Of a DNA stretch of 43,839 nucleotides, positions 1 to 43,839 are shown in pieces. The stretch's first letter is position 1. Each line of letters opens with the position of its first letter. This DNA is from Pseudomonadales bacterium (lineage in GTDB: Bacteria; Pseudomonadota; Gammaproteobacteria; Pseudomonadales; Azotimanducaceae), in the NCBI GenBank assembly GCA_019090615.1, contig JAHRVQ010000009.1:1-43839 (forward strand), written 5' to 3'. Made by a program: the position numbers and the translations under genes. The notes under the pieces are model-generated. The model saw only the letters and a program-made list of their open reading frames with translations, was not told the DNA's origin and searched no databases.

Positions 1-117
1 AGGGCTCTTTATTCGCTGAGGGCCCTTTATCCGCTGAGGGCCCTTTATCCGCCGAGGGCTCTTTATCCGCTGAGGGCTCTTTATCCGCTGAGGGCTCTTT
101 ATCCGCTGAGGGCTCTT
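1..117. repeat. 18-bp tandem array at left end
   Basis: About 6.5 head-to-tail copies of an 18-bp unit, consensus AGGGCTCTTTATCCGCTG, with single-base variants such as GGCCC for GGCTC and CCGCCG for CCGCTG. The array begins mid-unit at base 1 and ends in a degenerate copy at about 109-117, just downstream of the AraC-family gene that reads toward it. The core CGCTGAGGGCTCTTTAT recurs in the array at the right end of the window, in the same orientation but with a longer spacer. Because 18 is a multiple of three, one plus frame is open across all copies and would give an R-A-L-Y-P-L hexapeptide repeat. No start codon or gene signal accompanies it, so I read the array as noncoding. Confidence 0.95.
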
Positions 118-131
118 AGTACCCCAAGCGC

Positions 132-1172
132 CTATTCGCTTTCTGGCGGATCGGTGATCTGCCGTCGATATTGATAAGGGGACAGAGCCGCCCACTTAAC
201 AAATGCGCGTCTAAAATTTGTCACCTCTGAATAACCCAACAGGTCAGATATCTCCTGGACCGACAAGCTGGTTGATTCCAGGTATTCTATAGCCAATTCC
301 TTTTTCACATCATCTAATACTTTTTGATAACTGGTGCCGAGAGCCATTAACCGCCGCCTAAGTGTCCGCGTGCCCATAGAAAGCCGGCAGGCGATAACAT
401 CCAGCCTGGGGAATTCACCCGGCGTACTAAGTAATATATGACAAATCCTGGAAATAAGATCCTCTTCGATTTCCATTTGTAAGAGCAACTTTCTGCATGA
501 CTCCTCACAGCTCTTAGCAACATTTGAATCTGCAGCAGCCAGCTTTTGCCCCAGTAATTTAGCATCAAACCGATACTCACTATACTGTTGCCCAAATCGG
601 ATTTGGCAACCGAAAGCTTTTTGATATCGGCTCCGGTAGGTCGGTGCAGGATAATTAAAGTTAATTCGATTTGGCTGGAATTCAATACCCATTAATAAGG
701 ATATCAGTGGCCCAACGCCTAAAAAAAGTTCTTCTATCATTAATTGACTAACAACCCCCCCTACAAGGGGTCGATCAATACGCAGGATCGCTTCATCTTC
801 TTCCTGCACAAAACTTAATTCATACATTGCTCCGGCCATCTTATGGTACTTTACTGCAATTTCCACTGCGCGTTGTAATGTGGCACTACTCATCATTGCA
901 TAACCAAGCAGGCCATAATCAGAAATAGACACCTCATTACCCCAATCCAGCCAAAAACCAGGTTCGTCCATTAGCTCAATAATATTATTATATTGTTGTA
1001 TCCTTTGGCGATACGTTACTCGCATATCTGTACGCTGTAGATCAGGCTTAGATATACCTGTGCCCAACAATATTGCATTCAGTTTATGGCCCCGGCGAAG
1101 CATATTTTCCGTAAGTGTCGAAACCTGCACCATGGGAATAACTCGTTTATCTAGACTGTAATTGTGAAACAT
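132..1172 (-). CDS. AraC-family transcriptional regulator with Arabinose_bd-type sensor domain
   Basis: Transcription regulator of about 346 residues. The N-terminal two thirds matches the Arabinose_bd (PF12625) layout seen in OruR/ArgR-like and lipid-responsive AraC regulators. The C-terminal roughly 100 residues form the double helix-turn-helix AraC DNA-binding domain, recognisable from SMGTRTLRRRL, then EISDLLGYSEVTNFRRAFVKW and a final SPYQYRR. I start at the ATG at 1172 because the frame can only extend upstream to a TTG at 1220, which adds a poorly family-like N-terminus; an AGG lies about 10 nt ahead of the ATG. It stands alone, and no divergent target gene is visible. The ligand is unknown; members of this subgroup often sense acyl or amino-acid metabolites. 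The family is clear, the start moderately so. Confidence 0.88.
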   Translation of the reverse strand: MFHNYSLDKRVIPMVQVSTLTENMLRRGHKLNAILLGTGISKPDLQRTDMRVTYRQRIQQYNNIIELMDEPGFWLDWGNEVSISDYGLLGYAMMSSATLQRAVEIAVKYHKMAGAMYELSFVQEEDEAILRIDRPLVGGVVSQLMIEELFLGVGPLISLLMGIEFQPNRINFNYPAPTYRSRYQKAFGCQIRFGQQYSEYRFDAKLLGQKLAAADSNVAKSCEESCRKLLLQMEIEEDLISRICHILLSTPGEFPRLDVIACRLSMGTRTLRRRLMALGTSYQKVLDDVKKELAIEYLESTSLSVQEISDLLGYSEVTNFRRAFVKWAALSPYQYRRQITDPPESE

Positions 1173-1250
1173 GATCTTTTGGCCTGGACAATTGAAACCA
1201 CAGTGTCCTAAAATGATCAATAGTTGTCAATATTACATGACAGGAAGAAG

Positions 1251-1284
1251 AATCGAAAATAATCGAAAATAATCGAAAATAATC
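1251..1284. repeat. 10-bp tandem repeat
   Basis: Three exact copies of AATCGAAAAT followed by a partial fourth. They lie between the start of the AraC-type gene and the end of the zinc-ribbon gene, in the presumed AraC promoter region. Copy number here could influence promoter spacing, but no promoter boxes were identified with confidence. Confidence 0.9.
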
Positions 1285-1310
1285 AATGTACTTAGACAGG
1301 ATCTACTGAG

Positions 1311-1952
1311 TCAGGATTTGCTCTGTTGAGTCTGGGTAGGTAACAGGCGTCTTACCCCATAGCAGCCATGAGCATGAACCTGGTTAATGACAGAAGTAAC
1401 AAATTCTATCGACACGTTTAACGCATTACCCATTAGATTTAATCGCAAACGGTCTTCATATTGAATTTCGCAGCAGGCATGGGTTATTAAAAATGCCGAC
1501 TCAATGATCTGTTGCTTGCCCTGCAAATTAAGACTTGAAGCACCATCTTTAAGAACTTCAAGAACATCAACCTTACCGGTTTCTATTAATAGCCGCTCAG
1601 CGCGAATCTCTTCATCTAGCAGCTCACATCCGGTAACTTTTAAACAGATATCCTTGCTAAGCTCTCGATTTTCGGCGGGCCAGTAGCCGAGTTGAATATA
1701 AATCAAAACGCGTTTGATGATCTGCACCTGAGCAGGTTGTTTGAGGTCGTCAAGCTCATACGAATTATTACAATGGTCGCAACAATAATAATTCGCAAAT
1801 TTTTCAATGGGTAAAATTCGAAACCCAAAAATACAAAAGTAATTGGTTTCAACCACATGACTGAAAGGCTGCTCCTTGTTGCAGATGTTGCACACCTTTG
1901 AGCCAATGCTCGTGGATTTACTGTCTACTCTATCACCAAATACAAAAAGCAC
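1311..1952 (-). CDS. zinc-ribbon / TerB-like protein
   Basis: 213-residue cytosolic protein of unknown function. The N-terminus has the zinc_ribbon_15 (PF17032) pattern: an LFVFG opening, a CNIC knuckle at 21-24, a hydrophobic FRILPIEKF stretch, then CCDHC at 57-61 completing a four-cysteine site. Residues about 110-200 are helical and resemble the TerB-like (tellurite resistance B) fold, with acidic helices and a late NALNVSIEFVTSVINQV segment. The GTG start at 1952 is preferred because the family begins directly with this M-L-F-x-F-G motif. The gene is read leftward and alone. The family label is moderately firm; the TerB assignment is an inference from pattern, and no role in metal resistance is implied. 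Confidence 0.72.
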   Translation of the reverse strand: MLFVFGDRVDSKSTSIGSKVCNICNKEQPFSHVVETNYFCIFGFRILPIEKFANYYCCDHCNNSYELDDLKQPAQVQIIKRVLIYIQLGYWPAENRELSKDICLKVTGCELLDEEIRAERLLIETGKVDVLEVLKDGASSLNLQGKQQIIESAFLITHACCEIQYEDRLRLNLMGNALNVSIEFVTSVINQVHAHGCYGVRRLLPTQTQQSKS

Positions 1953-2316
1953 TGAATTACCCGTCGATTTTGTTCTATGTCCCTATTCAGATTAGCGGGC
2001 CTACGGCAGAATACTAGGGCCAAAAGCCCACTTCCCCTGGTAGTACTTTAATCCATGGGGCCTGTTGAAAGCATCAGAAAATCAGGCATGGCGCTAATGG
2101 CTCCAATATAAAGCGCTTCTGCAACCCATCGTATTTATACCTCCACCTAAGCCAATGCTTCCAGACCCAGTTTTTGAACTAAATAAAACCCCAATATCAG
2201 ATAAACGGACCCGCATTTATAATTGGTTTTTAGATCCAGCTAATGCAAAATTACGCTAATAGAAGTTACTGCGATTAAAAGGTTATTATTAACACCCAGT
2301 TTCAAGGAGCGAAAGT
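1953..2316. other. intergenic region between divergent genes
   Basis: About 360 bp between the divergently read zinc-ribbon and methyltransferase-like genes. It contains a small hairpin (GGGC-CAAAA-GCCC near 2016-2028) flanked by imperfect TACTA/TAGTA arms, and an AT-rich stretch before 2317 that probably holds the methyltransferase promoter. The longest ORF seen here is 18 codons. Nothing else could be assigned. Confidence 0.5.
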
Positions 2317-3093
2317 ATGAAATTATTCACCCGTGTTTTTATTGCCGGAATTTGCCTGAGCCTGATAAGCCATAGTTATGCAAAATCCGATTTTTCCGCA
2401 ACGGCATCCAAGCTCGAAAACGCGGTTAAACATCAACGCCGAACAGCCTCTGAAACAGCCAGAGATCAGAACCGTAAACCTGTCGACACCCTCGAATTTT
2501 TTCGCTTTCGTGATGATATGACGGTACTCGAGTTATTGCCGGGCGGCGGCTGGTATACGCGGCTTCTTGCGCCAGTGCTCGAAGAAAAAGGCAAACTGTA
2601 TATCGCTATGGGAGCAGAACGCATAGCAAACACATTAATTGGCCAGGAGGGTTTTAATTCTCTTAGCTTAATCCCCTTTGAACGCAGTAATTACATAAGA
2701 ACTGCTGGCAACTATCGAGCTAGCCTGAATAACTTCAATTTCGATATAAAAGCAAAGCAGGTTGACCTCACACTAACCTTCCGAAACCTACATAACTTTG
2801 ATGCCCAGGGCCGACGAGCTATGAATGACGCAATTTACAAGGTGTTAAAACCTGGCGGCCTATATGGCGTGGTGGACCATACAAAAAGGCATATGCAAGC
2901 AAATCAGAGCGAACTTAGACGACGTATGGACCCAGTGCAGGTGATTCAGGAGATTGAAGCCAGCGGATTCGAGTTCATCGACTACTCAACGCTTCATTTT
3001 CGAGCCGATGACGAATTACGCTATGAGGTTGGCAGAAAAACTGTTACCGGTAATACAGACCGGTTTACCTTGTTATTTCGCCGACCCAACTAG
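2317..3093 (+). CDS. exported SAM-methyltransferase-like protein (COG4798 type)
   Basis: 258 residues. It opens with a clear signal peptide: a lysine, then a hydrophobic core to about residue 20, then S-Y-A before KSDF. The mature part looks like the predicted methyltransferases of COG4798: a conserved helix with KHQRRTASETARDQNRKP, a class I motif LELLPGGGWYTRLLAP at about 73-88, LTFRNLHNF, and a late LKPGGLYGVVDH. An AAGGAG Shine-Dalgarno sits 7 nt before the ATG. A SAM-dependent fold carrying an export signal is odd because SAM is cytosolic, so either the protein is not a methyltransferase in practice or the signal keeps it as a lipid-anchored or periplasmic protein with another ligand. 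The substrate is unknown. Confidence 0.85.
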   Translation: MKLFTRVFIAGICLSLISHSYAKSDFSATASKLENAVKHQRRTASETARDQNRKPVDTLEFFRFRDDMTVLELLPGGGWYTRLLAPVLEEKGKLYIAMGAERIANTLIGQEGFNSLSLIPFERSNYIRTAGNYRASLNNFNFDIKAKQVDLTLTFRNLHNFDAQGRRAMNDAIYKVLKPGGLYGVVDHTKRHMQANQSELRRRMDPVQVIQEIEASGFEFIDYSTLHFRADDELRYEVGRKTVTGNTDRFTLLFRRPN

Positions 3094-3172
3094 CATTGCG
3101 ATTGGAAACCGTCTTTTGTGGTTGTAGTCCAGTAAGGCCTGCAACCGCTCTTAACGGAATATACTCGATTGT

Positions 3173-3216
3173 AATAACAGTACTTGAAATAACAGTGCTT
3201 GAAATAACAGTAGTGC
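3173..3216. repeat. 15-bp tandem repeat
   Basis: Two near-identical copies of AATAACAGTACTTGA plus most of a third, in the 3094-3413 gap between the exported methyltransferase-like gene and the response regulator. Apart from this and the 13-bp duplication at 3314, I see no gene, terminator or RNA in that gap. Confidence 0.88.
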
Positions 3217-3313
3217 TGGCAGCCACATAACACCATATCGATACCACAGCATCAATAAGTCATTATTCAATAGGGAAACCATGATGTTTGTATTTTTCAT
3301 ACCCTGTGGCACT

Positions 3314-3339
3314 AAACAGCGACCCAAAACAGCGACCCA
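3314..3339. repeat. 13-bp tandem duplication
   Basis: Two exact copies of AAACAGCGACCCA side by side, upstream of the response-regulator gene. Confidence 0.88.
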
Positions 3340-3446
3340 AAACAATAAGCCCTGGAAGAGAAAACTTCCTTAATTGGATATTACCTAGCAATACATTTCC
3401 ACCCTGCTAGTCTTTGAGTTATACGGATTACGTGGCCAGTAAGCCC

Positions 3447-4655
3447 ATGCCTAAAATACTCACTATTGACGATGATAAGATAACTCATCGGTTTGTGTCT
3501 AGAGCGCTAAAAGAAGACTTTGAACTTCTTGATGCCTTTGACGGCAAAGAGGGCATAGAGGTAGCTTTGGCATCCAGCCCCGACGTCATCTTGCTTGATG
3601 TAGAAATGCCAGGTATGAATGGTTATGAAGTCTGCGATAAGTTAAAACATAATGATATAACCCGCGATATCCCCATTGTATTTCTCTCTGGCAATAGCTC
3701 CCTTGAAGGCAGAATGCATGGTTATGAAGTTGGTGGCTCAGACTATCTGGTAAAACCCTTTGAAGTCGACACATTAAAAGCTAAAACCCGCGTACTCATT
3801 GAGCTACATGATAGCCAGACCCAACTTAATAAACAGATAGAAGACGCCAAGAAAACTGCGCAAATTGCCATGACCAGCACTGCCGACCTTGGGTTGGTTC
3901 TACAATTTGTGGAACAGTGTTTTCAGATTGCAGACGCGGAGCGTCTTGCCAAATCTATTCTTGGCGTGGCTAAAAACATGAACCTCAATATCATTCTTCA
4001 AATCACCACTATGGACCAACCGCAATGGTTCAGTACCAATTCCCAGGTTACACCACTGGAAATCGAAGTCATGACCATGCTAAAGAACAAACGGCATAAT
4101 GACTTCGGCACGCGCACTGTTGTGAACTATCCTAATATTTCGCTAATGGTTAAAAATATGCCCATCGATGACCCAGAGCGATATGGACGTATTAAAGACC
4201 TTATTCCGGCCATCCTATCCAGTGCAAATGGCAAGGTCGATAATATCAATACTAACCTGATGGTAGAGCAACAGACACTGGACATTATTAACACCTTTGA
4301 CCAGATGAACGACTCACTAGGCAGCCTGTTCACGCAGAATAATGCCAACAGAGCTCAAATTGAAGAAATTCTGCTCAAAATGTTCGGCGAATTACAAGCC
4401 AAAGTACCGTATATGGGGCTTGAAGACGACCAGGAGGAATATATCCTCGGCCGAGTGGACCACTCCATCGTCCAGGTGACCCAAACTAACGACCAAGCAA
4501 AAGAAATAATTAGCTCTATCCAGCAAATCCTCGGCGACCTTGAAGCGCTTGCGGCCAGTCAACGAGTATTATCAGAATCCATAAGTGCCAAAAAATCTAG
4601 TCAAACTATCGATGAAGACGATGATGACGATGGCATGGCAGTACAATTGTTTTAA
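3447..4655 (+). CDS. response regulator with unknown C-terminal output/sensor region
   Basis: 402 residues from the ATG at 3447. Residues 3-120 are a complete receiver domain: acidic cluster D8-D10, phosphoacceptor D51 in LLDVEMPGMNG, S81 and K103 in VKPF. A short coiled coil follows (about 118-140). Then comes a region of about 190 residues with GAF-like character (a bounded alpha/beta pattern ending in KDLIPAILSSANGK) and a second long helical segment to about 380. The tail is acidic, DEDDDDDGMAVQLF. There is no DNA-binding, GGDEF or HD domain, so output is probably by protein contact or ligand sensing. No histidine kinase is adjacent. An in-frame TTG at 3414 would add 11 residues. Neither start has a good Shine-Dalgarno; I chose the ATG because receiver domains usually begin within a few residues of the first strand. 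Confidence 0.85.
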   Translation: MPKILTIDDDKITHRFVSRALKEDFELLDAFDGKEGIEVALASSPDVILLDVEMPGMNGYEVCDKLKHNDITRDIPIVFLSGNSSLEGRMHGYEVGGSDYLVKPFEVDTLKAKTRVLIELHDSQTQLNKQIEDAKKTAQIAMTSTADLGLVLQFVEQCFQIADAERLAKSILGVAKNMNLNIILQITTMDQPQWFSTNSQVTPLEIEVMTMLKNKRHNDFGTRTVVNYPNISLMVKNMPIDDPERYGRIKDLIPAILSSANGKVDNINTNLMVEQQTLDIINTFDQMNDSLGSLFTQNNANRAQIEEILLKMFGELQAKVPYMGLEDDQEEYILGRVDHSIVQVTQTNDQAKEIISSIQQILGDLEALAASQRVLSESISAKKSSQTIDEDDDDDGMAVQLF

Positions 4656-4790
4656 CCTATCCAGATATAAACCCCGCTGTTTGAACAAATCTATCTCTAG
4701 CAGAGACAGGAAATAAACGCGGTTAAACGTCGCGGCAATTCTCCTGCCCTTATCAACAATAAGCTGTGCCCAATTAGTCAAAAAACACAT

Positions 4791-4820
4791 TGCTTGCTAA
4801 ACAAATGCTTGCAAAACAAA
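4791..4820. repeat. 15-bp tandem duplication
   Basis: TGCTTGCTAAACAAA followed directly by TGCTTGCAAAACAAA (one mismatch), just upstream of the LysR-gene promoter region. Confidence 0.85.
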
Positions 4821-4827
4821 TTTTAAA

Positions 4828-4852
4828 TTGATCATTTATCTTTTTTGATCAA
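4828..4852. promoter_or_regulatory. possible operator upstream of LysR gene
   Basis: Inverted repeat TTGATCA, 11 bp, TGATCAA, about 110 bp before the LysR start. The dyad and its position fit an autoregulatory LysR site or another dimeric repressor site. The spacing does not fit an FNR/CRP half-site arrangement. This is pattern evidence only. Confidence 0.35.
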
Positions 4853-4963
4853 ACCATTATATTCTTCATTTCCATGGCAATGAATAAGAACCTATAACTA
4901 ATATTCTCTATATGAGAATAAGTTAAGTAGCTGAATCTTACAATCTGAACAGGAATACCCGCA

Positions 4964-5875
4964 ATGGACCGACTGACAGCAATGAACATGTTCGTTCGAG
5001 TTGTGGAAACCGGAAGTTTTTCAGCCGTCGCCAAGGAGCTGCAAAGTACCCAGCCCACGGTCAGTAAAAACGTTGCAGAACTTGAGTCCTGGTTAGGCGC
5101 GAAACTACTTAATCGAAGCACCCGCAGCCTTCATCTTACCGCGACTGGTAGTGATTACTATGAACGCTGCCTGGCAATTTTACAGGATGTCGAAGAAGCC
5201 GAACATGTCGTTGGCCAGCTCCAGACTCAACCCAAAGGACTGGTCCGAGTCAGCACCGTAGTAGCTTTTGGACGCCTGCACCTGGTTCCCCGACTTGCCG
5301 GGTTTTTAGAAAAGTATCCAGACATAAAAGTTGATGTTCGACTCAATGATCGTGTGGTTGATCTGGTAGAAGAAGGAATAGATGTTGCCTTTCGAATGGG
5401 CAATTTAGCTGATTCAAGCTTGATCGCTAAAAAGTTATGCTACAGCCCGTGGGTCACAGTTGCCTCACCTGCCTATTTTAAAACTAACGGCATCCCACAA
5501 CACCCAAAAGATTTGCAAGATCATAATTACCTTAATTACTCAGGTTCAGGGGCAAATATTGACATTCAATATCAAGATAAAAATGAAGGTGAACCCTATA
5601 TTGTTCGAGCTGAAGGTTCCATTACCAGCAATAACACTGAAGCCATTCGCAGCGCACTACTATGCGGGCTTGGTATTACCCGAGCACCACGCTGGTTAGT
5701 TGGCGACGCTATAACTTGCGGCGACCTTGTTTCTGTGCTTGATCAATTTCAACCCAACCCATTGAGTATTTATGCAGTCTACCCACCAGGTCGCCACTTG
5801 CCTTCGCGGGTTCGTTGTTTTATCGATTACTTTGCAGCGCAACTAAAGGACTGCTCGAGTATCGGCGGCTGTTAG
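4964..5875 (+). CDS. LysR-family transcriptional regulator (CrgA/AaeR-like group)
   Basis: 303 residues. The N-terminal winged HTH (residues 1-60) has the classic MDRLTAMNMFVRVVETGSFS opening, then STQPTVSKNVAELE and LLNRSTRSLHLTATG. The remainder is a periplasmic-binding-protein-like effector domain. This N-terminus is typical of the large LysR subgroup that includes CrgA- and AaeR-like regulators, often controlling a neighbouring oxidoreductase, but none lies next to it here. AGGAA precedes the ATG by about 10 nt. A TTGATCA dyad upstream may be its own operator. The gene converges with a 56-codon gene whose stop lies 7 bp away. Ligand and targets are unknown. Confidence 0.92.
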   Translation: MDRLTAMNMFVRVVETGSFSAVAKELQSTQPTVSKNVAELESWLGAKLLNRSTRSLHLTATGSDYYERCLAILQDVEEAEHVVGQLQTQPKGLVRVSTVVAFGRLHLVPRLAGFLEKYPDIKVDVRLNDRVVDLVEEGIDVAFRMGNLADSSLIAKKLCYSPWVTVASPAYFKTNGIPQHPKDLQDHNYLNYSGSGANIDIQYQDKNEGEPYIVRAEGSITSNNTEAIRSALLCGLGITRAPRWLVGDAITCGDLVSVLDQFQPNPLSIYAVYPPGRHLPSRVRCFIDYFAAQLKDCSSIGGC

Positions 5876-5881
5876 TAGGCC

Positions 5882-6052
5882 CTAATACAAAAGGCGTTCG
5901 ACAAATACATCCACAGATTCTGTTGCAACAACCGTTTTTTGTTCCGCCATTGCCATCATGGTGGTAACAACCAGAAGCCCGCCACTAAATAATAATACTG
6001 TCAGCCAACTGAACAATTTCAGCTGCGAAAAATTATCAAAAAGATGACACAT
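5882..6052 (-). CDS. small membrane or secreted peptide, 56 residues
   Basis: Below the usual ORF length limits but well supported. GGAGGG sits 8 nt before the ATG, and the product has a coherent layout: a short polar N-terminus MCHLFDNFSQLKLF, a hydrophobic stretch at about 15-35 (SWLTVLLFSGGLLVVTTMMA), then A-M-A-E and a polar tail of about 20 residues ending in VERLLY. It could be a single-pass membrane protein, or a pre-peptide cut after AMA to release the tail. It converges with the LysR gene. I do not recognise a family. Reality of the gene is likely; its function is unknown. Confidence 0.6.
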   Translation of the reverse strand: MCHLFDNFSQLKLFSWLTVLLFSGGLLVVTTMMAMAEQKTVVATESVDVFVERLLY

Positions 6053-6374
6053 AAGTGATTCCCTCCGAATCCTGTAAATTAGTATCGAGCCTTAAGTAAA
6101 ATGGAACAGGGGCAACGCACCCCTCGAATCAACTGCAACAGGATTATATATATTCGTATTACAATATAAATAAGGAAAAATGAATAATAACAATTCTGGT
6201 TTCGAATATATCATCGACGCTAAAGGCGAAAACCTGGCATGATTTAATAAAGCTTTTAGCTACAACCCCCTTAACACAGGATAAATACGTTGGCATATAG
6301 GTAATCGATCACAAAAACTATTATTAACTACCAGGCCAGCAATAATTTTCAAACCTGTCACCCCTTTTTAGTTG
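6053..6374. other. intergenic region
   Basis: About 320 bp upstream of the 56-residue peptide gene and downstream of the crotonase gene. It is AT-rich (around 6140-6180). It contains a 20-codon frame at 6180-6242 with a weak AAGGAAAA in front and a short GGGG/CCCC dyad near 6109-6124. No terminator is seen for the crotonase gene. Confidence 0.4.
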
Positions 6375-7178
6375 CTAACACCCCTTAAAAATCGGCTGTC
6401 GCTTTTCCTTGAAAGCCAGGCGCCCCTCCTGATAATCCTCACTATCAAAACAGCGATCAACTAACGATTGAATATGTGCATGCTGTGCGGATTGCGGATA
6501 CGTTTCATAGACATTAACCGATGCCTTTGCCGCCTTGATAGTTAATGGTGCATTGGTATTAATTAATCCTGCATAATCGCGAACTTCTCGCTGCAACTCG
6601 TCTGCCGCTACTACAAAATTAATCAAACCCAAACGCAATGCCTCTGCCGCGCCTATTTGTCTGGCACTAAACATAATGTCACGCGCCGAAGATGGCCCCA
6701 CCAGATTCGCTAACTTTGCCAACCCCGGATACTCATAGCCCAAGCCCAATTTAGCGGCAGGTACGCCAAATATTGATTCTGGCGATGCAAACCGGATATC
6801 CGCATTCAAGGCAATAGCTAACCCGCCGCCCATGCAAAAGCCGTTGATCATCGCAATAAGCGGTTTACTAAATGCCGCCAGGCAAGCTCGGCCGGCATTG
6901 GTAATCTCGGCATATTGCTGACTTTGACGCACGTCAGCGCGTTGTTGGTCAAATTCAGAGATATCGGCGCCCGAGGCAAAGGCCTTACCTCCCGCACCAC
7001 TAACAATCACTACCCGAACGTCCACATCCTGTTCGAAGGCTGACATGGCATCAGTAATGCCCTGCCACATAGCGAGCGATACGGCATTCCGTTTTTCCGG
7101 CTGATTAAACGTCAGCCAGCCAATACCAGCCTCACTATGCGCAAGCATTTTGGGCGTACCAAGGTCTATCTTTTTCAT
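6375..7178 (-). CDS. crotonase-superfamily protein lacking both hydratase glutamates
   Basis: 267 residues with the enoyl-CoA hydratase/isomerase fold: NQPEKRNAVS near the N-terminus, the first oxyanion-hole segment AFASGADISEF (66-76), the second at INGFCMGGGLAIAL (111-124), and the C-terminal KEKRQPIF. In hydratases the two catalytic glutamates occupy GGGCE and QPE. Here those positions read GGGLA (A121) and VPA (A141), so ordinary syn-hydration of enoyl-CoA is unlikely. The segment KLGLGYEYPGLAKL with Y148 and Y150 may supply another chemistry, such as isomerisation, decarboxylation or thioester hydrolysis. AGGAAG lies 6-10 nt ahead of the ATG. It is read alone on the minus strand. The family is certain and the reaction is open. 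Confidence 0.88.
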   Translation of the reverse strand: MKKIDLGTPKMLAHSEAGIGWLTFNQPEKRNAVSLAMWQGITDAMSAFEQDVDVRVVIVSGAGGKAFASGADISEFDQQRADVRQSQQYAEITNAGRACLAAFSKPLIAMINGFCMGGGLAIALNADIRFASPESIFGVPAAKLGLGYEYPGLAKLANLVGPSSARDIMFSARQIGAAEALRLGLINFVVAADELQREVRDYAGLINTNAPLTIKAAKASVNVYETYPQSAQHAHIQSLVDRCFDSEDYQEGRLAFKEKRQPIFKGC

Positions 7179-7320
7179 TACTTCTTCCTGATTGATATCT
7201 TCGTATGGGTTAGCCTACACAAGATCAGAGTCCCATAAAGAAAATTTATTAGTTACAAGGCTAGTTTTAACACCCTTTACGAAGCAAAATGTGTCTTATA
7301 TACGCTAATGATATTTAACC

Positions 7321-8439
7321 ATGAGCAAAGCCCGACAAATACACCAGATAGACGGCCCATTCAAAATGCAACATGGGACCCTGTCGAATCCCTGTGTCGC
7401 CTATGAAACCTGGGGAGATCTTAACCGCCAGCAAGACAACACTATTTTGTTGTTTACCGGCTTATCTCCATCTGCACATGCCGCCTCATCTGACCTCGAC
7501 CAGGCACCCGGTTGGTGGGAACAGATGATTGGACCCGGCCGCCCCATCGATACAAGCATGTATTTTGTAGTTTGTATCAATTCCCTTGGCAGCTGTTTTG
7601 GTTCTTCTGGCCCCGCCAGCATTAACCCAGAGACCGGTCAACGCTATGACCTTGACTTCCCTGTACTGACTCTGGAAGATATCGCCAAGGCCGGCCATGA
7701 AGTGATCCTATCATTAGGCTTAACCCAACTACATGCAGTTGTCGGTGCTTCTATGGGCGGTATGATTGCCCTTGCCTATAGCGTTATTTTTCCAGATTTT
7801 GCCAGAGCCCTGGTAAGCATTTCTTCGGCCGCACGATGCCTGCCCTATTCTATTTCACTCCGCTCCTTACAAAGGGAGATGATTCGTACCGATCCCGACT
7901 GGAAAAATGGTAATTACGACCCAGACCAGGGACCAGATAGTGGCATGCGCTTAGCCCGTAAATTAGGCATGTTGACTTACCGCAGCCCTCAGGAGTTTGA
8001 GCAAAGGTTTGGCCGCGAACCTACTGCCGAAGAAAGTGATGACTCTTTCGGCATTAATTTTGAGGTTGAAGCGTATCTTGAGTCGCACGCTAATAAATTT
8101 GTTGGTAGTTTCGATGCCAATTGTTATTTGTACCTGTCTCGGGCAATGGATTTATTTGATCTTGCTGACCACGGCGGATCCTTAGCAAACGGATTTGAAC
8201 GGGTGGGGGCTAACAGAGCGCTCATTGTTGGCGTCAAGACCGACGTTTTATTCCCAATATCGCAGCAAAAAGAACTCGCTAAAGGCCTGGAAAACGGAAG
8301 CCGAGAAATCACCTTCGTCAGCCTGCCATCAATACAGGGGCACGATTCATTTCTAGTAGATATGGATAGATTTAGACCCATTTTATGTGACTTTTTTAAT
8401 TGCTCAATGAACCAGCCCGGCAAGCTCAAAAGCGTATAA
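7321..8439 (+). CDS. metX: MetX-family acyltransferase (homoserine O-acetyltransferase or serine O-succinyltransferase)
   Basis: 372-residue alpha/beta-hydrolase acyltransferase of the MetX family. The nucleophile elbow is GASMGG with S144; D308 (TDVLFP) and H341 (GHDSFL) complete the triad. NSLGSCFGSSGPASINP and RPIDTSMYFVVC are typical of the family. The substrate loop reads GLSPSAHAA rather than the common acetyltransferase form around A-L-T-G. Members with this altered loop include enzymes that acylate serine or use succinyl-CoA, so homoserine O-acetylation for methionine is likely but not assured. A metR gene lies 27 kb away. No strong Shine-Dalgarno precedes the ATG. Two intrinsic terminators follow within 400 bp. 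Confidence 0.85.
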   Translation: MSKARQIHQIDGPFKMQHGTLSNPCVAYETWGDLNRQQDNTILLFTGLSPSAHAASSDLDQAPGWWEQMIGPGRPIDTSMYFVVCINSLGSCFGSSGPASINPETGQRYDLDFPVLTLEDIAKAGHEVILSLGLTQLHAVVGASMGGMIALAYSVIFPDFARALVSISSAARCLPYSISLRSLQREMIRTDPDWKNGNYDPDQGPDSGMRLARKLGMLTYRSPQEFEQRFGREPTAEESDDSFGINFEVEAYLESHANKFVGSFDANCYLYLSRAMDLFDLADHGGSLANGFERVGANRALIVGVKTDVLFPISQQKELAKGLENGSREITFVSLPSIQGHDSFLVDMDRFRPILCDFFNCSMNQPGKLKSV

Positions 8440-8548
8440 CCACATGCATTAACGTTCTATTTCATCCGTGTAAATAGAAACATAAACAGCACTCTTTCAG
8501 AAGAATTTGTTATTTAACAAATAGTCCCATTCAAGGTAATGTATATAT

Positions 8549-8708
8549 CAGGAATGGCAACATTCTGACAGCAAGGCGGACAACTGAAATCTGCCAGCGT
8601 ACGCAAGACGCCGAGGTCTGAAAACTCCTAAGGAGCCTCAGAGTCGCTATGTACAGCACATTGGATAACACGTGAAATCCAGAGCCTGGCCATGCCAGGC
8701 TTTTTACT
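8549..8708 (+). ncRNA. candidate small RNA or long 3' UTR downstream of metX
   Basis: About 160 nt with a possible promoter in front: TTAACA at 8514-8519, 17 bp, TAATGT at 8537-8542. It ends in a strong intrinsic terminator. Internal self-complementary pieces include CTCC-TA-AGGAG near 8628-8638, enclosed by GAGG and CCTC. No protein reading frame of note. It may instead be the untranslated tail of the metX mRNA. Confidence 0.3.
8683..8708 (+). terminator. intrinsic terminator
   Basis: Perfect 8-bp stem AGCCTGGC / GCCAGGCT with a 3-nt CAT loop, then TTTTACTTTT. It would end the metX transcript or the candidate small RNA just upstream. Confidence 0.85.
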
Positions 8709-8782
8709 TTTCCCCTATCATTTTTTCTGCTTCTCACCTTCCATCAAATTCTGGCGATCTAATATCCTAGTAGGGTTTCCAT

Positions 8783-8810
8783 AAAAAAGGCTGCATAAGC
8801 AGCCTTTTTT
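8783..8810. terminator. bidirectional intrinsic terminator
   Basis: Perfect stem AAAAAAGGCTGC / GCAGCCTTTTTT around an ATAA loop. The A and T runs make it work in both directions. It separates rightward metX transcription from the leftward acyl-CoA dehydrogenase gene ending at 8885. Confidence 0.9.
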
Positions 8811-8884
8811 ACTTGTCTTCTGTTAACAACACTTACGCACCAAACTAGCTCTCGTCTAATAGCCAATACCGTGAGTAGCGCAAT

Positions 8885-10015
8885 CTAGTAACCTTGAGTC
8901 ACGCCATAACGATCACGATGAAACGCGCTATTACCTAGCGCATGCTCACAAACTCTGGAGCGTTTCATAAAAAAGCCAATTTCATATTCATCGGTCATGC
9001 CAATGCCACCATGCATTTGCACGCCTTCGCTACTCACCAGATTAAAAGTATCGTTTAGCCTTGCTTTGGTAAGGCTTGCCAATTCTGGAATTTGATCTGA
9101 ATTATCATCCAGCGCTGACAAAGCTTCCAGGACAACTGATTTTGACAGCTCTACTTCACAGAACATCTGCGAAGCGCGGTGCTTTAATGCCTGAAATGAA
9201 CCAATTGGCACACCAAATTGCTCTCTAACCTTCAAATATTCTACGGTCCGTTCAAAGCACTCCTGCACGCCACCTAACATTTCAGCGGAAAGCAAAATTC
9301 GTCCTGCATCCAGTACCTGTTCCAGAACCGCAGCGCCTTTACCTTCTTCACCTAGTAAAACACCTTCTGCTCCGTCAAATTCAATATTTGAGGCATTTCT
9401 ACTGTCAGCCATAATGGTCCGAGTTACGTTCACACCCGCTGAATCACGATCAACCAACACTAATGTTAGACCTTCGACATCTCCGGCCTTACCCGAACTT
9501 CTTGCAACAACAACTATTTTATTCGCTATATGGCCATCTAAGACAAACTTTTTGCTGCCACTCACCTTATAACCTGCAGATGATTTTTCAGCAGTGGTTT
9601 CAGCCCCATAAGGGCTGTGATGGGCTTTTTCTTCCAAAGCCAGCGCCAATAATAATTCGCCCGCAGCAACCTGAGGCAGTAATTCGCTTTTCTGCTGATC
9701 AGAACCCCCATGTAAAATCGCGCTAGCACCCAGCACCGCAGTACTAAACAGAGGCGATGCTGCTAGTGTTCGACCACATTCTTCCATGACCACACCCATG
9801 CCAAGAAATCCAAACCCCAGACCACCAAAATCTTCAGGAATTGTAATGCCAGCCCAGCCCAGTTCTACCATCTGCTGCCATGTGGCTGAATCAAACCCCT
9901 GCGCACTTTTATCGTCTCGCAAAGTCCGTAGTTGATTGATCGGTGTGTTGTTGGTGCAGAAATCTTTTGCTGCATCCTTCAACATATTCTGTTCTTCATT
10001 TAATACCAGTGGCAT
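8885..10015 (-). CDS. acyl-CoA dehydrogenase family protein
   Basis: 376-residue FAD-dependent acyl-CoA dehydrogenase. Visible elements are the N-terminal helical domain opening L-N-E-E-Q, the GWAGITIPEDFGGLG segment (about 53-67), the middle beta domain with YKVSGSKKFVLDG, and the C-terminal helices with REQFGVPIGSFQALKHR and QMHGGIGMTDEYEIGFF. By eye, the position of the MCAD-type catalytic glutamate near the C-terminus is not a glutamate (the run is KRSRVCEHALGN). This resembles the subunits found in heteromeric dehydrogenases of steroid or branched-acyl breakdown, but no partner subunit is adjacent. AGGAG lies about 10 nt before the ATG. A bidirectional terminator follows. The substrate is unknown; together with the racemase at 12879 it suggests branched acyl-CoA oxidation. 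Confidence 0.88.
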   Translation of the reverse strand: MPLVLNEEQNMLKDAAKDFCTNNTPINQLRTLRDDKSAQGFDSATWQQMVELGWAGITIPEDFGGLGFGFLGMGVVMEECGRTLAASPLFSTAVLGASAILHGGSDQQKSELLPQVAAGELLLALALEEKAHHSPYGAETTAEKSSAGYKVSGSKKFVLDGHIANKIVVVARSSGKAGDVEGLTLVLVDRDSAGVNVTRTIMADSRNASNIEFDGAEGVLLGEEGKGAAVLEQVLDAGRILLSAEMLGGVQECFERTVEYLKVREQFGVPIGSFQALKHRASQMFCEVELSKSVVLEALSALDDNSDQIPELASLTKARLNDTFNLVSSEGVQMHGGIGMTDEYEIGFFMKRSRVCEHALGNSAFHRDRYGVTQGY

Positions 10016-10386
10016 AACTGAGTTGCTCCTAAGCTTGCATTGAAATCCACAAGGATCATTCTAAAATTCGGTCAGGTTTCAAAATTGTAATATTGTAGTT
10101 TTATACAATTGTAATTTGACACAATCGTAGTTTTACACACGGGCCAGATGTTACCTGACCCGCAGTAAAATTCAATCGAGATCAGCACTGGCAACTGACT
10201 ATTCCTCTATTCAGCACAAACAACTACCAAATCAGGACAAACAACTACCAAAATCGAACTTTAGTAGTAGCCAAAATAGCCACCAAACCTACTCTAAATA
10301 TTCAGTTATAGAGTGTATCAAATTTAGTTTGTTCCCAGCAGCTTTAAATTTTTCGGTCCGCCAGTGTCTGCGCCCTGTGTTGAAAG
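10016..10386. other. intergenic region between pdxA and acyl-CoA dehydrogenase
   Basis: About 370 bp. The part next to the dehydrogenase (10080-10136) is a degenerate AT-rich run of ATTGTA/ACAATT motifs. A 21-bp duplication lies at 10216-10256. No hairpin terminator for pdxA is evident, and no gene of credible quality was found. Confidence 0.5.
10216..10256. repeat. 21-bp tandem duplication
   Basis: ACAAACAACTACCAAATCAG plus one base, followed at once by a second copy with one change near its end. It is intergenic, upstream of the acyl-CoA dehydrogenase gene. Confidence 0.85.
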
Positions 10387-11397
10387 CTAAACCTGAAGCC
10401 TGCCTTCAAGCATATCTATAGCAGCATCAAGGGCCATCTTTAACCCTTTTGCATTCGCCAGATTTTTACCCGCAATATCAAATGCCGTACCATGATCAAC
10501 CGATGTACGTATAAAAGGAATGCCCATAGTTGCAGTAATGCTATCTTCGAAATTGTGCATTTTAATAGCAATATGGCCCTGATCATGATACAGCGCCATC
10601 ACAGCATCAAACTCACCTCCCACAGCACGATAAAATATTGAATCAGCAGGGTAGGGGCCAACAGCATCTATACCCATCGATCGAACCTTTCTAATCGCCG
10701 GCGCGATCTCTTCTATCTCTTCTCGGCCTAACATGCCCGCTTCACCACCGTGCGGATTCAGTGCAGCAACAGCAATCCGAGGATTTGACCCGCTCCATCG
10801 ACGAAGATGCTCTGCCGTCAAAACCAACCGCTCAACTAGTGCATCACAGGTTACAAATTGAACCGCCTCAGCCAGGGATTTATGCGTGGACAAATGCGCC
10901 ACCTTAAGCCCCGTGGTCATCAGCATAGTTGCCGTTAACGTGGCATTGGTCATCCGTGCCAATATCTCCTGATGACCGATATCACCAAAATAACCTGCCG
11001 CATGTACCGCGGCTTTGTTTATAGGGCAGGTTACAACGGCTCGAATTTCATCCTGCAGTGCCATCTGCACAGCCGATTCAAAAAATTGCACAGCCGCCCT
11101 GCCACAATCTACATCCACCTGACCCATTACCAAACTAGCCTGATCGAATTGAGCGGTCTCTAATACCTGTAACACGTTGGAATCGTCGATATAACTCAAA
11201 TCTGGACAAAGTTTAATGGTCAAAGTCAGGCCAGCCTGTTTTCTAGCAGACTCAAGACAGGCCAGGTTACCAACAACAAATGGACGGGCAAATTCATATA
11301 CACCCGAGTCAGCCAATGTTTTTACAATAACCTCGGCACCAATCCCAGCAGGGTCACCCATTGTGATAGCTAACAACGGTTTAACTGACTTATCCAT
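10387..11397 (-). CDS. pdxA: 4-hydroxythreonine-4-phosphate dehydrogenase (PdxA family)
   Basis: 336 residues from the ATG at 11397, chosen because GGGAG lies 6 nt upstream and the protein then opens with PLLAITMGDPAGIG, as the family does; the longer frame begins at a TTG. PdxA oxidises 4-phosphohydroxy-L-threonine with NAD in the DXP-dependent pyridoxal phosphate route. Predicted metal-binding histidines are H172 (STHKS), H216 (NPHGGE) and H271 (YHDQGH), with the spacing of the E. coli enzyme. TCPINKAA and the SVDHGTAFDIAGK tail segment are also typical. It lacks the usual surA-pdxA-rsmA neighbours, so it may be a PdxA2-type paralogue acting on 4-phospho-D-erythronate-like substrates. I rate standard PdxA the more likely. 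Confidence 0.9.
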   Translation of the reverse strand: MDKSVKPLLAITMGDPAGIGAEVIVKTLADSGVYEFARPFVVGNLACLESARKQAGLTLTIKLCPDLSYIDDSNVLQVLETAQFDQASLVMGQVDVDCGRAAVQFFESAVQMALQDEIRAVVTCPINKAAVHAAGYFGDIGHQEILARMTNATLTATMLMTTGLKVAHLSTHKSLAEAVQFVTCDALVERLVLTAEHLRRWSGSNPRIAVAALNPHGGEAGMLGREEIEEIAPAIRKVRSMGIDAVGPYPADSIFYRAVGGEFDAVMALYHDQGHIAIKMHNFEDSITATMGIPFIRTSVDHGTAFDIAGKNLANAKGLKMALDAAIDMLEGRLQV

Positions 11398-11588
11398 ATT
11401 CGCTCCCAATTTTTTTATGCGCGTCTGAACACCAGCCAAATCTAGCCTTTATCCGTTGCGAAATTATAAACGCCGTTACCGCCACTGCTATCTCACTATG
11501 AGCGAAAAAACTTGAAGTAATATTAGCCGCACAGTGCAGGATAGAGCATGCTAAATAAAATACACTTCAATATTAAATCTTGCCAAAT

Positions 11589-11615
11589 AAAAAAGGGACT
11601 AACGTCCCTTTTTTT
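11589..11615. terminator. bidirectional intrinsic terminator
   Basis: Stem AAAAAAGGGAC / GTCCCTTTTTT with a TAAC loop. It lies about 150 bp past the stop of the leftward AP2-like gene and upstream of pdxA, so it ends the former transcript before pdxA begins. Confidence 0.9.
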
Positions 11616-11680
11616 ATCGCATATTTGAATATGATTTGTTGGTTACTGTTCCGACTTACCTGACGCCGTCCAGCTCTATC

Positions 11681-11721
11681 TAACCTAACTAATATTAACC
11701 TAACTAATATTAACCTAACTA
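11681..11721. repeat. 15-bp tandem repeat
   Basis: TAACCTAACTAATAT repeated about 2.7 times between the AP2-like gene and its terminator, hence in its 3' UTR. Confidence 0.9.
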
Positions 11722-11764
11722 CGAAAACTCTAAGCCGGCGGTAGTAATCTGTCAAAACCAATCA

Positions 11765-12280
11765 CTAACTCTTCTTCTTACGCTTTCGCTTCATTGCATC
11801 AAGTTGTGCTTTGGTAGGCTGGGCACTAAGTAACTGCTTAAAAACCGCCGACCGCTTGGATATTTTTTTGTGATCAATATAAAAATTAACAGCCTTTTCC
11901 CACGCACCTGTTAGGCCATGTAAATTGATAGAAACAGTGGTATTAACAATTTTGCCAACCTTGGCAGACATAATACCAATCTGGAAAACAGGCGTTCGAG
12001 TACCACTTTTTTCAGTTTTCATGCGGAACAATATTCCCCGCACCTTGCCATTCTTGTCGAACAGTGCTGTTTTGGCCGCTTCCGCTTTTGCTTTAGCCTG
12101 TTGTTTTTCAAGCACTGCATCGCGCTCTTCTGCCCGCGTCTTCACCTCCGCACGCGCCGCACCTCGCATGCGCTTACCATTTAGCTTTAGAGAAAAATAT
12201 TCCTGAAAAGTCTTGCCCGCAATCTGGCGCCTGACCCTAAATCCATGGAACCGAGTAGTATCAAGTAGTTCTACACTCAT
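11765..12280 (-). CDS. basic protein with two AP2-like repeats, unknown function
   Basis: 171 residues, very lysine/arginine rich. I see two similar modules separated by an alanine/lysine-rich helix (about 45-72): residues 8-40 (GFRVRRQIAGKTFQEYFSLK) and residues 78-135 (KVRGILFRMKT, then TTVSINLHGLTGAWEKAVNF). Each has the strand-strand-strand-helix feel of AP2/ERF-type or integrase arm DNA-binding domains. The C-terminus is a basic tail, KRKRKKKS. A DNA- or RNA-binding role is therefore plausible, but I cannot name a family. TAGGT lies ahead of the ATG. It stands alone on the minus strand, followed by a repeat and a strong terminator. Confidence 0.7.
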   Translation of the reverse strand: MSVELLDTTRFHGFRVRRQIAGKTFQEYFSLKLNGKRMRGAARAEVKTRAEERDAVLEKQQAKAKAEAAKTALFDKNGKVRGILFRMKTEKSGTRTPVFQIGIMSAKVGKIVNTTVSINLHGLTGAWEKAVNFYIDHKKISKRSAVFKQLLSAQPTKAQLDAMKRKRKKKS

Positions 12281-12878
12281 CTGAAGTTACCTATTAAGTT
12301 GGTGAATGAATTTGTCCTGCCTCAGTTGCTATAGCATGCTCTTAAACCTTTTCTACAAGAGCTGCAACTACCCTTTAACGACTAGACTATATTCTAACGC
12401 AGTCAAGTCTCAGCTTTATTGGTGACAAAAATAGTTGAACTATCACTAGCTATCTGATGTTAACTATAGCCAAATTTATACGTAGAGTACTAACTATGCA
12501 TTATAAATTTATTTCTTATAAAACCAGTCGGCAAACGGCATTAAACTATGCCAGCTAACATATTGTAACAGCCAGCTTTTAGCCGATTTGAAAGTGGCGC
12601 AATTCTACAGGAATAAACAAAAAAGAGAATAAAAAAAGCCCCCCTTTTTACAAAAAAAACACGTTTTTAAGTAAAAAGGGGGGCTGTAGTTAACAGGTAG
12701 GCAGTTTTTATTACATTCCTGATTAAATTATTCTATCTGCGACGAATAAATCTGGTTAAAACCACTTATAATTCCAATAATGAGAACAGCAATCTATATC
12801 TCTACAGGTTTTCGTAAGTAGTACCTTCATCAACAGTTTCTTCATAGACGGTATCCCTCAGTAGTGCTTGTTAGCCCG
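12281..12878. other. long intergenic region
   Basis: About 600 bp between the AP2-like gene and the racemase gene, both leftward. It holds the racemase terminator hairpin (12630-12685) and presumably the AP2-like gene's promoter in the AT-rich 12300-12500 part. Just past the racemase stop, a short open frame on the minus strand with an acidic E-E-T-V-D-E-G composition runs for about 20 codons without a convincing start. Nothing else is supported. Confidence 0.5.
12630..12685 (-). terminator. long intrinsic terminator of the racemase gene
   Basis: Perfect 15-bp inverted repeat AGCCCCCCTTTTTAC / GTAAAAAGGGGGGCT at 12637-12651 and 12671-12685. The 19-nt loop contains its own AAAAA/TTTTT pairing. 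Read on the minus strand it is followed by seven T residues, as expected for a terminator serving the leftward gene ending at 12879. Confidence 0.9.
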
Positions 12879-14018
12879 CTATGCCTTTACGCTGCCAACT
12901 GCACCTGATGTCAGCAGAGATTCGATCTCGGCACTATCAAAACCCGCTTCTTGCAGCACAACCAGCGAATCCTCACCAGCAATCCTGGCACTGTTAGTTA
13001 GACCCACCTCGGTACGACTGAATCGCGGTGCGGGCGACGGCTGAAGGATTCCATCCAACTCAGTGAAGGTGCCCCTATGTTGATTATGCGGATGTTCTGC
13101 AGCTTCCGTCAGAGATAACACCGGCGCAAAACATACATCCGTACCTTCCATTATTTCACACCATTGCGCTCTGGTTTTTTTGAGGAATACTGCGGCAATA
13201 TCTTCTTTTCTTGCAGCCCAGCTAGATCGATCCATCTGAGCTGAAAATTTATCGGGGTCCAACTCAGCCTTTTCGATTAAAAGTGCATAAAATTGCGGCT
13301 CAATGGATCCGATAGAAATATATTCGCCGTCACTGGTTTCGTAGGTATCATAAAAATGCGCACCAGTATCAAGTAAATTGGTACCCCTTTGAGAATCCCA
13401 CATGCCAGCTGCGTTCATGGTATAGAACATAGACATTAATATTGCAGCACCATCAACCATTGCGGTATCGACCACTTGTCCCGTACCAGATTTATGCGCT
13501 TCCAGAATTCCACATACCAGCCCAAACGCCAATACCATTCCACCGCCGCCAAAATCGCCAACAAGATTAAGTGGCGGTATTGGCTTGCCATTTTTTGCCC
13601 CTATAGCACTCAGGGCACCGGATAATGCAATGTAATTTATATCATGACCAGCTGCCTGAGACATTGGGCCGTCCTGGCCCCAACCGGTCATCCTGCCGTA
13701 CACAAGCTTTTCATTTTGCGCCATACACTCTTCCGGCCCCAATCCAAGACGCTCAGCGACGCCAGGCCTGAAACCTTCAAAAATAGCATCAGCACCTTCG
13801 CATAATTTCAGAATGACAGATTTACCTGCCTCGCTTTTCAGATCCAGCGCTATAGACTTACGACCTCTCGCCAAAACATCATTAGAGCGTCTGGTACTCC
13901 CACCAGTACGATCCACGCGGATTACTTCAGCGCCCATATCAGAAAGCATCATGCCGCAAAATGGACCAGGCCCTATGCCCGCCAATTCGATTATTTTAAT
14001 ACCCTTTAACGGCCCCAT
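12879..14018 (-). CDS. alpha-methylacyl-CoA racemase (CaiB/BaiF family)
   Basis: 379-residue class III CoA-transferase-fold enzyme that interconverts (2R)- and (2S)-2-methylacyl-CoA. This lets branched fatty acids or sterol side chains enter beta-oxidation. Catalytic residues match the mycobacterial MCR enzyme closely: H125 in [13 protein letters not shown]155 in [10 protein letters not shown] and E240 in GSIEPQF, against H126/D156/E241. Other family marks are MTGWGQDGP and [17 protein letters not shown] sits right before the ATG. It is a single-gene unit with its own terminator. With the acyl-CoA dehydrogenase and the crotonases nearby it suggests use of methyl-branched acyl chains. Confidence 0.94.
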
Positions 14019-14133
14019 AAATTAACTCCTTTGTTAAAAAATTAGGCGCGTATTTAGTCACATTCGCAGGAACGGAGCAAGATTACAGTCCAATCAAGCC
14101 CCAGAGGGGCATTGCACCCAAGCACTTGCGCAT

Positions 14134-14159
14134 TTCAGTAAAATCATTCAGTAAAATCA
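14134..14159. repeat. 13-bp tandem duplication
   Basis: Two exact adjacent copies of TTCAGTAAAATCA in the gap between the divergent racemase and DUF2971 genes. Confidence 0.88.
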
Positions 14160-14287
14160 GCTTAGCGCTACAAAGAAACCCAGTTTAAGGCAAATTAATT
14201 ACGCCATATCGAGCGAAACCAGAACTGTTTGCTAAACTTACCAACAAATTGGAATTTTTTTGTTCTTAGAAGGATGAATAACCGGAT

Positions 14288-15181
14288 ATGCCCGAATCGC
14301 TCTACAAGTACACTTCGGCTGAAACAGCCGAAATCATTTTAAATACTGGCACACTCAGATGGAGCTCTCCTGAACTTTTTAACGAAGCCTGGGCCATCGG
14401 TCACTCACCAGAACTGGATTTTGATCACATCACAATAACCAAGGCCATGTTAAAACAGGCGGTATCGATGATTTTCATTCGAGACATGCCGGCCGGAAAC
14501 GAAAAACACCCACTATTCAAAGCAATTCGTCGATGGAGAACAGAAGACCGGTTCAAAGATGAGGTAGAAGCGTATGATTCTTTGTCTGAATTACTAGCAC
14601 CTACACCAGAAACATTAGAGTCTAAGCTGAAACATATTCTTTCAGCCTGGGTAGACCTGGTTGCAAATTCTCGGATCCTGTGCCTGTCTGAATCACCCAA
14701 GGATGTACAAAGCTGGAAAACTTATGCGGATAATCATACTGGCGTAGTATTCAAGTTTTCTACAGAAAACACCCTTCAAGAACCAAAAAAGGTTGAATAT
14801 GGCACCCAGCGATGCCAATTGACCACGGTCAAGGAACAGGTAGATGATCTTGTTGGCATTAAACGGGCAACCACCCTGGCAGACTTTGAATCTAAACTAC
14901 TCGCCAAACCCAAACACAACAGCGCGGAAAGAGAATGGCGTTGTATACAGATTATCGATGAAGAAGACCTGGATTGCGGTGAGGACATAGAAGACTGGTT
15001 TATCGACCAGAAATTCTATGAGTCCGAACTGCGCGCAGCCTACTTCGGGTTCTTGATGCCTGAAGCGCAGCGTAAAGAGCTGGCACTATTAATCAAAGCT
15101 AAATATCCCAAAATAGCCCTGTTCAATGCGATCGCAATACCTGATCAGTATGAGCTCGAATTCAAGAAATATTGTCCTTAA
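14288..15181 (+). CDS. DUF2971 family protein
   Basis: 297-residue protein with the DUF2971 signature: LYKYTSAETAEIILNTGTLR at the N-terminus followed by WSSPELFNE, a central SRILCLSESPKDVQSWKTYA then HTGVVFKF (about 126-158), and AEREWR near 218. The family is widespread and scattered among bacteria, often in variable regions. Its biochemical role is not established to my knowledge, so I assign none. AAGGATG precedes the ATG by about 11 nt. The gene is single and has no obvious partner; the next gene starts 140 bp on. Confidence 0.85.
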   Translation: MPESLYKYTSAETAEIILNTGTLRWSSPELFNEAWAIGHSPELDFDHITITKAMLKQAVSMIFIRDMPAGNEKHPLFKAIRRWRTEDRFKDEVEAYDSLSELLAPTPETLESKLKHILSAWVDLVANSRILCLSESPKDVQSWKTYADNHTGVVFKFSTENTLQEPKKVEYGTQRCQLTTVKEQVDDLVGIKRATTLADFESKLLAKPKHNSAEREWRCIQIIDEEDLDCGEDIEDWFIDQKFYESELRAAYFGFLMPEAQRKELALLIKAKYPKIALFNAIAIPDQYELEFKKYCP

Positions 15182-15203
15182 CCGGCCACCCTATGAACAC
15201 CTG

Positions 15204-15243
15204 CCGGTGCCACTCTTAACCGGTTAACCGGTGCCACGCTTAA
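15204..15243. repeat. 24-bp spaced direct repeat
   Basis: CCGGTGCCACTCTTAA at 15204 and CCGGTGCCACGCTTAA at 15228 with an AACCGGTT palindrome between them, after the DUF2971 stop codon. A T-run is lacking, so it is not a classical terminator. Confidence 0.75.
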
Positions 15244-15321
15244 AAAGTAACGCCTAATAGTTGTAATCAGGCACCATGCCGATATGATTCGGCTTTCCTG
15301 ATACAATGACAAAGGCAATTT

Positions 15322-15984
15322 ATGAGTGAAATGCTTGAATATATTGAACTAGAACCTGCAGAAGCAGCAACTTCGACAATTATTTGGCTACATGGACTCG
15401 GTGCAGACGGGCATGATTTCGAACCAATCGTGCCGGAACTAAAGCTACCCGCATCTATGCGAACACGATTCATATTCCCCCATGCACCCATGCGTTCAAT
15501 TAGCATGGACGATACAGATCAAGAGATACGCGCCTGGTTTGATTTCATTCCTCACTCTGAGACCGCAGGCAGCAGCGACATCGAAGTCTCTGCCAGTCAG
15601 ATTGGAGTATTTATTGAGCGCGAGATGGAACGCGGAATCGCGAGCGATAAAATCCTCCTTGCGGGTTTCTCACAAGGTGGAGTGGTTGCATTGCAAACCG
15701 CAATTCGCTACCCAGAACGTCTCGCAGGAGTACTTGCTTTATCGACCTACTTACACGATTTCAGTCGTGCTGAAGCAGAAATGACCGATGCAAATTTAGC
15801 CATTCCTATTATGCTAGCGCACGGCACCCAGGACGAAATGATTCCTATTATGCGTGCCGCCACATCACGAGAAAATTTGATTCGGCTTGGCTACGACGTG
15901 AGATGGTTCGATTACCATATGGGGCACAATGTATGCCTTGAAGAAATTCAGGAAATATCAGGTTTCTTTCAGGAATTGCTTTGA
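15322..15984 (+). CDS. carboxylesterase / lysophospholipase (EstB type)
   Basis: 220-residue alpha/beta hydrolase of the abhydrolase_2 (phospholipase/carboxylesterase) family. IIWLHGLGADGHDFEPIVPE at about 20-39 forms the oxyanion region. The triad is S117 (GFSQGG), D171 (HGTQDEMIP) and H202 (MGHNV). These enzymes hydrolyse short acyl esters or lysophospholipids in the cytosol. The stop codon overlaps the TTG start of the next gene, miaE (TTGA), so the two are translationally coupled. The length and motifs are complete; the natural substrate is unknown. Confidence 0.92.
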   Translation: MSEMLEYIELEPAEAATSTIIWLHGLGADGHDFEPIVPELKLPASMRTRFIFPHAPMRSISMDDTDQEIRAWFDFIPHSETAGSSDIEVSASQIGVFIEREMERGIASDKILLAGFSQGGVVALQTAIRYPERLAGVLALSTYLHDFSRAEAEMTDANLAIPIMLAHGTQDEMIPIMRAATSRENLIRLGYDVRWFDYHMGHNVCLEEIQEISGFFQELL

Positions 15985-16556
15985 GCCATCCACTAAAAGT
16001 CGATTCATCTGAACTATGGCTCGAGCGGGTTATGGATAATTTTGATGATTTTCTTATCGATCACGCCAACAACGAAAAGAAAGCCTCGGCCGTAGCCCTC
16101 TCGCTAATGGCCCATTATCCCGACAAACCAAAGCTACTTGAAACAATGATGGACCTGGCATTAGAAGAGCTTCATCACTATCGGCAGGTGCTGAAAATAA
16201 TATTAAGTCGAAAAATCACCCCTACAGCAGATGAAAAAGATGCCTACGTTAATAAAATTATCAAACGGGTTCGGCGCGGAACGGAGTTTTATTTCCTCGA
16301 CAGACTACTTACAGCCGCAATTATTGAAGCCCGTGGCGCTGAAAGATTTAGCCTGTTGGCTAATCGACTAGAGTCACCCGAACTAAGTGAATTTTACTCC
16401 GAACTAGCTATTTCAGAGCAAAACCACTACCTGTTATTTCTCGAATTGGCCCAACACTACTTCAGTCAAACCCAAATAGATCAACGTTGGCAGGAATGGC
16501 TAAACATTGAGGCTGAAATTATCAGCAACCTGCCAATCAGAGCCAGACTTCATTGA
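15981..16556 (+). CDS. miaE: tRNA-(ms2io6A)37 hydroxylase MiaE
   Basis: 191-residue ferritin-like diiron monooxygenase that hydroxylates the isopentenyl side chain of ms2i6A at tRNA position 37. The diiron pattern is visible: E32 (NNEKKAS), E63/H66 in EELHHY, E116 and E121 in IIEARGAERF, and E146/H149 in SEQNH. The start is TTG at 15981, overlapping the esterase stop by 4 nt, with AGGAA 5 nt upstream. No alternative start would keep the first conserved helix. Expression should follow the esterase gene. The family is near certain. Confidence 0.94.
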   Translation: MSHPLKVDSSELWLERVMDNFDDFLIDHANNEKKASAVALSLMAHYPDKPKLLETMMDLALEELHHYRQVLKIILSRKITPTADEKDAYVNKIIKRVRRGTEFYFLDRLLTAAIIEARGAERFSLLANRLESPELSEFYSELAISEQNHYLLFLELAQHYFSQTQIDQRWQEWLNIEAEIISNLPIRARLH

Positions 16557-16639
16557 TTTGTTAGAATCAATGAATAAGCTCAGCATACTAACCAATCAAT
16601 ACAACACCGCCAAAGCATTCAGGCGCCCATTAGAAAACT

Positions 16640-17944
16640 ATGCGGTCAACCAACAAACTCATCAGTAAATATCTTGAAATTTACTCAGAAGCCGAATCTA
16701 ACACGCAACTACCACCCTTCTGGGGTGTATTAAGCCACTGCCTGGTCATCCCCGCCTACCGTGAAAGCTGGCTTGAGCTACAAAAAGTATGGTCGAAACT
16801 TTCAGACGACTTACTCATTATTCTGGTTGCAAATTCACCTGACCAGAATAATCCAACCACACAAAAAATGATAACCCAGGCTCGGCATGCTTCAAATTCA
16901 AATAGTAGCCACGGCAATATCGACTATTTAACTACACCCTGCGGAAAAAAAATATTGTTAGTCGACAGATGTAGCAGACCAATCCCTGTTCGCCAGGGGG
17001 TTGGCATGGCTCGAAAAATTGGCGCTGATATCGCCCTTCGGCTCATTCACAACAAACAGATAAAATCTGCTTGTATTTTCAACACAGATGCCGACGTAAT
17101 CCTACCAGCTGACTACTTTACAGCTGGCGACAAGCTCCTGGCTCACAATCCAGTAAATGGCCAACCTATCGCCGCATTTGTTTATCCATTTTTGCACCAG
17201 CCCGCACCTCAAACTGAAGCCGCCTGTTATCTCTACGAAATTTCACTATGTTATTATGTTCTAGGGCTCAGATACGCGGCCTCGCCATACGCCTTTAGCA
17301 ATGTTGGTAGCACTATAGCGATCAATGCGAGCAATTATGCAATGGTACGAGGGTTCCCCAAACGTACTGCAGGAGAAGACTTTTATCTGCTAAACAAGTT
17401 GGCGAAAACAGGAAAAATCCACACCCTGGAAACCCCCGTAATTCATATTTCAGGCAGATTTTCAGATAGAGTAGGCTTCGGCACCGGCCTTGGTATTGAA
17501 AAAATCCACAACAATAACAACATCGGCAACAATAATAACATCCGCGATAGCAACCAAATCCCACTGTTTTACAACCCGGTAATTTTTGACCTACTTAAAG
17601 AATTTTTGGCTGACCCGACTGCCTACGCCGATACAGATTCAGCGAATAAACAGGCCCAAAACCCCAAAATCCATGCCTGGTGTGACAGCGTCGGTTTAGC
17701 AGCGCTCATTAAAACCAGGCGTAATCAACGAACCACTGTATTCGCAAAGTTCATCCATGACTGGATGGACGGTTTTCGGACCATGAAGTTTATCCATTAT
17801 ATGCAGGACAACTACTATCAAAAAATTCAGCTTACGCCGATGCTAAAAGCCGATTTTATTAGCCACCTCAGGATAGAGAACAAAACCGACCTGAAAACCA
17901 TCAGAAACAATATTCAGCAAGCGGTTTTTGCAACAAAGCACTAA
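16640..17944 (+). CDS. GT-A fold glycosyltransferase, GT2-like
   Basis: 434 residues. The N-terminal half resembles family 2 glycosyltransferases: HCLVIPAYRES at 33-43, a nucleotide-binding DAD motif at 150-152 (IFNTDADVILP), FSNVGSTIAINASNY, and an acceptor-side RTAGEDFYLLNKLAK with E246/D247. About 170 C-terminal residues are unassigned. An asparagine-rich insert, HNNNNIGNNNNI, at 290-301 comes from an 18-bp DNA duplication. No transmembrane helices are evident, so it is probably cytosolic, acting on a soluble sugar or nucleotide-linked donor. The Shine-Dalgarno is weak. It follows miaE and precedes argC with 250 bp between. Donor and acceptor are not predictable. Confidence 0.78.
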   Translation: MRSTNKLISKYLEIYSEAESNTQLPPFWGVLSHCLVIPAYRESWLELQKVWSKLSDDLLIILVANSPDQNNPTTQKMITQARHASNSNSSHGNIDYLTTPCGKKILLVDRCSRPIPVRQGVGMARKIGADIALRLIHNKQIKSACIFNTDADVILPADYFTAGDKLLAHNPVNGQPIAAFVYPFLHQPAPQTEAACYLYEISLCYYVLGLRYAASPYAFSNVGSTIAINASNYAMVRGFPKRTAGEDFYLLNKLAKTGKIHTLETPVIHISGRFSDRVGFGTGLGIEKIHNNNNIGNNNNIRDSNQIPLFYNPVIFDLLKEFLADPTAYADTDSANKQAQNPKIHAWCDSVGLAALIKTRRNQRTTVFAKFIHDWMDGFRTMKFIHYMQDNYYQKIQLTPMLKADFISHLRIENKTDLKTIRNNIQQAVFATKH

Positions 17945-18100
17945 ACCCGTATCACCCGACCCAGGGTCAATAACGGCAATACATATCTGCCTCTGGAATT
18001 CGGCGAAACTATTCCTCCCACTATGATAGAATCAAAAACCAGATCATGAGCCTGTTCTGTGCCAGCATCCTTCACTCATTAAAAACGATCTAATAATTGA

Positions 18101-18127
18101 ATAGATTTAATAGATTTAATAGATTTA
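18101..18127. repeat. 9-bp triplicate repeat
   Basis: ATAGATTTA three times in a row, in the gap upstream of argC; the repeat is AT-rich enough to lie within the argC promoter region. Confidence 0.9.
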
Positions 18128-18192
18128 ATAAAGAGTGAGCTAATCAAAAGTGGGCAAAACAACCCTTTAAAACACTTAATCAGCAATTTCAC

Positions 18193-19176
18193 ATGCATAA
18201 AATATTTATCGATGGCCAGGCCGGCACCACCGGACTACAAATTCATAACCGCTTACACCAGCGTCATGATATACAATTACTGACAATTGATGATCAGCAA
18301 CGAAAAGATCCATTAATTAAACACGACCTTATCCAGGCAGCCGATATTATTGTCCTCTGCCTGCCGGATGAGGCCGCAAAAGAAACTGTCGCTTTAGCTG
18401 CCGATACCGATACGCGGATACTCGACGCTAGCACTGCATTTCGTACCGACCCTGACTGGGCTTATGGACTGGCCGAACTTAACCCAGGCCAACGTCAACT
18501 AATTGCCTCAGCAGACAAAGTATCCAATCCAGGCTGTTATCCCACCGGTTTTCTACTCGCTGTCGCGCCCTTAATCGCAGCCGGAATTTTGAATCCAGGT
18601 TGCCAGCTTAGTATCAGTGCAGTTTCTGGATACTCTGGCGGCGGGCACAATATGATTGATAGATACGTAGACAGGCAGGTGAATAGTTACAGCGGCAAAC
18701 AACAACCATCTGCCGATGACCTATGGTGCGCCAGGCCTTATGGATTGAAATTTGGCCATAAGCATTTAGCAGAAATGCAACACTATGCGGATCTCCAGCA
18801 CGCCCCCTTATTTATGCCTTCGGTTGGGCATTACCTGCAGGGCATGTTAGTCAGCACACCGTTAGCCAGCACCTATTTCAACCATCCGGTTACTGTAGAG
18901 GATATTCAAGCCTGCCTGGCTGAACGATATAGTTCCGAGCCCTGTGTGCCGGTCCATACTGCAAATACAGAACAGGCATTGGATCAAGGCTTTCTGGACC
19001 CCCAGGGGGTCAACGGCACTAATCGATGCGATCTCTATGTTTACGGCAACAATGAACAAATAATGCTGATCGCCCAACTGGATAATCTCGGCAAGGGTGC
19101 CGCTGGCGCTGCTGTGCAAAATCTCAACATAATGCTTGGCATAGATGAGCTTACTAGCCTATCTATTGACCTGTGA
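18193..19176 (+). CDS. argC: N-acetyl-gamma-glutamyl-phosphate reductase, type 2
   Basis: 327 residues of the short (type 2) ArgC class. It reduces N-acetylglutamyl phosphate to the semialdehyde with NADPH in arginine synthesis. The N-terminus has the nucleotide-binding loop FIDGQAGTTGLQI. The catalytic cysteine is C115 in SNPGCYPTG; the distal KFGHKHLAEM carries the likely acid/base histidine. The gene sits 18 bp before an aminotransferase read the same way. This suggests one operon for amino-acid synthesis, although other arg genes are absent. The Shine-Dalgarno is weak. Confidence 0.93.
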   Translation: MHKIFIDGQAGTTGLQIHNRLHQRHDIQLLTIDDQQRKDPLIKHDLIQAADIIVLCLPDEAAKETVALAADTDTRILDASTAFRTDPDWAYGLAELNPGQRQLIASADKVSNPGCYPTGFLLAVAPLIAAGILNPGCQLSISAVSGYSGGGHNMIDRYVDRQVNSYSGKQQPSADDLWCARPYGLKFGHKHLAEMQHYADLQHAPLFMPSVGHYLQGMLVSTPLASTYFNHPVTVEDIQACLAERYSSEPCVPVHTANTEQALDQGFLDPQGVNGTNRCDLYVYGNNEQIMLIAQLDNLGKGAAGAAVQNLNIMLGIDELTSLSIDL

Positions 19177-19194
19177 GACGGGAGATCAACAACA

Positions 19195-20505
19195 ATGAAA
19201 TATAGCGAGTTATCTAAAGCGCAACTGGAGGAGTTATACCAGGACCTTGTTGAAAAATATGCTCACATTTGCGCCGAGAACCTGAAGCTCGATCTAACCC
19301 GAGGAAAACCCGCCAGTGACCAGCTTGACTTATCGAATAGCCTCGATGGCATTTTGAACCAGTTCTATCTGCTGCAGGACGGCACCGACGTACGCAACTA
19401 CGGCGGCTTGTCAGGGTTGCCTGAAGCACGCGAACTTGGCAGTCATTTACTTGAGCTGCCAACAGCTGAAATCATGGTCGGCGGCAACAGCAGCTTGAGC
19501 CTGATGTATCAATATATCAGCCTGATGATGGACACCAGATGGGCCCCCAGAAAACCCAGCCCTGGCCCAGACTCTGACACCAGATCCGAGCAACCAATTA
19601 AACCCGTCAGCGTTAAGTTTCTCTGCCCAACACCTGGTTATGACAGGCACTTTACGCTCTGCGAACACTTTAATATCGAAATGATCAATATTGAGATGCT
19701 TCCATCTGGGCCCAATCTGGATCAGATCGAAACCTTAGTCGCAGCCGACCCGATGATTAAAGGCATCTGGTGTGTGCCCAAATATTCCAACCCTACCGGG
19801 ATCACCTACGCCGAAGCTACGGTTAAACGCCTTGCTCGACTACCTGTAATTGCTGGCACTGATTTTCGCATTTTATGGGACAATGCATACGCTGTACATC
19901 ATCTGACCCAACACCCTGATAAACTCTATAACCTGATGCATGCAGCTAAACTTGAAGACACACAAAACAACATTGTAATGTTTGGTTCAACCTCAAAAAT
20001 CACTTATGCAGGTGCCGGCATCTCCTTTATCGGCCTGAGCGAACCAAACCTTATGCAGTTTAGCCGCTTCCTTTCGGTTTCATCCATTGGGCCTGACAAG
20101 GTCAATCAACTCAGACATGTTCGATTTCTCAAGGATGCAGCCGGAATCAAAGCGCATATGAAAAAACACAGCGATATTATCCAGCCTAAATTTGAGCTGG
20201 TTGATAAGATGCTAGCACATCATCTTGCCGGCAAAGATATTGCCGACTGGACACAGCCAAAGGGCGGCTACTTTGTTTCCTTGAATACCCAACCAGGGTT
20301 AGCAAAAAAAATCATCCGCATGGCCAGCGAGGCCGGTGTAAAACTTACCCCTGCAGGCGCTACATTCCCTTATGGTATAGACCCAGACAATCAGAACATT
20401 CGAATAGCGCCCACTTACCCATCACTTGCCAGTTTAGAAAAAGCACTTGAGGTACTCATCGCATGTATTCAGTTGGCCAGCGTTGAGCAGTTAATAAATG
20501 TCTAA
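19195..20505 (+). CDS. aspartate aminotransferase, type Ic
   Basis: 436-residue PLP enzyme of the Asp_aminotransf (PF12897) group, first characterised as class Ic aspartate aminotransferases. The N-terminal helix with LKLDLTRGKPASDQLDLS is diagnostic. SNPTG (N199), DNAYAVH (D229, Y232) and the PLP lysine K268 in GSTSKITYAG are all present, as is the late NIRIAPTYP. GGGAGA lies about 11 nt ahead of the ATG. It is co-transcribed with argC. It probably makes aspartate or glutamate from the oxo-acid; a dedicated N-acetylornithine role is possible from context but not supported by family. Confidence 0.88.
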   Translation: MKYSELSKAQLEELYQDLVEKYAHICAENLKLDLTRGKPASDQLDLSNSLDGILNQFYLLQDGTDVRNYGGLSGLPEARELGSHLLELPTAEIMVGGNSSLSLMYQYISLMMDTRWAPRKPSPGPDSDTRSEQPIKPVSVKFLCPTPGYDRHFTLCEHFNIEMINIEMLPSGPNLDQIETLVAADPMIKGIWCVPKYSNPTGITYAEATVKRLARLPVIAGTDFRILWDNAYAVHHLTQHPDKLYNLMHAAKLEDTQNNIVMFGSTSKITYAGAGISFIGLSEPNLMQFSRFLSVSSIGPDKVNQLRHVRFLKDAAGIKAHMKKHSDIIQPKFELVDKMLAHHLAGKDIADWTQPKGGYFVSLNTQPGLAKKIIRMASEAGVKLTPAGATFPYGIDPDNQNIRIAPTYPSLASLEKALEVLIACIQLASVEQLINV

Positions 20506-20546
20506 TCATGCGACCCCGCCTAAATACCACTATTAATTTTTCCCTG

Positions 20547-20567
20547 AACCAGAATATGCCTGGTTTT
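20547..20567 (+). terminator. weak intrinsic terminator after the aminotransferase
   Basis: Six-base stem AACCAG / CTGGTT with a 7-nt loop and a short T-run, 42 bp past the stop codon. It is modest in strength. Confidence 0.4.
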
Positions 20568-20750
20568 GTGCGCGCATCAATCAGTTGCCGTAATTTAAGG
20601 CGGCACCACAACGGCATAAAAATCTGCACTACTAATTAACCCAACTGGCCCGACAAACTATTTAAATAACAACGTAATAAAATGAAAATAACAAACACCA
20701 ATCAATAGTTAAATAGTCATGCTAGAATGCCTTATGCGAGTCTCGATAAT

Positions 20751-22238
20751 ATGAAGTTCTTAAAAAAGCTGTTTGCTACAACGATACCCCAAACCGGTGG
20801 AGCTAATAAAAGCCGACCTGTAGGAAGTAACGCTGAGGAAAACAGCGTTAAGAAGAGTAACCCCGATAAAAACAAATCTGCGCAAAAAAACCATGGCCAA
20901 TCGCCAGACCAAAATCAATCCCAAAATCAATCCCAAAATCAGAAAAAGTCGCGGCATAATTCAGCTAAACGAAAAACTGAACAAACCACCGTCAAGCAGG
21001 AAGATATTCCGCCTGACTTCGCCGAGCTTCGCCTACCTAACGAATTAAATCTGGCCATTCAGGAATTAGGCTTTCAGTCCTGTACACCGGTACAAAAAGA
21101 AGTACTACCCTACTCACTTGATGGCCAGGATATCATTGCTCAAGCCCAGACTGGCACGGGCAAAACCGCTGCTTTCCTGATTTCAGCCATAGCCTATGAC
21201 CTCGAAAACCCTGAGATAGAGCAACGTCCAGCAGGCTCGCCTTTTGCACTGATCATTGCCCCAACCCGCGAACTGGTACTGCAAATCAGCAAAGACGCAC
21301 AACATCTTGCCGCATTCACGGACATAAAAGTAATGTCGGTGATGGGTGGCATGGACTATGAAAAACAAAAACAGCAACTACAATACCCAATCGATATCGT
21401 TATCGCCACACCAGGCCGTCTCATCGACTTTATTCGCTCTAGAGTTATTGACCTTTCAAGAGTCGAAACGCTAATCATCGATGAAGCTGATCGCATGCTT
21501 AGCATGGGCTTTATTCCTGACGTAAAATCCATTATTGCCAGAACCCCGAAAAAGGAACAACGGCAGACACAATTGTTTAGTGCGACCTTCAGTGACGACA
21601 TTAAACGCCTCGCCGCAAGCTGGACCCATGATCCGGCCAGAATTGAAATCGCACCGGATCAGGTTGCAGTAGATAGTGTCGAACAACGGGTCTACCTCAC
21701 AGGCAATGACATTAAATTCAAAGTTTTGTATAACCTCATCATTTCAGACGAAGTAGAACGCGCCATCGTTTTTCTTAATCGCCGTGACCAGACCCGCACA
21801 ATTGAGAACAAGCTTTATCGACAGGGTATTGATTGCGGCCTGCTAAGCGGAGAAGTCGCGCAGAAAAAACGAATTCGCACCCTGGATGATTTTAGAAATG
21901 GCAAGATCAAGGTGCTAGTTGCTACCGATGTGGCAGGGCGCGGTATTCACGTTGATGGTATTAGCCATGTAATCAATTATAATTTGCCAGAAGACCCAGA
22001 GGACTATGTACACCGTATTGGCCGAACAGGCCGAGCAGGCGCGACCGGCGTTTCTATCAGCCTTGCCTGCGAAGATGACTCTTTCATGTTACCCGCTATC
22101 GAAACGTTGTTGGGCGAATCTTTTTTATGCCAACAGCCTCCTTCGGATCTTCTAACAAAACTGCCCGCTCCGGTGCGCAAACCAAGACAGGAAAGAGAAA
22201 CAAACGACCGACGTCCTGACAAATATCGCAGAAAATAA
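20751..22238 (+). CDS. rhlB: DEAD-box RNA helicase, RhlB type
   Basis: About 495 residues from the ATG at 20751 (M-K-F-L-K-K-L-F, the form seen in pseudomonad RhlB); an ATG at 20727 would add 8 residues. After a low-complexity, N/Q/S/K-rich extension of about 85 residues comes the full helicase core: Q motif GFQSCTPVQ, Walker A AQTGTGKT (about 132-139), APTREL, TPGRLID, DEAD at 244-247, SATFSD, and HRIGRTGRAG. RhlB unwinds RNA for RNase E/PNPase decay. The extension contains a 12-bp DNA repeat giving QNQSQNQSQNQ. The C-terminus is basic (DKYRRK). It converges with the thioesterase-like gene, 11 bp away. CsdA/RhlE are less likely from the motif spacing. Confidence 0.88.
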   Translation: MKFLKKLFATTIPQTGGANKSRPVGSNAEENSVKKSNPDKNKSAQKNHGQSPDQNQSQNQSQNQKKSRHNSAKRKTEQTTVKQEDIPPDFAELRLPNELNLAIQELGFQSCTPVQKEVLPYSLDGQDIIAQAQTGTGKTAAFLISAIAYDLENPEIEQRPAGSPFALIIAPTRELVLQISKDAQHLAAFTDIKVMSVMGGMDYEKQKQQLQYPIDIVIATPGRLIDFIRSRVIDLSRVETLIIDEADRMLSMGFIPDVKSIIARTPKKEQRQTQLFSATFSDDIKRLAASWTHDPARIEIAPDQVAVDSVEQRVYLTGNDIKFKVLYNLIISDEVERAIVFLNRRDQTRTIENKLYRQGIDCGLLSGEVAQKKRIRTLDDFRNGKIKVLVATDVAGRGIHVDGISHVINYNLPEDPEDYVHRIGRTGRAGATGVSISLACEDDSFMLPAIETLLGESFLCQQPPSDLLTKLPAPVRKPRQERETNDRRPDKYRRK

Positions 22239-22249
22239 TCATTACCCGT

Positions 22250-23221
22250 TTACTGAGCGACTGATTGCAACAGATGCCGCTCTATAAACCGCCTTCGGTC
22301 AGCGGGTATTTCAATCGCCTTGCGCGCCACCAGATCCATATTAACACCGACTACATTGCTGCCAATTACCATCTGTTCAGTTTCGAGATTAAATAACAAA
22401 TGCGCCATTATTTGCGTTTTTCTGCCAATACTCTGAACACCTGAAACCATTTCAAATCTATTTCCCAGCATTAAGGGGTTAAAATGGTTCATCCGATACT
22501 CAAGCACAGCACCACCCAGTTCACCTTCACCTCGAGTATTGTCCTTATCTAACATTGCCCAAAGGTTTGGCATCGAATCCGAGCTCCTACCTATATACAA
22601 ATAGGGCAATAAAAACCCTTCAGAACAACATTCATCTGTCTGTACAACACCTCGACCAACACACACGAAACCCAGTTCATAAGCTTGTTTCCTACTGATA
22701 TTTGCATACTGAAGGGGCTCTGCCTGTAGACCTCGACTACCCGCATGGTCGGGCAATTGGGTTAATTGCAATTTTTGCCCAACGATCGAAGCATCACCTG
22801 CAATCGAAACATCACCTGCAAATGCCAACTTTGCCGATGTCATTGCTGACGACCCAACCGATAAGGGGTATTCAATCTGATAGGTAAAAGCCGATAATAC
22901 ATCGTTGGTTATCGTATTGCGCAACTCTATCAGCACAGAAAACCCACCGTCGCTTACCGCTACTAGCCCAAAGTAACCTGTAATCGGCACCGCAACTCTG
23001 GCCTCAGCGACAAACCGCATATGAGTAACAACATTTGATCGGCACGCGCTAGCAATGGCGTCGGCGGCAACCAGCGCATTATCTAAAAGACCGGCCACCA
23101 AAGCTTGATACGATTTTTGATAATAAAAACGCACATTGAGATGATCATTTTCATCACATTCCCATCGATTTACGCTGCCCAGATAAGTCACAGACATATT
23201 CTTCATAATATTTTCATGCAA
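22250..23221 (-). CDS. acyl-CoA thioesterase-like double-hotdog protein
   Basis: 323 residues. The N-terminal hotdog opens with GSVNRWECDENDHLNVRFYY, in which the N-x-R-F-Y-Y arrangement and D-x-N-D-H match 4-hydroxybenzoyl-CoA thioesterase-like proteins. The second half (about 215-310) repeats a hotdog-like pattern with MNHFNPLMLGNRFEMVSGVQ. A pair of 18-bp repeats in the DNA gives IAGDASI-type residues in the linker (about 135-150). The probable role is hydrolysis of an acyl-CoA, or a dehydratase-like relative. The start is uncertain between M1, M6 and M9. It stands alone, convergent with rhlB. Confidence 0.75.
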   Translation of the reverse strand: MHENIMKNMSVTYLGSVNRWECDENDHLNVRFYYQKSYQALVAGLLDNALVAADAIASACRSNVVTHMRFVAEARVAVPITGYFGLVAVSDGGFSVLIELRNTITNDVLSAFTYQIEYPLSVGSSAMTSAKLAFAGDVSIAGDASIVGQKLQLTQLPDHAGSRGLQAEPLQYANISRKQAYELGFVCVGRGVVQTDECCSEGFLLPYLYIGRSSDSMPNLWAMLDKDNTRGEGELGGAVLEYRMNHFNPLMLGNRFEMVSGVQSIGRKTQIMAHLLFNLETEQMVIGSNVVGVNMDLVARKAIEIPADRRRFIERHLLQSVAQ

Positions 23222-23657
23222 AACACAATACTCTTTAAAAAACCAAATTTAACTGTAATGGATCAATACCAACCGCTGAATACTGGCCCAATAATAATCG
23301 GTTATTGATCACTCGCCACTACTAATATCTGACCAGTAACGCCCGACAACTAACAAAGAATTGGCCGCCCGGCTGCCTCTAATTAATTTTTATCAGACTG
23401 AAAGTTTAGTTTTTACGAGACAAACACCAAACAGAAGCGTAAATTCCCCTGTATTCCATCACATATTCATGAAAGGTTAAGCTTATATATCCTCAGGTTC
23501 ATCACTATGGTATCTAGCAGCGCCAAAACATTTATTAGTACGCTAACTATTAGCAACACTGAACTATTAACAACAGCGACAAGATTCAATATGCTTGTAA
23601 AATCTTACTCGGTTTTTAAACTGACTAGTGGAGAGTTACATAATATACAGATACATC
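23222..23657. other. intergenic region
   Basis: About 430 bp between divergent genes (thioesterase-like and coiled-coil). It is AT-rich and contains no convincing ORF, hairpin or repeat. It should contain both promoters, but no pair of boxes stands out. Confidence 0.5.
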
Positions 23658-24368
23658 ATGCAACCACCTAATTCGAACCACAGGTTCAGAGAATCTGTTC
23701 CAAAGAATCTAAAACCCATGACCCAACATCAAATTAGCACAGCACATGCCGAACTACTTCTCCAGCGCCAGGAGAATCAACAGTTAAAAAACACCATCCT
23801 GGTATTAAGACAGCAACTTGAAAAAACTGAGGCGAGTAAACAGGCCAACGAACAAGAGCAGCATGCAGCCAACCAGCTTGAATGTGGCGACCTTAAGGAA
23901 ACGGTTCAAATCGTACGTGCTCAGCTAGAAACCGCCAACCACGAAACGCAAAATCGCATCCAGGGCGCCCAGCGGGATGCAAAACTTGAAATAATACAAC
24001 TTCAACATACCTGCCAGGCACTGCGTGATCAGCTAGAACGACTCTCGATTAACAATCAAACGAGCATCAACAAAATTCTTGTTGATGGCCAGGCCACAAC
24101 CAGAAATATGGAGCAAACAATACAGAAATTACGCCAGGAGCTGGAATCGGTGAATCGCCGTAGCCAACAAGCTGAACAACAAACCAGAGCCGAATTAACA
24201 GGCGAATGTAAAAACTTACAGGCAACCATCCATGCTTTGCGCGAACAGGTGGATATGCTGAATTACCAACAGCAGGTCACTACAAATCAACTAGAAACCA
24301 AACACATAACGGATTGTAACTACCTCAAAGCAACCATTATTGCTTTGCGGGAACAATTGGAGTCCTAA
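23658..24368 (+). CDS. coiled-coil protein preceding adenylate cyclase
   Basis: About 236 residues from the ATG at 23658; an in-frame GTG at 23628 or ATG at 23718 are alternatives, and none has a strong Shine-Dalgarno. From about residue 25 to the end it is a predicted coiled coil. A degenerate unit, roughly L-K-x-T-I-x-x-L-R-x-Q-L-E, appears at least four times (LKNTILVLRQQLE, LKETVQIVRAQLE, LQATIHALREQVD, LKATIIALREQLE). There is no signal peptide or membrane segment. Its stop is one base before the cyclase ATG, and the cyclase Shine-Dalgarno lies within its last codons, so the two are translationally linked. It may scaffold or localise the cyclase. No family was recognised. Confidence 0.75.
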   Translation: MQPPNSNHRFRESVPKNLKPMTQHQISTAHAELLLQRQENQQLKNTILVLRQQLEKTEASKQANEQEQHAANQLECGDLKETVQIVRAQLETANHETQNRIQGAQRDAKLEIIQLQHTCQALRDQLERLSINNQTSINKILVDGQATTRNMEQTIQKLRQELESVNRRSQQAEQQTRAELTGECKNLQATIHALREQVDMLNYQQQVTTNQLETKHITDCNYLKATIIALREQLES

Positions 24369-24369
24369 G

Positions 24370-26676
24370 ATGAATGATAGCCAGGATACGGCAGCAACAT
24401 TGGCGGCACCGCAGCCAACCAGTGAACCCACCCAGTATAACCAGGGTGATCGACTAGAGCGCGCTGAATTATTACTTGAAATCTCTCATGAAGTAGCCGC
24501 ACTGGATTCGCTGGACGACATTCTTGCCTCACTGGTAAAAATTACCACGCGGGAATTATCTGCTGAACGAGGTACATTTTTCCTGAATGACCCCCGCTCC
24601 CATGAATTGTATTCACGGGTGGCACAAGGCAATTTACAACATGAAATTCGCGTTTTAAATGACAGTGGCATAGTCGGGTTTGTATTTCAAAATGACTGTA
24701 GCGAAATTGTCCCTGATGCCTATGCCGACGCCAGATTTAATACCGAGGTAGATGAAAGAACCGATTTCCAGACAAGAAACATTCTTTGCTCGCCCTTGCG
24801 TACAGTACGCGGCGAGGTCATAGGGGTAACTCAACTGCTCAACAAAATAGATGGTCATTTCACCGCTGAGGATTTAACCCTGCTGGAGGCCATTGCAACC
24901 CAAGCCTCAATGGCCATTCAAAGTAGCCAGCTAATTGAGCAAATGCAACGTAATACCGTTCAGGAAATGGAATTCCTGGATATGATCGCAGACATAACTT
25001 CTGAAATTGATATAGGCCAGCTGCTGCAACAGGTTATGCAGGAAGCCACCCGAATGCTAGAGGCAGAACGCTCTTCGCTTTTTATGAATGATGAAAAAAC
25101 CAACGAATTATGGATGTATGTTGGTGAAGGTCTCACTACAGAAATACGCCTGCCCAACACTGCCGGGATAGCTGGCGCGGTATTTACCTCAGGTGAAACC
25201 ATAAATATCCCCCATGCCTACGCTGATTTACGGTTTAATCCCGAATTTGATAAACAAACCAATTTTTTTACCTCCTCAATACTTTGTATACCCGTGGTCA
25301 ACAAATCAGGCAAAACCATTGGCGTTACCCAGGTGCTTAACAAACGCGGCGGTCCCTTCAATGAAGATGACGAACAACGCTTAAAGGCTTTTACCGCCCA
25401 GGTATCTATAGCACTAGAGAACGCCACACTTTTCTCAGAAGTTCAACGGATGCAAAATTACAATGAAACCATCCTGGAAAGTATGCCTAATGGCATGCTG
25501 ACATTTGACGACGAACGAAAGCTCAAGACCGTTAACCAACATGCTTTGGATATTCTGCAAATTACCGACCAGAGCATTAATAACTGCACTATCGAAGACC
25601 TGTTTGCAGACAAAAACAGCTGGATCGTTGACAAGATAAATATCGCCGGCAAATCCATGCAGTTGCAACATGTGGCAGACGCAGAGCTATTACACAGTAG
25701 CGGCCTGATTTCCGTCAATGCCAGCTTCCAGCCACTGGTGAATGAAAACGAAGAAAAAATCGGCTCTCTGATCATGCTAGAGGATATCAGCACCGAAAAA
25801 CGCATGAAGTCTATGATGTCACGATATATGGATGCCAGCCTGGCTGACCAATTGATGGAAGGAGAAGAAGATAGCCTTGGCGGAACAATGGCCAACGCCA
25901 CAGTTTTATTTTCTGACATCCGAGGTTTTACTACGCTAACAGAAAAACTCGGTGCCCAGGGCACGGTTACTCTACTCAACGAATACTTTACCCTCATGGT
26001 CGAATGCTTGCAGAAAGAAGGCGGCATGCTGGATAAGTTTATTGGCGATGCCATCATGGCGGGTTTTGGGATTCCAAAGTCTCATGGTAATGACGAAGAT
26101 CGAGCAGTTCGCACCGCAGTCGAGATGATTCGAGAACTATGGAAATGGAACGATCTGCGAGGCGTTAACGGACAGGGCCGAGTCGGCATTGGCATCGGGC
26201 TTAATACCGATTCTGTAGTCACCGGTAATATCGGCTCCCTGAAAAGAATGGACTATACAATGATTGGCGATGGCGTTAATCTCGCCGCCCGACTTGAAAG
26301 TGCCTGCAAACAATACCGCACTCGGATACTGGTTAGTGACAATACCTATACAAAATTACGTGGCACATACCGTTCTCGACAAGTAGATCTGGTGCTAGTC
26401 AAGGGCAAATCACAACCTGTCAAGATTCATGAAATACTCGATTATCATACCGAAGAAAGTTTTCCAAATATTCAGGAGGCATTAAATTTCTTTAAGGGTG
26501 GTCGAGACGAATATAATAAACAACAATGGGACCGAGCTATTGATAACTTTAGCGAAACCGTCGCCCTCAATCCCAGGGACCATTTATCTAGAATCTATAT
26601 CGAACGCTGCCAATATATGAAAACTCACCCCCCCGGGGACGACTGGGACGGGATATGGGTAATGGAATCAAAGTAA
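24370..26676 (+). CDS. GAF-GAF-PAS class III adenylate cyclase
   Basis: 768 residues from the ATG at 24370 (GGAG 8 nt upstream; a TTG at 24340 would overlap the previous gene). GAF domain 1 is at about 35-190, GAF 2 at about 205-355, a PAS-like domain at about 362-475, a short coiled linker, then a class III cyclase domain at about 508-690. Metal aspartates are D516 (FSDIRGFT) and D560 (FIGDAIMAGFG). K556 and T630 (MDYTMIGD) are the adenine-selecting pair; N637 and R641 complete catalysis. So cAMP is the expected product. Residues about 700-750 form a TPR-like tail. The two GAF domains suggest control by cAMP/cGMP or another small ligand, as in CyaB-type enzymes. It is followed 7 bp later by a crotonase gene. 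Confidence 0.93.
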   Translation: MNDSQDTAATLAAPQPTSEPTQYNQGDRLERAELLLEISHEVAALDSLDDILASLVKITTRELSAERGTFFLNDPRSHELYSRVAQGNLQHEIRVLNDSGIVGFVFQNDCSEIVPDAYADARFNTEVDERTDFQTRNILCSPLRTVRGEVIGVTQLLNKIDGHFTAEDLTLLEAIATQASMAIQSSQLIEQMQRNTVQEMEFLDMIADITSEIDIGQLLQQVMQEATRMLEAERSSLFMNDEKTNELWMYVGEGLTTEIRLPNTAGIAGAVFTSGETINIPHAYADLRFNPEFDKQTNFFTSSILCIPVVNKSGKTIGVTQVLNKRGGPFNEDDEQRLKAFTAQVSIALENATLFSEVQRMQNYNETILESMPNGMLTFDDERKLKTVNQHALDILQITDQSINNCTIEDLFADKNSWIVDKINIAGKSMQLQHVADAELLHSSGLISVNASFQPLVNENEEKIGSLIMLEDISTEKRMKSMMSRYMDASLADQLMEGEEDSLGGTMANATVLFSDIRGFTTLTEKLGAQGTVTLLNEYFTLMVECLQKEGGMLDKFIGDAIMAGFGIPKSHGNDEDRAVRTAVEMIRELWKWNDLRGVNGQGRVGIGIGLNTDSVVTGNIGSLKRMDYTMIGDGVNLAARLESACKQYRTRILVSDNTYTKLRGTYRSRQVDLVLVKGKSQPVKIHEILDYHTEESFPNIQEALNFFKGGRDEYNKQQWDRAIDNFSETVALNPRDHLSRIYIERCQYMKTHPPGDDWDGIWVMESK

Positions 26677-26683
26677 TTCAAAT

Positions 26684-27484
26684 ATGACAACTCAAACTCG
26701 CGCCCCTTATACAAACATATTGGTTGACAAACACAATGCGGTCACCGTCATTAGCATAAATCGCGCTAAAGCTCGCAATGCCGTTGATGGCCCAACAGCA
26801 GCATCGTTAGCCGCTGCATTTAGAGATTTCGACTCAGACGAATCACAAAAAGTCGCAATTTTAACTGGGGTTGATGGCACCTTTTGTGCTGGCGCTGATC
26901 TCAAAGCCGTCTCCACATCCAATGCTAACCCGGTCACCTATCCTGATGGTGATGGGCCCATGGGGCCAACCCGTATGCTACTTAGCAAACCTGTTATCGC
27001 TGCCATTGAGGGATTTGCAGTGGCAGGTGGGCTTGAACTTGCAGCCTGGTGTGATTTGAGAGTAGCCGCTGAAGATGCTGTGTTCGGGGTTTATTGCCGC
27101 CGCTGGGGTGTTCCTCTCATTGACGGTGGTACTATTCGCCTAACTCGCCTACTCGGCCATAGCCATGCGATGGATTTAATTCTCACTGGCCGCGGTGTAT
27201 CTGGACAGGAAGCAAAACAAATGGGGCTCGCTAATCGACTTACTGCATCCGGCGAAGCTTTGCAAACGGCCATCAAACTCGCTCAGGAACTGGGTAATTT
27301 CCCGCAACAATGTATGCGCAGCGACCGCCTCTCAAGCTATGAACAGTGGGATATGTCAATTCCAGCGGCACTTCAGCACGAAACTTCGCGGGGTATTGAG
27401 GTTATTAAATCGGGCGAAACTCGCGCTGGCGCCGCTCGGTTCGCAGCGGGTAAAGGCCGGCATGGGGATTTTGAAGAAATTTAG
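26684..27484 (+). CDS. crotonase-superfamily enoyl-CoA hydratase-like protein
   Basis: 266 residues: NRAKARNAVDGPTA, oxyanion segment GTFCAGADLKAV (65-76) and AIEGFAVAGGLELAAWCDL (107-125). The first hydratase glutamate is kept (E118 in GGLEL), but the second position reads C138 in FGVYCRRWGVPL where hydratases have Q-P-E. The RRWGVPLIDGGTIRL form is common in a distinct, widespread crotonase subgroup usually called enoyl-CoA hydratase without proof. It starts 7 bp after the cyclase stop and has no clear Shine-Dalgarno, so it is likely expressed with the cyclase. The reaction is uncertain. Confidence 0.88.
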   Translation: MTTQTRAPYTNILVDKHNAVTVISINRAKARNAVDGPTAASLAAAFRDFDSDESQKVAILTGVDGTFCAGADLKAVSTSNANPVTYPDGDGPMGPTRMLLSKPVIAAIEGFAVAGGLELAAWCDLRVAAEDAVFGVYCRRWGVPLIDGGTIRLTRLLGHSHAMDLILTGRGVSGQEAKQMGLANRLTASGEALQTAIKLAQELGNFPQQCMRSDRLSSYEQWDMSIPAALQHETSRGIEVIKSGETRAGAARFAAGKGRHGDFEEI

Positions 27485-27632
27485 TAATCGGTATTAAAAG
27501 GGCCAGTATAGCGCCATCAATTAGGCCACCCAAACTGATCACGTTGCCTGTTTATTCAATCATTTACGATCATAGTACTGGCTGTTAATACAATTTTACT
27601 TACCAAAAATCGAATTTTAAAAAATAGGACTT

Positions 27633-28019
27633 ATGGACACTATAAAGCAAGATGAATCAATTAATGTCAACGGTGATGTCTTACAACCCTGCAGTAACGA
27701 CCCTGTCACAGGCTTCTTTCGCGATGGCTGTTGCAATACTTGCGCTGAAGACGTCGGCTCGCATACAGTCTGTGTAGAAATGACAACAGAATTTCTCGAC
27801 TACTCTCGATTTGCGGGCAATGACCTTTCAACACCCCATCCAGGCGCTGGCTTTCCAGGCCTCAAACAAGGCGATCGTTGGTGCCTGTGTGCCGCTCGCT
27901 GGCTAGAGGCCTATAACAAAGGAATGGCGCCCAGGATATTTCTGGCCAATACGCATATCAAAGCAACGGATATCATCCCGATCTCTTTGCTAAAAGAATA
28001 TGCGGTCACTATTAGCTAA
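27633..28019 (+). CDS. DUF2237 family protein
   Basis: 128 residues with the near-invariant DUF2237 (COG3651) core: LQPCSNDPVTGFFRDGCCN, EDVGSHTVCVEMTTEFL, GNDLSTPHP, GFPGLKQGDRWCLCAARWLE and a final HIKATDIIPISLLKEYA. Many conserved cysteines and acids suggest metal or nucleotide binding, but no function is established that I know of. AGGA precedes the ATG. It sits alone between the crotonase and zinc-ribbon genes. Confidence 0.92.
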   Translation: MDTIKQDESINVNGDVLQPCSNDPVTGFFRDGCCNTCAEDVGSHTVCVEMTTEFLDYSRFAGNDLSTPHPGAGFPGLKQGDRWCLCAARWLEAYNKGMAPRIFLANTHIKATDIIPISLLKEYAVTIS

Positions 28020-28150
28020 AGCTAAAGTTACAGCAATCTGGCATTGCAAATATTTGCTCGCCAGGATAGAAAAATCGCAGCGGGATGAATTGCCTAACCA
28101 ACTCCCCAGCTGCATCAATACACCGACCTCTACAAATAAGGCCAATATCT

Positions 28151-28585
28151 ATGCCTGAAAGTTTGCGCTGTTGGAATTGCGGCATTCACCTCCACCAAAC
28201 ACTCCAACCCATAAGTCGCCATGCCCATTGCCCAGATTGCTTTGAAGTTTTACGCTGTTGCCGCATGTGCCAAAACTACGCGCCCAGTCAACCAGCCGCC
28301 TGCTCGCATGAACGTGCAGAACCTCCTGTGATCAAGGAAAATGCCAATTTTTGCGATTTTTATCAGCCATCCGGTGATGCTTTTGATGCCGTGACTAAAA
28401 CCAGCAGCAACCTGGCTAAAGCAGATTTTAGCGCCTTATTTACTGACAATACTGTCAGGGGGCAGGATACCGATAGCGCTGCAACGGATAAATTGCCCCC
28501 CAGGGGTACGGAAGCACAAACGACCTCCAGGCCTCTTAATGTGGAACAGACGCCCAACCCGCTCGACGATTTATTTGACGATTAG
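28151..28585 (+). CDS. zinc-ribbon protein with acidic tail
   Basis: 144 residues from the ATG at 28151, preferred over the ATG at 28085 because the protein then opens M-P-E-S-L-R-C-W-N-C-G and an AGG lies 9 nt upstream. The first 45 residues contain cysteine pairs CWNC (7-10), CPDC (27-30) and CCRMC (36-40), which form one or two zinc ribbons. The rest is polar and apparently disordered, ending NPLDDLFDD. This layout occurs in small uncharacterised gammaproteobacterial proteins, possibly adaptors for protein contacts. No function is assigned. Confidence 0.75.
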   Translation: MPESLRCWNCGIHLHQTLQPISRHAHCPDCFEVLRCCRMCQNYAPSQPAACSHERAEPPVIKENANFCDFYQPSGDAFDAVTKTSSNLAKADFSALFTDNTVRGQDTDSAATDKLPPRGTEAQTTSRPLNVEQTPNPLDDLFDD

Positions 28586-28614
28586 ATCGCCCCTCTTACA
28601 CCTAAAAACCTCAG

Positions 28615-29964
28615 CTAATAAGCCTGAGAGGGCAGCCAGGTAACAATATCTTGCCAGACAAAGATAATCGCCAAACCTAACAACTGAAGCAGAACAAAGG
28701 GCATAACGCCCTTATAAATAGTCGAAACCGGCATTGATACAGGCGCAACGCCCTTGAGGTAGAAAATCGCAAACCCTACCGGCGGCGTCAAAAAAGATGT
28801 CTGTAAACAAACCGCAAACAACACTGTAAACCACACCAGATCAAAACCTAGATCAGTTACCACCGGACTGACTAACGGCAAAATTATAAGACTAATTTCA
28901 ATCCAGTCGAGAAAAAAACCAAGAATAAAAGTAAATACCAAAATTGTAATAATAATACCTGTAGGTTCAAAAGGAATCCCCTTCAACAAGCCAGCAATCA
29001 GCTCATCCCCACCCAACCCACGCAAAACCAATGAATAAGCTGTGGCGCCAATAAATATAGCAAAAATATATGCGCTGGTACGCGTCGTTTCCCTCAGCAC
29101 TGCCGTTAGGATTTCAAAATTTAGCTTATTGTTCCAACCAGCCAGGCATGTGGCACCAAAAGCACCAACACCGGCTGCCTCCGTCGGTGTTGCAAGACCC
29201 ATGAAAATAGAACCCAATACCAGAAAAATCAACCCAACAGGCGCCACTATTGCCAACAAAACATCTATCATCATGGACCAGCTAACCGGCTCATGAGAAT
29301 CAGGTACTGGGGCCGCATCAGGATAAAAATAGGCATAGATCAGAATGAATAGCACAAACATGCCACCCAACAACAAACCAGGAAACAATGCGCCGAGGAA
29401 TAAATCCCCCACTGGCATAGCCAACCGATCAGCCATCAATACCAACATAATGCTCGGGGGTATCAAAATCCCTAACGTACCCACTGCACATACGGTACCC
29501 GCAGCAAGTTCAGGTTTATAGCCTTTATCCAGCATTTGTGGTAGCCCCAGCAAAGCCAACAAAACAACTGAGGCGCCTATAATACCGGTCGTAGCAGCCA
29601 GAAGAATTCCGATGAAGGCCACTGTCACCGCCATACCGCCACGAACACCGCCAAATAATCTAACAAAATTAAGCATTAGTCGCTGCGCTACGCCAGATCG
29701 ATCCAGCATCAAACCCATATAAATAAACATTGGCAGAGCCACGAGCACCCAGTTATTCATCACATCCCAGGTACGGTCAACCACCAGCGAACTGTATTGC
29801 CAGTCCATGGCCACTGGCAAATTAAAATCCTGCTTTAAGACGATACCAAAAACTGTAAATAATACCGCCAGACCACCAAGCACCCAGGCGACTGGGAAAC
29901 CGGTAAAAATAAGCCCTATAAACGCGACAAACATCAGCAACGATAGAATATCTCCTAACGACAT
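28615..29964 (-). CDS. dctM: TRAP transporter large permease (DctM)
   Basis: 449-residue membrane protein with about 12 hydrophobic segments, the large subunit of a tripartite ATP-independent periplasmic transporter. Typical pieces are GLMLDRSGVAQRLM, LGILIPPSIMLV, GLATPTEAAGVGAFGA and FLTPPVGFAIFYLKGVAP. It uses the cation gradient to take up an organic acid delivered by the DctP protein. The ATG follows the dctQ stop directly, with AGGTG upstream. It is the last gene of the dctPQM unit; no terminator is evident after it. Confidence 0.96.
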   Translation of the reverse strand: MSLGDILSLLMFVAFIGLIFTGFPVAWVLGGLAVLFTVFGIVLKQDFNLPVAMDWQYSSLVVDRTWDVMNNWVLVALPMFIYMGLMLDRSGVAQRLMLNFVRLFGGVRGGMAVTVAFIGILLAATTGIIGASVVLLALLGLPQMLDKGYKPELAAGTVCAVGTLGILIPPSIMLVLMADRLAMPVGDLFLGALFPGLLLGGMFVLFILIYAYFYPDAAPVPDSHEPVSWSMMIDVLLAIVAPVGLIFLVLGSIFMGLATPTEAAGVGAFGATCLAGWNNKLNFEILTAVLRETTRTSAYIFAIFIGATAYSLVLRGLGGDELIAGLLKGIPFEPTGIIITILVFTFILGFFLDWIEISLIILPLVSPVVTDLGFDLVWFTVLFAVCLQTSFLTPPVGFAIFYLKGVAPVSMPVSTIYKGVMPFVLLQLLGLAIIFVWQDIVTWLPSQAY

Positions 29965-30543
29965 CTACTTATTCACCTGATCATTAATTGAAATTTGTTT
30001 TGCCTGTTGTGAACCATCAAAGTACTCAGCTGGCCAGCCGAAGAGAAAACTACCGAGTCGGGACAATCTGGCCAGCATGGCCACAAACAATAACCCAAAC
30101 CCAACGATCAGCATGCTCTTGATTAACCAACGGTATTTCAACCCGCCAGGCGAAGCAGATACTTCACTGGTTTCAAAGGCATAATAAACAAACGGTATAG
30201 CAGCAACCAAAACTAAGATAATAAAAGGTAATAACAATAATAAAGTGCCATAAAACTCTATCCACACCTGTAAAATAAATGGCAGTTGCAGACGTACAAT
30301 ATCTACTCGAATATGCGAATCAGAAACATAAGCATAAGACAAACCGACTAGAAACCCTGTCGCATAAATATGCCATTGTACTTCTTCAAATTCGATCCGC
30401 CCCATGCCAAACAAATAACGCATGACCACATTAGTTACAATCACCAGCATCAGAATAAACCACAGCCAGGAAATAGAATCCCCTACCGAGAGCATCATAT
30501 TATCCACCCGGCATGAAAACTTTGTTTGCGGCAGCTGTTGCAT
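29965..30543 (-). CDS. dctQ: TRAP transporter small permease (DctQ)
   Basis: 192 residues with four hydrophobic segments and the family motif RYLFGMGRIEFEEVQWHIYA followed by DSHIRVDI (about 43-82). It pairs with DctM to form the membrane part of the transporter. It lies 3 bp after dctP and abuts dctM, so the three are one operon. The conserved E-E-x-Q-W in the second helix is intact. Confidence 0.94.
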   Translation of the reverse strand: MQQLPQTKFSCRVDNMMLSVGDSISWLWFILMLVIVTNVVMRYLFGMGRIEFEEVQWHIYATGFLVGLSYAYVSDSHIRVDIVRLQLPFILQVWIEFYGTLLLLLPFIILVLVAAIPFVYYAFETSEVSASPGGLKYRWLIKSMLIVGFGLLFVAMLARLSRLGSFLFGWPAEYFDGSQQAKQISINDQVNK

Positions 30544-30546
30544 CAG

Positions 30547-31686
30547 TTAAAAATCTCTCGGCAGATAGGCTTTATTTTTCCAATGTCTATATGTAGCCTG
30601 AAATTTCTTTTGACTGGCCCAGATGCGGGCAAAATCCTCATCGTTATCAGCCTCTTCTGCCAGTACTTCTTGAGTGACGACCTTAAGTTGTTTCAATATT
30701 TCATCAGAAAACTGCATACTGGTGACACCTTTTGCAGCAAAACCCTGCATCACCTCACCCTGAATGCCCTCACCTCTAGAAAGATTTCTGATAATACCGG
30801 CTGTACAGGCCATTTCGATAAGGCTCTTATCGGCAGCGGCGAGACTTTCCCAGATGGATAAATTTACCACCAGGTGTGCGGCGGTAAAAGTCTGATGCCA
30901 CCCTGGAAAGTAGTTGTACTTAGCCACCTGATCAAAACCTAACATTTGGTCTACAGCGGGCATCGAATACTCAGTCGCATCCAGTGCACCCTTCTCCAGC
31001 GCCTGAAATATTTCACCGCCAGGAATCATCGTAACCGACGCACCTAGTTTTTGAATCACTTTGCCACCTAACCCGGCAAACCGAATTTTCAGACCTTTAA
31101 AATCCGCCAGGGACTTGATAGGAAATCTGAACCAACCCGCTGTTTCTGGACCAATAACGCCACATAATATGGGATGTACTCGATGCGGATGATAAAGTGA
31201 CTCTGTCAATACCTTACCTTCATCCTCGAAATACCAGGCAGTAAATTCCCATGGCTCCATGCCAAATGGTACTGCCGAAATCAACGGCGTGGCTGGAATA
31301 CGACCCTGGTCATAACCAAGCCAGGTATACCCTGCCTCAATTTTTTTATCCCGCACACCCTCTGTAATACTCAAAGCAGGAATCACCATACCCGGTTCAA
31401 AAACATCAAACTGGATGTTATTCCTGCTTGATGTTTTCAACGCATCCGCAACATAAAGAATATTATCACCTAAGGCAGGCAAATTTGTACCAAAGGCAAC
31501 TGGCACGCGCCATCTATGCAGCTGACGATCACTTACGTCCCTATTACTTAAGGTCTGACTATGCGAACTATGCGAACTATGCGAACTATTTGAGCGTAAA
31601 GATAAGGCGCCAAAAACCCCAACCAGAAACGCAATTGCAATAGCAAAACCAGCGCTGCGGTTACTCCAGGGATTTTTTATTGCCAT
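30547..31686 (-). CDS. dctP: TRAP transporter solute-binding protein (DctP/TakP-like)
   Basis: 379-residue periplasmic binding protein. An N-terminal hydrophobic segment (about 12-30) serves as signal or anchor, followed by an unusual S-S-H-S-S-H-S run coded by three 9-bp repeats. The ligand domain has FKGLKIRFAGLGGKVIQKLG (about 197-216) and PGGEIFQALEKGALDATEYS. That form, with YYFPGW-type downstream sequence (here YNYFPGWHQ), resembles the TakP branch that binds 2-oxo acids or similar, rather than the DctP C4-dicarboxylate branch. GGGAG precedes the ATG. It is the first gene of the operon. The ligand is inferred only. Confidence 0.92.
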   Translation of the reverse strand: MAIKNPWSNRSAGFAIAIAFLVGVFGALSLRSNSSHSSHSSHSQTLSNRDVSDRQLHRWRVPVAFGTNLPALGDNILYVADALKTSSRNNIQFDVFEPGMVIPALSITEGVRDKKIEAGYTWLGYDQGRIPATPLISAVPFGMEPWEFTAWYFEDEGKVLTESLYHPHRVHPILCGVIGPETAGWFRFPIKSLADFKGLKIRFAGLGGKVIQKLGASVTMIPGGEIFQALEKGALDATEYSMPAVDQMLGFDQVAKYNYFPGWHQTFTAAHLVVNLSIWESLAAADKSLIEMACTAGIIRNLSRGEGIQGEVMQGFAAKGVTSMQFSDEILKQLKVVTQEVLAEEADNDEDFARIWASQKKFQATYRHWKNKAYLPRDF

Positions 31687-31827
31687 AGGATACTCCCGAT
31701 TACACTGTTTTTGTTTTTCATCCTGGAATTCAGCCTTTCCTAACCACTAACAAGATAGCCACTTAATTAAAAGTCTCTTAGGTTATAATACAGTCCATAT
31801 CAAAGGTATCAACCCAAGGCCCTACCC

Positions 31828-32754
31828 GTGCACTATCCAGAGTGGTTTAACACAGCTATTAACATGGACCGCCATGACCACTTTATCGATATACAACAGG
31901 CCAGGGTCCACTATCAGAGTTTTAACAAAAAAGATAATAACGCAGCAAAACCCGTACTGCTTTTTGTTCACGGACACGCCGCCCACAGTCATTGGTGGGA
32001 TTTCATCGCGCCAGATTTTTGCCAACAATTTCATGTCGCAGCTATGGATTTATCTGGCAGTGGCGACAGCGATCACAGAGATAATTATTCTGCCTATGGT
32101 TTTGCAGAAGAAATCCTTGGCGTAGCCAACCAACTGGGCAATCAATGCTACATAGTGGGTCACAGTTTTGGTGGCTCTATGACCCGCATCGCTGCTTACT
32201 TACACTGCACTAACCAGATAAAAAACAATGCATTAAGCAGCGATGCATTAAAAGGGTTTGTGCTTGTAGATTCGGTCATCACTGCAAACCGCAGAAGTGG
32301 CCCAGCAACCGCCCTGCCGCGACAAAAACAACATATCTATCCAAACCTGGCTCAGGGCATAAGACGCTTTCGGCTACGACCCCCACAACCCTGCAAAAAT
32401 AAATTTCTGCTTGAATATATCGCCAAACATTCGCTAAAAGAATGCGCTCAGGGATTCGAATTTAAATTGGATCAGGCCGTGTTTGCCAAAATGCAGGCAC
32501 ACAAAAATGTTGAATTACCCGATGCAGTTTCAATGTTATCTGCGCTTGCCAACAGTGATAAAAATTGCCCAGCCGCTATGATCTACGGCGATAGCAGCAG
32601 GTTTTTCGATAACAATAGCCAGAAATTTCTAAACAAGGTGTTTACTTCAGAGCGAGTGATAAAAGTTAATCAAGCGTACCATCATGTCTTTCTCGACCAA
32701 CCACTGGATTTTATTGCTGCACTAAAAAAAGTGCTAGCAAGCATTATAAATTAA
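31828..32754 (+). CDS. alpha/beta hydrolase
   Basis: 308 residues from the GTG at 31828 (AAGG 8 nt upstream); an ATG at 31864 is possible. Standard alpha/beta-hydrolase fold: VLLFVHGHAAHSHWWDFIAP at about 43-62, MDLSGSGDSDH, nucleophile serine in VGHSFGGSM (about 114), and histidine in AYHHVFLDQP near the C-terminus. The acid is probably the aspartate in MIYGDSS. It lies divergently 140 bp from dctP. Epoxide hydrolases, haloperoxidases and lipases share these motifs, so the substrate is open. Confidence 0.88.
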   Translation: MHYPEWFNTAINMDRHDHFIDIQQARVHYQSFNKKDNNAAKPVLLFVHGHAAHSHWWDFIAPDFCQQFHVAAMDLSGSGDSDHRDNYSAYGFAEEILGVANQLGNQCYIVGHSFGGSMTRIAAYLHCTNQIKNNALSSDALKGFVLVDSVITANRRSGPATALPRQKQHIYPNLAQGIRRFRLRPPQPCKNKFLLEYIAKHSLKECAQGFEFKLDQAVFAKMQAHKNVELPDAVSMLSALANSDKNCPAAMIYGDSSRFFDNNSQKFLNKVFTSERVIKVNQAYHHVFLDQPLDFIAALKKVLASIIN

Positions 32755-32884
32755 AGCTTTCAATCAGAGCATTCGATGAGAGCTTTAATTCAAAGCGATC
32801 AATCAAATAGATTATTTATACATTTCAGTTAAACGGGTGCTTTTTGAAACGGACCCACAACAGCGTATCAACCGAAACCTGATC

Positions 32885-33055
32885 TTAACCTGCAGCGTCA
32901 ATTTTTTGCAGCAGTTGGGCCGCTGTTTCTTCTAGTTCAGCCACCAACTCTTTAGATTTATGTACTGACAGTGCTACAACGCGATCAGCGCCCAGTTTTT
33001 TTAATCCCCGTTGCAACGCTTCTGCATGGGACTTAATTTCATCATTTTTACTCAT
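32885..33055 (-). CDS. small charged helical protein, 56 residues
   Basis: Starts at the ATG at 33055 with GGAG 7 nt upstream, a strong Shine-Dalgarno. The product begins M-S-K-N-D-E-I-K-S and is mostly helix-forming with alternating charge: EALQRGLKKLGADRVVALS, then SKELVAELEETAAQLLQKI. There is no signal or membrane segment. I recognise no family; it looks like a small cytosolic amphipathic protein. It is alone between the alpha/beta hydrolase gene and an unknown gene pair. Confidence 0.62.
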   Translation of the reverse strand: MSKNDEIKSHAEALQRGLKKLGADRVVALSVHKSKELVAELEETAAQLLQKIDAAG

Positions 33056-33470
33056 AAGTTACTCCAGATTTCTAGCGGCGCAATCATACAGTATTTGCCC
33101 CAACGCTTCATCTCCCAATGCGAGTCGGTAGCAAACCAGGCAAGCCATTGAGTGCGGACCAATCGGGTATATATGGGCATCTAAGCCCCGTAAATTGTGT
33201 CCCAATTTAAACCGACCATTCAATGGATACTTTTAAAAACTATTTTTAATGAACCTTTTTAATGAGTACTTTGAATGCACGCTTTGACGACATATTTTGA
33301 CGGCATATATCTATATCAACATTGACCCACATATTGATACCTATTAGAGACAATAGAAATGTATAGTAACTAACAAACCTTTACCCTGCCAGCTATCCTT
33401 TGCCCTGCCAGCTATGTCAAAATCAGGTAAAGTCAGCATGAACAGTCCCAGCAACGAAAGATATTAAATT
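33056..33470. other. intergenic region
   Basis: About 415 bp upstream of the 33471 gene. It contains short degenerate direct repeats: TTTTTAATGA twice near 33241-33265, TTTGACG(A/G)CATA twice near 33282-33305, and CCCTGCCAGCTAT twice at 33384 and 33403. No gene or hairpin is supported. Confidence 0.5.
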
Positions 33471-33779
33471 ATGCGACAAATATTAGAAACACGGCATGAA
33501 GGAGCTCTACTTCAACTGCACTTTGATAATAATCAGCCCAGAGCGACATTAACTATTAACGGCGTCATACGTGAAACTGTTAGCAGCATCCAGCCAAGCA
33601 TAACACTAAAGCTCACGTCACCCCTCCAAACCGGTTACGAATACCATGATTTCCTGGAGGCAATTGTAAAATATACCCCAACTGAAGTCAGTGCAGTATT
33701 GCAAATCAGTGACACAGAATTAATTCACACGACAATCGAAAGAACCACAGTATCTGACCCAGAAGACCGTCAAATATGA
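33471..33779 (+). CDS. unknown small beta-rich protein coupled to membrane protein
   Basis: 102 residues; GAAAG lies about 10 nt before the ATG. The composition suggests alternating beta strands (ALLQLHF, RATLTING, ITLKLTSP, VSAVLQI) and no membrane segment. Its stop overlaps the next start (ATGA), a strong sign of a two-gene unit. I do not recognise a family. The pair probably works together; this member may be a cytosolic regulator of the membrane partner. Confidence 0.7.
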   Translation: MRQILETRHEGALLQLHFDNNQPRATLTINGVIRETVSSIQPSITLKLTSPLQTGYEYHDFLEAIVKYTPTEVSAVLQISDTELIHTTIERTTVSDPEDRQI

Positions 33780-34600
33780 AGGCACAACAGCCAGTCGAAG
33801 CAATTGTAAAACGTAAACCTTACCAACTATTTGAAAATAAAGGACCTGATTGGCGCATATTGCTAGGTGCCTTCTGCACCCTGGTCTGGCTTCTGGTGTT
33901 GTCGATATATATTTCAGGCGCAGTTGGGTGGCAGAACATTGCATCTGTACGCATCGAGATATTGGGCAGCTTCCTCGAAGGCTCTTTTGCGCCACTGGCC
34001 TTTCTTTGGTTTGTTCTGGGTTACTTTTCACAACAAAAGGAATTGTCACAGAATACTGAAGCAATAAAAATGCAATATGCTGAAATTCAAAAATCTGCTG
34101 AACAGGCAACAATCCAGGCTGAGGCCGTTAAAGCTTCAGAGATGCATGCACGAAGGGAGTCATTTCTACGTATCGCTGAAAGCGTAAAAGAGCAGTTGGG
34201 TGCAATATCTGGATTTCTATTTATCTCAAGCCAGGGCGCCACTGCAACAGGCTTTGTATCACCAGAAAAACTATCTGAGTTATGGCACGCTATGGGCCAA
34301 AGCGATCCACAAATATTCTCTCGCCAAATGTTAGAGTTATCCTTCATTAAAGGGGACCGTTACGCTTACAAGATGATGTATGGCACACCCGTACGTAAAA
34401 AACATAGTGATAATTTCATCTTCACCTTTGAAAGATTAGTCGCTGCAGCAGAAGACTGCGATACCAATGGCATGATCCGTGATTTCATTCAGGGCAGCGC
34501 CCATGGCTTCGTATACAATCGCCTGATTAATTTCCGAGATGATCCCCCGCCGGGGTTTACCCTGGGCCATTATGACTTTAATCCGGACTCCTTTGACTAA
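33776..34600 (+). CDS. unknown protein with two membrane helices and coiled coil
   Basis: 274 residues. It starts inside the upstream stop (ATGA). There are two predicted transmembrane segments, about 28-50 (ILLGAFCTLVWLLVLSIYIS) and about 66-85 (LEGSFAPLAFLWFVLGYF). A coiled coil follows (about 86-130) with QKELSQNTEAIKMQYAEIQK, then a cytosolic helical domain to the end with conserved-looking aromatic and acidic patches. FFLWFVLGYFxQQKEL-type helix-to-coil junctions are common in small bacterial membrane proteins of unknown role. No enzymatic motif is seen. Confidence 0.75.
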   Translation: MKAQQPVEAIVKRKPYQLFENKGPDWRILLGAFCTLVWLLVLSIYISGAVGWQNIASVRIEILGSFLEGSFAPLAFLWFVLGYFSQQKELSQNTEAIKMQYAEIQKSAEQATIQAEAVKASEMHARRESFLRIAESVKEQLGAISGFLFISSQGATATGFVSPEKLSELWHAMGQSDPQIFSRQMLELSFIKGDRYAYKMMYGTPVRKKHSDNFIFTFERLVAAAEDCDTNGMIRDFIQGSAHGFVYNRLINFRDDPPPGFTLGHYDFNPDSFD

Positions 34601-34689
34601 TTTAGCGGATTAATAGCTAACCGGTTTTTTTCAGGTAAAAGTAATTTACTCAATCCATTTTTGACAAGGCGAAAATACTAGGCTAAATT

Positions 34690-34905
34690 TCGTACCAGCG
34701 TAAGATTCGAATTTTAACGTGCAGCGGCTCTATCCAGGGGGAGTCCGTTAGCGCGCCGATAGGTACCCTGAACGTAAAGGAGGTGATCCCATCATTAGTC
34801 AATCTATATGGGGAGCCTCCGAAGCAATTCGTTAGAATTACTTCGGAGCTTGCTCCCCCACGTTGACAAAGCCCTGACTTTTTTCAATCTAGTCAGGGCT
34901 TTTTC
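34690..34905 (+). ncRNA. candidate structured RNA with anti-anti-SD motif
   Basis: An isolated plus-strand element ending in an intrinsic terminator. AAGGAGGTGATCC at 34777-34789 is an exact 13-nt complement of the 16S rRNA 3' tail, longer than any normal Shine-Dalgarno. Twenty nt on, a long hairpin (34810-34858) pairs GGGGAGC with GCTCCCC, CTCCGAAG with CTTCGGAG and AATTC with GAATT, closing on a GTTA loop. Its CCTCC (34816-34820) could alternatively pair with the GGAGG. A possible short frame starting ATT at 34794 would stop inside the hairpin loop. Another frame is open from 34687 to a TGA at 34864 but has no ATG. The element has no protein gene downstream on this strand for over 1 kb. Confidence 0.45.
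34868..34905 (+). terminator. intrinsic terminator
   Basis: Stem AAAGCCCTGACT / AGTCAGGGCTTT with an 11-nt loop and TTTTT on the plus side. It ends the candidate RNA at 34690. The opposite strand has only three T residues, so rightward use is favoured. Confidence 0.88.
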
Positions 34906-34917
34906 GTTTCTGTATGC

Positions 34918-35002
34918 CATTAATCGCTACAGCTCTACCATTAATTCCTACAGCTCTGCCTGGCGGCAATCTCATTTACAATACAATCTCATCTACAATA
35001 AA
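34918..35002. repeat. two consecutive tandem duplications
   Basis: A 21-bp pair (CATTAATCGCTACAGCTCTA plus one base, then a variant copy to 34959), and shortly after it a 17-bp pair (AATCTCATTTACAATAC, then a one-mismatch copy) at 34969-35002. Both lie between the candidate RNA terminator and the 3' end of metR. Confidence 0.85.
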
Positions 35003-35084
35003 AGTTCAGCGCCAACCCTTACTGAGCAAAACAATTGGCTAACAACAATTAACCAGACAACTAATTCAGCCAGGATAATATCGA

Positions 35085-36020
35085 CTATTCAGCAACATCC
35101 TGGGGCTTAACTGCTTCAATACCTTGCAGGGATGAAAAACACGTCTCCCGAGCAGTTGACAAAAAGTCTTGAATGTAGGGCGAATCAAACTGTTCTTTGC
35201 GTACTGCAGCGTACAGAGTTGACCATAAACCGAGCTTCCCCAGTTGCAGTGCGACAATCATTTCTTGGCGCGTATATTCTGCCAACGCCCAGTTTGGCAG
35301 ACTTACAATACCGCGCCCACCAGCAACTAACTGCACCATCATAGGCGTCAGCTCAGCCGTTCTGAGGGCGGCCGGTTCGACGTCAGCAGGGTCAAGAAAC
35401 TGGGTAAATATGTCCAGCCGGTCTCGCGCAACGGGGTAGATAATCAACACTTGATCACTAAAATCAGCAGCATCGACGTAAGACCGCTGCGCCAGTTTAT
35501 GATCGCGGCTCACAGCCAATTTAGCCTCGTAGCGAAACAACGGCACATATTTTATTTCTGCCAGCTCTAACGGATCGGAGGTGATCACTAAATCAAGATC
35601 ACCCCGCACCAGAGCCGGTAAAGGCTCAAAATTAAACCCCCCGGTTAAATCAAGTTCAACTTCTGGCCAGGCACCGCGATACCTGTCAATACAGGGCACT
35701 AGCCATTGAAAACAACTATGGCACTCGATACATATATGCAAACGTCCTACTTCACCGCCAGCCAGCCGCGCAATATCACGTTCTGCCAGCCTGAATGTGG
35801 GTATCACGTCATCGGCCAATGCAAGTAACCGACGCCCAGCAGTCGTGAACCTGGGAGGTTTGGTCTTGCGAATAAAAAGTGAACAACCCAGTCGGTCCTC
35901 TAAATCCTTAAGCTGATGGGATAACGCAGATTGCGTTAAAAACAATCGATCTGCAGCTTCCACCAGACTGCCGGTATCGCGTAATGCCACGAGCGTCTTC
36001 AAATGCCTAAGTTCTATCAA
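35085..36020 (-). CDS. metR: MetR, LysR-family regulator of methionine genes
   Basis: 311 residues from the TTG at 36020, supported by AAGGTGG just upstream and by exact agreement with the MetR opening M-I-E-x-x-H-L-K-T-L; the frame can extend 18 codons upstream but into non-family sequence. The HTH contains LTQSALSHQLKDLEDRLG. The effector domain has the MetR hallmark IECHSCFQWL and later LIYPVARDRLDIF. MetR senses homocysteine and activates metE/metH in relatives. No met gene adjoins it here; the nearest is the metX-like gene 27 kb away. Its upstream gap (36021-36257) shows no clear MetR box. Confidence 0.93.
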   Translation of the reverse strand: MIELRHLKTLVALRDTGSLVEAADRLFLTQSALSHQLKDLEDRLGCSLFIRKTKPPRFTTAGRRLLALADDVIPTFRLAERDIARLAGGEVGRLHICIECHSCFQWLVPCIDRYRGAWPEVELDLTGGFNFEPLPALVRGDLDLVITSDPLELAEIKYVPLFRYEAKLAVSRDHKLAQRSYVDAADFSDQVLIIYPVARDRLDIFTQFLDPADVEPAALRTAELTPMMVQLVAGGRGIVSLPNWALAEYTRQEMIVALQLGKLGLWSTLYAAVRKEQFDSPYIQDFLSTARETCFSSLQGIEAVKPQDVAE

Positions 36021-36257
36021 TGCCACCACCTTAAAAACAGGAAATACCAGGCCGAAAACCACCGAGCAAACCACTCAACAAACCACCGAAAAAACCAACA
36101 CCGTATTTTAACAAAATTTTCAATAGTCCCCAATAAGCACGAATATTCACCACTCGATGACTTTTAGGCTTTACTGAATAGACAGGCAAGAAAAATTTAT
36201 ATTAATCCTGCCACTAACAACGATCATATTTATGGAAAATAATGGGGAGTCGCCAGC

Positions 36258-37208
36258 ATGTTCAACCCTGTATCGATACTTATTGATGCATTTATTCCAA
36301 AAATAGCATCTCACTATATTGACCTATTTGGTGAAAATAAGGCCGACCTCCAGCTCATTCGCTTAACTGCACGGAACACGCTGGAAATCATCGCTAATAG
36401 CAATGCACCTTATCATGATATAAACCATACAATGCTCATTACCCTGGTTGGCGCAGAGATAATAAAAGGCAAAATCCAGGTCCGTGGCCAGATATCCGCC
36501 AACGACTGGGTACATATGCTTATTGCGCTTCTGCATCATGATATCGGTTACGTCAGGGGAATCTGTAAGGCCGACAGAGATGGTCGCTACGCAATCAATA
36601 ACGAAGGCGATACGATCGCTCCGCCGGCGGGCGCAACCGATGCATTTTTAACGCCCTATCATGTAGACCGGGCGAAAATTTTTATTACAGAACACTTCCT
36701 GACGGTTAAAAATATAGATGTTGAACTGGTTTGCGCAGGCGTAGAAAGAACTCGTTTCCCGATTCCCTGCGAAGCGGATCATCAGGGCACAGACGATATG
36801 GCCGGCCTAATTAGAGCCGCGGATCTAATTGGCCAATTGGCTGACCCCCAGTATTTTTGCAAAATTTCTCGACTTTTTGCCGAATTTAAAGAAACCGGTT
36901 CTGCCGCTAAATTGGGTTACACAACCGCTGCTGATATGCAAGCGAACTATCCCAAATTTTACTGGGAAACTATCTCTCCTTATATACAAATGGCGCTTAA
37001 ATATTTAAGGGCTACTCAGGATGGTCAAGCCTGGGTGGCTAACCTTTATGCCAATGTATTCACAGAAGAGCATCAAGCACCGAGTTATGGCCCAGAAAGA
37101 CGTAACAACACAGAACGAAGAATTGCTCCCAAGTCACTGTTTAATACAGATGAACTTAAATCCAGTAATAGTCGTAAAAAATTTCGACGAATGAACGACA
37201 GGGACTAG
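36258..37208 (+). CDS. HD-domain metal-dependent phosphohydrolase
   Basis: 316 residues; GGGGAG lies 8 nt before the ATG. HD-superfamily ligands can be seen: H53/H57 in YHDINHTM, HHD at 93-95 (ALLHHDIGY) and D189 in RAADLIGQLADP. The spacing resembles single HD/PDEase-type domains with a 3',5'-cyclic or nucleotide phosphoester substrate. The C-terminal 45 residues are basic and low-complexity (ERRNNTERR and a K/R-rich end) and probably flexible. The gene lies just upstream of the sugar cluster, but the 97-bp gap and weak link make co-function uncertain. With an adenylate cyclase in the same window a phosphodiesterase role is conceivable. Confidence 0.83.
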   Translation: MFNPVSILIDAFIPKIASHYIDLFGENKADLQLIRLTARNTLEIIANSNAPYHDINHTMLITLVGAEIIKGKIQVRGQISANDWVHMLIALLHHDIGYVRGICKADRDGRYAINNEGDTIAPPAGATDAFLTPYHVDRAKIFITEHFLTVKNIDVELVCAGVERTRFPIPCEADHQGTDDMAGLIRAADLIGQLADPQYFCKISRLFAEFKETGSAAKLGYTTAADMQANYPKFYWETISPYIQMALKYLRATQDGQAWVANLYANVFTEEHQAPSYGPERRNNTERRIAPKSLFNTDELKSSNSRKKFRRMNDRD

Positions 37209-37305
37209 ACCCACCGCATCCTTCATCCAGGATTTGGCATTTAGGCGCTAAGACATTACAATTTCGGCTTTTGTTGAAATAATAGATGAGCTTTGTTAAT
37301 CCTTA

Positions 37306-38604
37306 ATGTCGAATAACGCCCCAAAAGAGCCTACAGACTCTGTCGCCGCCGTTTCTAAAATGAAACGTCCTTTAAAAATTTGCCTGCTAGGCTACAGAAG
37401 CAACCCATATAGCGGTGGGCAAGGCATCTATATTCGCTATTTGAGTAAAGCGTTGGTGGATGCAGGCCACGAAGTTGATATCATTTCTGGCCCTCCCTAT
37501 CCTCAACTGGACGATGGCATCAAGCTGATAAAGTTACCCAGTTTGAACCTTTACGAGAAAAAACACTTTATCCTGGCCCTAAGACCAAGGCACCTGCTTT
37601 CTTTCTCAGATTTTTTTGAGTGGTTTGCGATGGCATCAGGCGGTTTTGCTGAACCGTACACCTTTGGCCGCCGATTAAAAAAATATTTTGCAGAAAACAA
37701 TCCCCAATACGATATTGTTCACGACAATCAGTCGTTATGCTATGGCGTCCTTTCGCTTCAGCAATCAGGCATTCCATTACTGACCACAATCCATCACCCG
37801 ATAACCAGTGACCGTGATATTGCCCTGGCGAATGCCAAAAATATTCGCGCAAAATTATTCATCAAACGCTGGCATTCCTTTATCCGCATGCAAAAAAAGG
37901 TCGTCGCTGGACTAAAACATATCGTCACAGTTTCCGAAGTTTCGAGGCAGGACATCGCCCAGGCATTTCAAATACCCGCCAACAATATGCACGTGGTACA
38001 TAATGGCATTGACATGGATGTGTTTCGTCCGATGGCTAATGTTACACGCATACCTTACCGAATTATGGCCACCGCGAGCGCTGACCAACCCCTTAAAGGG
38101 TTACAGTACTTACTTAGGGCTATCGCTCAATTGACACCCGATATACCAGAAATCCAGCTGGTTGTGCTCGGCAAATTAAAGGCTAATGGTGAAACTGCAA
38201 AACTGGTCAAAACACTAAAAATCGAACCCCATTTGACCTTCGTCTCCGGTATTGAAACTGAAGCTGTGGTCAAGCTATATGCTGAGGCCAGCATTGTTGT
38301 AGTGCCTTCAGTGTACGAAGGGTTTGGCCTGCCAGCAGGCGAAGCAATGGCCTGCGGGGTACCCGTCATTTCCACCGACGGTGGCGCTTTACCCGAAGTC
38401 GTCGGCGATTGCGGTGTAACAGTCCCTGTCCGCGATGCGCAGGCTATCGCCGCTGCGATTACGGATTTACTGCAACATCCAGAAAAACGACAAACCTTAT
38501 CCGTTCGCGGCAGAGAGCGTATTCTCAAGCTATTTAGTTGGCGAGTAGCTGCACTCGATATGGTCAAATTATACGAAAGCATTATCGCGCAGCAAAAGGA
38601 ATAG
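37306..38604 (+). CDS. GT4 glycosyltransferase, ManT-like
   Basis: 432-residue GT-B fold, family 4 glycosyltransferase. The N-terminal Rossmann half has ICLLGYRSNPYSGGQGIYIR (25-44); the C-terminal half has the family EX7E motif with E338 and E346 in VYEGFGLPAGEAMACGVPVI, and STDGGALPEVVG. It should transfer a hexose from a nucleotide sugar with retention. Gene order with the next two genes, and the nearby second methyltransferase, match the actinobacterial methylmannose polysaccharide locus, where this position is the alpha-1,4-mannosyltransferase ManT. It ends 2 bp before the methyltransferase start. There is a weak Shine-Dalgarno. The GT4 family is certain; mannose specificity is inferred from context. 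Confidence 0.9.
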   Translation: MSNNAPKEPTDSVAAVSKMKRPLKICLLGYRSNPYSGGQGIYIRYLSKALVDAGHEVDIISGPPYPQLDDGIKLIKLPSLNLYEKKHFILALRPRHLLSFSDFFEWFAMASGGFAEPYTFGRRLKKYFAENNPQYDIVHDNQSLCYGVLSLQQSGIPLLTTIHHPITSDRDIALANAKNIRAKLFIKRWHSFIRMQKKVVAGLKHIVTVSEVSRQDIAQAFQIPANNMHVVHNGIDMDVFRPMANVTRIPYRIMATASADQPLKGLQYLLRAIAQLTPDIPEIQLVVLGKLKANGETAKLVKTLKIEPHLTFVSGIETEAVVKLYAEASIVVVPSVYEGFGLPAGEAMACGVPVISTDGGALPEVVGDCGVTVPVRDAQAIAAAITDLLQHPEKRQTLSVRGRERILKLFSWRVAALDMVKLYESIIAQQKE

Positions 38605-38606
38605 CC

Positions 38607-39401
38607 ATGTCCATGGAAACCATCAATTTCGATAATATGCAGTTAAAACCAGGGGAAAAAATACTGGATGTCGGCTGCGGCGAAGGCAGGCATTCAATCA
38701 CCGCTTATTCACTCGAAGACCTGGATTGTGTCGGCGTCGACCTCAGTCTTACAGACCTCAAGACTACTCGATCTCGCTTTGAAGAAATTAACCCTTCAGA
38801 AAATAACCTGAAAAGCCTGAATATCTCCGTTGCAAACGGACAAAAATTACCTTTTGCTGACAATAGCTTCGACAAGGTTATATGTTCTGAAGTACTCGAA
38901 CATATTCCAGATTACCGCCCTGTTCTAGGCGAAATATCCCGCGTACTAAAAACAGGCGGGATATTTGCTGCCAGTGTGCCCAGGTTTTTCCCAGAATGGG
39001 TCTGTTGGCAACTCAGCGATGATTACCACGCGATGGAAGGTGGGCATATCAGAATATTTAACGCAAAACATCTTAAGCAAGATATAGAGGCAGCCGATTT
39101 TATTTTTTTTAAACATCATTACGCACACGCTTTACATGTGCCCTATTGGTGGCTGAAATGTCTATTTTGGCGTGACGAAGACCAAAATCAGACCCGTATT
39201 GTAGATACCTACCATAAATTTCTGGTCTGGGATTTGATGCAAAAACCCTGGATAACCACCACTCTCGACCGTCTGATGAACCCAATACTGGGCAAAAGTG
39301 TTGTCATGTATTTTGTCAAAACTCTCGCTTCTGAACAGCCAATAAATCAAACTGATACCACCCAAAATAATACCAACAAAAAACAACAACAGAAAGGTTA
39401 A
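38607..39401 (+). CDS. class I SAM methyltransferase, MeT3-like
   Basis: 264 residues from the ATG at 38607; AAGGA lies 7 nt upstream. Methyltransf_11 pattern: ILDVGCGEGRHSITAY (19-34), acidic VGVDLS (42-47), LPFADNSFDKVICSEVLEHI (81-100) and LKTGGIFAASVPRFFPEW. A C-terminal portion of about 120 residues with HYAHALHVPYWWLKCLFW is unusual for small-molecule methyltransferases and matches what I recall of the proteins next to ManT in actinobacteria. It is probably an O-methyltransferase acting on the sugar made by the preceding gene (3-O in MMP). Translationally close to both neighbours. Confidence 0.88.
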   Translation: MSMETINFDNMQLKPGEKILDVGCGEGRHSITAYSLEDLDCVGVDLSLTDLKTTRSRFEEINPSENNLKSLNISVANGQKLPFADNSFDKVICSEVLEHIPDYRPVLGEISRVLKTGGIFAASVPRFFPEWVCWQLSDDYHAMEGGHIRIFNAKHLKQDIEAADFIFFKHHYAHALHVPYWWLKCLFWRDEDQNQTRIVDTYHKFLVWDLMQKPWITTTLDRLMNPILGKSVVMYFVKTLASEQPINQTDTTQNNTNKKQQQKG

Positions 39402-39407
39402 CTTAAC

Positions 39408-40496
39408 GTGACACTTCTTTATGTTTCCATGGGGTTTTATCCCGAAGAATATCTAAATCAATCGGTCGATTACATTGCCAGCGTACAAACACCTGATGGT
39501 GCCATACCCTGGTTTGAAGGCGGCACTCTTGACCCCTGGGATCATATTGAATCTGCTATGGGACTGACCATTGGAGGCCGCTATGATGAAGCCAGGCGCG
39601 CCTACTATTGGCTGCGCGACAACCAACTGCCCAATGGGAGCTGGTTAGCTGCCTACAGAGACGGCAAAGTTGAAGATGGCACCCGAGCCGAATCAAATTT
39701 TGTAGCCTATGTTGCCACTGGCATCTGGCATTATTATCTCATTACTGAAGATGCCGAATTTCTGCAAAATATCTGGCCAGTGGTTGAAAAAGCAATAGAA
39801 TTTGTATTACGCCTACAAGGTAACAAGGGAGAGATTTACTGGGCAGAAGACACCACTAAAGGTATTCAATATGACTCCCTTGTCACCGGTTGCAGCAGCA
39901 TCTATAAGAGCCTGGAATGCGCCCTGAATATCGCCACCACCCTTGGGTTTAAAGTACCCCACTGGGCACTGGCTAGAACAATGCTGTTAAATGCACTACA
40001 AAACCATCCTGAATGTTTTGATAAAACCTGGGAGAGCAAAAGCCGTTTTGCCATGGACTGGTTCTACCCAGTATTAACAGGCGTCATCACCGGCGCTCAG
40101 GCAAAACAACATCTATATAGTCGATGGGATCAATTTGTTGTTGATCAAATGGGCTGCCAATGTGTCAATGACGAACCCTGGGTAACCGTTGCAGAATCTT
40201 GCGAACTGGTAATGGCACTATTAGCTGCGGGCGAATACCATCGCGCTGTACATTTATTCAGTTGGCTGCATCAGTTTAGAGAACCTAACGGTGCCTATTG
40301 GACGGGTTTTGTTTATCCGAAAGAAGAACTATGGCCGCTGGAAAAACCGACCTGGACAGCTGCGGCCATTTTATTGGCAGCCGATGCGCTAGCCAACAAG
40401 ACCGCAGCAGCACATCTATTTAAACAAGAATCAATTGTCATTGCGGCGCAGGACACCCAACGTTCGAACTACCCCAAGGTCATCGAACAACCCTGA
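39408..40496 (+). CDS. (alpha/alpha)6-barrel protein, MmpH-like glycoside hydrolase candidate
   Basis: 362 residues from the GTG at 39408; an ATG at 39429 is possible. Helical-repeat protein of the kind automatically named prenyltransferase/squalene oxidase repeat. Conserved-looking pieces are QTPDGAIPWFEGGTLDPWDH (27-46), YDEARRAYYWLRDNQLPNGS, LVTGCSSIYKSLECA (158-172), MDWFYPVLTG, NDEPWVTVAESCELVMAL (254-271) and YWTGFVYP with PTWTAAAILLAADAL. This set matches the actinobacterial protein in the MMP locus, MmpH, an endo-hydrolase of methylmannose polymer. The acids in DPWDH and VAESCE are candidate catalytic residues. Prenyl transfer is unlikely, as no such pathway is near. Its last 66 bp overlap the convergent methyltransferase gene. 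Confidence 0.85.
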   Translation: MTLLYVSMGFYPEEYLNQSVDYIASVQTPDGAIPWFEGGTLDPWDHIESAMGLTIGGRYDEARRAYYWLRDNQLPNGSWLAAYRDGKVEDGTRAESNFVAYVATGIWHYYLITEDAEFLQNIWPVVEKAIEFVLRLQGNKGEIYWAEDTTKGIQYDSLVTGCSSIYKSLECALNIATTLGFKVPHWALARTMLLNALQNHPECFDKTWESKSRFAMDWFYPVLTGVITGAQAKQHLYSRWDQFVVDQMGCQCVNDEPWVTVAESCELVMALLAAGEYHRAVHLFSWLHQFREPNGAYWTGFVYPKEELWPLEKPTWTAAAILLAADALANKTAAAHLFKQESIVIAAQDTQRSNYPKVIEQP

Positions 40497-41048
40497 ATCG
40501 ATGGCTTTTTTCCAGATGATATGCGGCGCCTGGCCGCCTTCATCTGGATGCTTAAATATATCATGGATAGCCAATATACCGCCCTTAATGACATGCTTTG
40601 ACCAACACTCATAATCAGTCATTGCAGCCTCCAAACTGTGCCCACCATCGATAAACACCATGCCCAATGGCGTTTGCCAATCTCTGGCAGCAGTAATTGA
40701 CGAGGCAACCAAAGGCACCACAAAATCTTCCAGCTCAGCCTTTTGCATCGCCGAACGAAAAGCAAAGAAGCTATCCATCAGACCCGATCTGGAATCGAAT
40801 AGATCGGGATCATGGTATTCCTCACCCTGCTGATGCTCTTCGGAACCTCGGTGGTGGTCCAGCGCAAAAAGCGTCCGACCCAGTTGTTTGCAGGCAGTGC
40901 CCATATAAAGGGTTGATTTACCGCAATAGCTACCAATTTCCAGACAGGGCCCCAGCGTCGATGCCTCGGTGCATCGATCAAACAAAGCTTGCCCTTCAAC
41001 AGGGTCTAAAAACCCTTTAATAGTCTCAATATCAATCGGTAATTTCAT
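40431..41048 (-). CDS. Methyltransf_24-type SAM methyltransferase, MeT1-like
   Basis: 205 residues. SAM-binding LEIGSYCGKSTLYMG at 36-50, then FALDHHRGSEEHQQGEEYHD (61-80), VFIDGGHSLEAAMTDYECW (131-149) with D134/H137, and LAIHDIF (D163). The DHHRGSEEHQ..EYHD stretch is, from memory, shared with actinobacterial MeT1, the 1-O-methyltransferase that caps methylmannose chains and needs a divalent metal. The gene is read against the other three cluster genes, with stop-side overlap, but its partner set is the same as in that locus. Shine-Dalgarno AAAGAG lies about 6-10 nt before the ATG. Confidence 0.85.
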   Translation of the reverse strand: MKLPIDIETIKGFLDPVEGQALFDRCTEASTLGPCLEIGSYCGKSTLYMGTACKQLGRTLFALDHHRGSEEHQQGEEYHDPDLFDSRSGLMDSFFAFRSAMQKAELEDFVVPLVASSITAARDWQTPLGMVFIDGGHSLEAAMTDYECWSKHVIKGGILAIHDIFKHPDEGGQAPHIIWKKAIDSGLFDDLGVVRTLGVLRRNDN

Positions 41049-41300
41049 AAAAACTCTTTTTCAAAAATGTTCTACTGTAAAATCAGGGGCGCAAAGTTAT
41101 CAACGCGCATTGCAACCACGAAAAGCAGCCGCGAAAAACGCCACCAAAAGTTCATCGCTGGCAGACTAGCAAATTGTCAAACCAACCTATGGCACCACGG
41201 GGATTCTACAAAATAGCAAACCAATAACGCCATTATAACTGGCACAAAGCCAATCGTTTCATAGACTTATTAGAAGCTATCATAAGAAAGAACCCAAATA

Positions 41301-41759
41301 ATGAGCCTCGAATCGATTCAAATAATTAAATGCGTCGTATGCAATCCGGAATCCCAGCAAAGCAACCGGTTAATAGAAAAGGATAACTATGACCTCTGGC
41401 GTTACCTTGTCACAACGAAACATAATATCACAATCGTAGAAAGTACTCTGGCGCTCTGGATTACCCAATCTGAATTCACTCAAAAACAGGCAATCTATCA
41501 AAGAGCAGGGCAGATTGAGGCCGCCAATCGGCTGATGTTGACCATGTACGATGATGATGGCAACTTTAGCAATACCTGCCGCTTTGTGCTCGACTCTGAG
41601 ACCGCTGAAGTGGAATCGATTCTATTACGCCATATACCCAAAGAACAACGTCTCAATCAACAATACTCACTGGTTATTGAACCCGGTCAACTGGTCACCA
41701 GGGGACCACTGAGTCAATTAAGCCTGAGTGAGAAAGCGCTAGACTTCGAATTGGAATAG
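41301..41759 (+). CDS. unknown 152-residue cytosolic protein
   Basis: 152 residues; AAAGAA lies about 10 nt upstream of the ATG. There is no signal or membrane segment. An early CVVC pair (11-14) is too isolated for a zinc ribbon. The middle is mixed helix/strand and the end reads RHIPKEQRLNQQYSLVIEPG then LVTRGPLSQLSL. I do not recognise a family. The stop codon lies in the first copy of a 17-bp repeat that continues downstream. It converges with moeA. The coding call rests on length and a plausible start. Confidence 0.6.
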   Translation: MSLESIQIIKCVVCNPESQQSNRLIEKDNYDLWRYLVTTKHNITIVESTLALWITQSEFTQKQAIYQRAGQIEAANRLMLTMYDDDGNFSNTCRFVLDSETAEVESILLRHIPKEQRLNQQYSLVIEPGQLVTRGPLSQLSLSEKALDFELE

Positions 41760-41794
41760 CCTTCGAATTGGAATAGCCTTCGAATTGGGATAGC
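41744..41794. repeat. 17-bp triplicate repeat spanning a stop codon
   Basis: CTTCGAATTGGAATAGC three times (third copy with one change). The first copy encodes the last residues F-E-L-E and the TAG stop of the 41301 gene; the others fall in the gap before the end of moeA. Confidence 0.92.
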
Positions 41795-41806
41795 GCTCGA
41801 TTTCGA

Positions 41807-43009
41807 TTAGATTAACCGATGGATCTTGAGTAGATCGCCTACCTGAACATCCTGATGGATTTCAATTTCAGCCAAACCATTTGCCCAGCTAACTGATGAC
41901 ATAATGCCTGAACCCTGATGCGGGTAATTCACTACTCGACTACGCCCAGCCTGATCGTAGCTCAACTGCACTCTTAGATATTCTCTCCTGGAGCCACCCT
42001 TATATGAAAAATCTGCTGTTGCATGGACAAGGTCAAGATGAAGTTCACTTGCACCCTGGGATTTGAGTAAGTAAGGCCGTGCAATCATCATAAATGTAAC
42101 AAAGCTTGATACTGGATTACCGGGCAAACCAAAAAATGGCACCTCACCCACAGCACCGAAAGCCAATGGTTTACCGGGTTTAATTGCCAATCGCCAAAGA
42201 CTTAATTTACCCAACTTTTCTAGCGCAGCCTTAACGTGGTCTTCATCACCTACAGACACGCCGCCTGAACTGATGATGCAGTCTGCTTCATTGGCCGCCC
42301 TTAACAACGCCGCTTCTGTTGCCGCTGGCTCATCTTTCACCAGCCCAATATCCACCGCAGTAAAACCGGAGGCCTGAACCAGAGCAATTAACGCATATTG
42401 ATTAGAATTATAAATCTGGCCTGGCTGTAAAGACTCTGGGGGTTCTACCAGTTCGTCGCCGGTTGACATAACGGCAACCCGCAGAGGTTTAAACACCCGT
42501 ACCTTGTCATAGCCAACAGAGGCCATCAGACCTAAATCCTGTGGTCGTAAACAACGACCTGCTCGGAGAATTATTGAGCCGACCTGAATATCCTGGCCTG
42601 CTCGGCGGATGTTTTTACCTGCTTCAGGCACCTGGCCTATTTGCACTCGGTCACCTGACAACCTGGTATCTTCCTGAATAATCACTGCATTCGCGCCATC
42701 TGGGATAGGCGCACCGGTAAAAATTCTAGCCATAGTGCCTGATGCTAAGGTTTTCCCTACACTGCCCGCAGGTATCCGATCACTAATTGCTAGCACTGCG
42801 TCTGGCTGCAACCCAGTAATATCTACCGCGTAACCATCCATAGCACTATTGTCTGCCTGGGGAACATTAATATTTGAAACCAGATCTTCTGCCAGGATAC
42901 GTCCAGCTGCACGGCTAATCGGCAAAGTTTCCGTACTCACCAGGCACTTAGCTGCAGAGACCAGGAAATCAATAACTTCGTCAACTGGGGTGAGTCCAAC
43001 AGGCGCCAT
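41807..43009 (-). CDS. moeA: molybdopterin molybdenumtransferase MoeA
   Basis: 400 residues, normal length for MoeA, which inserts molybdate into adenylated molybdopterin. Visible motifs: DNSAMDGYAV (about 53-62), FTGAPIPDGANAVIIQED (about 97-114), STGDEL, SSGGVSVGDEDHV, KPGKPLAFG and GLPGNPVSSF. The C-terminal beta domain (about 330-400) is present. The ATG overlaps the moaB stop (TAATG), so the two are coupled. No molybdoenzyme gene lies in this window. Confidence 0.96.
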   Translation of the reverse strand: MAPVGLTPVDEVIDFLVSAAKCLVSTETLPISRAAGRILAEDLVSNINVPQADNSAMDGYAVDITGLQPDAVLAISDRIPAGSVGKTLASGTMARIFTGAPIPDGANAVIIQEDTRLSGDRVQIGQVPEAGKNIRRAGQDIQVGSIILRAGRCLRPQDLGLMASVGYDKVRVFKPLRVAVMSTGDELVEPPESLQPGQIYNSNQYALIALVQASGFTAVDIGLVKDEPAATEAALLRAANEADCIISSGGVSVGDEDHVKAALEKLGKLSLWRLAIKPGKPLAFGAVGEVPFFGLPGNPVSSFVTFMMIARPYLLKSQGASELHLDLVHATADFSYKGGSRREYLRVQLSYDQAGRSRVVNYPHQGSGIMSSVSWANGLAEIEIHQDVQVGDLLKIHRLI

Positions 43010-43512
43010 TAATGCGTGCCTTTTTTAATTAATTCAGCAAAATTACAGGGTCGAAAGTCAATATCCAACTGGGTTTGTAAAATACCATGCCATGCCGTTT
43101 TACATGCTCCCGTCGACCCAGGCATACAGAATACCAGGGTATTATTTGCCAGCCCAGCCAGCGCTCGGGATTGAATCGTGGCAGTGCCTATTTCATCATA
43201 AGACAACTGCCTGAATAACTCACCAAACCCACTTATCTCACTATCTAAAAGAGGTTTAATAGCTTCTGGCGTCGAATCTCTGGTAGTAAAGCCGGTCCCA
43301 CCAGTCAACAGTACAACCTCCACCTGGTCATCAGCAATCCAGCCAGAAACCCTTGCTCGCAGCCTGTACATATCATCTTTTTCTATACACCGGCCTTGCA
43401 ACAGATGCCCAGCCTCTGCCAATGCATCACAAAGAAACTGGCCCGATGTATCATTTTCCTGGGTGCGCGTATCTGATACGGTCAAAACTGCGATACGTAA
43501 CGAACTACTCAT
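43009..43512 (-). CDS. moaB: molybdopterin adenylyltransferase-type protein MoaB
   Basis: About 167 residues from the ATG at 43512 (AAGAG about 10 nt upstream), giving M-S-S-S-L-R-I-A-V-L-T-V-S-D-T-R, the usual MoaB opening; an ATG at 43521 adds three residues. LLTGGTGFTTRDSTPEAI and CMPGSTGACKTAW are MPT-binding motifs of the MoaB/MogA fold. It acts before MoeA in molybdenum cofactor assembly. The gene leads the moaB-moeA operon; a large tandem array lies about 130 bp upstream. Confidence 0.95.
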   Translation of the reverse strand: MSSSLRIAVLTVSDTRTQENDTSGQFLCDALAEAGHLLQGRCIEKDDMYRLRARVSGWIADDQVEVVLLTGGTGFTTRDSTPEAIKPLLDSEISGFGELFRQLSYDEIGTATIQSRALAGLANNTLVFCMPGSTGACKTAWHGILQTQLDIDFRPCNFAELIKKGTH

Positions 43513-43639
43513 AAAAATCATCTCTTAAATTAATTCTGGCACACTTATTACCTGCAACCAAAAGGCATCGGCCTTCTAGGTTTGCCAATGCCTACACAGC
43601 TATCTTTTGCTTGTAGAAGGTTCTTTATGAAAGCCACTA

Positions 43640-43839
43640 AGGGCTCTTTATAAAAAAGCGCTGAGGGCTCCTAATAAAAACCGCTGAGGGCTCTTTATAA
43701 AAACCGCTGAGGGCTCTTTATAAAAACCGCTGAGGGCTCCTAATAAGAACCGCTGAGGGCTCTTTATAAAAACCCGCTGAGGGCTCTTTATAAAAACCCG
43801 CTGAGGGCTCTTTATAAAAACCCGCTGAGCGCTCTTTAC
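43640..43839. repeat. 23/24-bp tandem array at right end
   Basis: About 8.5 copies of a unit AGGGCTCTTTATAAAAACC(C)GCTG, 23 or 24 bp depending on one C; two copies have CTCCTAATAA in place of CTCTTTATAA. The last copy is cut by the end of the window. The start AGGGCTCTTTAT and the end CGCTG equal those of the 18-bp array at bases 1-117, in the same orientation; only the middle spacer differs. Mixed 23/24 periods break any reading frame, so the array is noncoding. Confidence 0.96.

Follow-up and report, generated by a model that had tools for sequence, protein, structure and literature searches.

The 43,839-nucleotide stretch of Pseudomonadales DNA analyzed here (the window) probably holds a complete gene set of the methylmannose polysaccharide (MMP) type, which, judged from its sequence, would make a methylmannose polymer that is 1-O-capped, stays in the cytoplasm, and is renewed when MmpH cleaves it. 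MMP is composed of α-(1→4)-linked 3-O-methylmannose (11 to 14 units) with a 1-O-methyl cap. It is known in the literature from mycobacteria and related actinobacteria; sequestration of acyl-CoA has been proposed, and its physiological role is unsettled. The MMP cluster of nontuberculous mycobacteria consists of ManT, pMeT3, MmpH, and MeT1 (PMC9883506). Among the matches listed in a literature search that covered mostly subscription-free sources, no report of MMP outside actinobacteria was identified by title or abstract opening.

Gene content

Inspection of open reading frames identified four adjacent genes with intact reading frames at positions 37306 to 41048 (Table 1), matching the preliminary description of neighboring GT4, Methyltransf_11, barrel, and Methyltransf_24 genes. 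The order is manT>meT3>mmpH> <meT1, with meT1 alone on the minus strand, convergent with mmpH and overlapping its coding stretch by 66 bases at the tails. The opposite strand of the fourth gene was not part of the preliminary description; the order and strands are those of Mycobacterium ahvazicum. The second open reading frame as called begins at TTG 38538, and ATG 38607 is the likelier start because it lies two bases past the GT4 stop, behind an AGGA stretch. None of the four proteins reaches a mean hydropathy of 1.6 in any 19-residue segment, which is consistent with location in the cytosol. The nearest named loci include those of Gammaproteobacteria bacterium UBA4475 and K189A clade bacterium, in agreement with the gammaproteobacterial host proposed earlier.

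Table 1. Genes of the putative MMP-type cluster and its upstream neighbors in the window
Gene	Candidate function	Coordinates	Strand	Basis
MetR-like lysR	LysR regulator, candidate cluster regulator (putative role)	35085..36074	-	NCBIfam MetR, below cut-off
HD-domain gene	HD-domain protein, Npun_R2479 type, upstream neighbor	36258..37208	+	NF045583, below cut-off
manT-like	Candidate GT4 α-(1→4)-mannosyltransferase	37306..38604	+	432 aa; ManT 7qsg match
meT3-like	Candidate SAM-dependent 3-O-methyltransferase (pMeT3)	38607..39401	+	Methyltransf_11; best pMeT3 match
mmpH-like	Candidate (α/α)6-barrel endomannosidase, polymer recycling	39408..40496	+	GTG start, 362 aa; 7qsj match
meT1-like	Candidate 1-O-methyltransferase capping the reducing end	40431..41048	-	205 aa; 6g7d match

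The barrel protein matches no Pfam family at gathering score. Searched against the PDB with phmmer, it matches the crystallized MmpH of Mycobacterium hassiacum (7qsj) with an E value of 1.3e-103, and the next chain follows at 9.8e-5. All 11 published MmpH active-site and subsite residues (taken from PMC9883506) are identical in the window protein, including D42, D45, and E263; the three catalytic residues of MmpH, Asp47, Asp50, and Glu262, are thus matched along with 8 others. The predicted structure superimposes on 7qsj_B with 47% identity, TM scores of 0.88/0.93, and an rmsd of 1.1 Å, and the next different protein in the fold search has an E value of 1.5e-9. These results place the protein within the MmpH family rather than in a separate one.

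The meT1-like protein scores 81 bits against Pfam Methyltransf_24, over the cut-off. Its sole match among PDB chains up to an E value of 10 is M. hassiacum MeT1 (6g7d, 6.8e-54), so that it too belongs with its mycobacterial counterpart, as a candidate 1-O-methyltransferase of the MeT1 family. Four of the five motifs that the preliminary description likened to the actinobacterial proteins occur exactly in the translations; the fifth has three residues, not two, before EYHD.

The GT4 protein scores 116 bits against Pfam Glycos_transf_1, over the cut-off, and matches M. hassiacum ManT (7qsg) by phmmer at 2.6e-95 (323 bits), compared with only 6.4e-29 (104 bits) for the next PDB chain. Among the GT4 loci of its own genome that were compared, it is the best match of ManT from Mycobacterium, Nocardia, Natrinema, and Smithella; for Mycobacterium ManT it scores 314 bits and the others at most 69. 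Eight of the 10 ManT residues checked are identical, including the catalytic His, Lys, and both Glu (H163, K264, E338, and E346). The two changes, L291 to I316 and D293 to T318, fall at proposed base-reading positions. They suggest an alternative in which the same mechanism builds a methylated α-(1→4) polymer from a different nucleotide sugar, and a 19-row alignment shows both positions outside its invariant and nearly invariant columns. We consider this quite unlikely, since the mannosyl-contact residues Glu313, Gly314, Phe315, and Leu317 are all kept and the window protein shares all 11 checked MmpH residues with the mannan-specific enzyme. GDP-mannose is a candidate donor; the proposed guanine contact Asp293 is Thr318 here. 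A GDP-mannose-making enzyme, GMP_PMI (TIGR01479), is encoded in the same genome (708 bits; cut-off, 373); its gene lies on another contig that carries several GT4 genes, and so it is not dedicated to the cluster.

The meT3-like protein scores 78 bits against Pfam Methyltransf_11, over the cut-off. Of the own-genome methyltransferases compared, it is the one that Mycobacterium pMeT3 matches best (211 bits versus 46). A linked meT3 gene recurs across phyla (26-row alignment). The predicted structure (pLDDT, 87.6) matches varied small-molecule methyltransferases, among the matches listed, with TM scores of about 0.6, which does not indicate regiochemistry, and no solved structure of a MeT3 orthologue was found in the PDB. 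Mycobacterial pMeT3 is itself only putative (PMC9883506). By sequence and linked position, the gene appears to be a pMeT3 orthologue, with 3-O-methylation as its candidate activity. Orthologues of ManT, MmpH, and MeT1 and this candidate pMeT3 orthologue lie adjacent in mycobacterial order.

Distribution and ancestry

MmpH relatives were found in Gamma- and Alphaproteobacteria, Desulfobacterota, Actinomycetota, and haloarchaea. Named Gram-negative carriers are Pseudohalioglobus, Spongiibacter, Microbulbifer, Endozoicomonas, and Zhongshania, and Natrinema is a haloarchaeal carrier. Named loci from 80 of at least 588 relatives were surveyed. The mycobacterial-type order recurs among them: GT4>MeT3>MmpH> is present in 68 of the 69 loci with sufficient upstream DNA, and the full order including <MeT1 in 50 of the 65 with room on both sides. 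In a genome search, all 13 of the loci L002 to L014 showed this four-gene arrangement.

MmpH and MeT1 also occur together at the genome level. Among 58 relatives, 35 encode both, none MmpH only, one MeT1 only, and 22 neither (the genomes are related, which inflates significance); the exception among the 23 without MmpH is a 99%-complete genome (G330). For two further bacterial phyla, MeT1 is present in 43/43 bacteria with MmpH versus 0/32 genomes without it, with p-values inflated by kinship. Fifteen of 17 genomes that lack MeT1 in the retrieved MmpH locus encode it. The MmpH match contains one internal stop in the aligned stretch in 3 of 35 relatives. None of five haloarchaea with MmpH has a MeT1 match; their first three cluster genes are present.

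Recent acquisition from actinobacteria as a foreign relic might be suggested by the actinobacterial source of the characterized system and by the patchiness of MmpH in the window's phylum (3/299 genomes sampled, its own counted). In each of the four gene trees, however, at least the three nearest rows to the window are gammaproteobacterial and the actinobacterial rows fall on one side of a branch (SH-aLRT, 91, 97, 88, and 99). MmpH is moreover present in 35 of the 58 relatives, the GC content of the cluster region (0.44 to 0.47) lies within the window range (0.415 to 0.477), and the frames are intact. A recent actinobacterial gift, raised as a question in the preliminary description, is disfavored by the trees and highly improbable. 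No match was found in a phage collection, and phage carriage was confirmed for none of the viral contigs. One match lies in a record labeled as a plasmid, an 11.85-Mb Nonomuraea record.

The genes could instead serve to build or modify a surface-exported glycan, an O-methylated O-antigen, core, or exopolysaccharide, in which case the MmpH and MeT1 relatives would act on intermediates that are lipid-linked or released. LPS clusters commonly contain GT4 enzymes, and in at least 26 of the 80 named loci, all gammaproteobacterial, the cluster stands in an LPS-type neighborhood beside rmlB-, rmlC-, hldE-, waaA-, or tolC-type genes. The O-antigen of Oligotropha carboxidovorans, an LPS-bearing bacterium, is a 3-O-methylmannose homopolymer (PMC9883506); that chain, however, is α-(1→2)-linked and carried on LPS, and the text consulted describes no endomannosidase or 1-O-capping for it. 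The GT4 in the window is a ManT orthologue by the own-genome comparison above and does not group with LPS or exopolysaccharide enzymes. The flanking genes scanned in the window include no export, lipid-carrier, or LPS gene. Actinobacteria and haloarchaea, which are not known to have LPS, carry the set as well. A lipid-linked glycan would offer no free reducing end, which MeT1 chemistry suggests a 1-O-methyltransferase requires (PMC9883506). A surface glycan is thus unlikely.

The regulator gene upstream has MetR as its best NCBIfam match (286 bits; cut-off, 382), and the HD protein scores 348 bits against NF045583 (cut-off, 400). A MetR-like relative adjoins the cluster in 8 of the 80 named loci and is directly divergent from manT in three (L065, L071, and L077); an HD-protein relative lies upstream in L022 to L025, L044, and L084. 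The MetR box has the palindromic consensus TGAANNNNNTTCA. It occurs twice in the window, at chance level (1.27 expected), and is absent from the lysR-HD and HD-manT intergenic stretches. It is exact in 3 of the 9 intergenic stretches tested, namely, the window's two and those of L023, L025, L044, L065, L071, L077, and L084, with L024 left out.

The acyl-CoA genes identified in the window, a class noted earlier, are at 8885 to 10015, 12879 to 14018, and 26684 to 27484, each over 9.8 kb away from the cluster. Within about 5 kb of the cluster in relatives, acyl-CoA-type genes are infrequent among recurrent classes; enoyl-CoA-hydratase-like, SDR, and carboxylase-like groups (named by eye) occur in 5 to 7 loci each. 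Their distance and rarity lend little weight to the acyl-CoA link that these genes had suggested. Many relatives from the proteobacteria and Desulfobacterota have an acetyltransferase-like fifth gene next to the cluster; none was found in the window or the actinobacterial loci examined (flanks of about 4 to 5 kb).

Discussion

The earlier proposal that an MMP-like set makes an O-methylated mannose-like oligosaccharide gains support from the orthology of three enzymes to biochemically characterized proteins, the kept residues, gene order, co-occurrence, and the GDP-mannose-making enzyme encoded in the genome. In the MMP-type pathway, ManT would add α-(1→4)-mannose from GDP-mannose onto a short oligomannoside, MeT3 would methylate the 3-OH of the added units, and MeT1 would place a blocking 1-O-methyl group on the reducing end. 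Through internal cleavage of completed chains, MmpH would supply the short primers from which further chains start, so that the polymer would be renewed from itself. The product would be soluble and located in the cytoplasm, not displayed at the cell surface. We infer its sugar, linkage, MeT3 methylation site, cell location, and physiological role, with methylmannose predicted from orthology. Counted against the MMP reading are the Asp293-to-Thr318 change, the putative status of MeT3, the LPS-type flanks in relatives, the nondedicated GMP_PMI, the haloarchaea without MeT1, G330 with MeT1 and without MmpH, and the internal stops in MmpH.

The window resembles the mycobacterial cluster (PMC9883506) in its four protein families, MmpH catalytic residues, order, and meT1 orientation (as in M. 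ahvazicum, locus L094). It differs in its Gram-negative host, the adjacent MetR-like and HD genes, and the changed proposed ManT base-contact residues. The acetylated MMP (AMMP) of Streptomyces griseus (PMC9883506) would fit the acetyltransferase-like neighbor in relatives; that gene was found in neither the window nor the actinobacterial loci examined. The mycobacterial 6-O-methylglucose lipopolysaccharide (MGLP) is likewise intracellular, polymethylated, and a proposed fatty acyl-CoA binder (PMC9883506) and bears acyl groups (PMC4555173), but it is built of glucose.

The relatives in other proteobacteria, sulfate-reducer-type bacteria, and haloarchaea suggest that the chain may act beyond mycobacterial lipid metabolism. 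The carriers include bacteria expected to rely on a type II fatty acid synthase, as well as haloarchaea, which have isoprenoid lipids; a general role that depends on the type I synthase of mycobacteria is therefore unlikely. A joint reading, on which we are evenly divided, is that MMP is an old, widely shared bacterial cytoplasmic polymer with haloarchaeal offshoots, a function independent of the type I synthase, and variants. Outside actinobacteria, these would include an acylated polymer made with a linked hexapeptide acetyltransferase (Gamma- and Alphaproteobacteria, SAR324, and Desulfobacterota). A second variant, in Desulfobacterota, would involve a linked B12-radical-SAM enzyme, and a third, in haloarchaea without MeT1, would either lack a cap or carry a different one. 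Some gammaproteobacteria would couple the polymer to methionine/SAM supply via the MetR-like regulator, and its function would perhaps be cold or osmotic adaptation.

That MmpH and MeT1 go together in different bacterial phyla provides independent support for the published recycling model, and the haloarchaea without MeT1 offer a natural experiment on capping. Carriers without mycobacterial lipid metabolism, including the haloarchaeon Natrinema, are hosts in which the purpose of the polymer may be asked.

Four adjacent and intact genes (37306-41048) encode, in line with the preliminary description, a GT4 glycosyltransferase, a class I SAM methyltransferase, an all-helical barrel protein, and a Methyltransf_24 protein. 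The first three, separated by gaps of 2 and 6 bases, look like an operon. The meT1-like gene is convergent with this row, and the mmpH- and meT1-like coding stretches have their last 66 bases in common (40431-40496); comparable overlaps occur in relatives, e.g., 48 to 57 bases between the aligned parts in loci L004 to L008. At 41301-41759 (+), the window also encodes a 152-amino-acid protein with no Pfam or NCBIfam match up to an E value of 0.01; in L006 and L011, a relative is found next to the cluster.

Features of the four-gene cluster, its neighbors, and linked genes in two relatives' loci
Feature	Location	Strand	Remark
GT4 glycosyltransferase (manT-like)	window 37306-38604	+	
Class I SAM methyltransferase (meT3-like)	window 38607-39401	+	ATG 38607 is the likely start
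All-helical barrel protein (mmpH-like)	window 39408-40496	+	
Methyltransf_24 protein (meT1-like)	window 40431-41048	-	
MetR-like LysR regulator	window 35085-36074	-	near cluster
Npun_R2479-type HD metalloprotein	window 36258-37208	+	
Hexapeptide acetyltransferase-like gene	L049:6740-7462	+	
Hexapeptide acetyltransferase-like gene	L164:5134-5853	+	
B12-binding radical SAM protein	L164:5935-7584	+	best NCBIfam match BchE, 230 bits, under cut-off

The gene set is of the methylmannose polysaccharide (MMP) kind, which is already known; ManT, MmpH, and MeT1 have been characterized in the mycobacterial pathway (PMC9883506). The resemblances first noticed by eye held in searches of solved chains. The GT4 protein matched Mycobacterium hassiacum ManT (7qsg; E, 2.6e-95; 323 bits; next solved chain, 104 bits), the barrel protein matched MmpH (7qsj; E, 1.3e-103), and the Methyltransf_24 protein matched MeT1 (6g7d; E, 6.8e-54), its sole solved match up to an E value of 10. 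The barrel protein is identical to MmpH at 155 of 310 positions over the aligned part and at all 11 residues named in the accessible text of PMC9883506 (D47, W49, D50, N101, F102, T163, M215, Y219, E262, E265, and W315). Its AlphaFold2 model (pLDDT, 89.8) superposes on 7qsj_B with an rmsd of 1.1 and TM scores of 0.88/0.93, and the next different protein in the structure search had an E value of 1.5e-9. Eight of 10 ManT residues checked are identical in the window's GT4 protein, among them the His, Lys, and two Glu of the GT-B enzyme; at the proposed nucleotide-base readers, Leu291 and Asp293, the window's protein has Ile and Thr. For the meT3-like protein, no solved orthologue was found by sequence and structure searches of solved chains. 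Compared with the window's own genome (18 Glycos_transf_1 and 28 Methyltransf_11 places, fetched by Pfam family), mycobacterial pMeT3 scored 211 bits against the window gene and 46 against the next methyltransferase, and mycobacterial ManT scored 314 bits against the window's GT4 gene and 69 against the next GT4 locus.

A species-genome scan returned at least 593 candidate stretches, at least 588 of them relatives, and the best 80 were examined as named loci. These include Gammaproteobacteria (such as Halieaceae, Spongiibacter, Zhongshania, Microbulbifer, Endozoicomonas, Simiduia, SAR86, and a K189A clade bacterium), Alphaproteobacteria (e.g., Parvibaculum), one SAR324 MAG, deltaproteobacterial records (e.g., Smithella and Desulfatitalea), one haloarchaeon (Natrinema gari), and actinobacteria (Mycobacterium, Nocardia, Dietzia, and Embleya). 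With each drawn genome assigned the phylum of the named center of its draw, MmpH was found in 3/299 genomes of the window's phylum (own genome counted), 32/198 of the Mycobacterium phylum, 5/196 of the Natrinema phylum, and 25/198 of the Desulfatitalea phylum. The four-gene arrangement is the same in all 13 of the relatives' loci L002 to L014. Among the best 80 of at least 588, the order GT4-MeT3-MmpH occurs in 68 of 69 loci with upstream room, and the complete four-gene order, with MeT1 downstream on the opposite strand, occurs in 50 of 65 with room on both sides. Additional fetched loci had this GT4-MeT3-MmpH order in 17/17 actinobacterial, 5/5 haloarchaeal, and 12/17 desulfobacterial cases, with MeT1 downstream in 9, 0, and 10, respectively.

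The strongest evidence that MmpH and MeT1 work on one product is a pairing that is independent of linkage. MeT1 is absent from the examined stretch in 18 of the named loci (best 80 of at least 588); a search of the genomes of all but L080, with two loci known to carry MeT1 as positive controls, found it elsewhere in 15 of 17 and not in Natrinema and one Desulfobacterales MAG. Of the 58 close relatives examined, 35 carry both MmpH (with one stop inside the aligned stretch in 3 matches) and MeT1, none carries MmpH alone, 1 carries MeT1 alone (G330, 99% complete), and 22 carry neither. A mixed set of 80 genomes, which took in 48 of the 62 MmpH-positive genomes from the Mycobacterium-, Natrinema-, and Desulfatitalea-phylum draws, had MeT1 (E, 1e-15 or better) in 43/43 MmpH-positive bacteria, 0/5 MmpH-positive haloarchaea, and 0/32 MmpH-negative genomes (24 of them bacteria). 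Fisher tests, with kin genomes treated as independent, gave P values of 4e-15 for the relatives and 1e-18 for the bacteria of the mixed set. In haloarchaea (L143 to L147; L087 is Natrinema gari), GT4-MeT3-MmpH occurs in every one of the 5 fetched loci with no MeT1 match in the 5 genomes searched, and a candidate reading of this gene content is an uncapped or differently capped variant.

Quick, unrooted trees, with sampling skewed to matches of the window protein, set the actinobacteria on one side of a branch for MmpH (94 rows; SH-aLRT, 91), ManT (97), MeT3 (88), and MeT1 (99). The window's four nearest MmpH rows, and at least three nearest in the other trees, are gammaproteobacterial. The window's copy therefore bears no sign of a recent transfer from actinobacteria, for which the preliminary description had proposed a phylogeny. 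Alphaproteobacterial (99) and haloarchaeal (100) MmpH rows are likewise each set apart by a single branch; gammaproteobacterial rows are not one clade (3 to 4 label changes), and placement of the long rows L079, L179, and L180 is unsure. Haloarchaeal rows fall with Alphaproteobacteria among gammaproteobacterial rows (support, 85), a placement suggestive of an old transfer.

A hexapeptide-repeat protein (left-handed beta-helix) of about 240 amino acids, over the cut-off for Pfam Hexapep and with sugar O-acetyltransferases as best NCBIfam matches under their cut-offs, accompanies the cluster in 17 named loci (of the best 80 of at least 588) and in 14 of the 17 desulfobacterial loci fetched; the two sets share one genome (L088/L168). 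Searches of the window, of 17 fetched loci from actinobacteria, and of 5 from haloarchaea did not find it. Where MeT1 lies away from MmpH in fetched gammaproteobacterial loci (L101 to L103, L105, L106, and L109), the gene adjoins MeT1 in three of six (L102, L105, and L106). It is a candidate fifth pathway gene outside actinobacteria. Acetylated MMP in Streptomyces griseus is mentioned in PMC9883506, and acetylation of the polymer is therefore a natural guess for its role. Fifteen desulfobacterial loci have a linked gene for a B12-binding radical SAM protein, mostly located behind the hexapeptide gene.

As in the window, a MetR-like regulator lies beside the cluster in 8 of the best 80 of at least 588 loci; in L065, L071, and L077, it is the direct divergent neighbor of manT. 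It may plausibly tie the cluster to methyl-group (SAM) supply for a polymethylated product. The HD gene likewise lies between a MetR-like gene and the cluster in L023 to L025, L044, and L084.

GDP-mannose can be made, as a mannose-1-phosphate guanylyltransferase/mannose-6-phosphate isomerase gene (TIGR01479; 708 bits versus a curated cut-off of 373) is present in the genome. Most likely, judged by orthology, ManT would extend an alpha-(1->4)-oligomannoside, MeT3 would methylate the 3-OH, MeT1 would cap the reducing end, and MmpH would cut old chains into primers, a self-recycling scheme as in PMC9883506. A simple hydropathy scan found no membrane segment in any of the four proteins. The leading alternative is an LPS-type glycan. 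In its favor, rmlB-, rmlC-, hldE-, waaA-, and tolC-type genes (with a Pfam check for hldE and waaA and naming by eye for the rest) flank at least 26 of the 80 named clusters (L027 to L082, all gammaproteobacterial, Halieaceae-type and others). Against it, the window's GT4 protein is orthologous to ManT, the capping enzyme MeT1 requires a free reducing end, and the gene set is present in organisms without LPS.

The accessible text of the complete-cluster paper (PMC9883506) discusses homologues for actinobacteria only and holds no word beginning "proteobacteria." No report of MMP outside actinobacteria was among the matches listed in literature searches, most subscription papers being out of reach. 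The breadth of the MMP gene set should surprise specialists, and it makes the function of MMP a question for other organisms as well.
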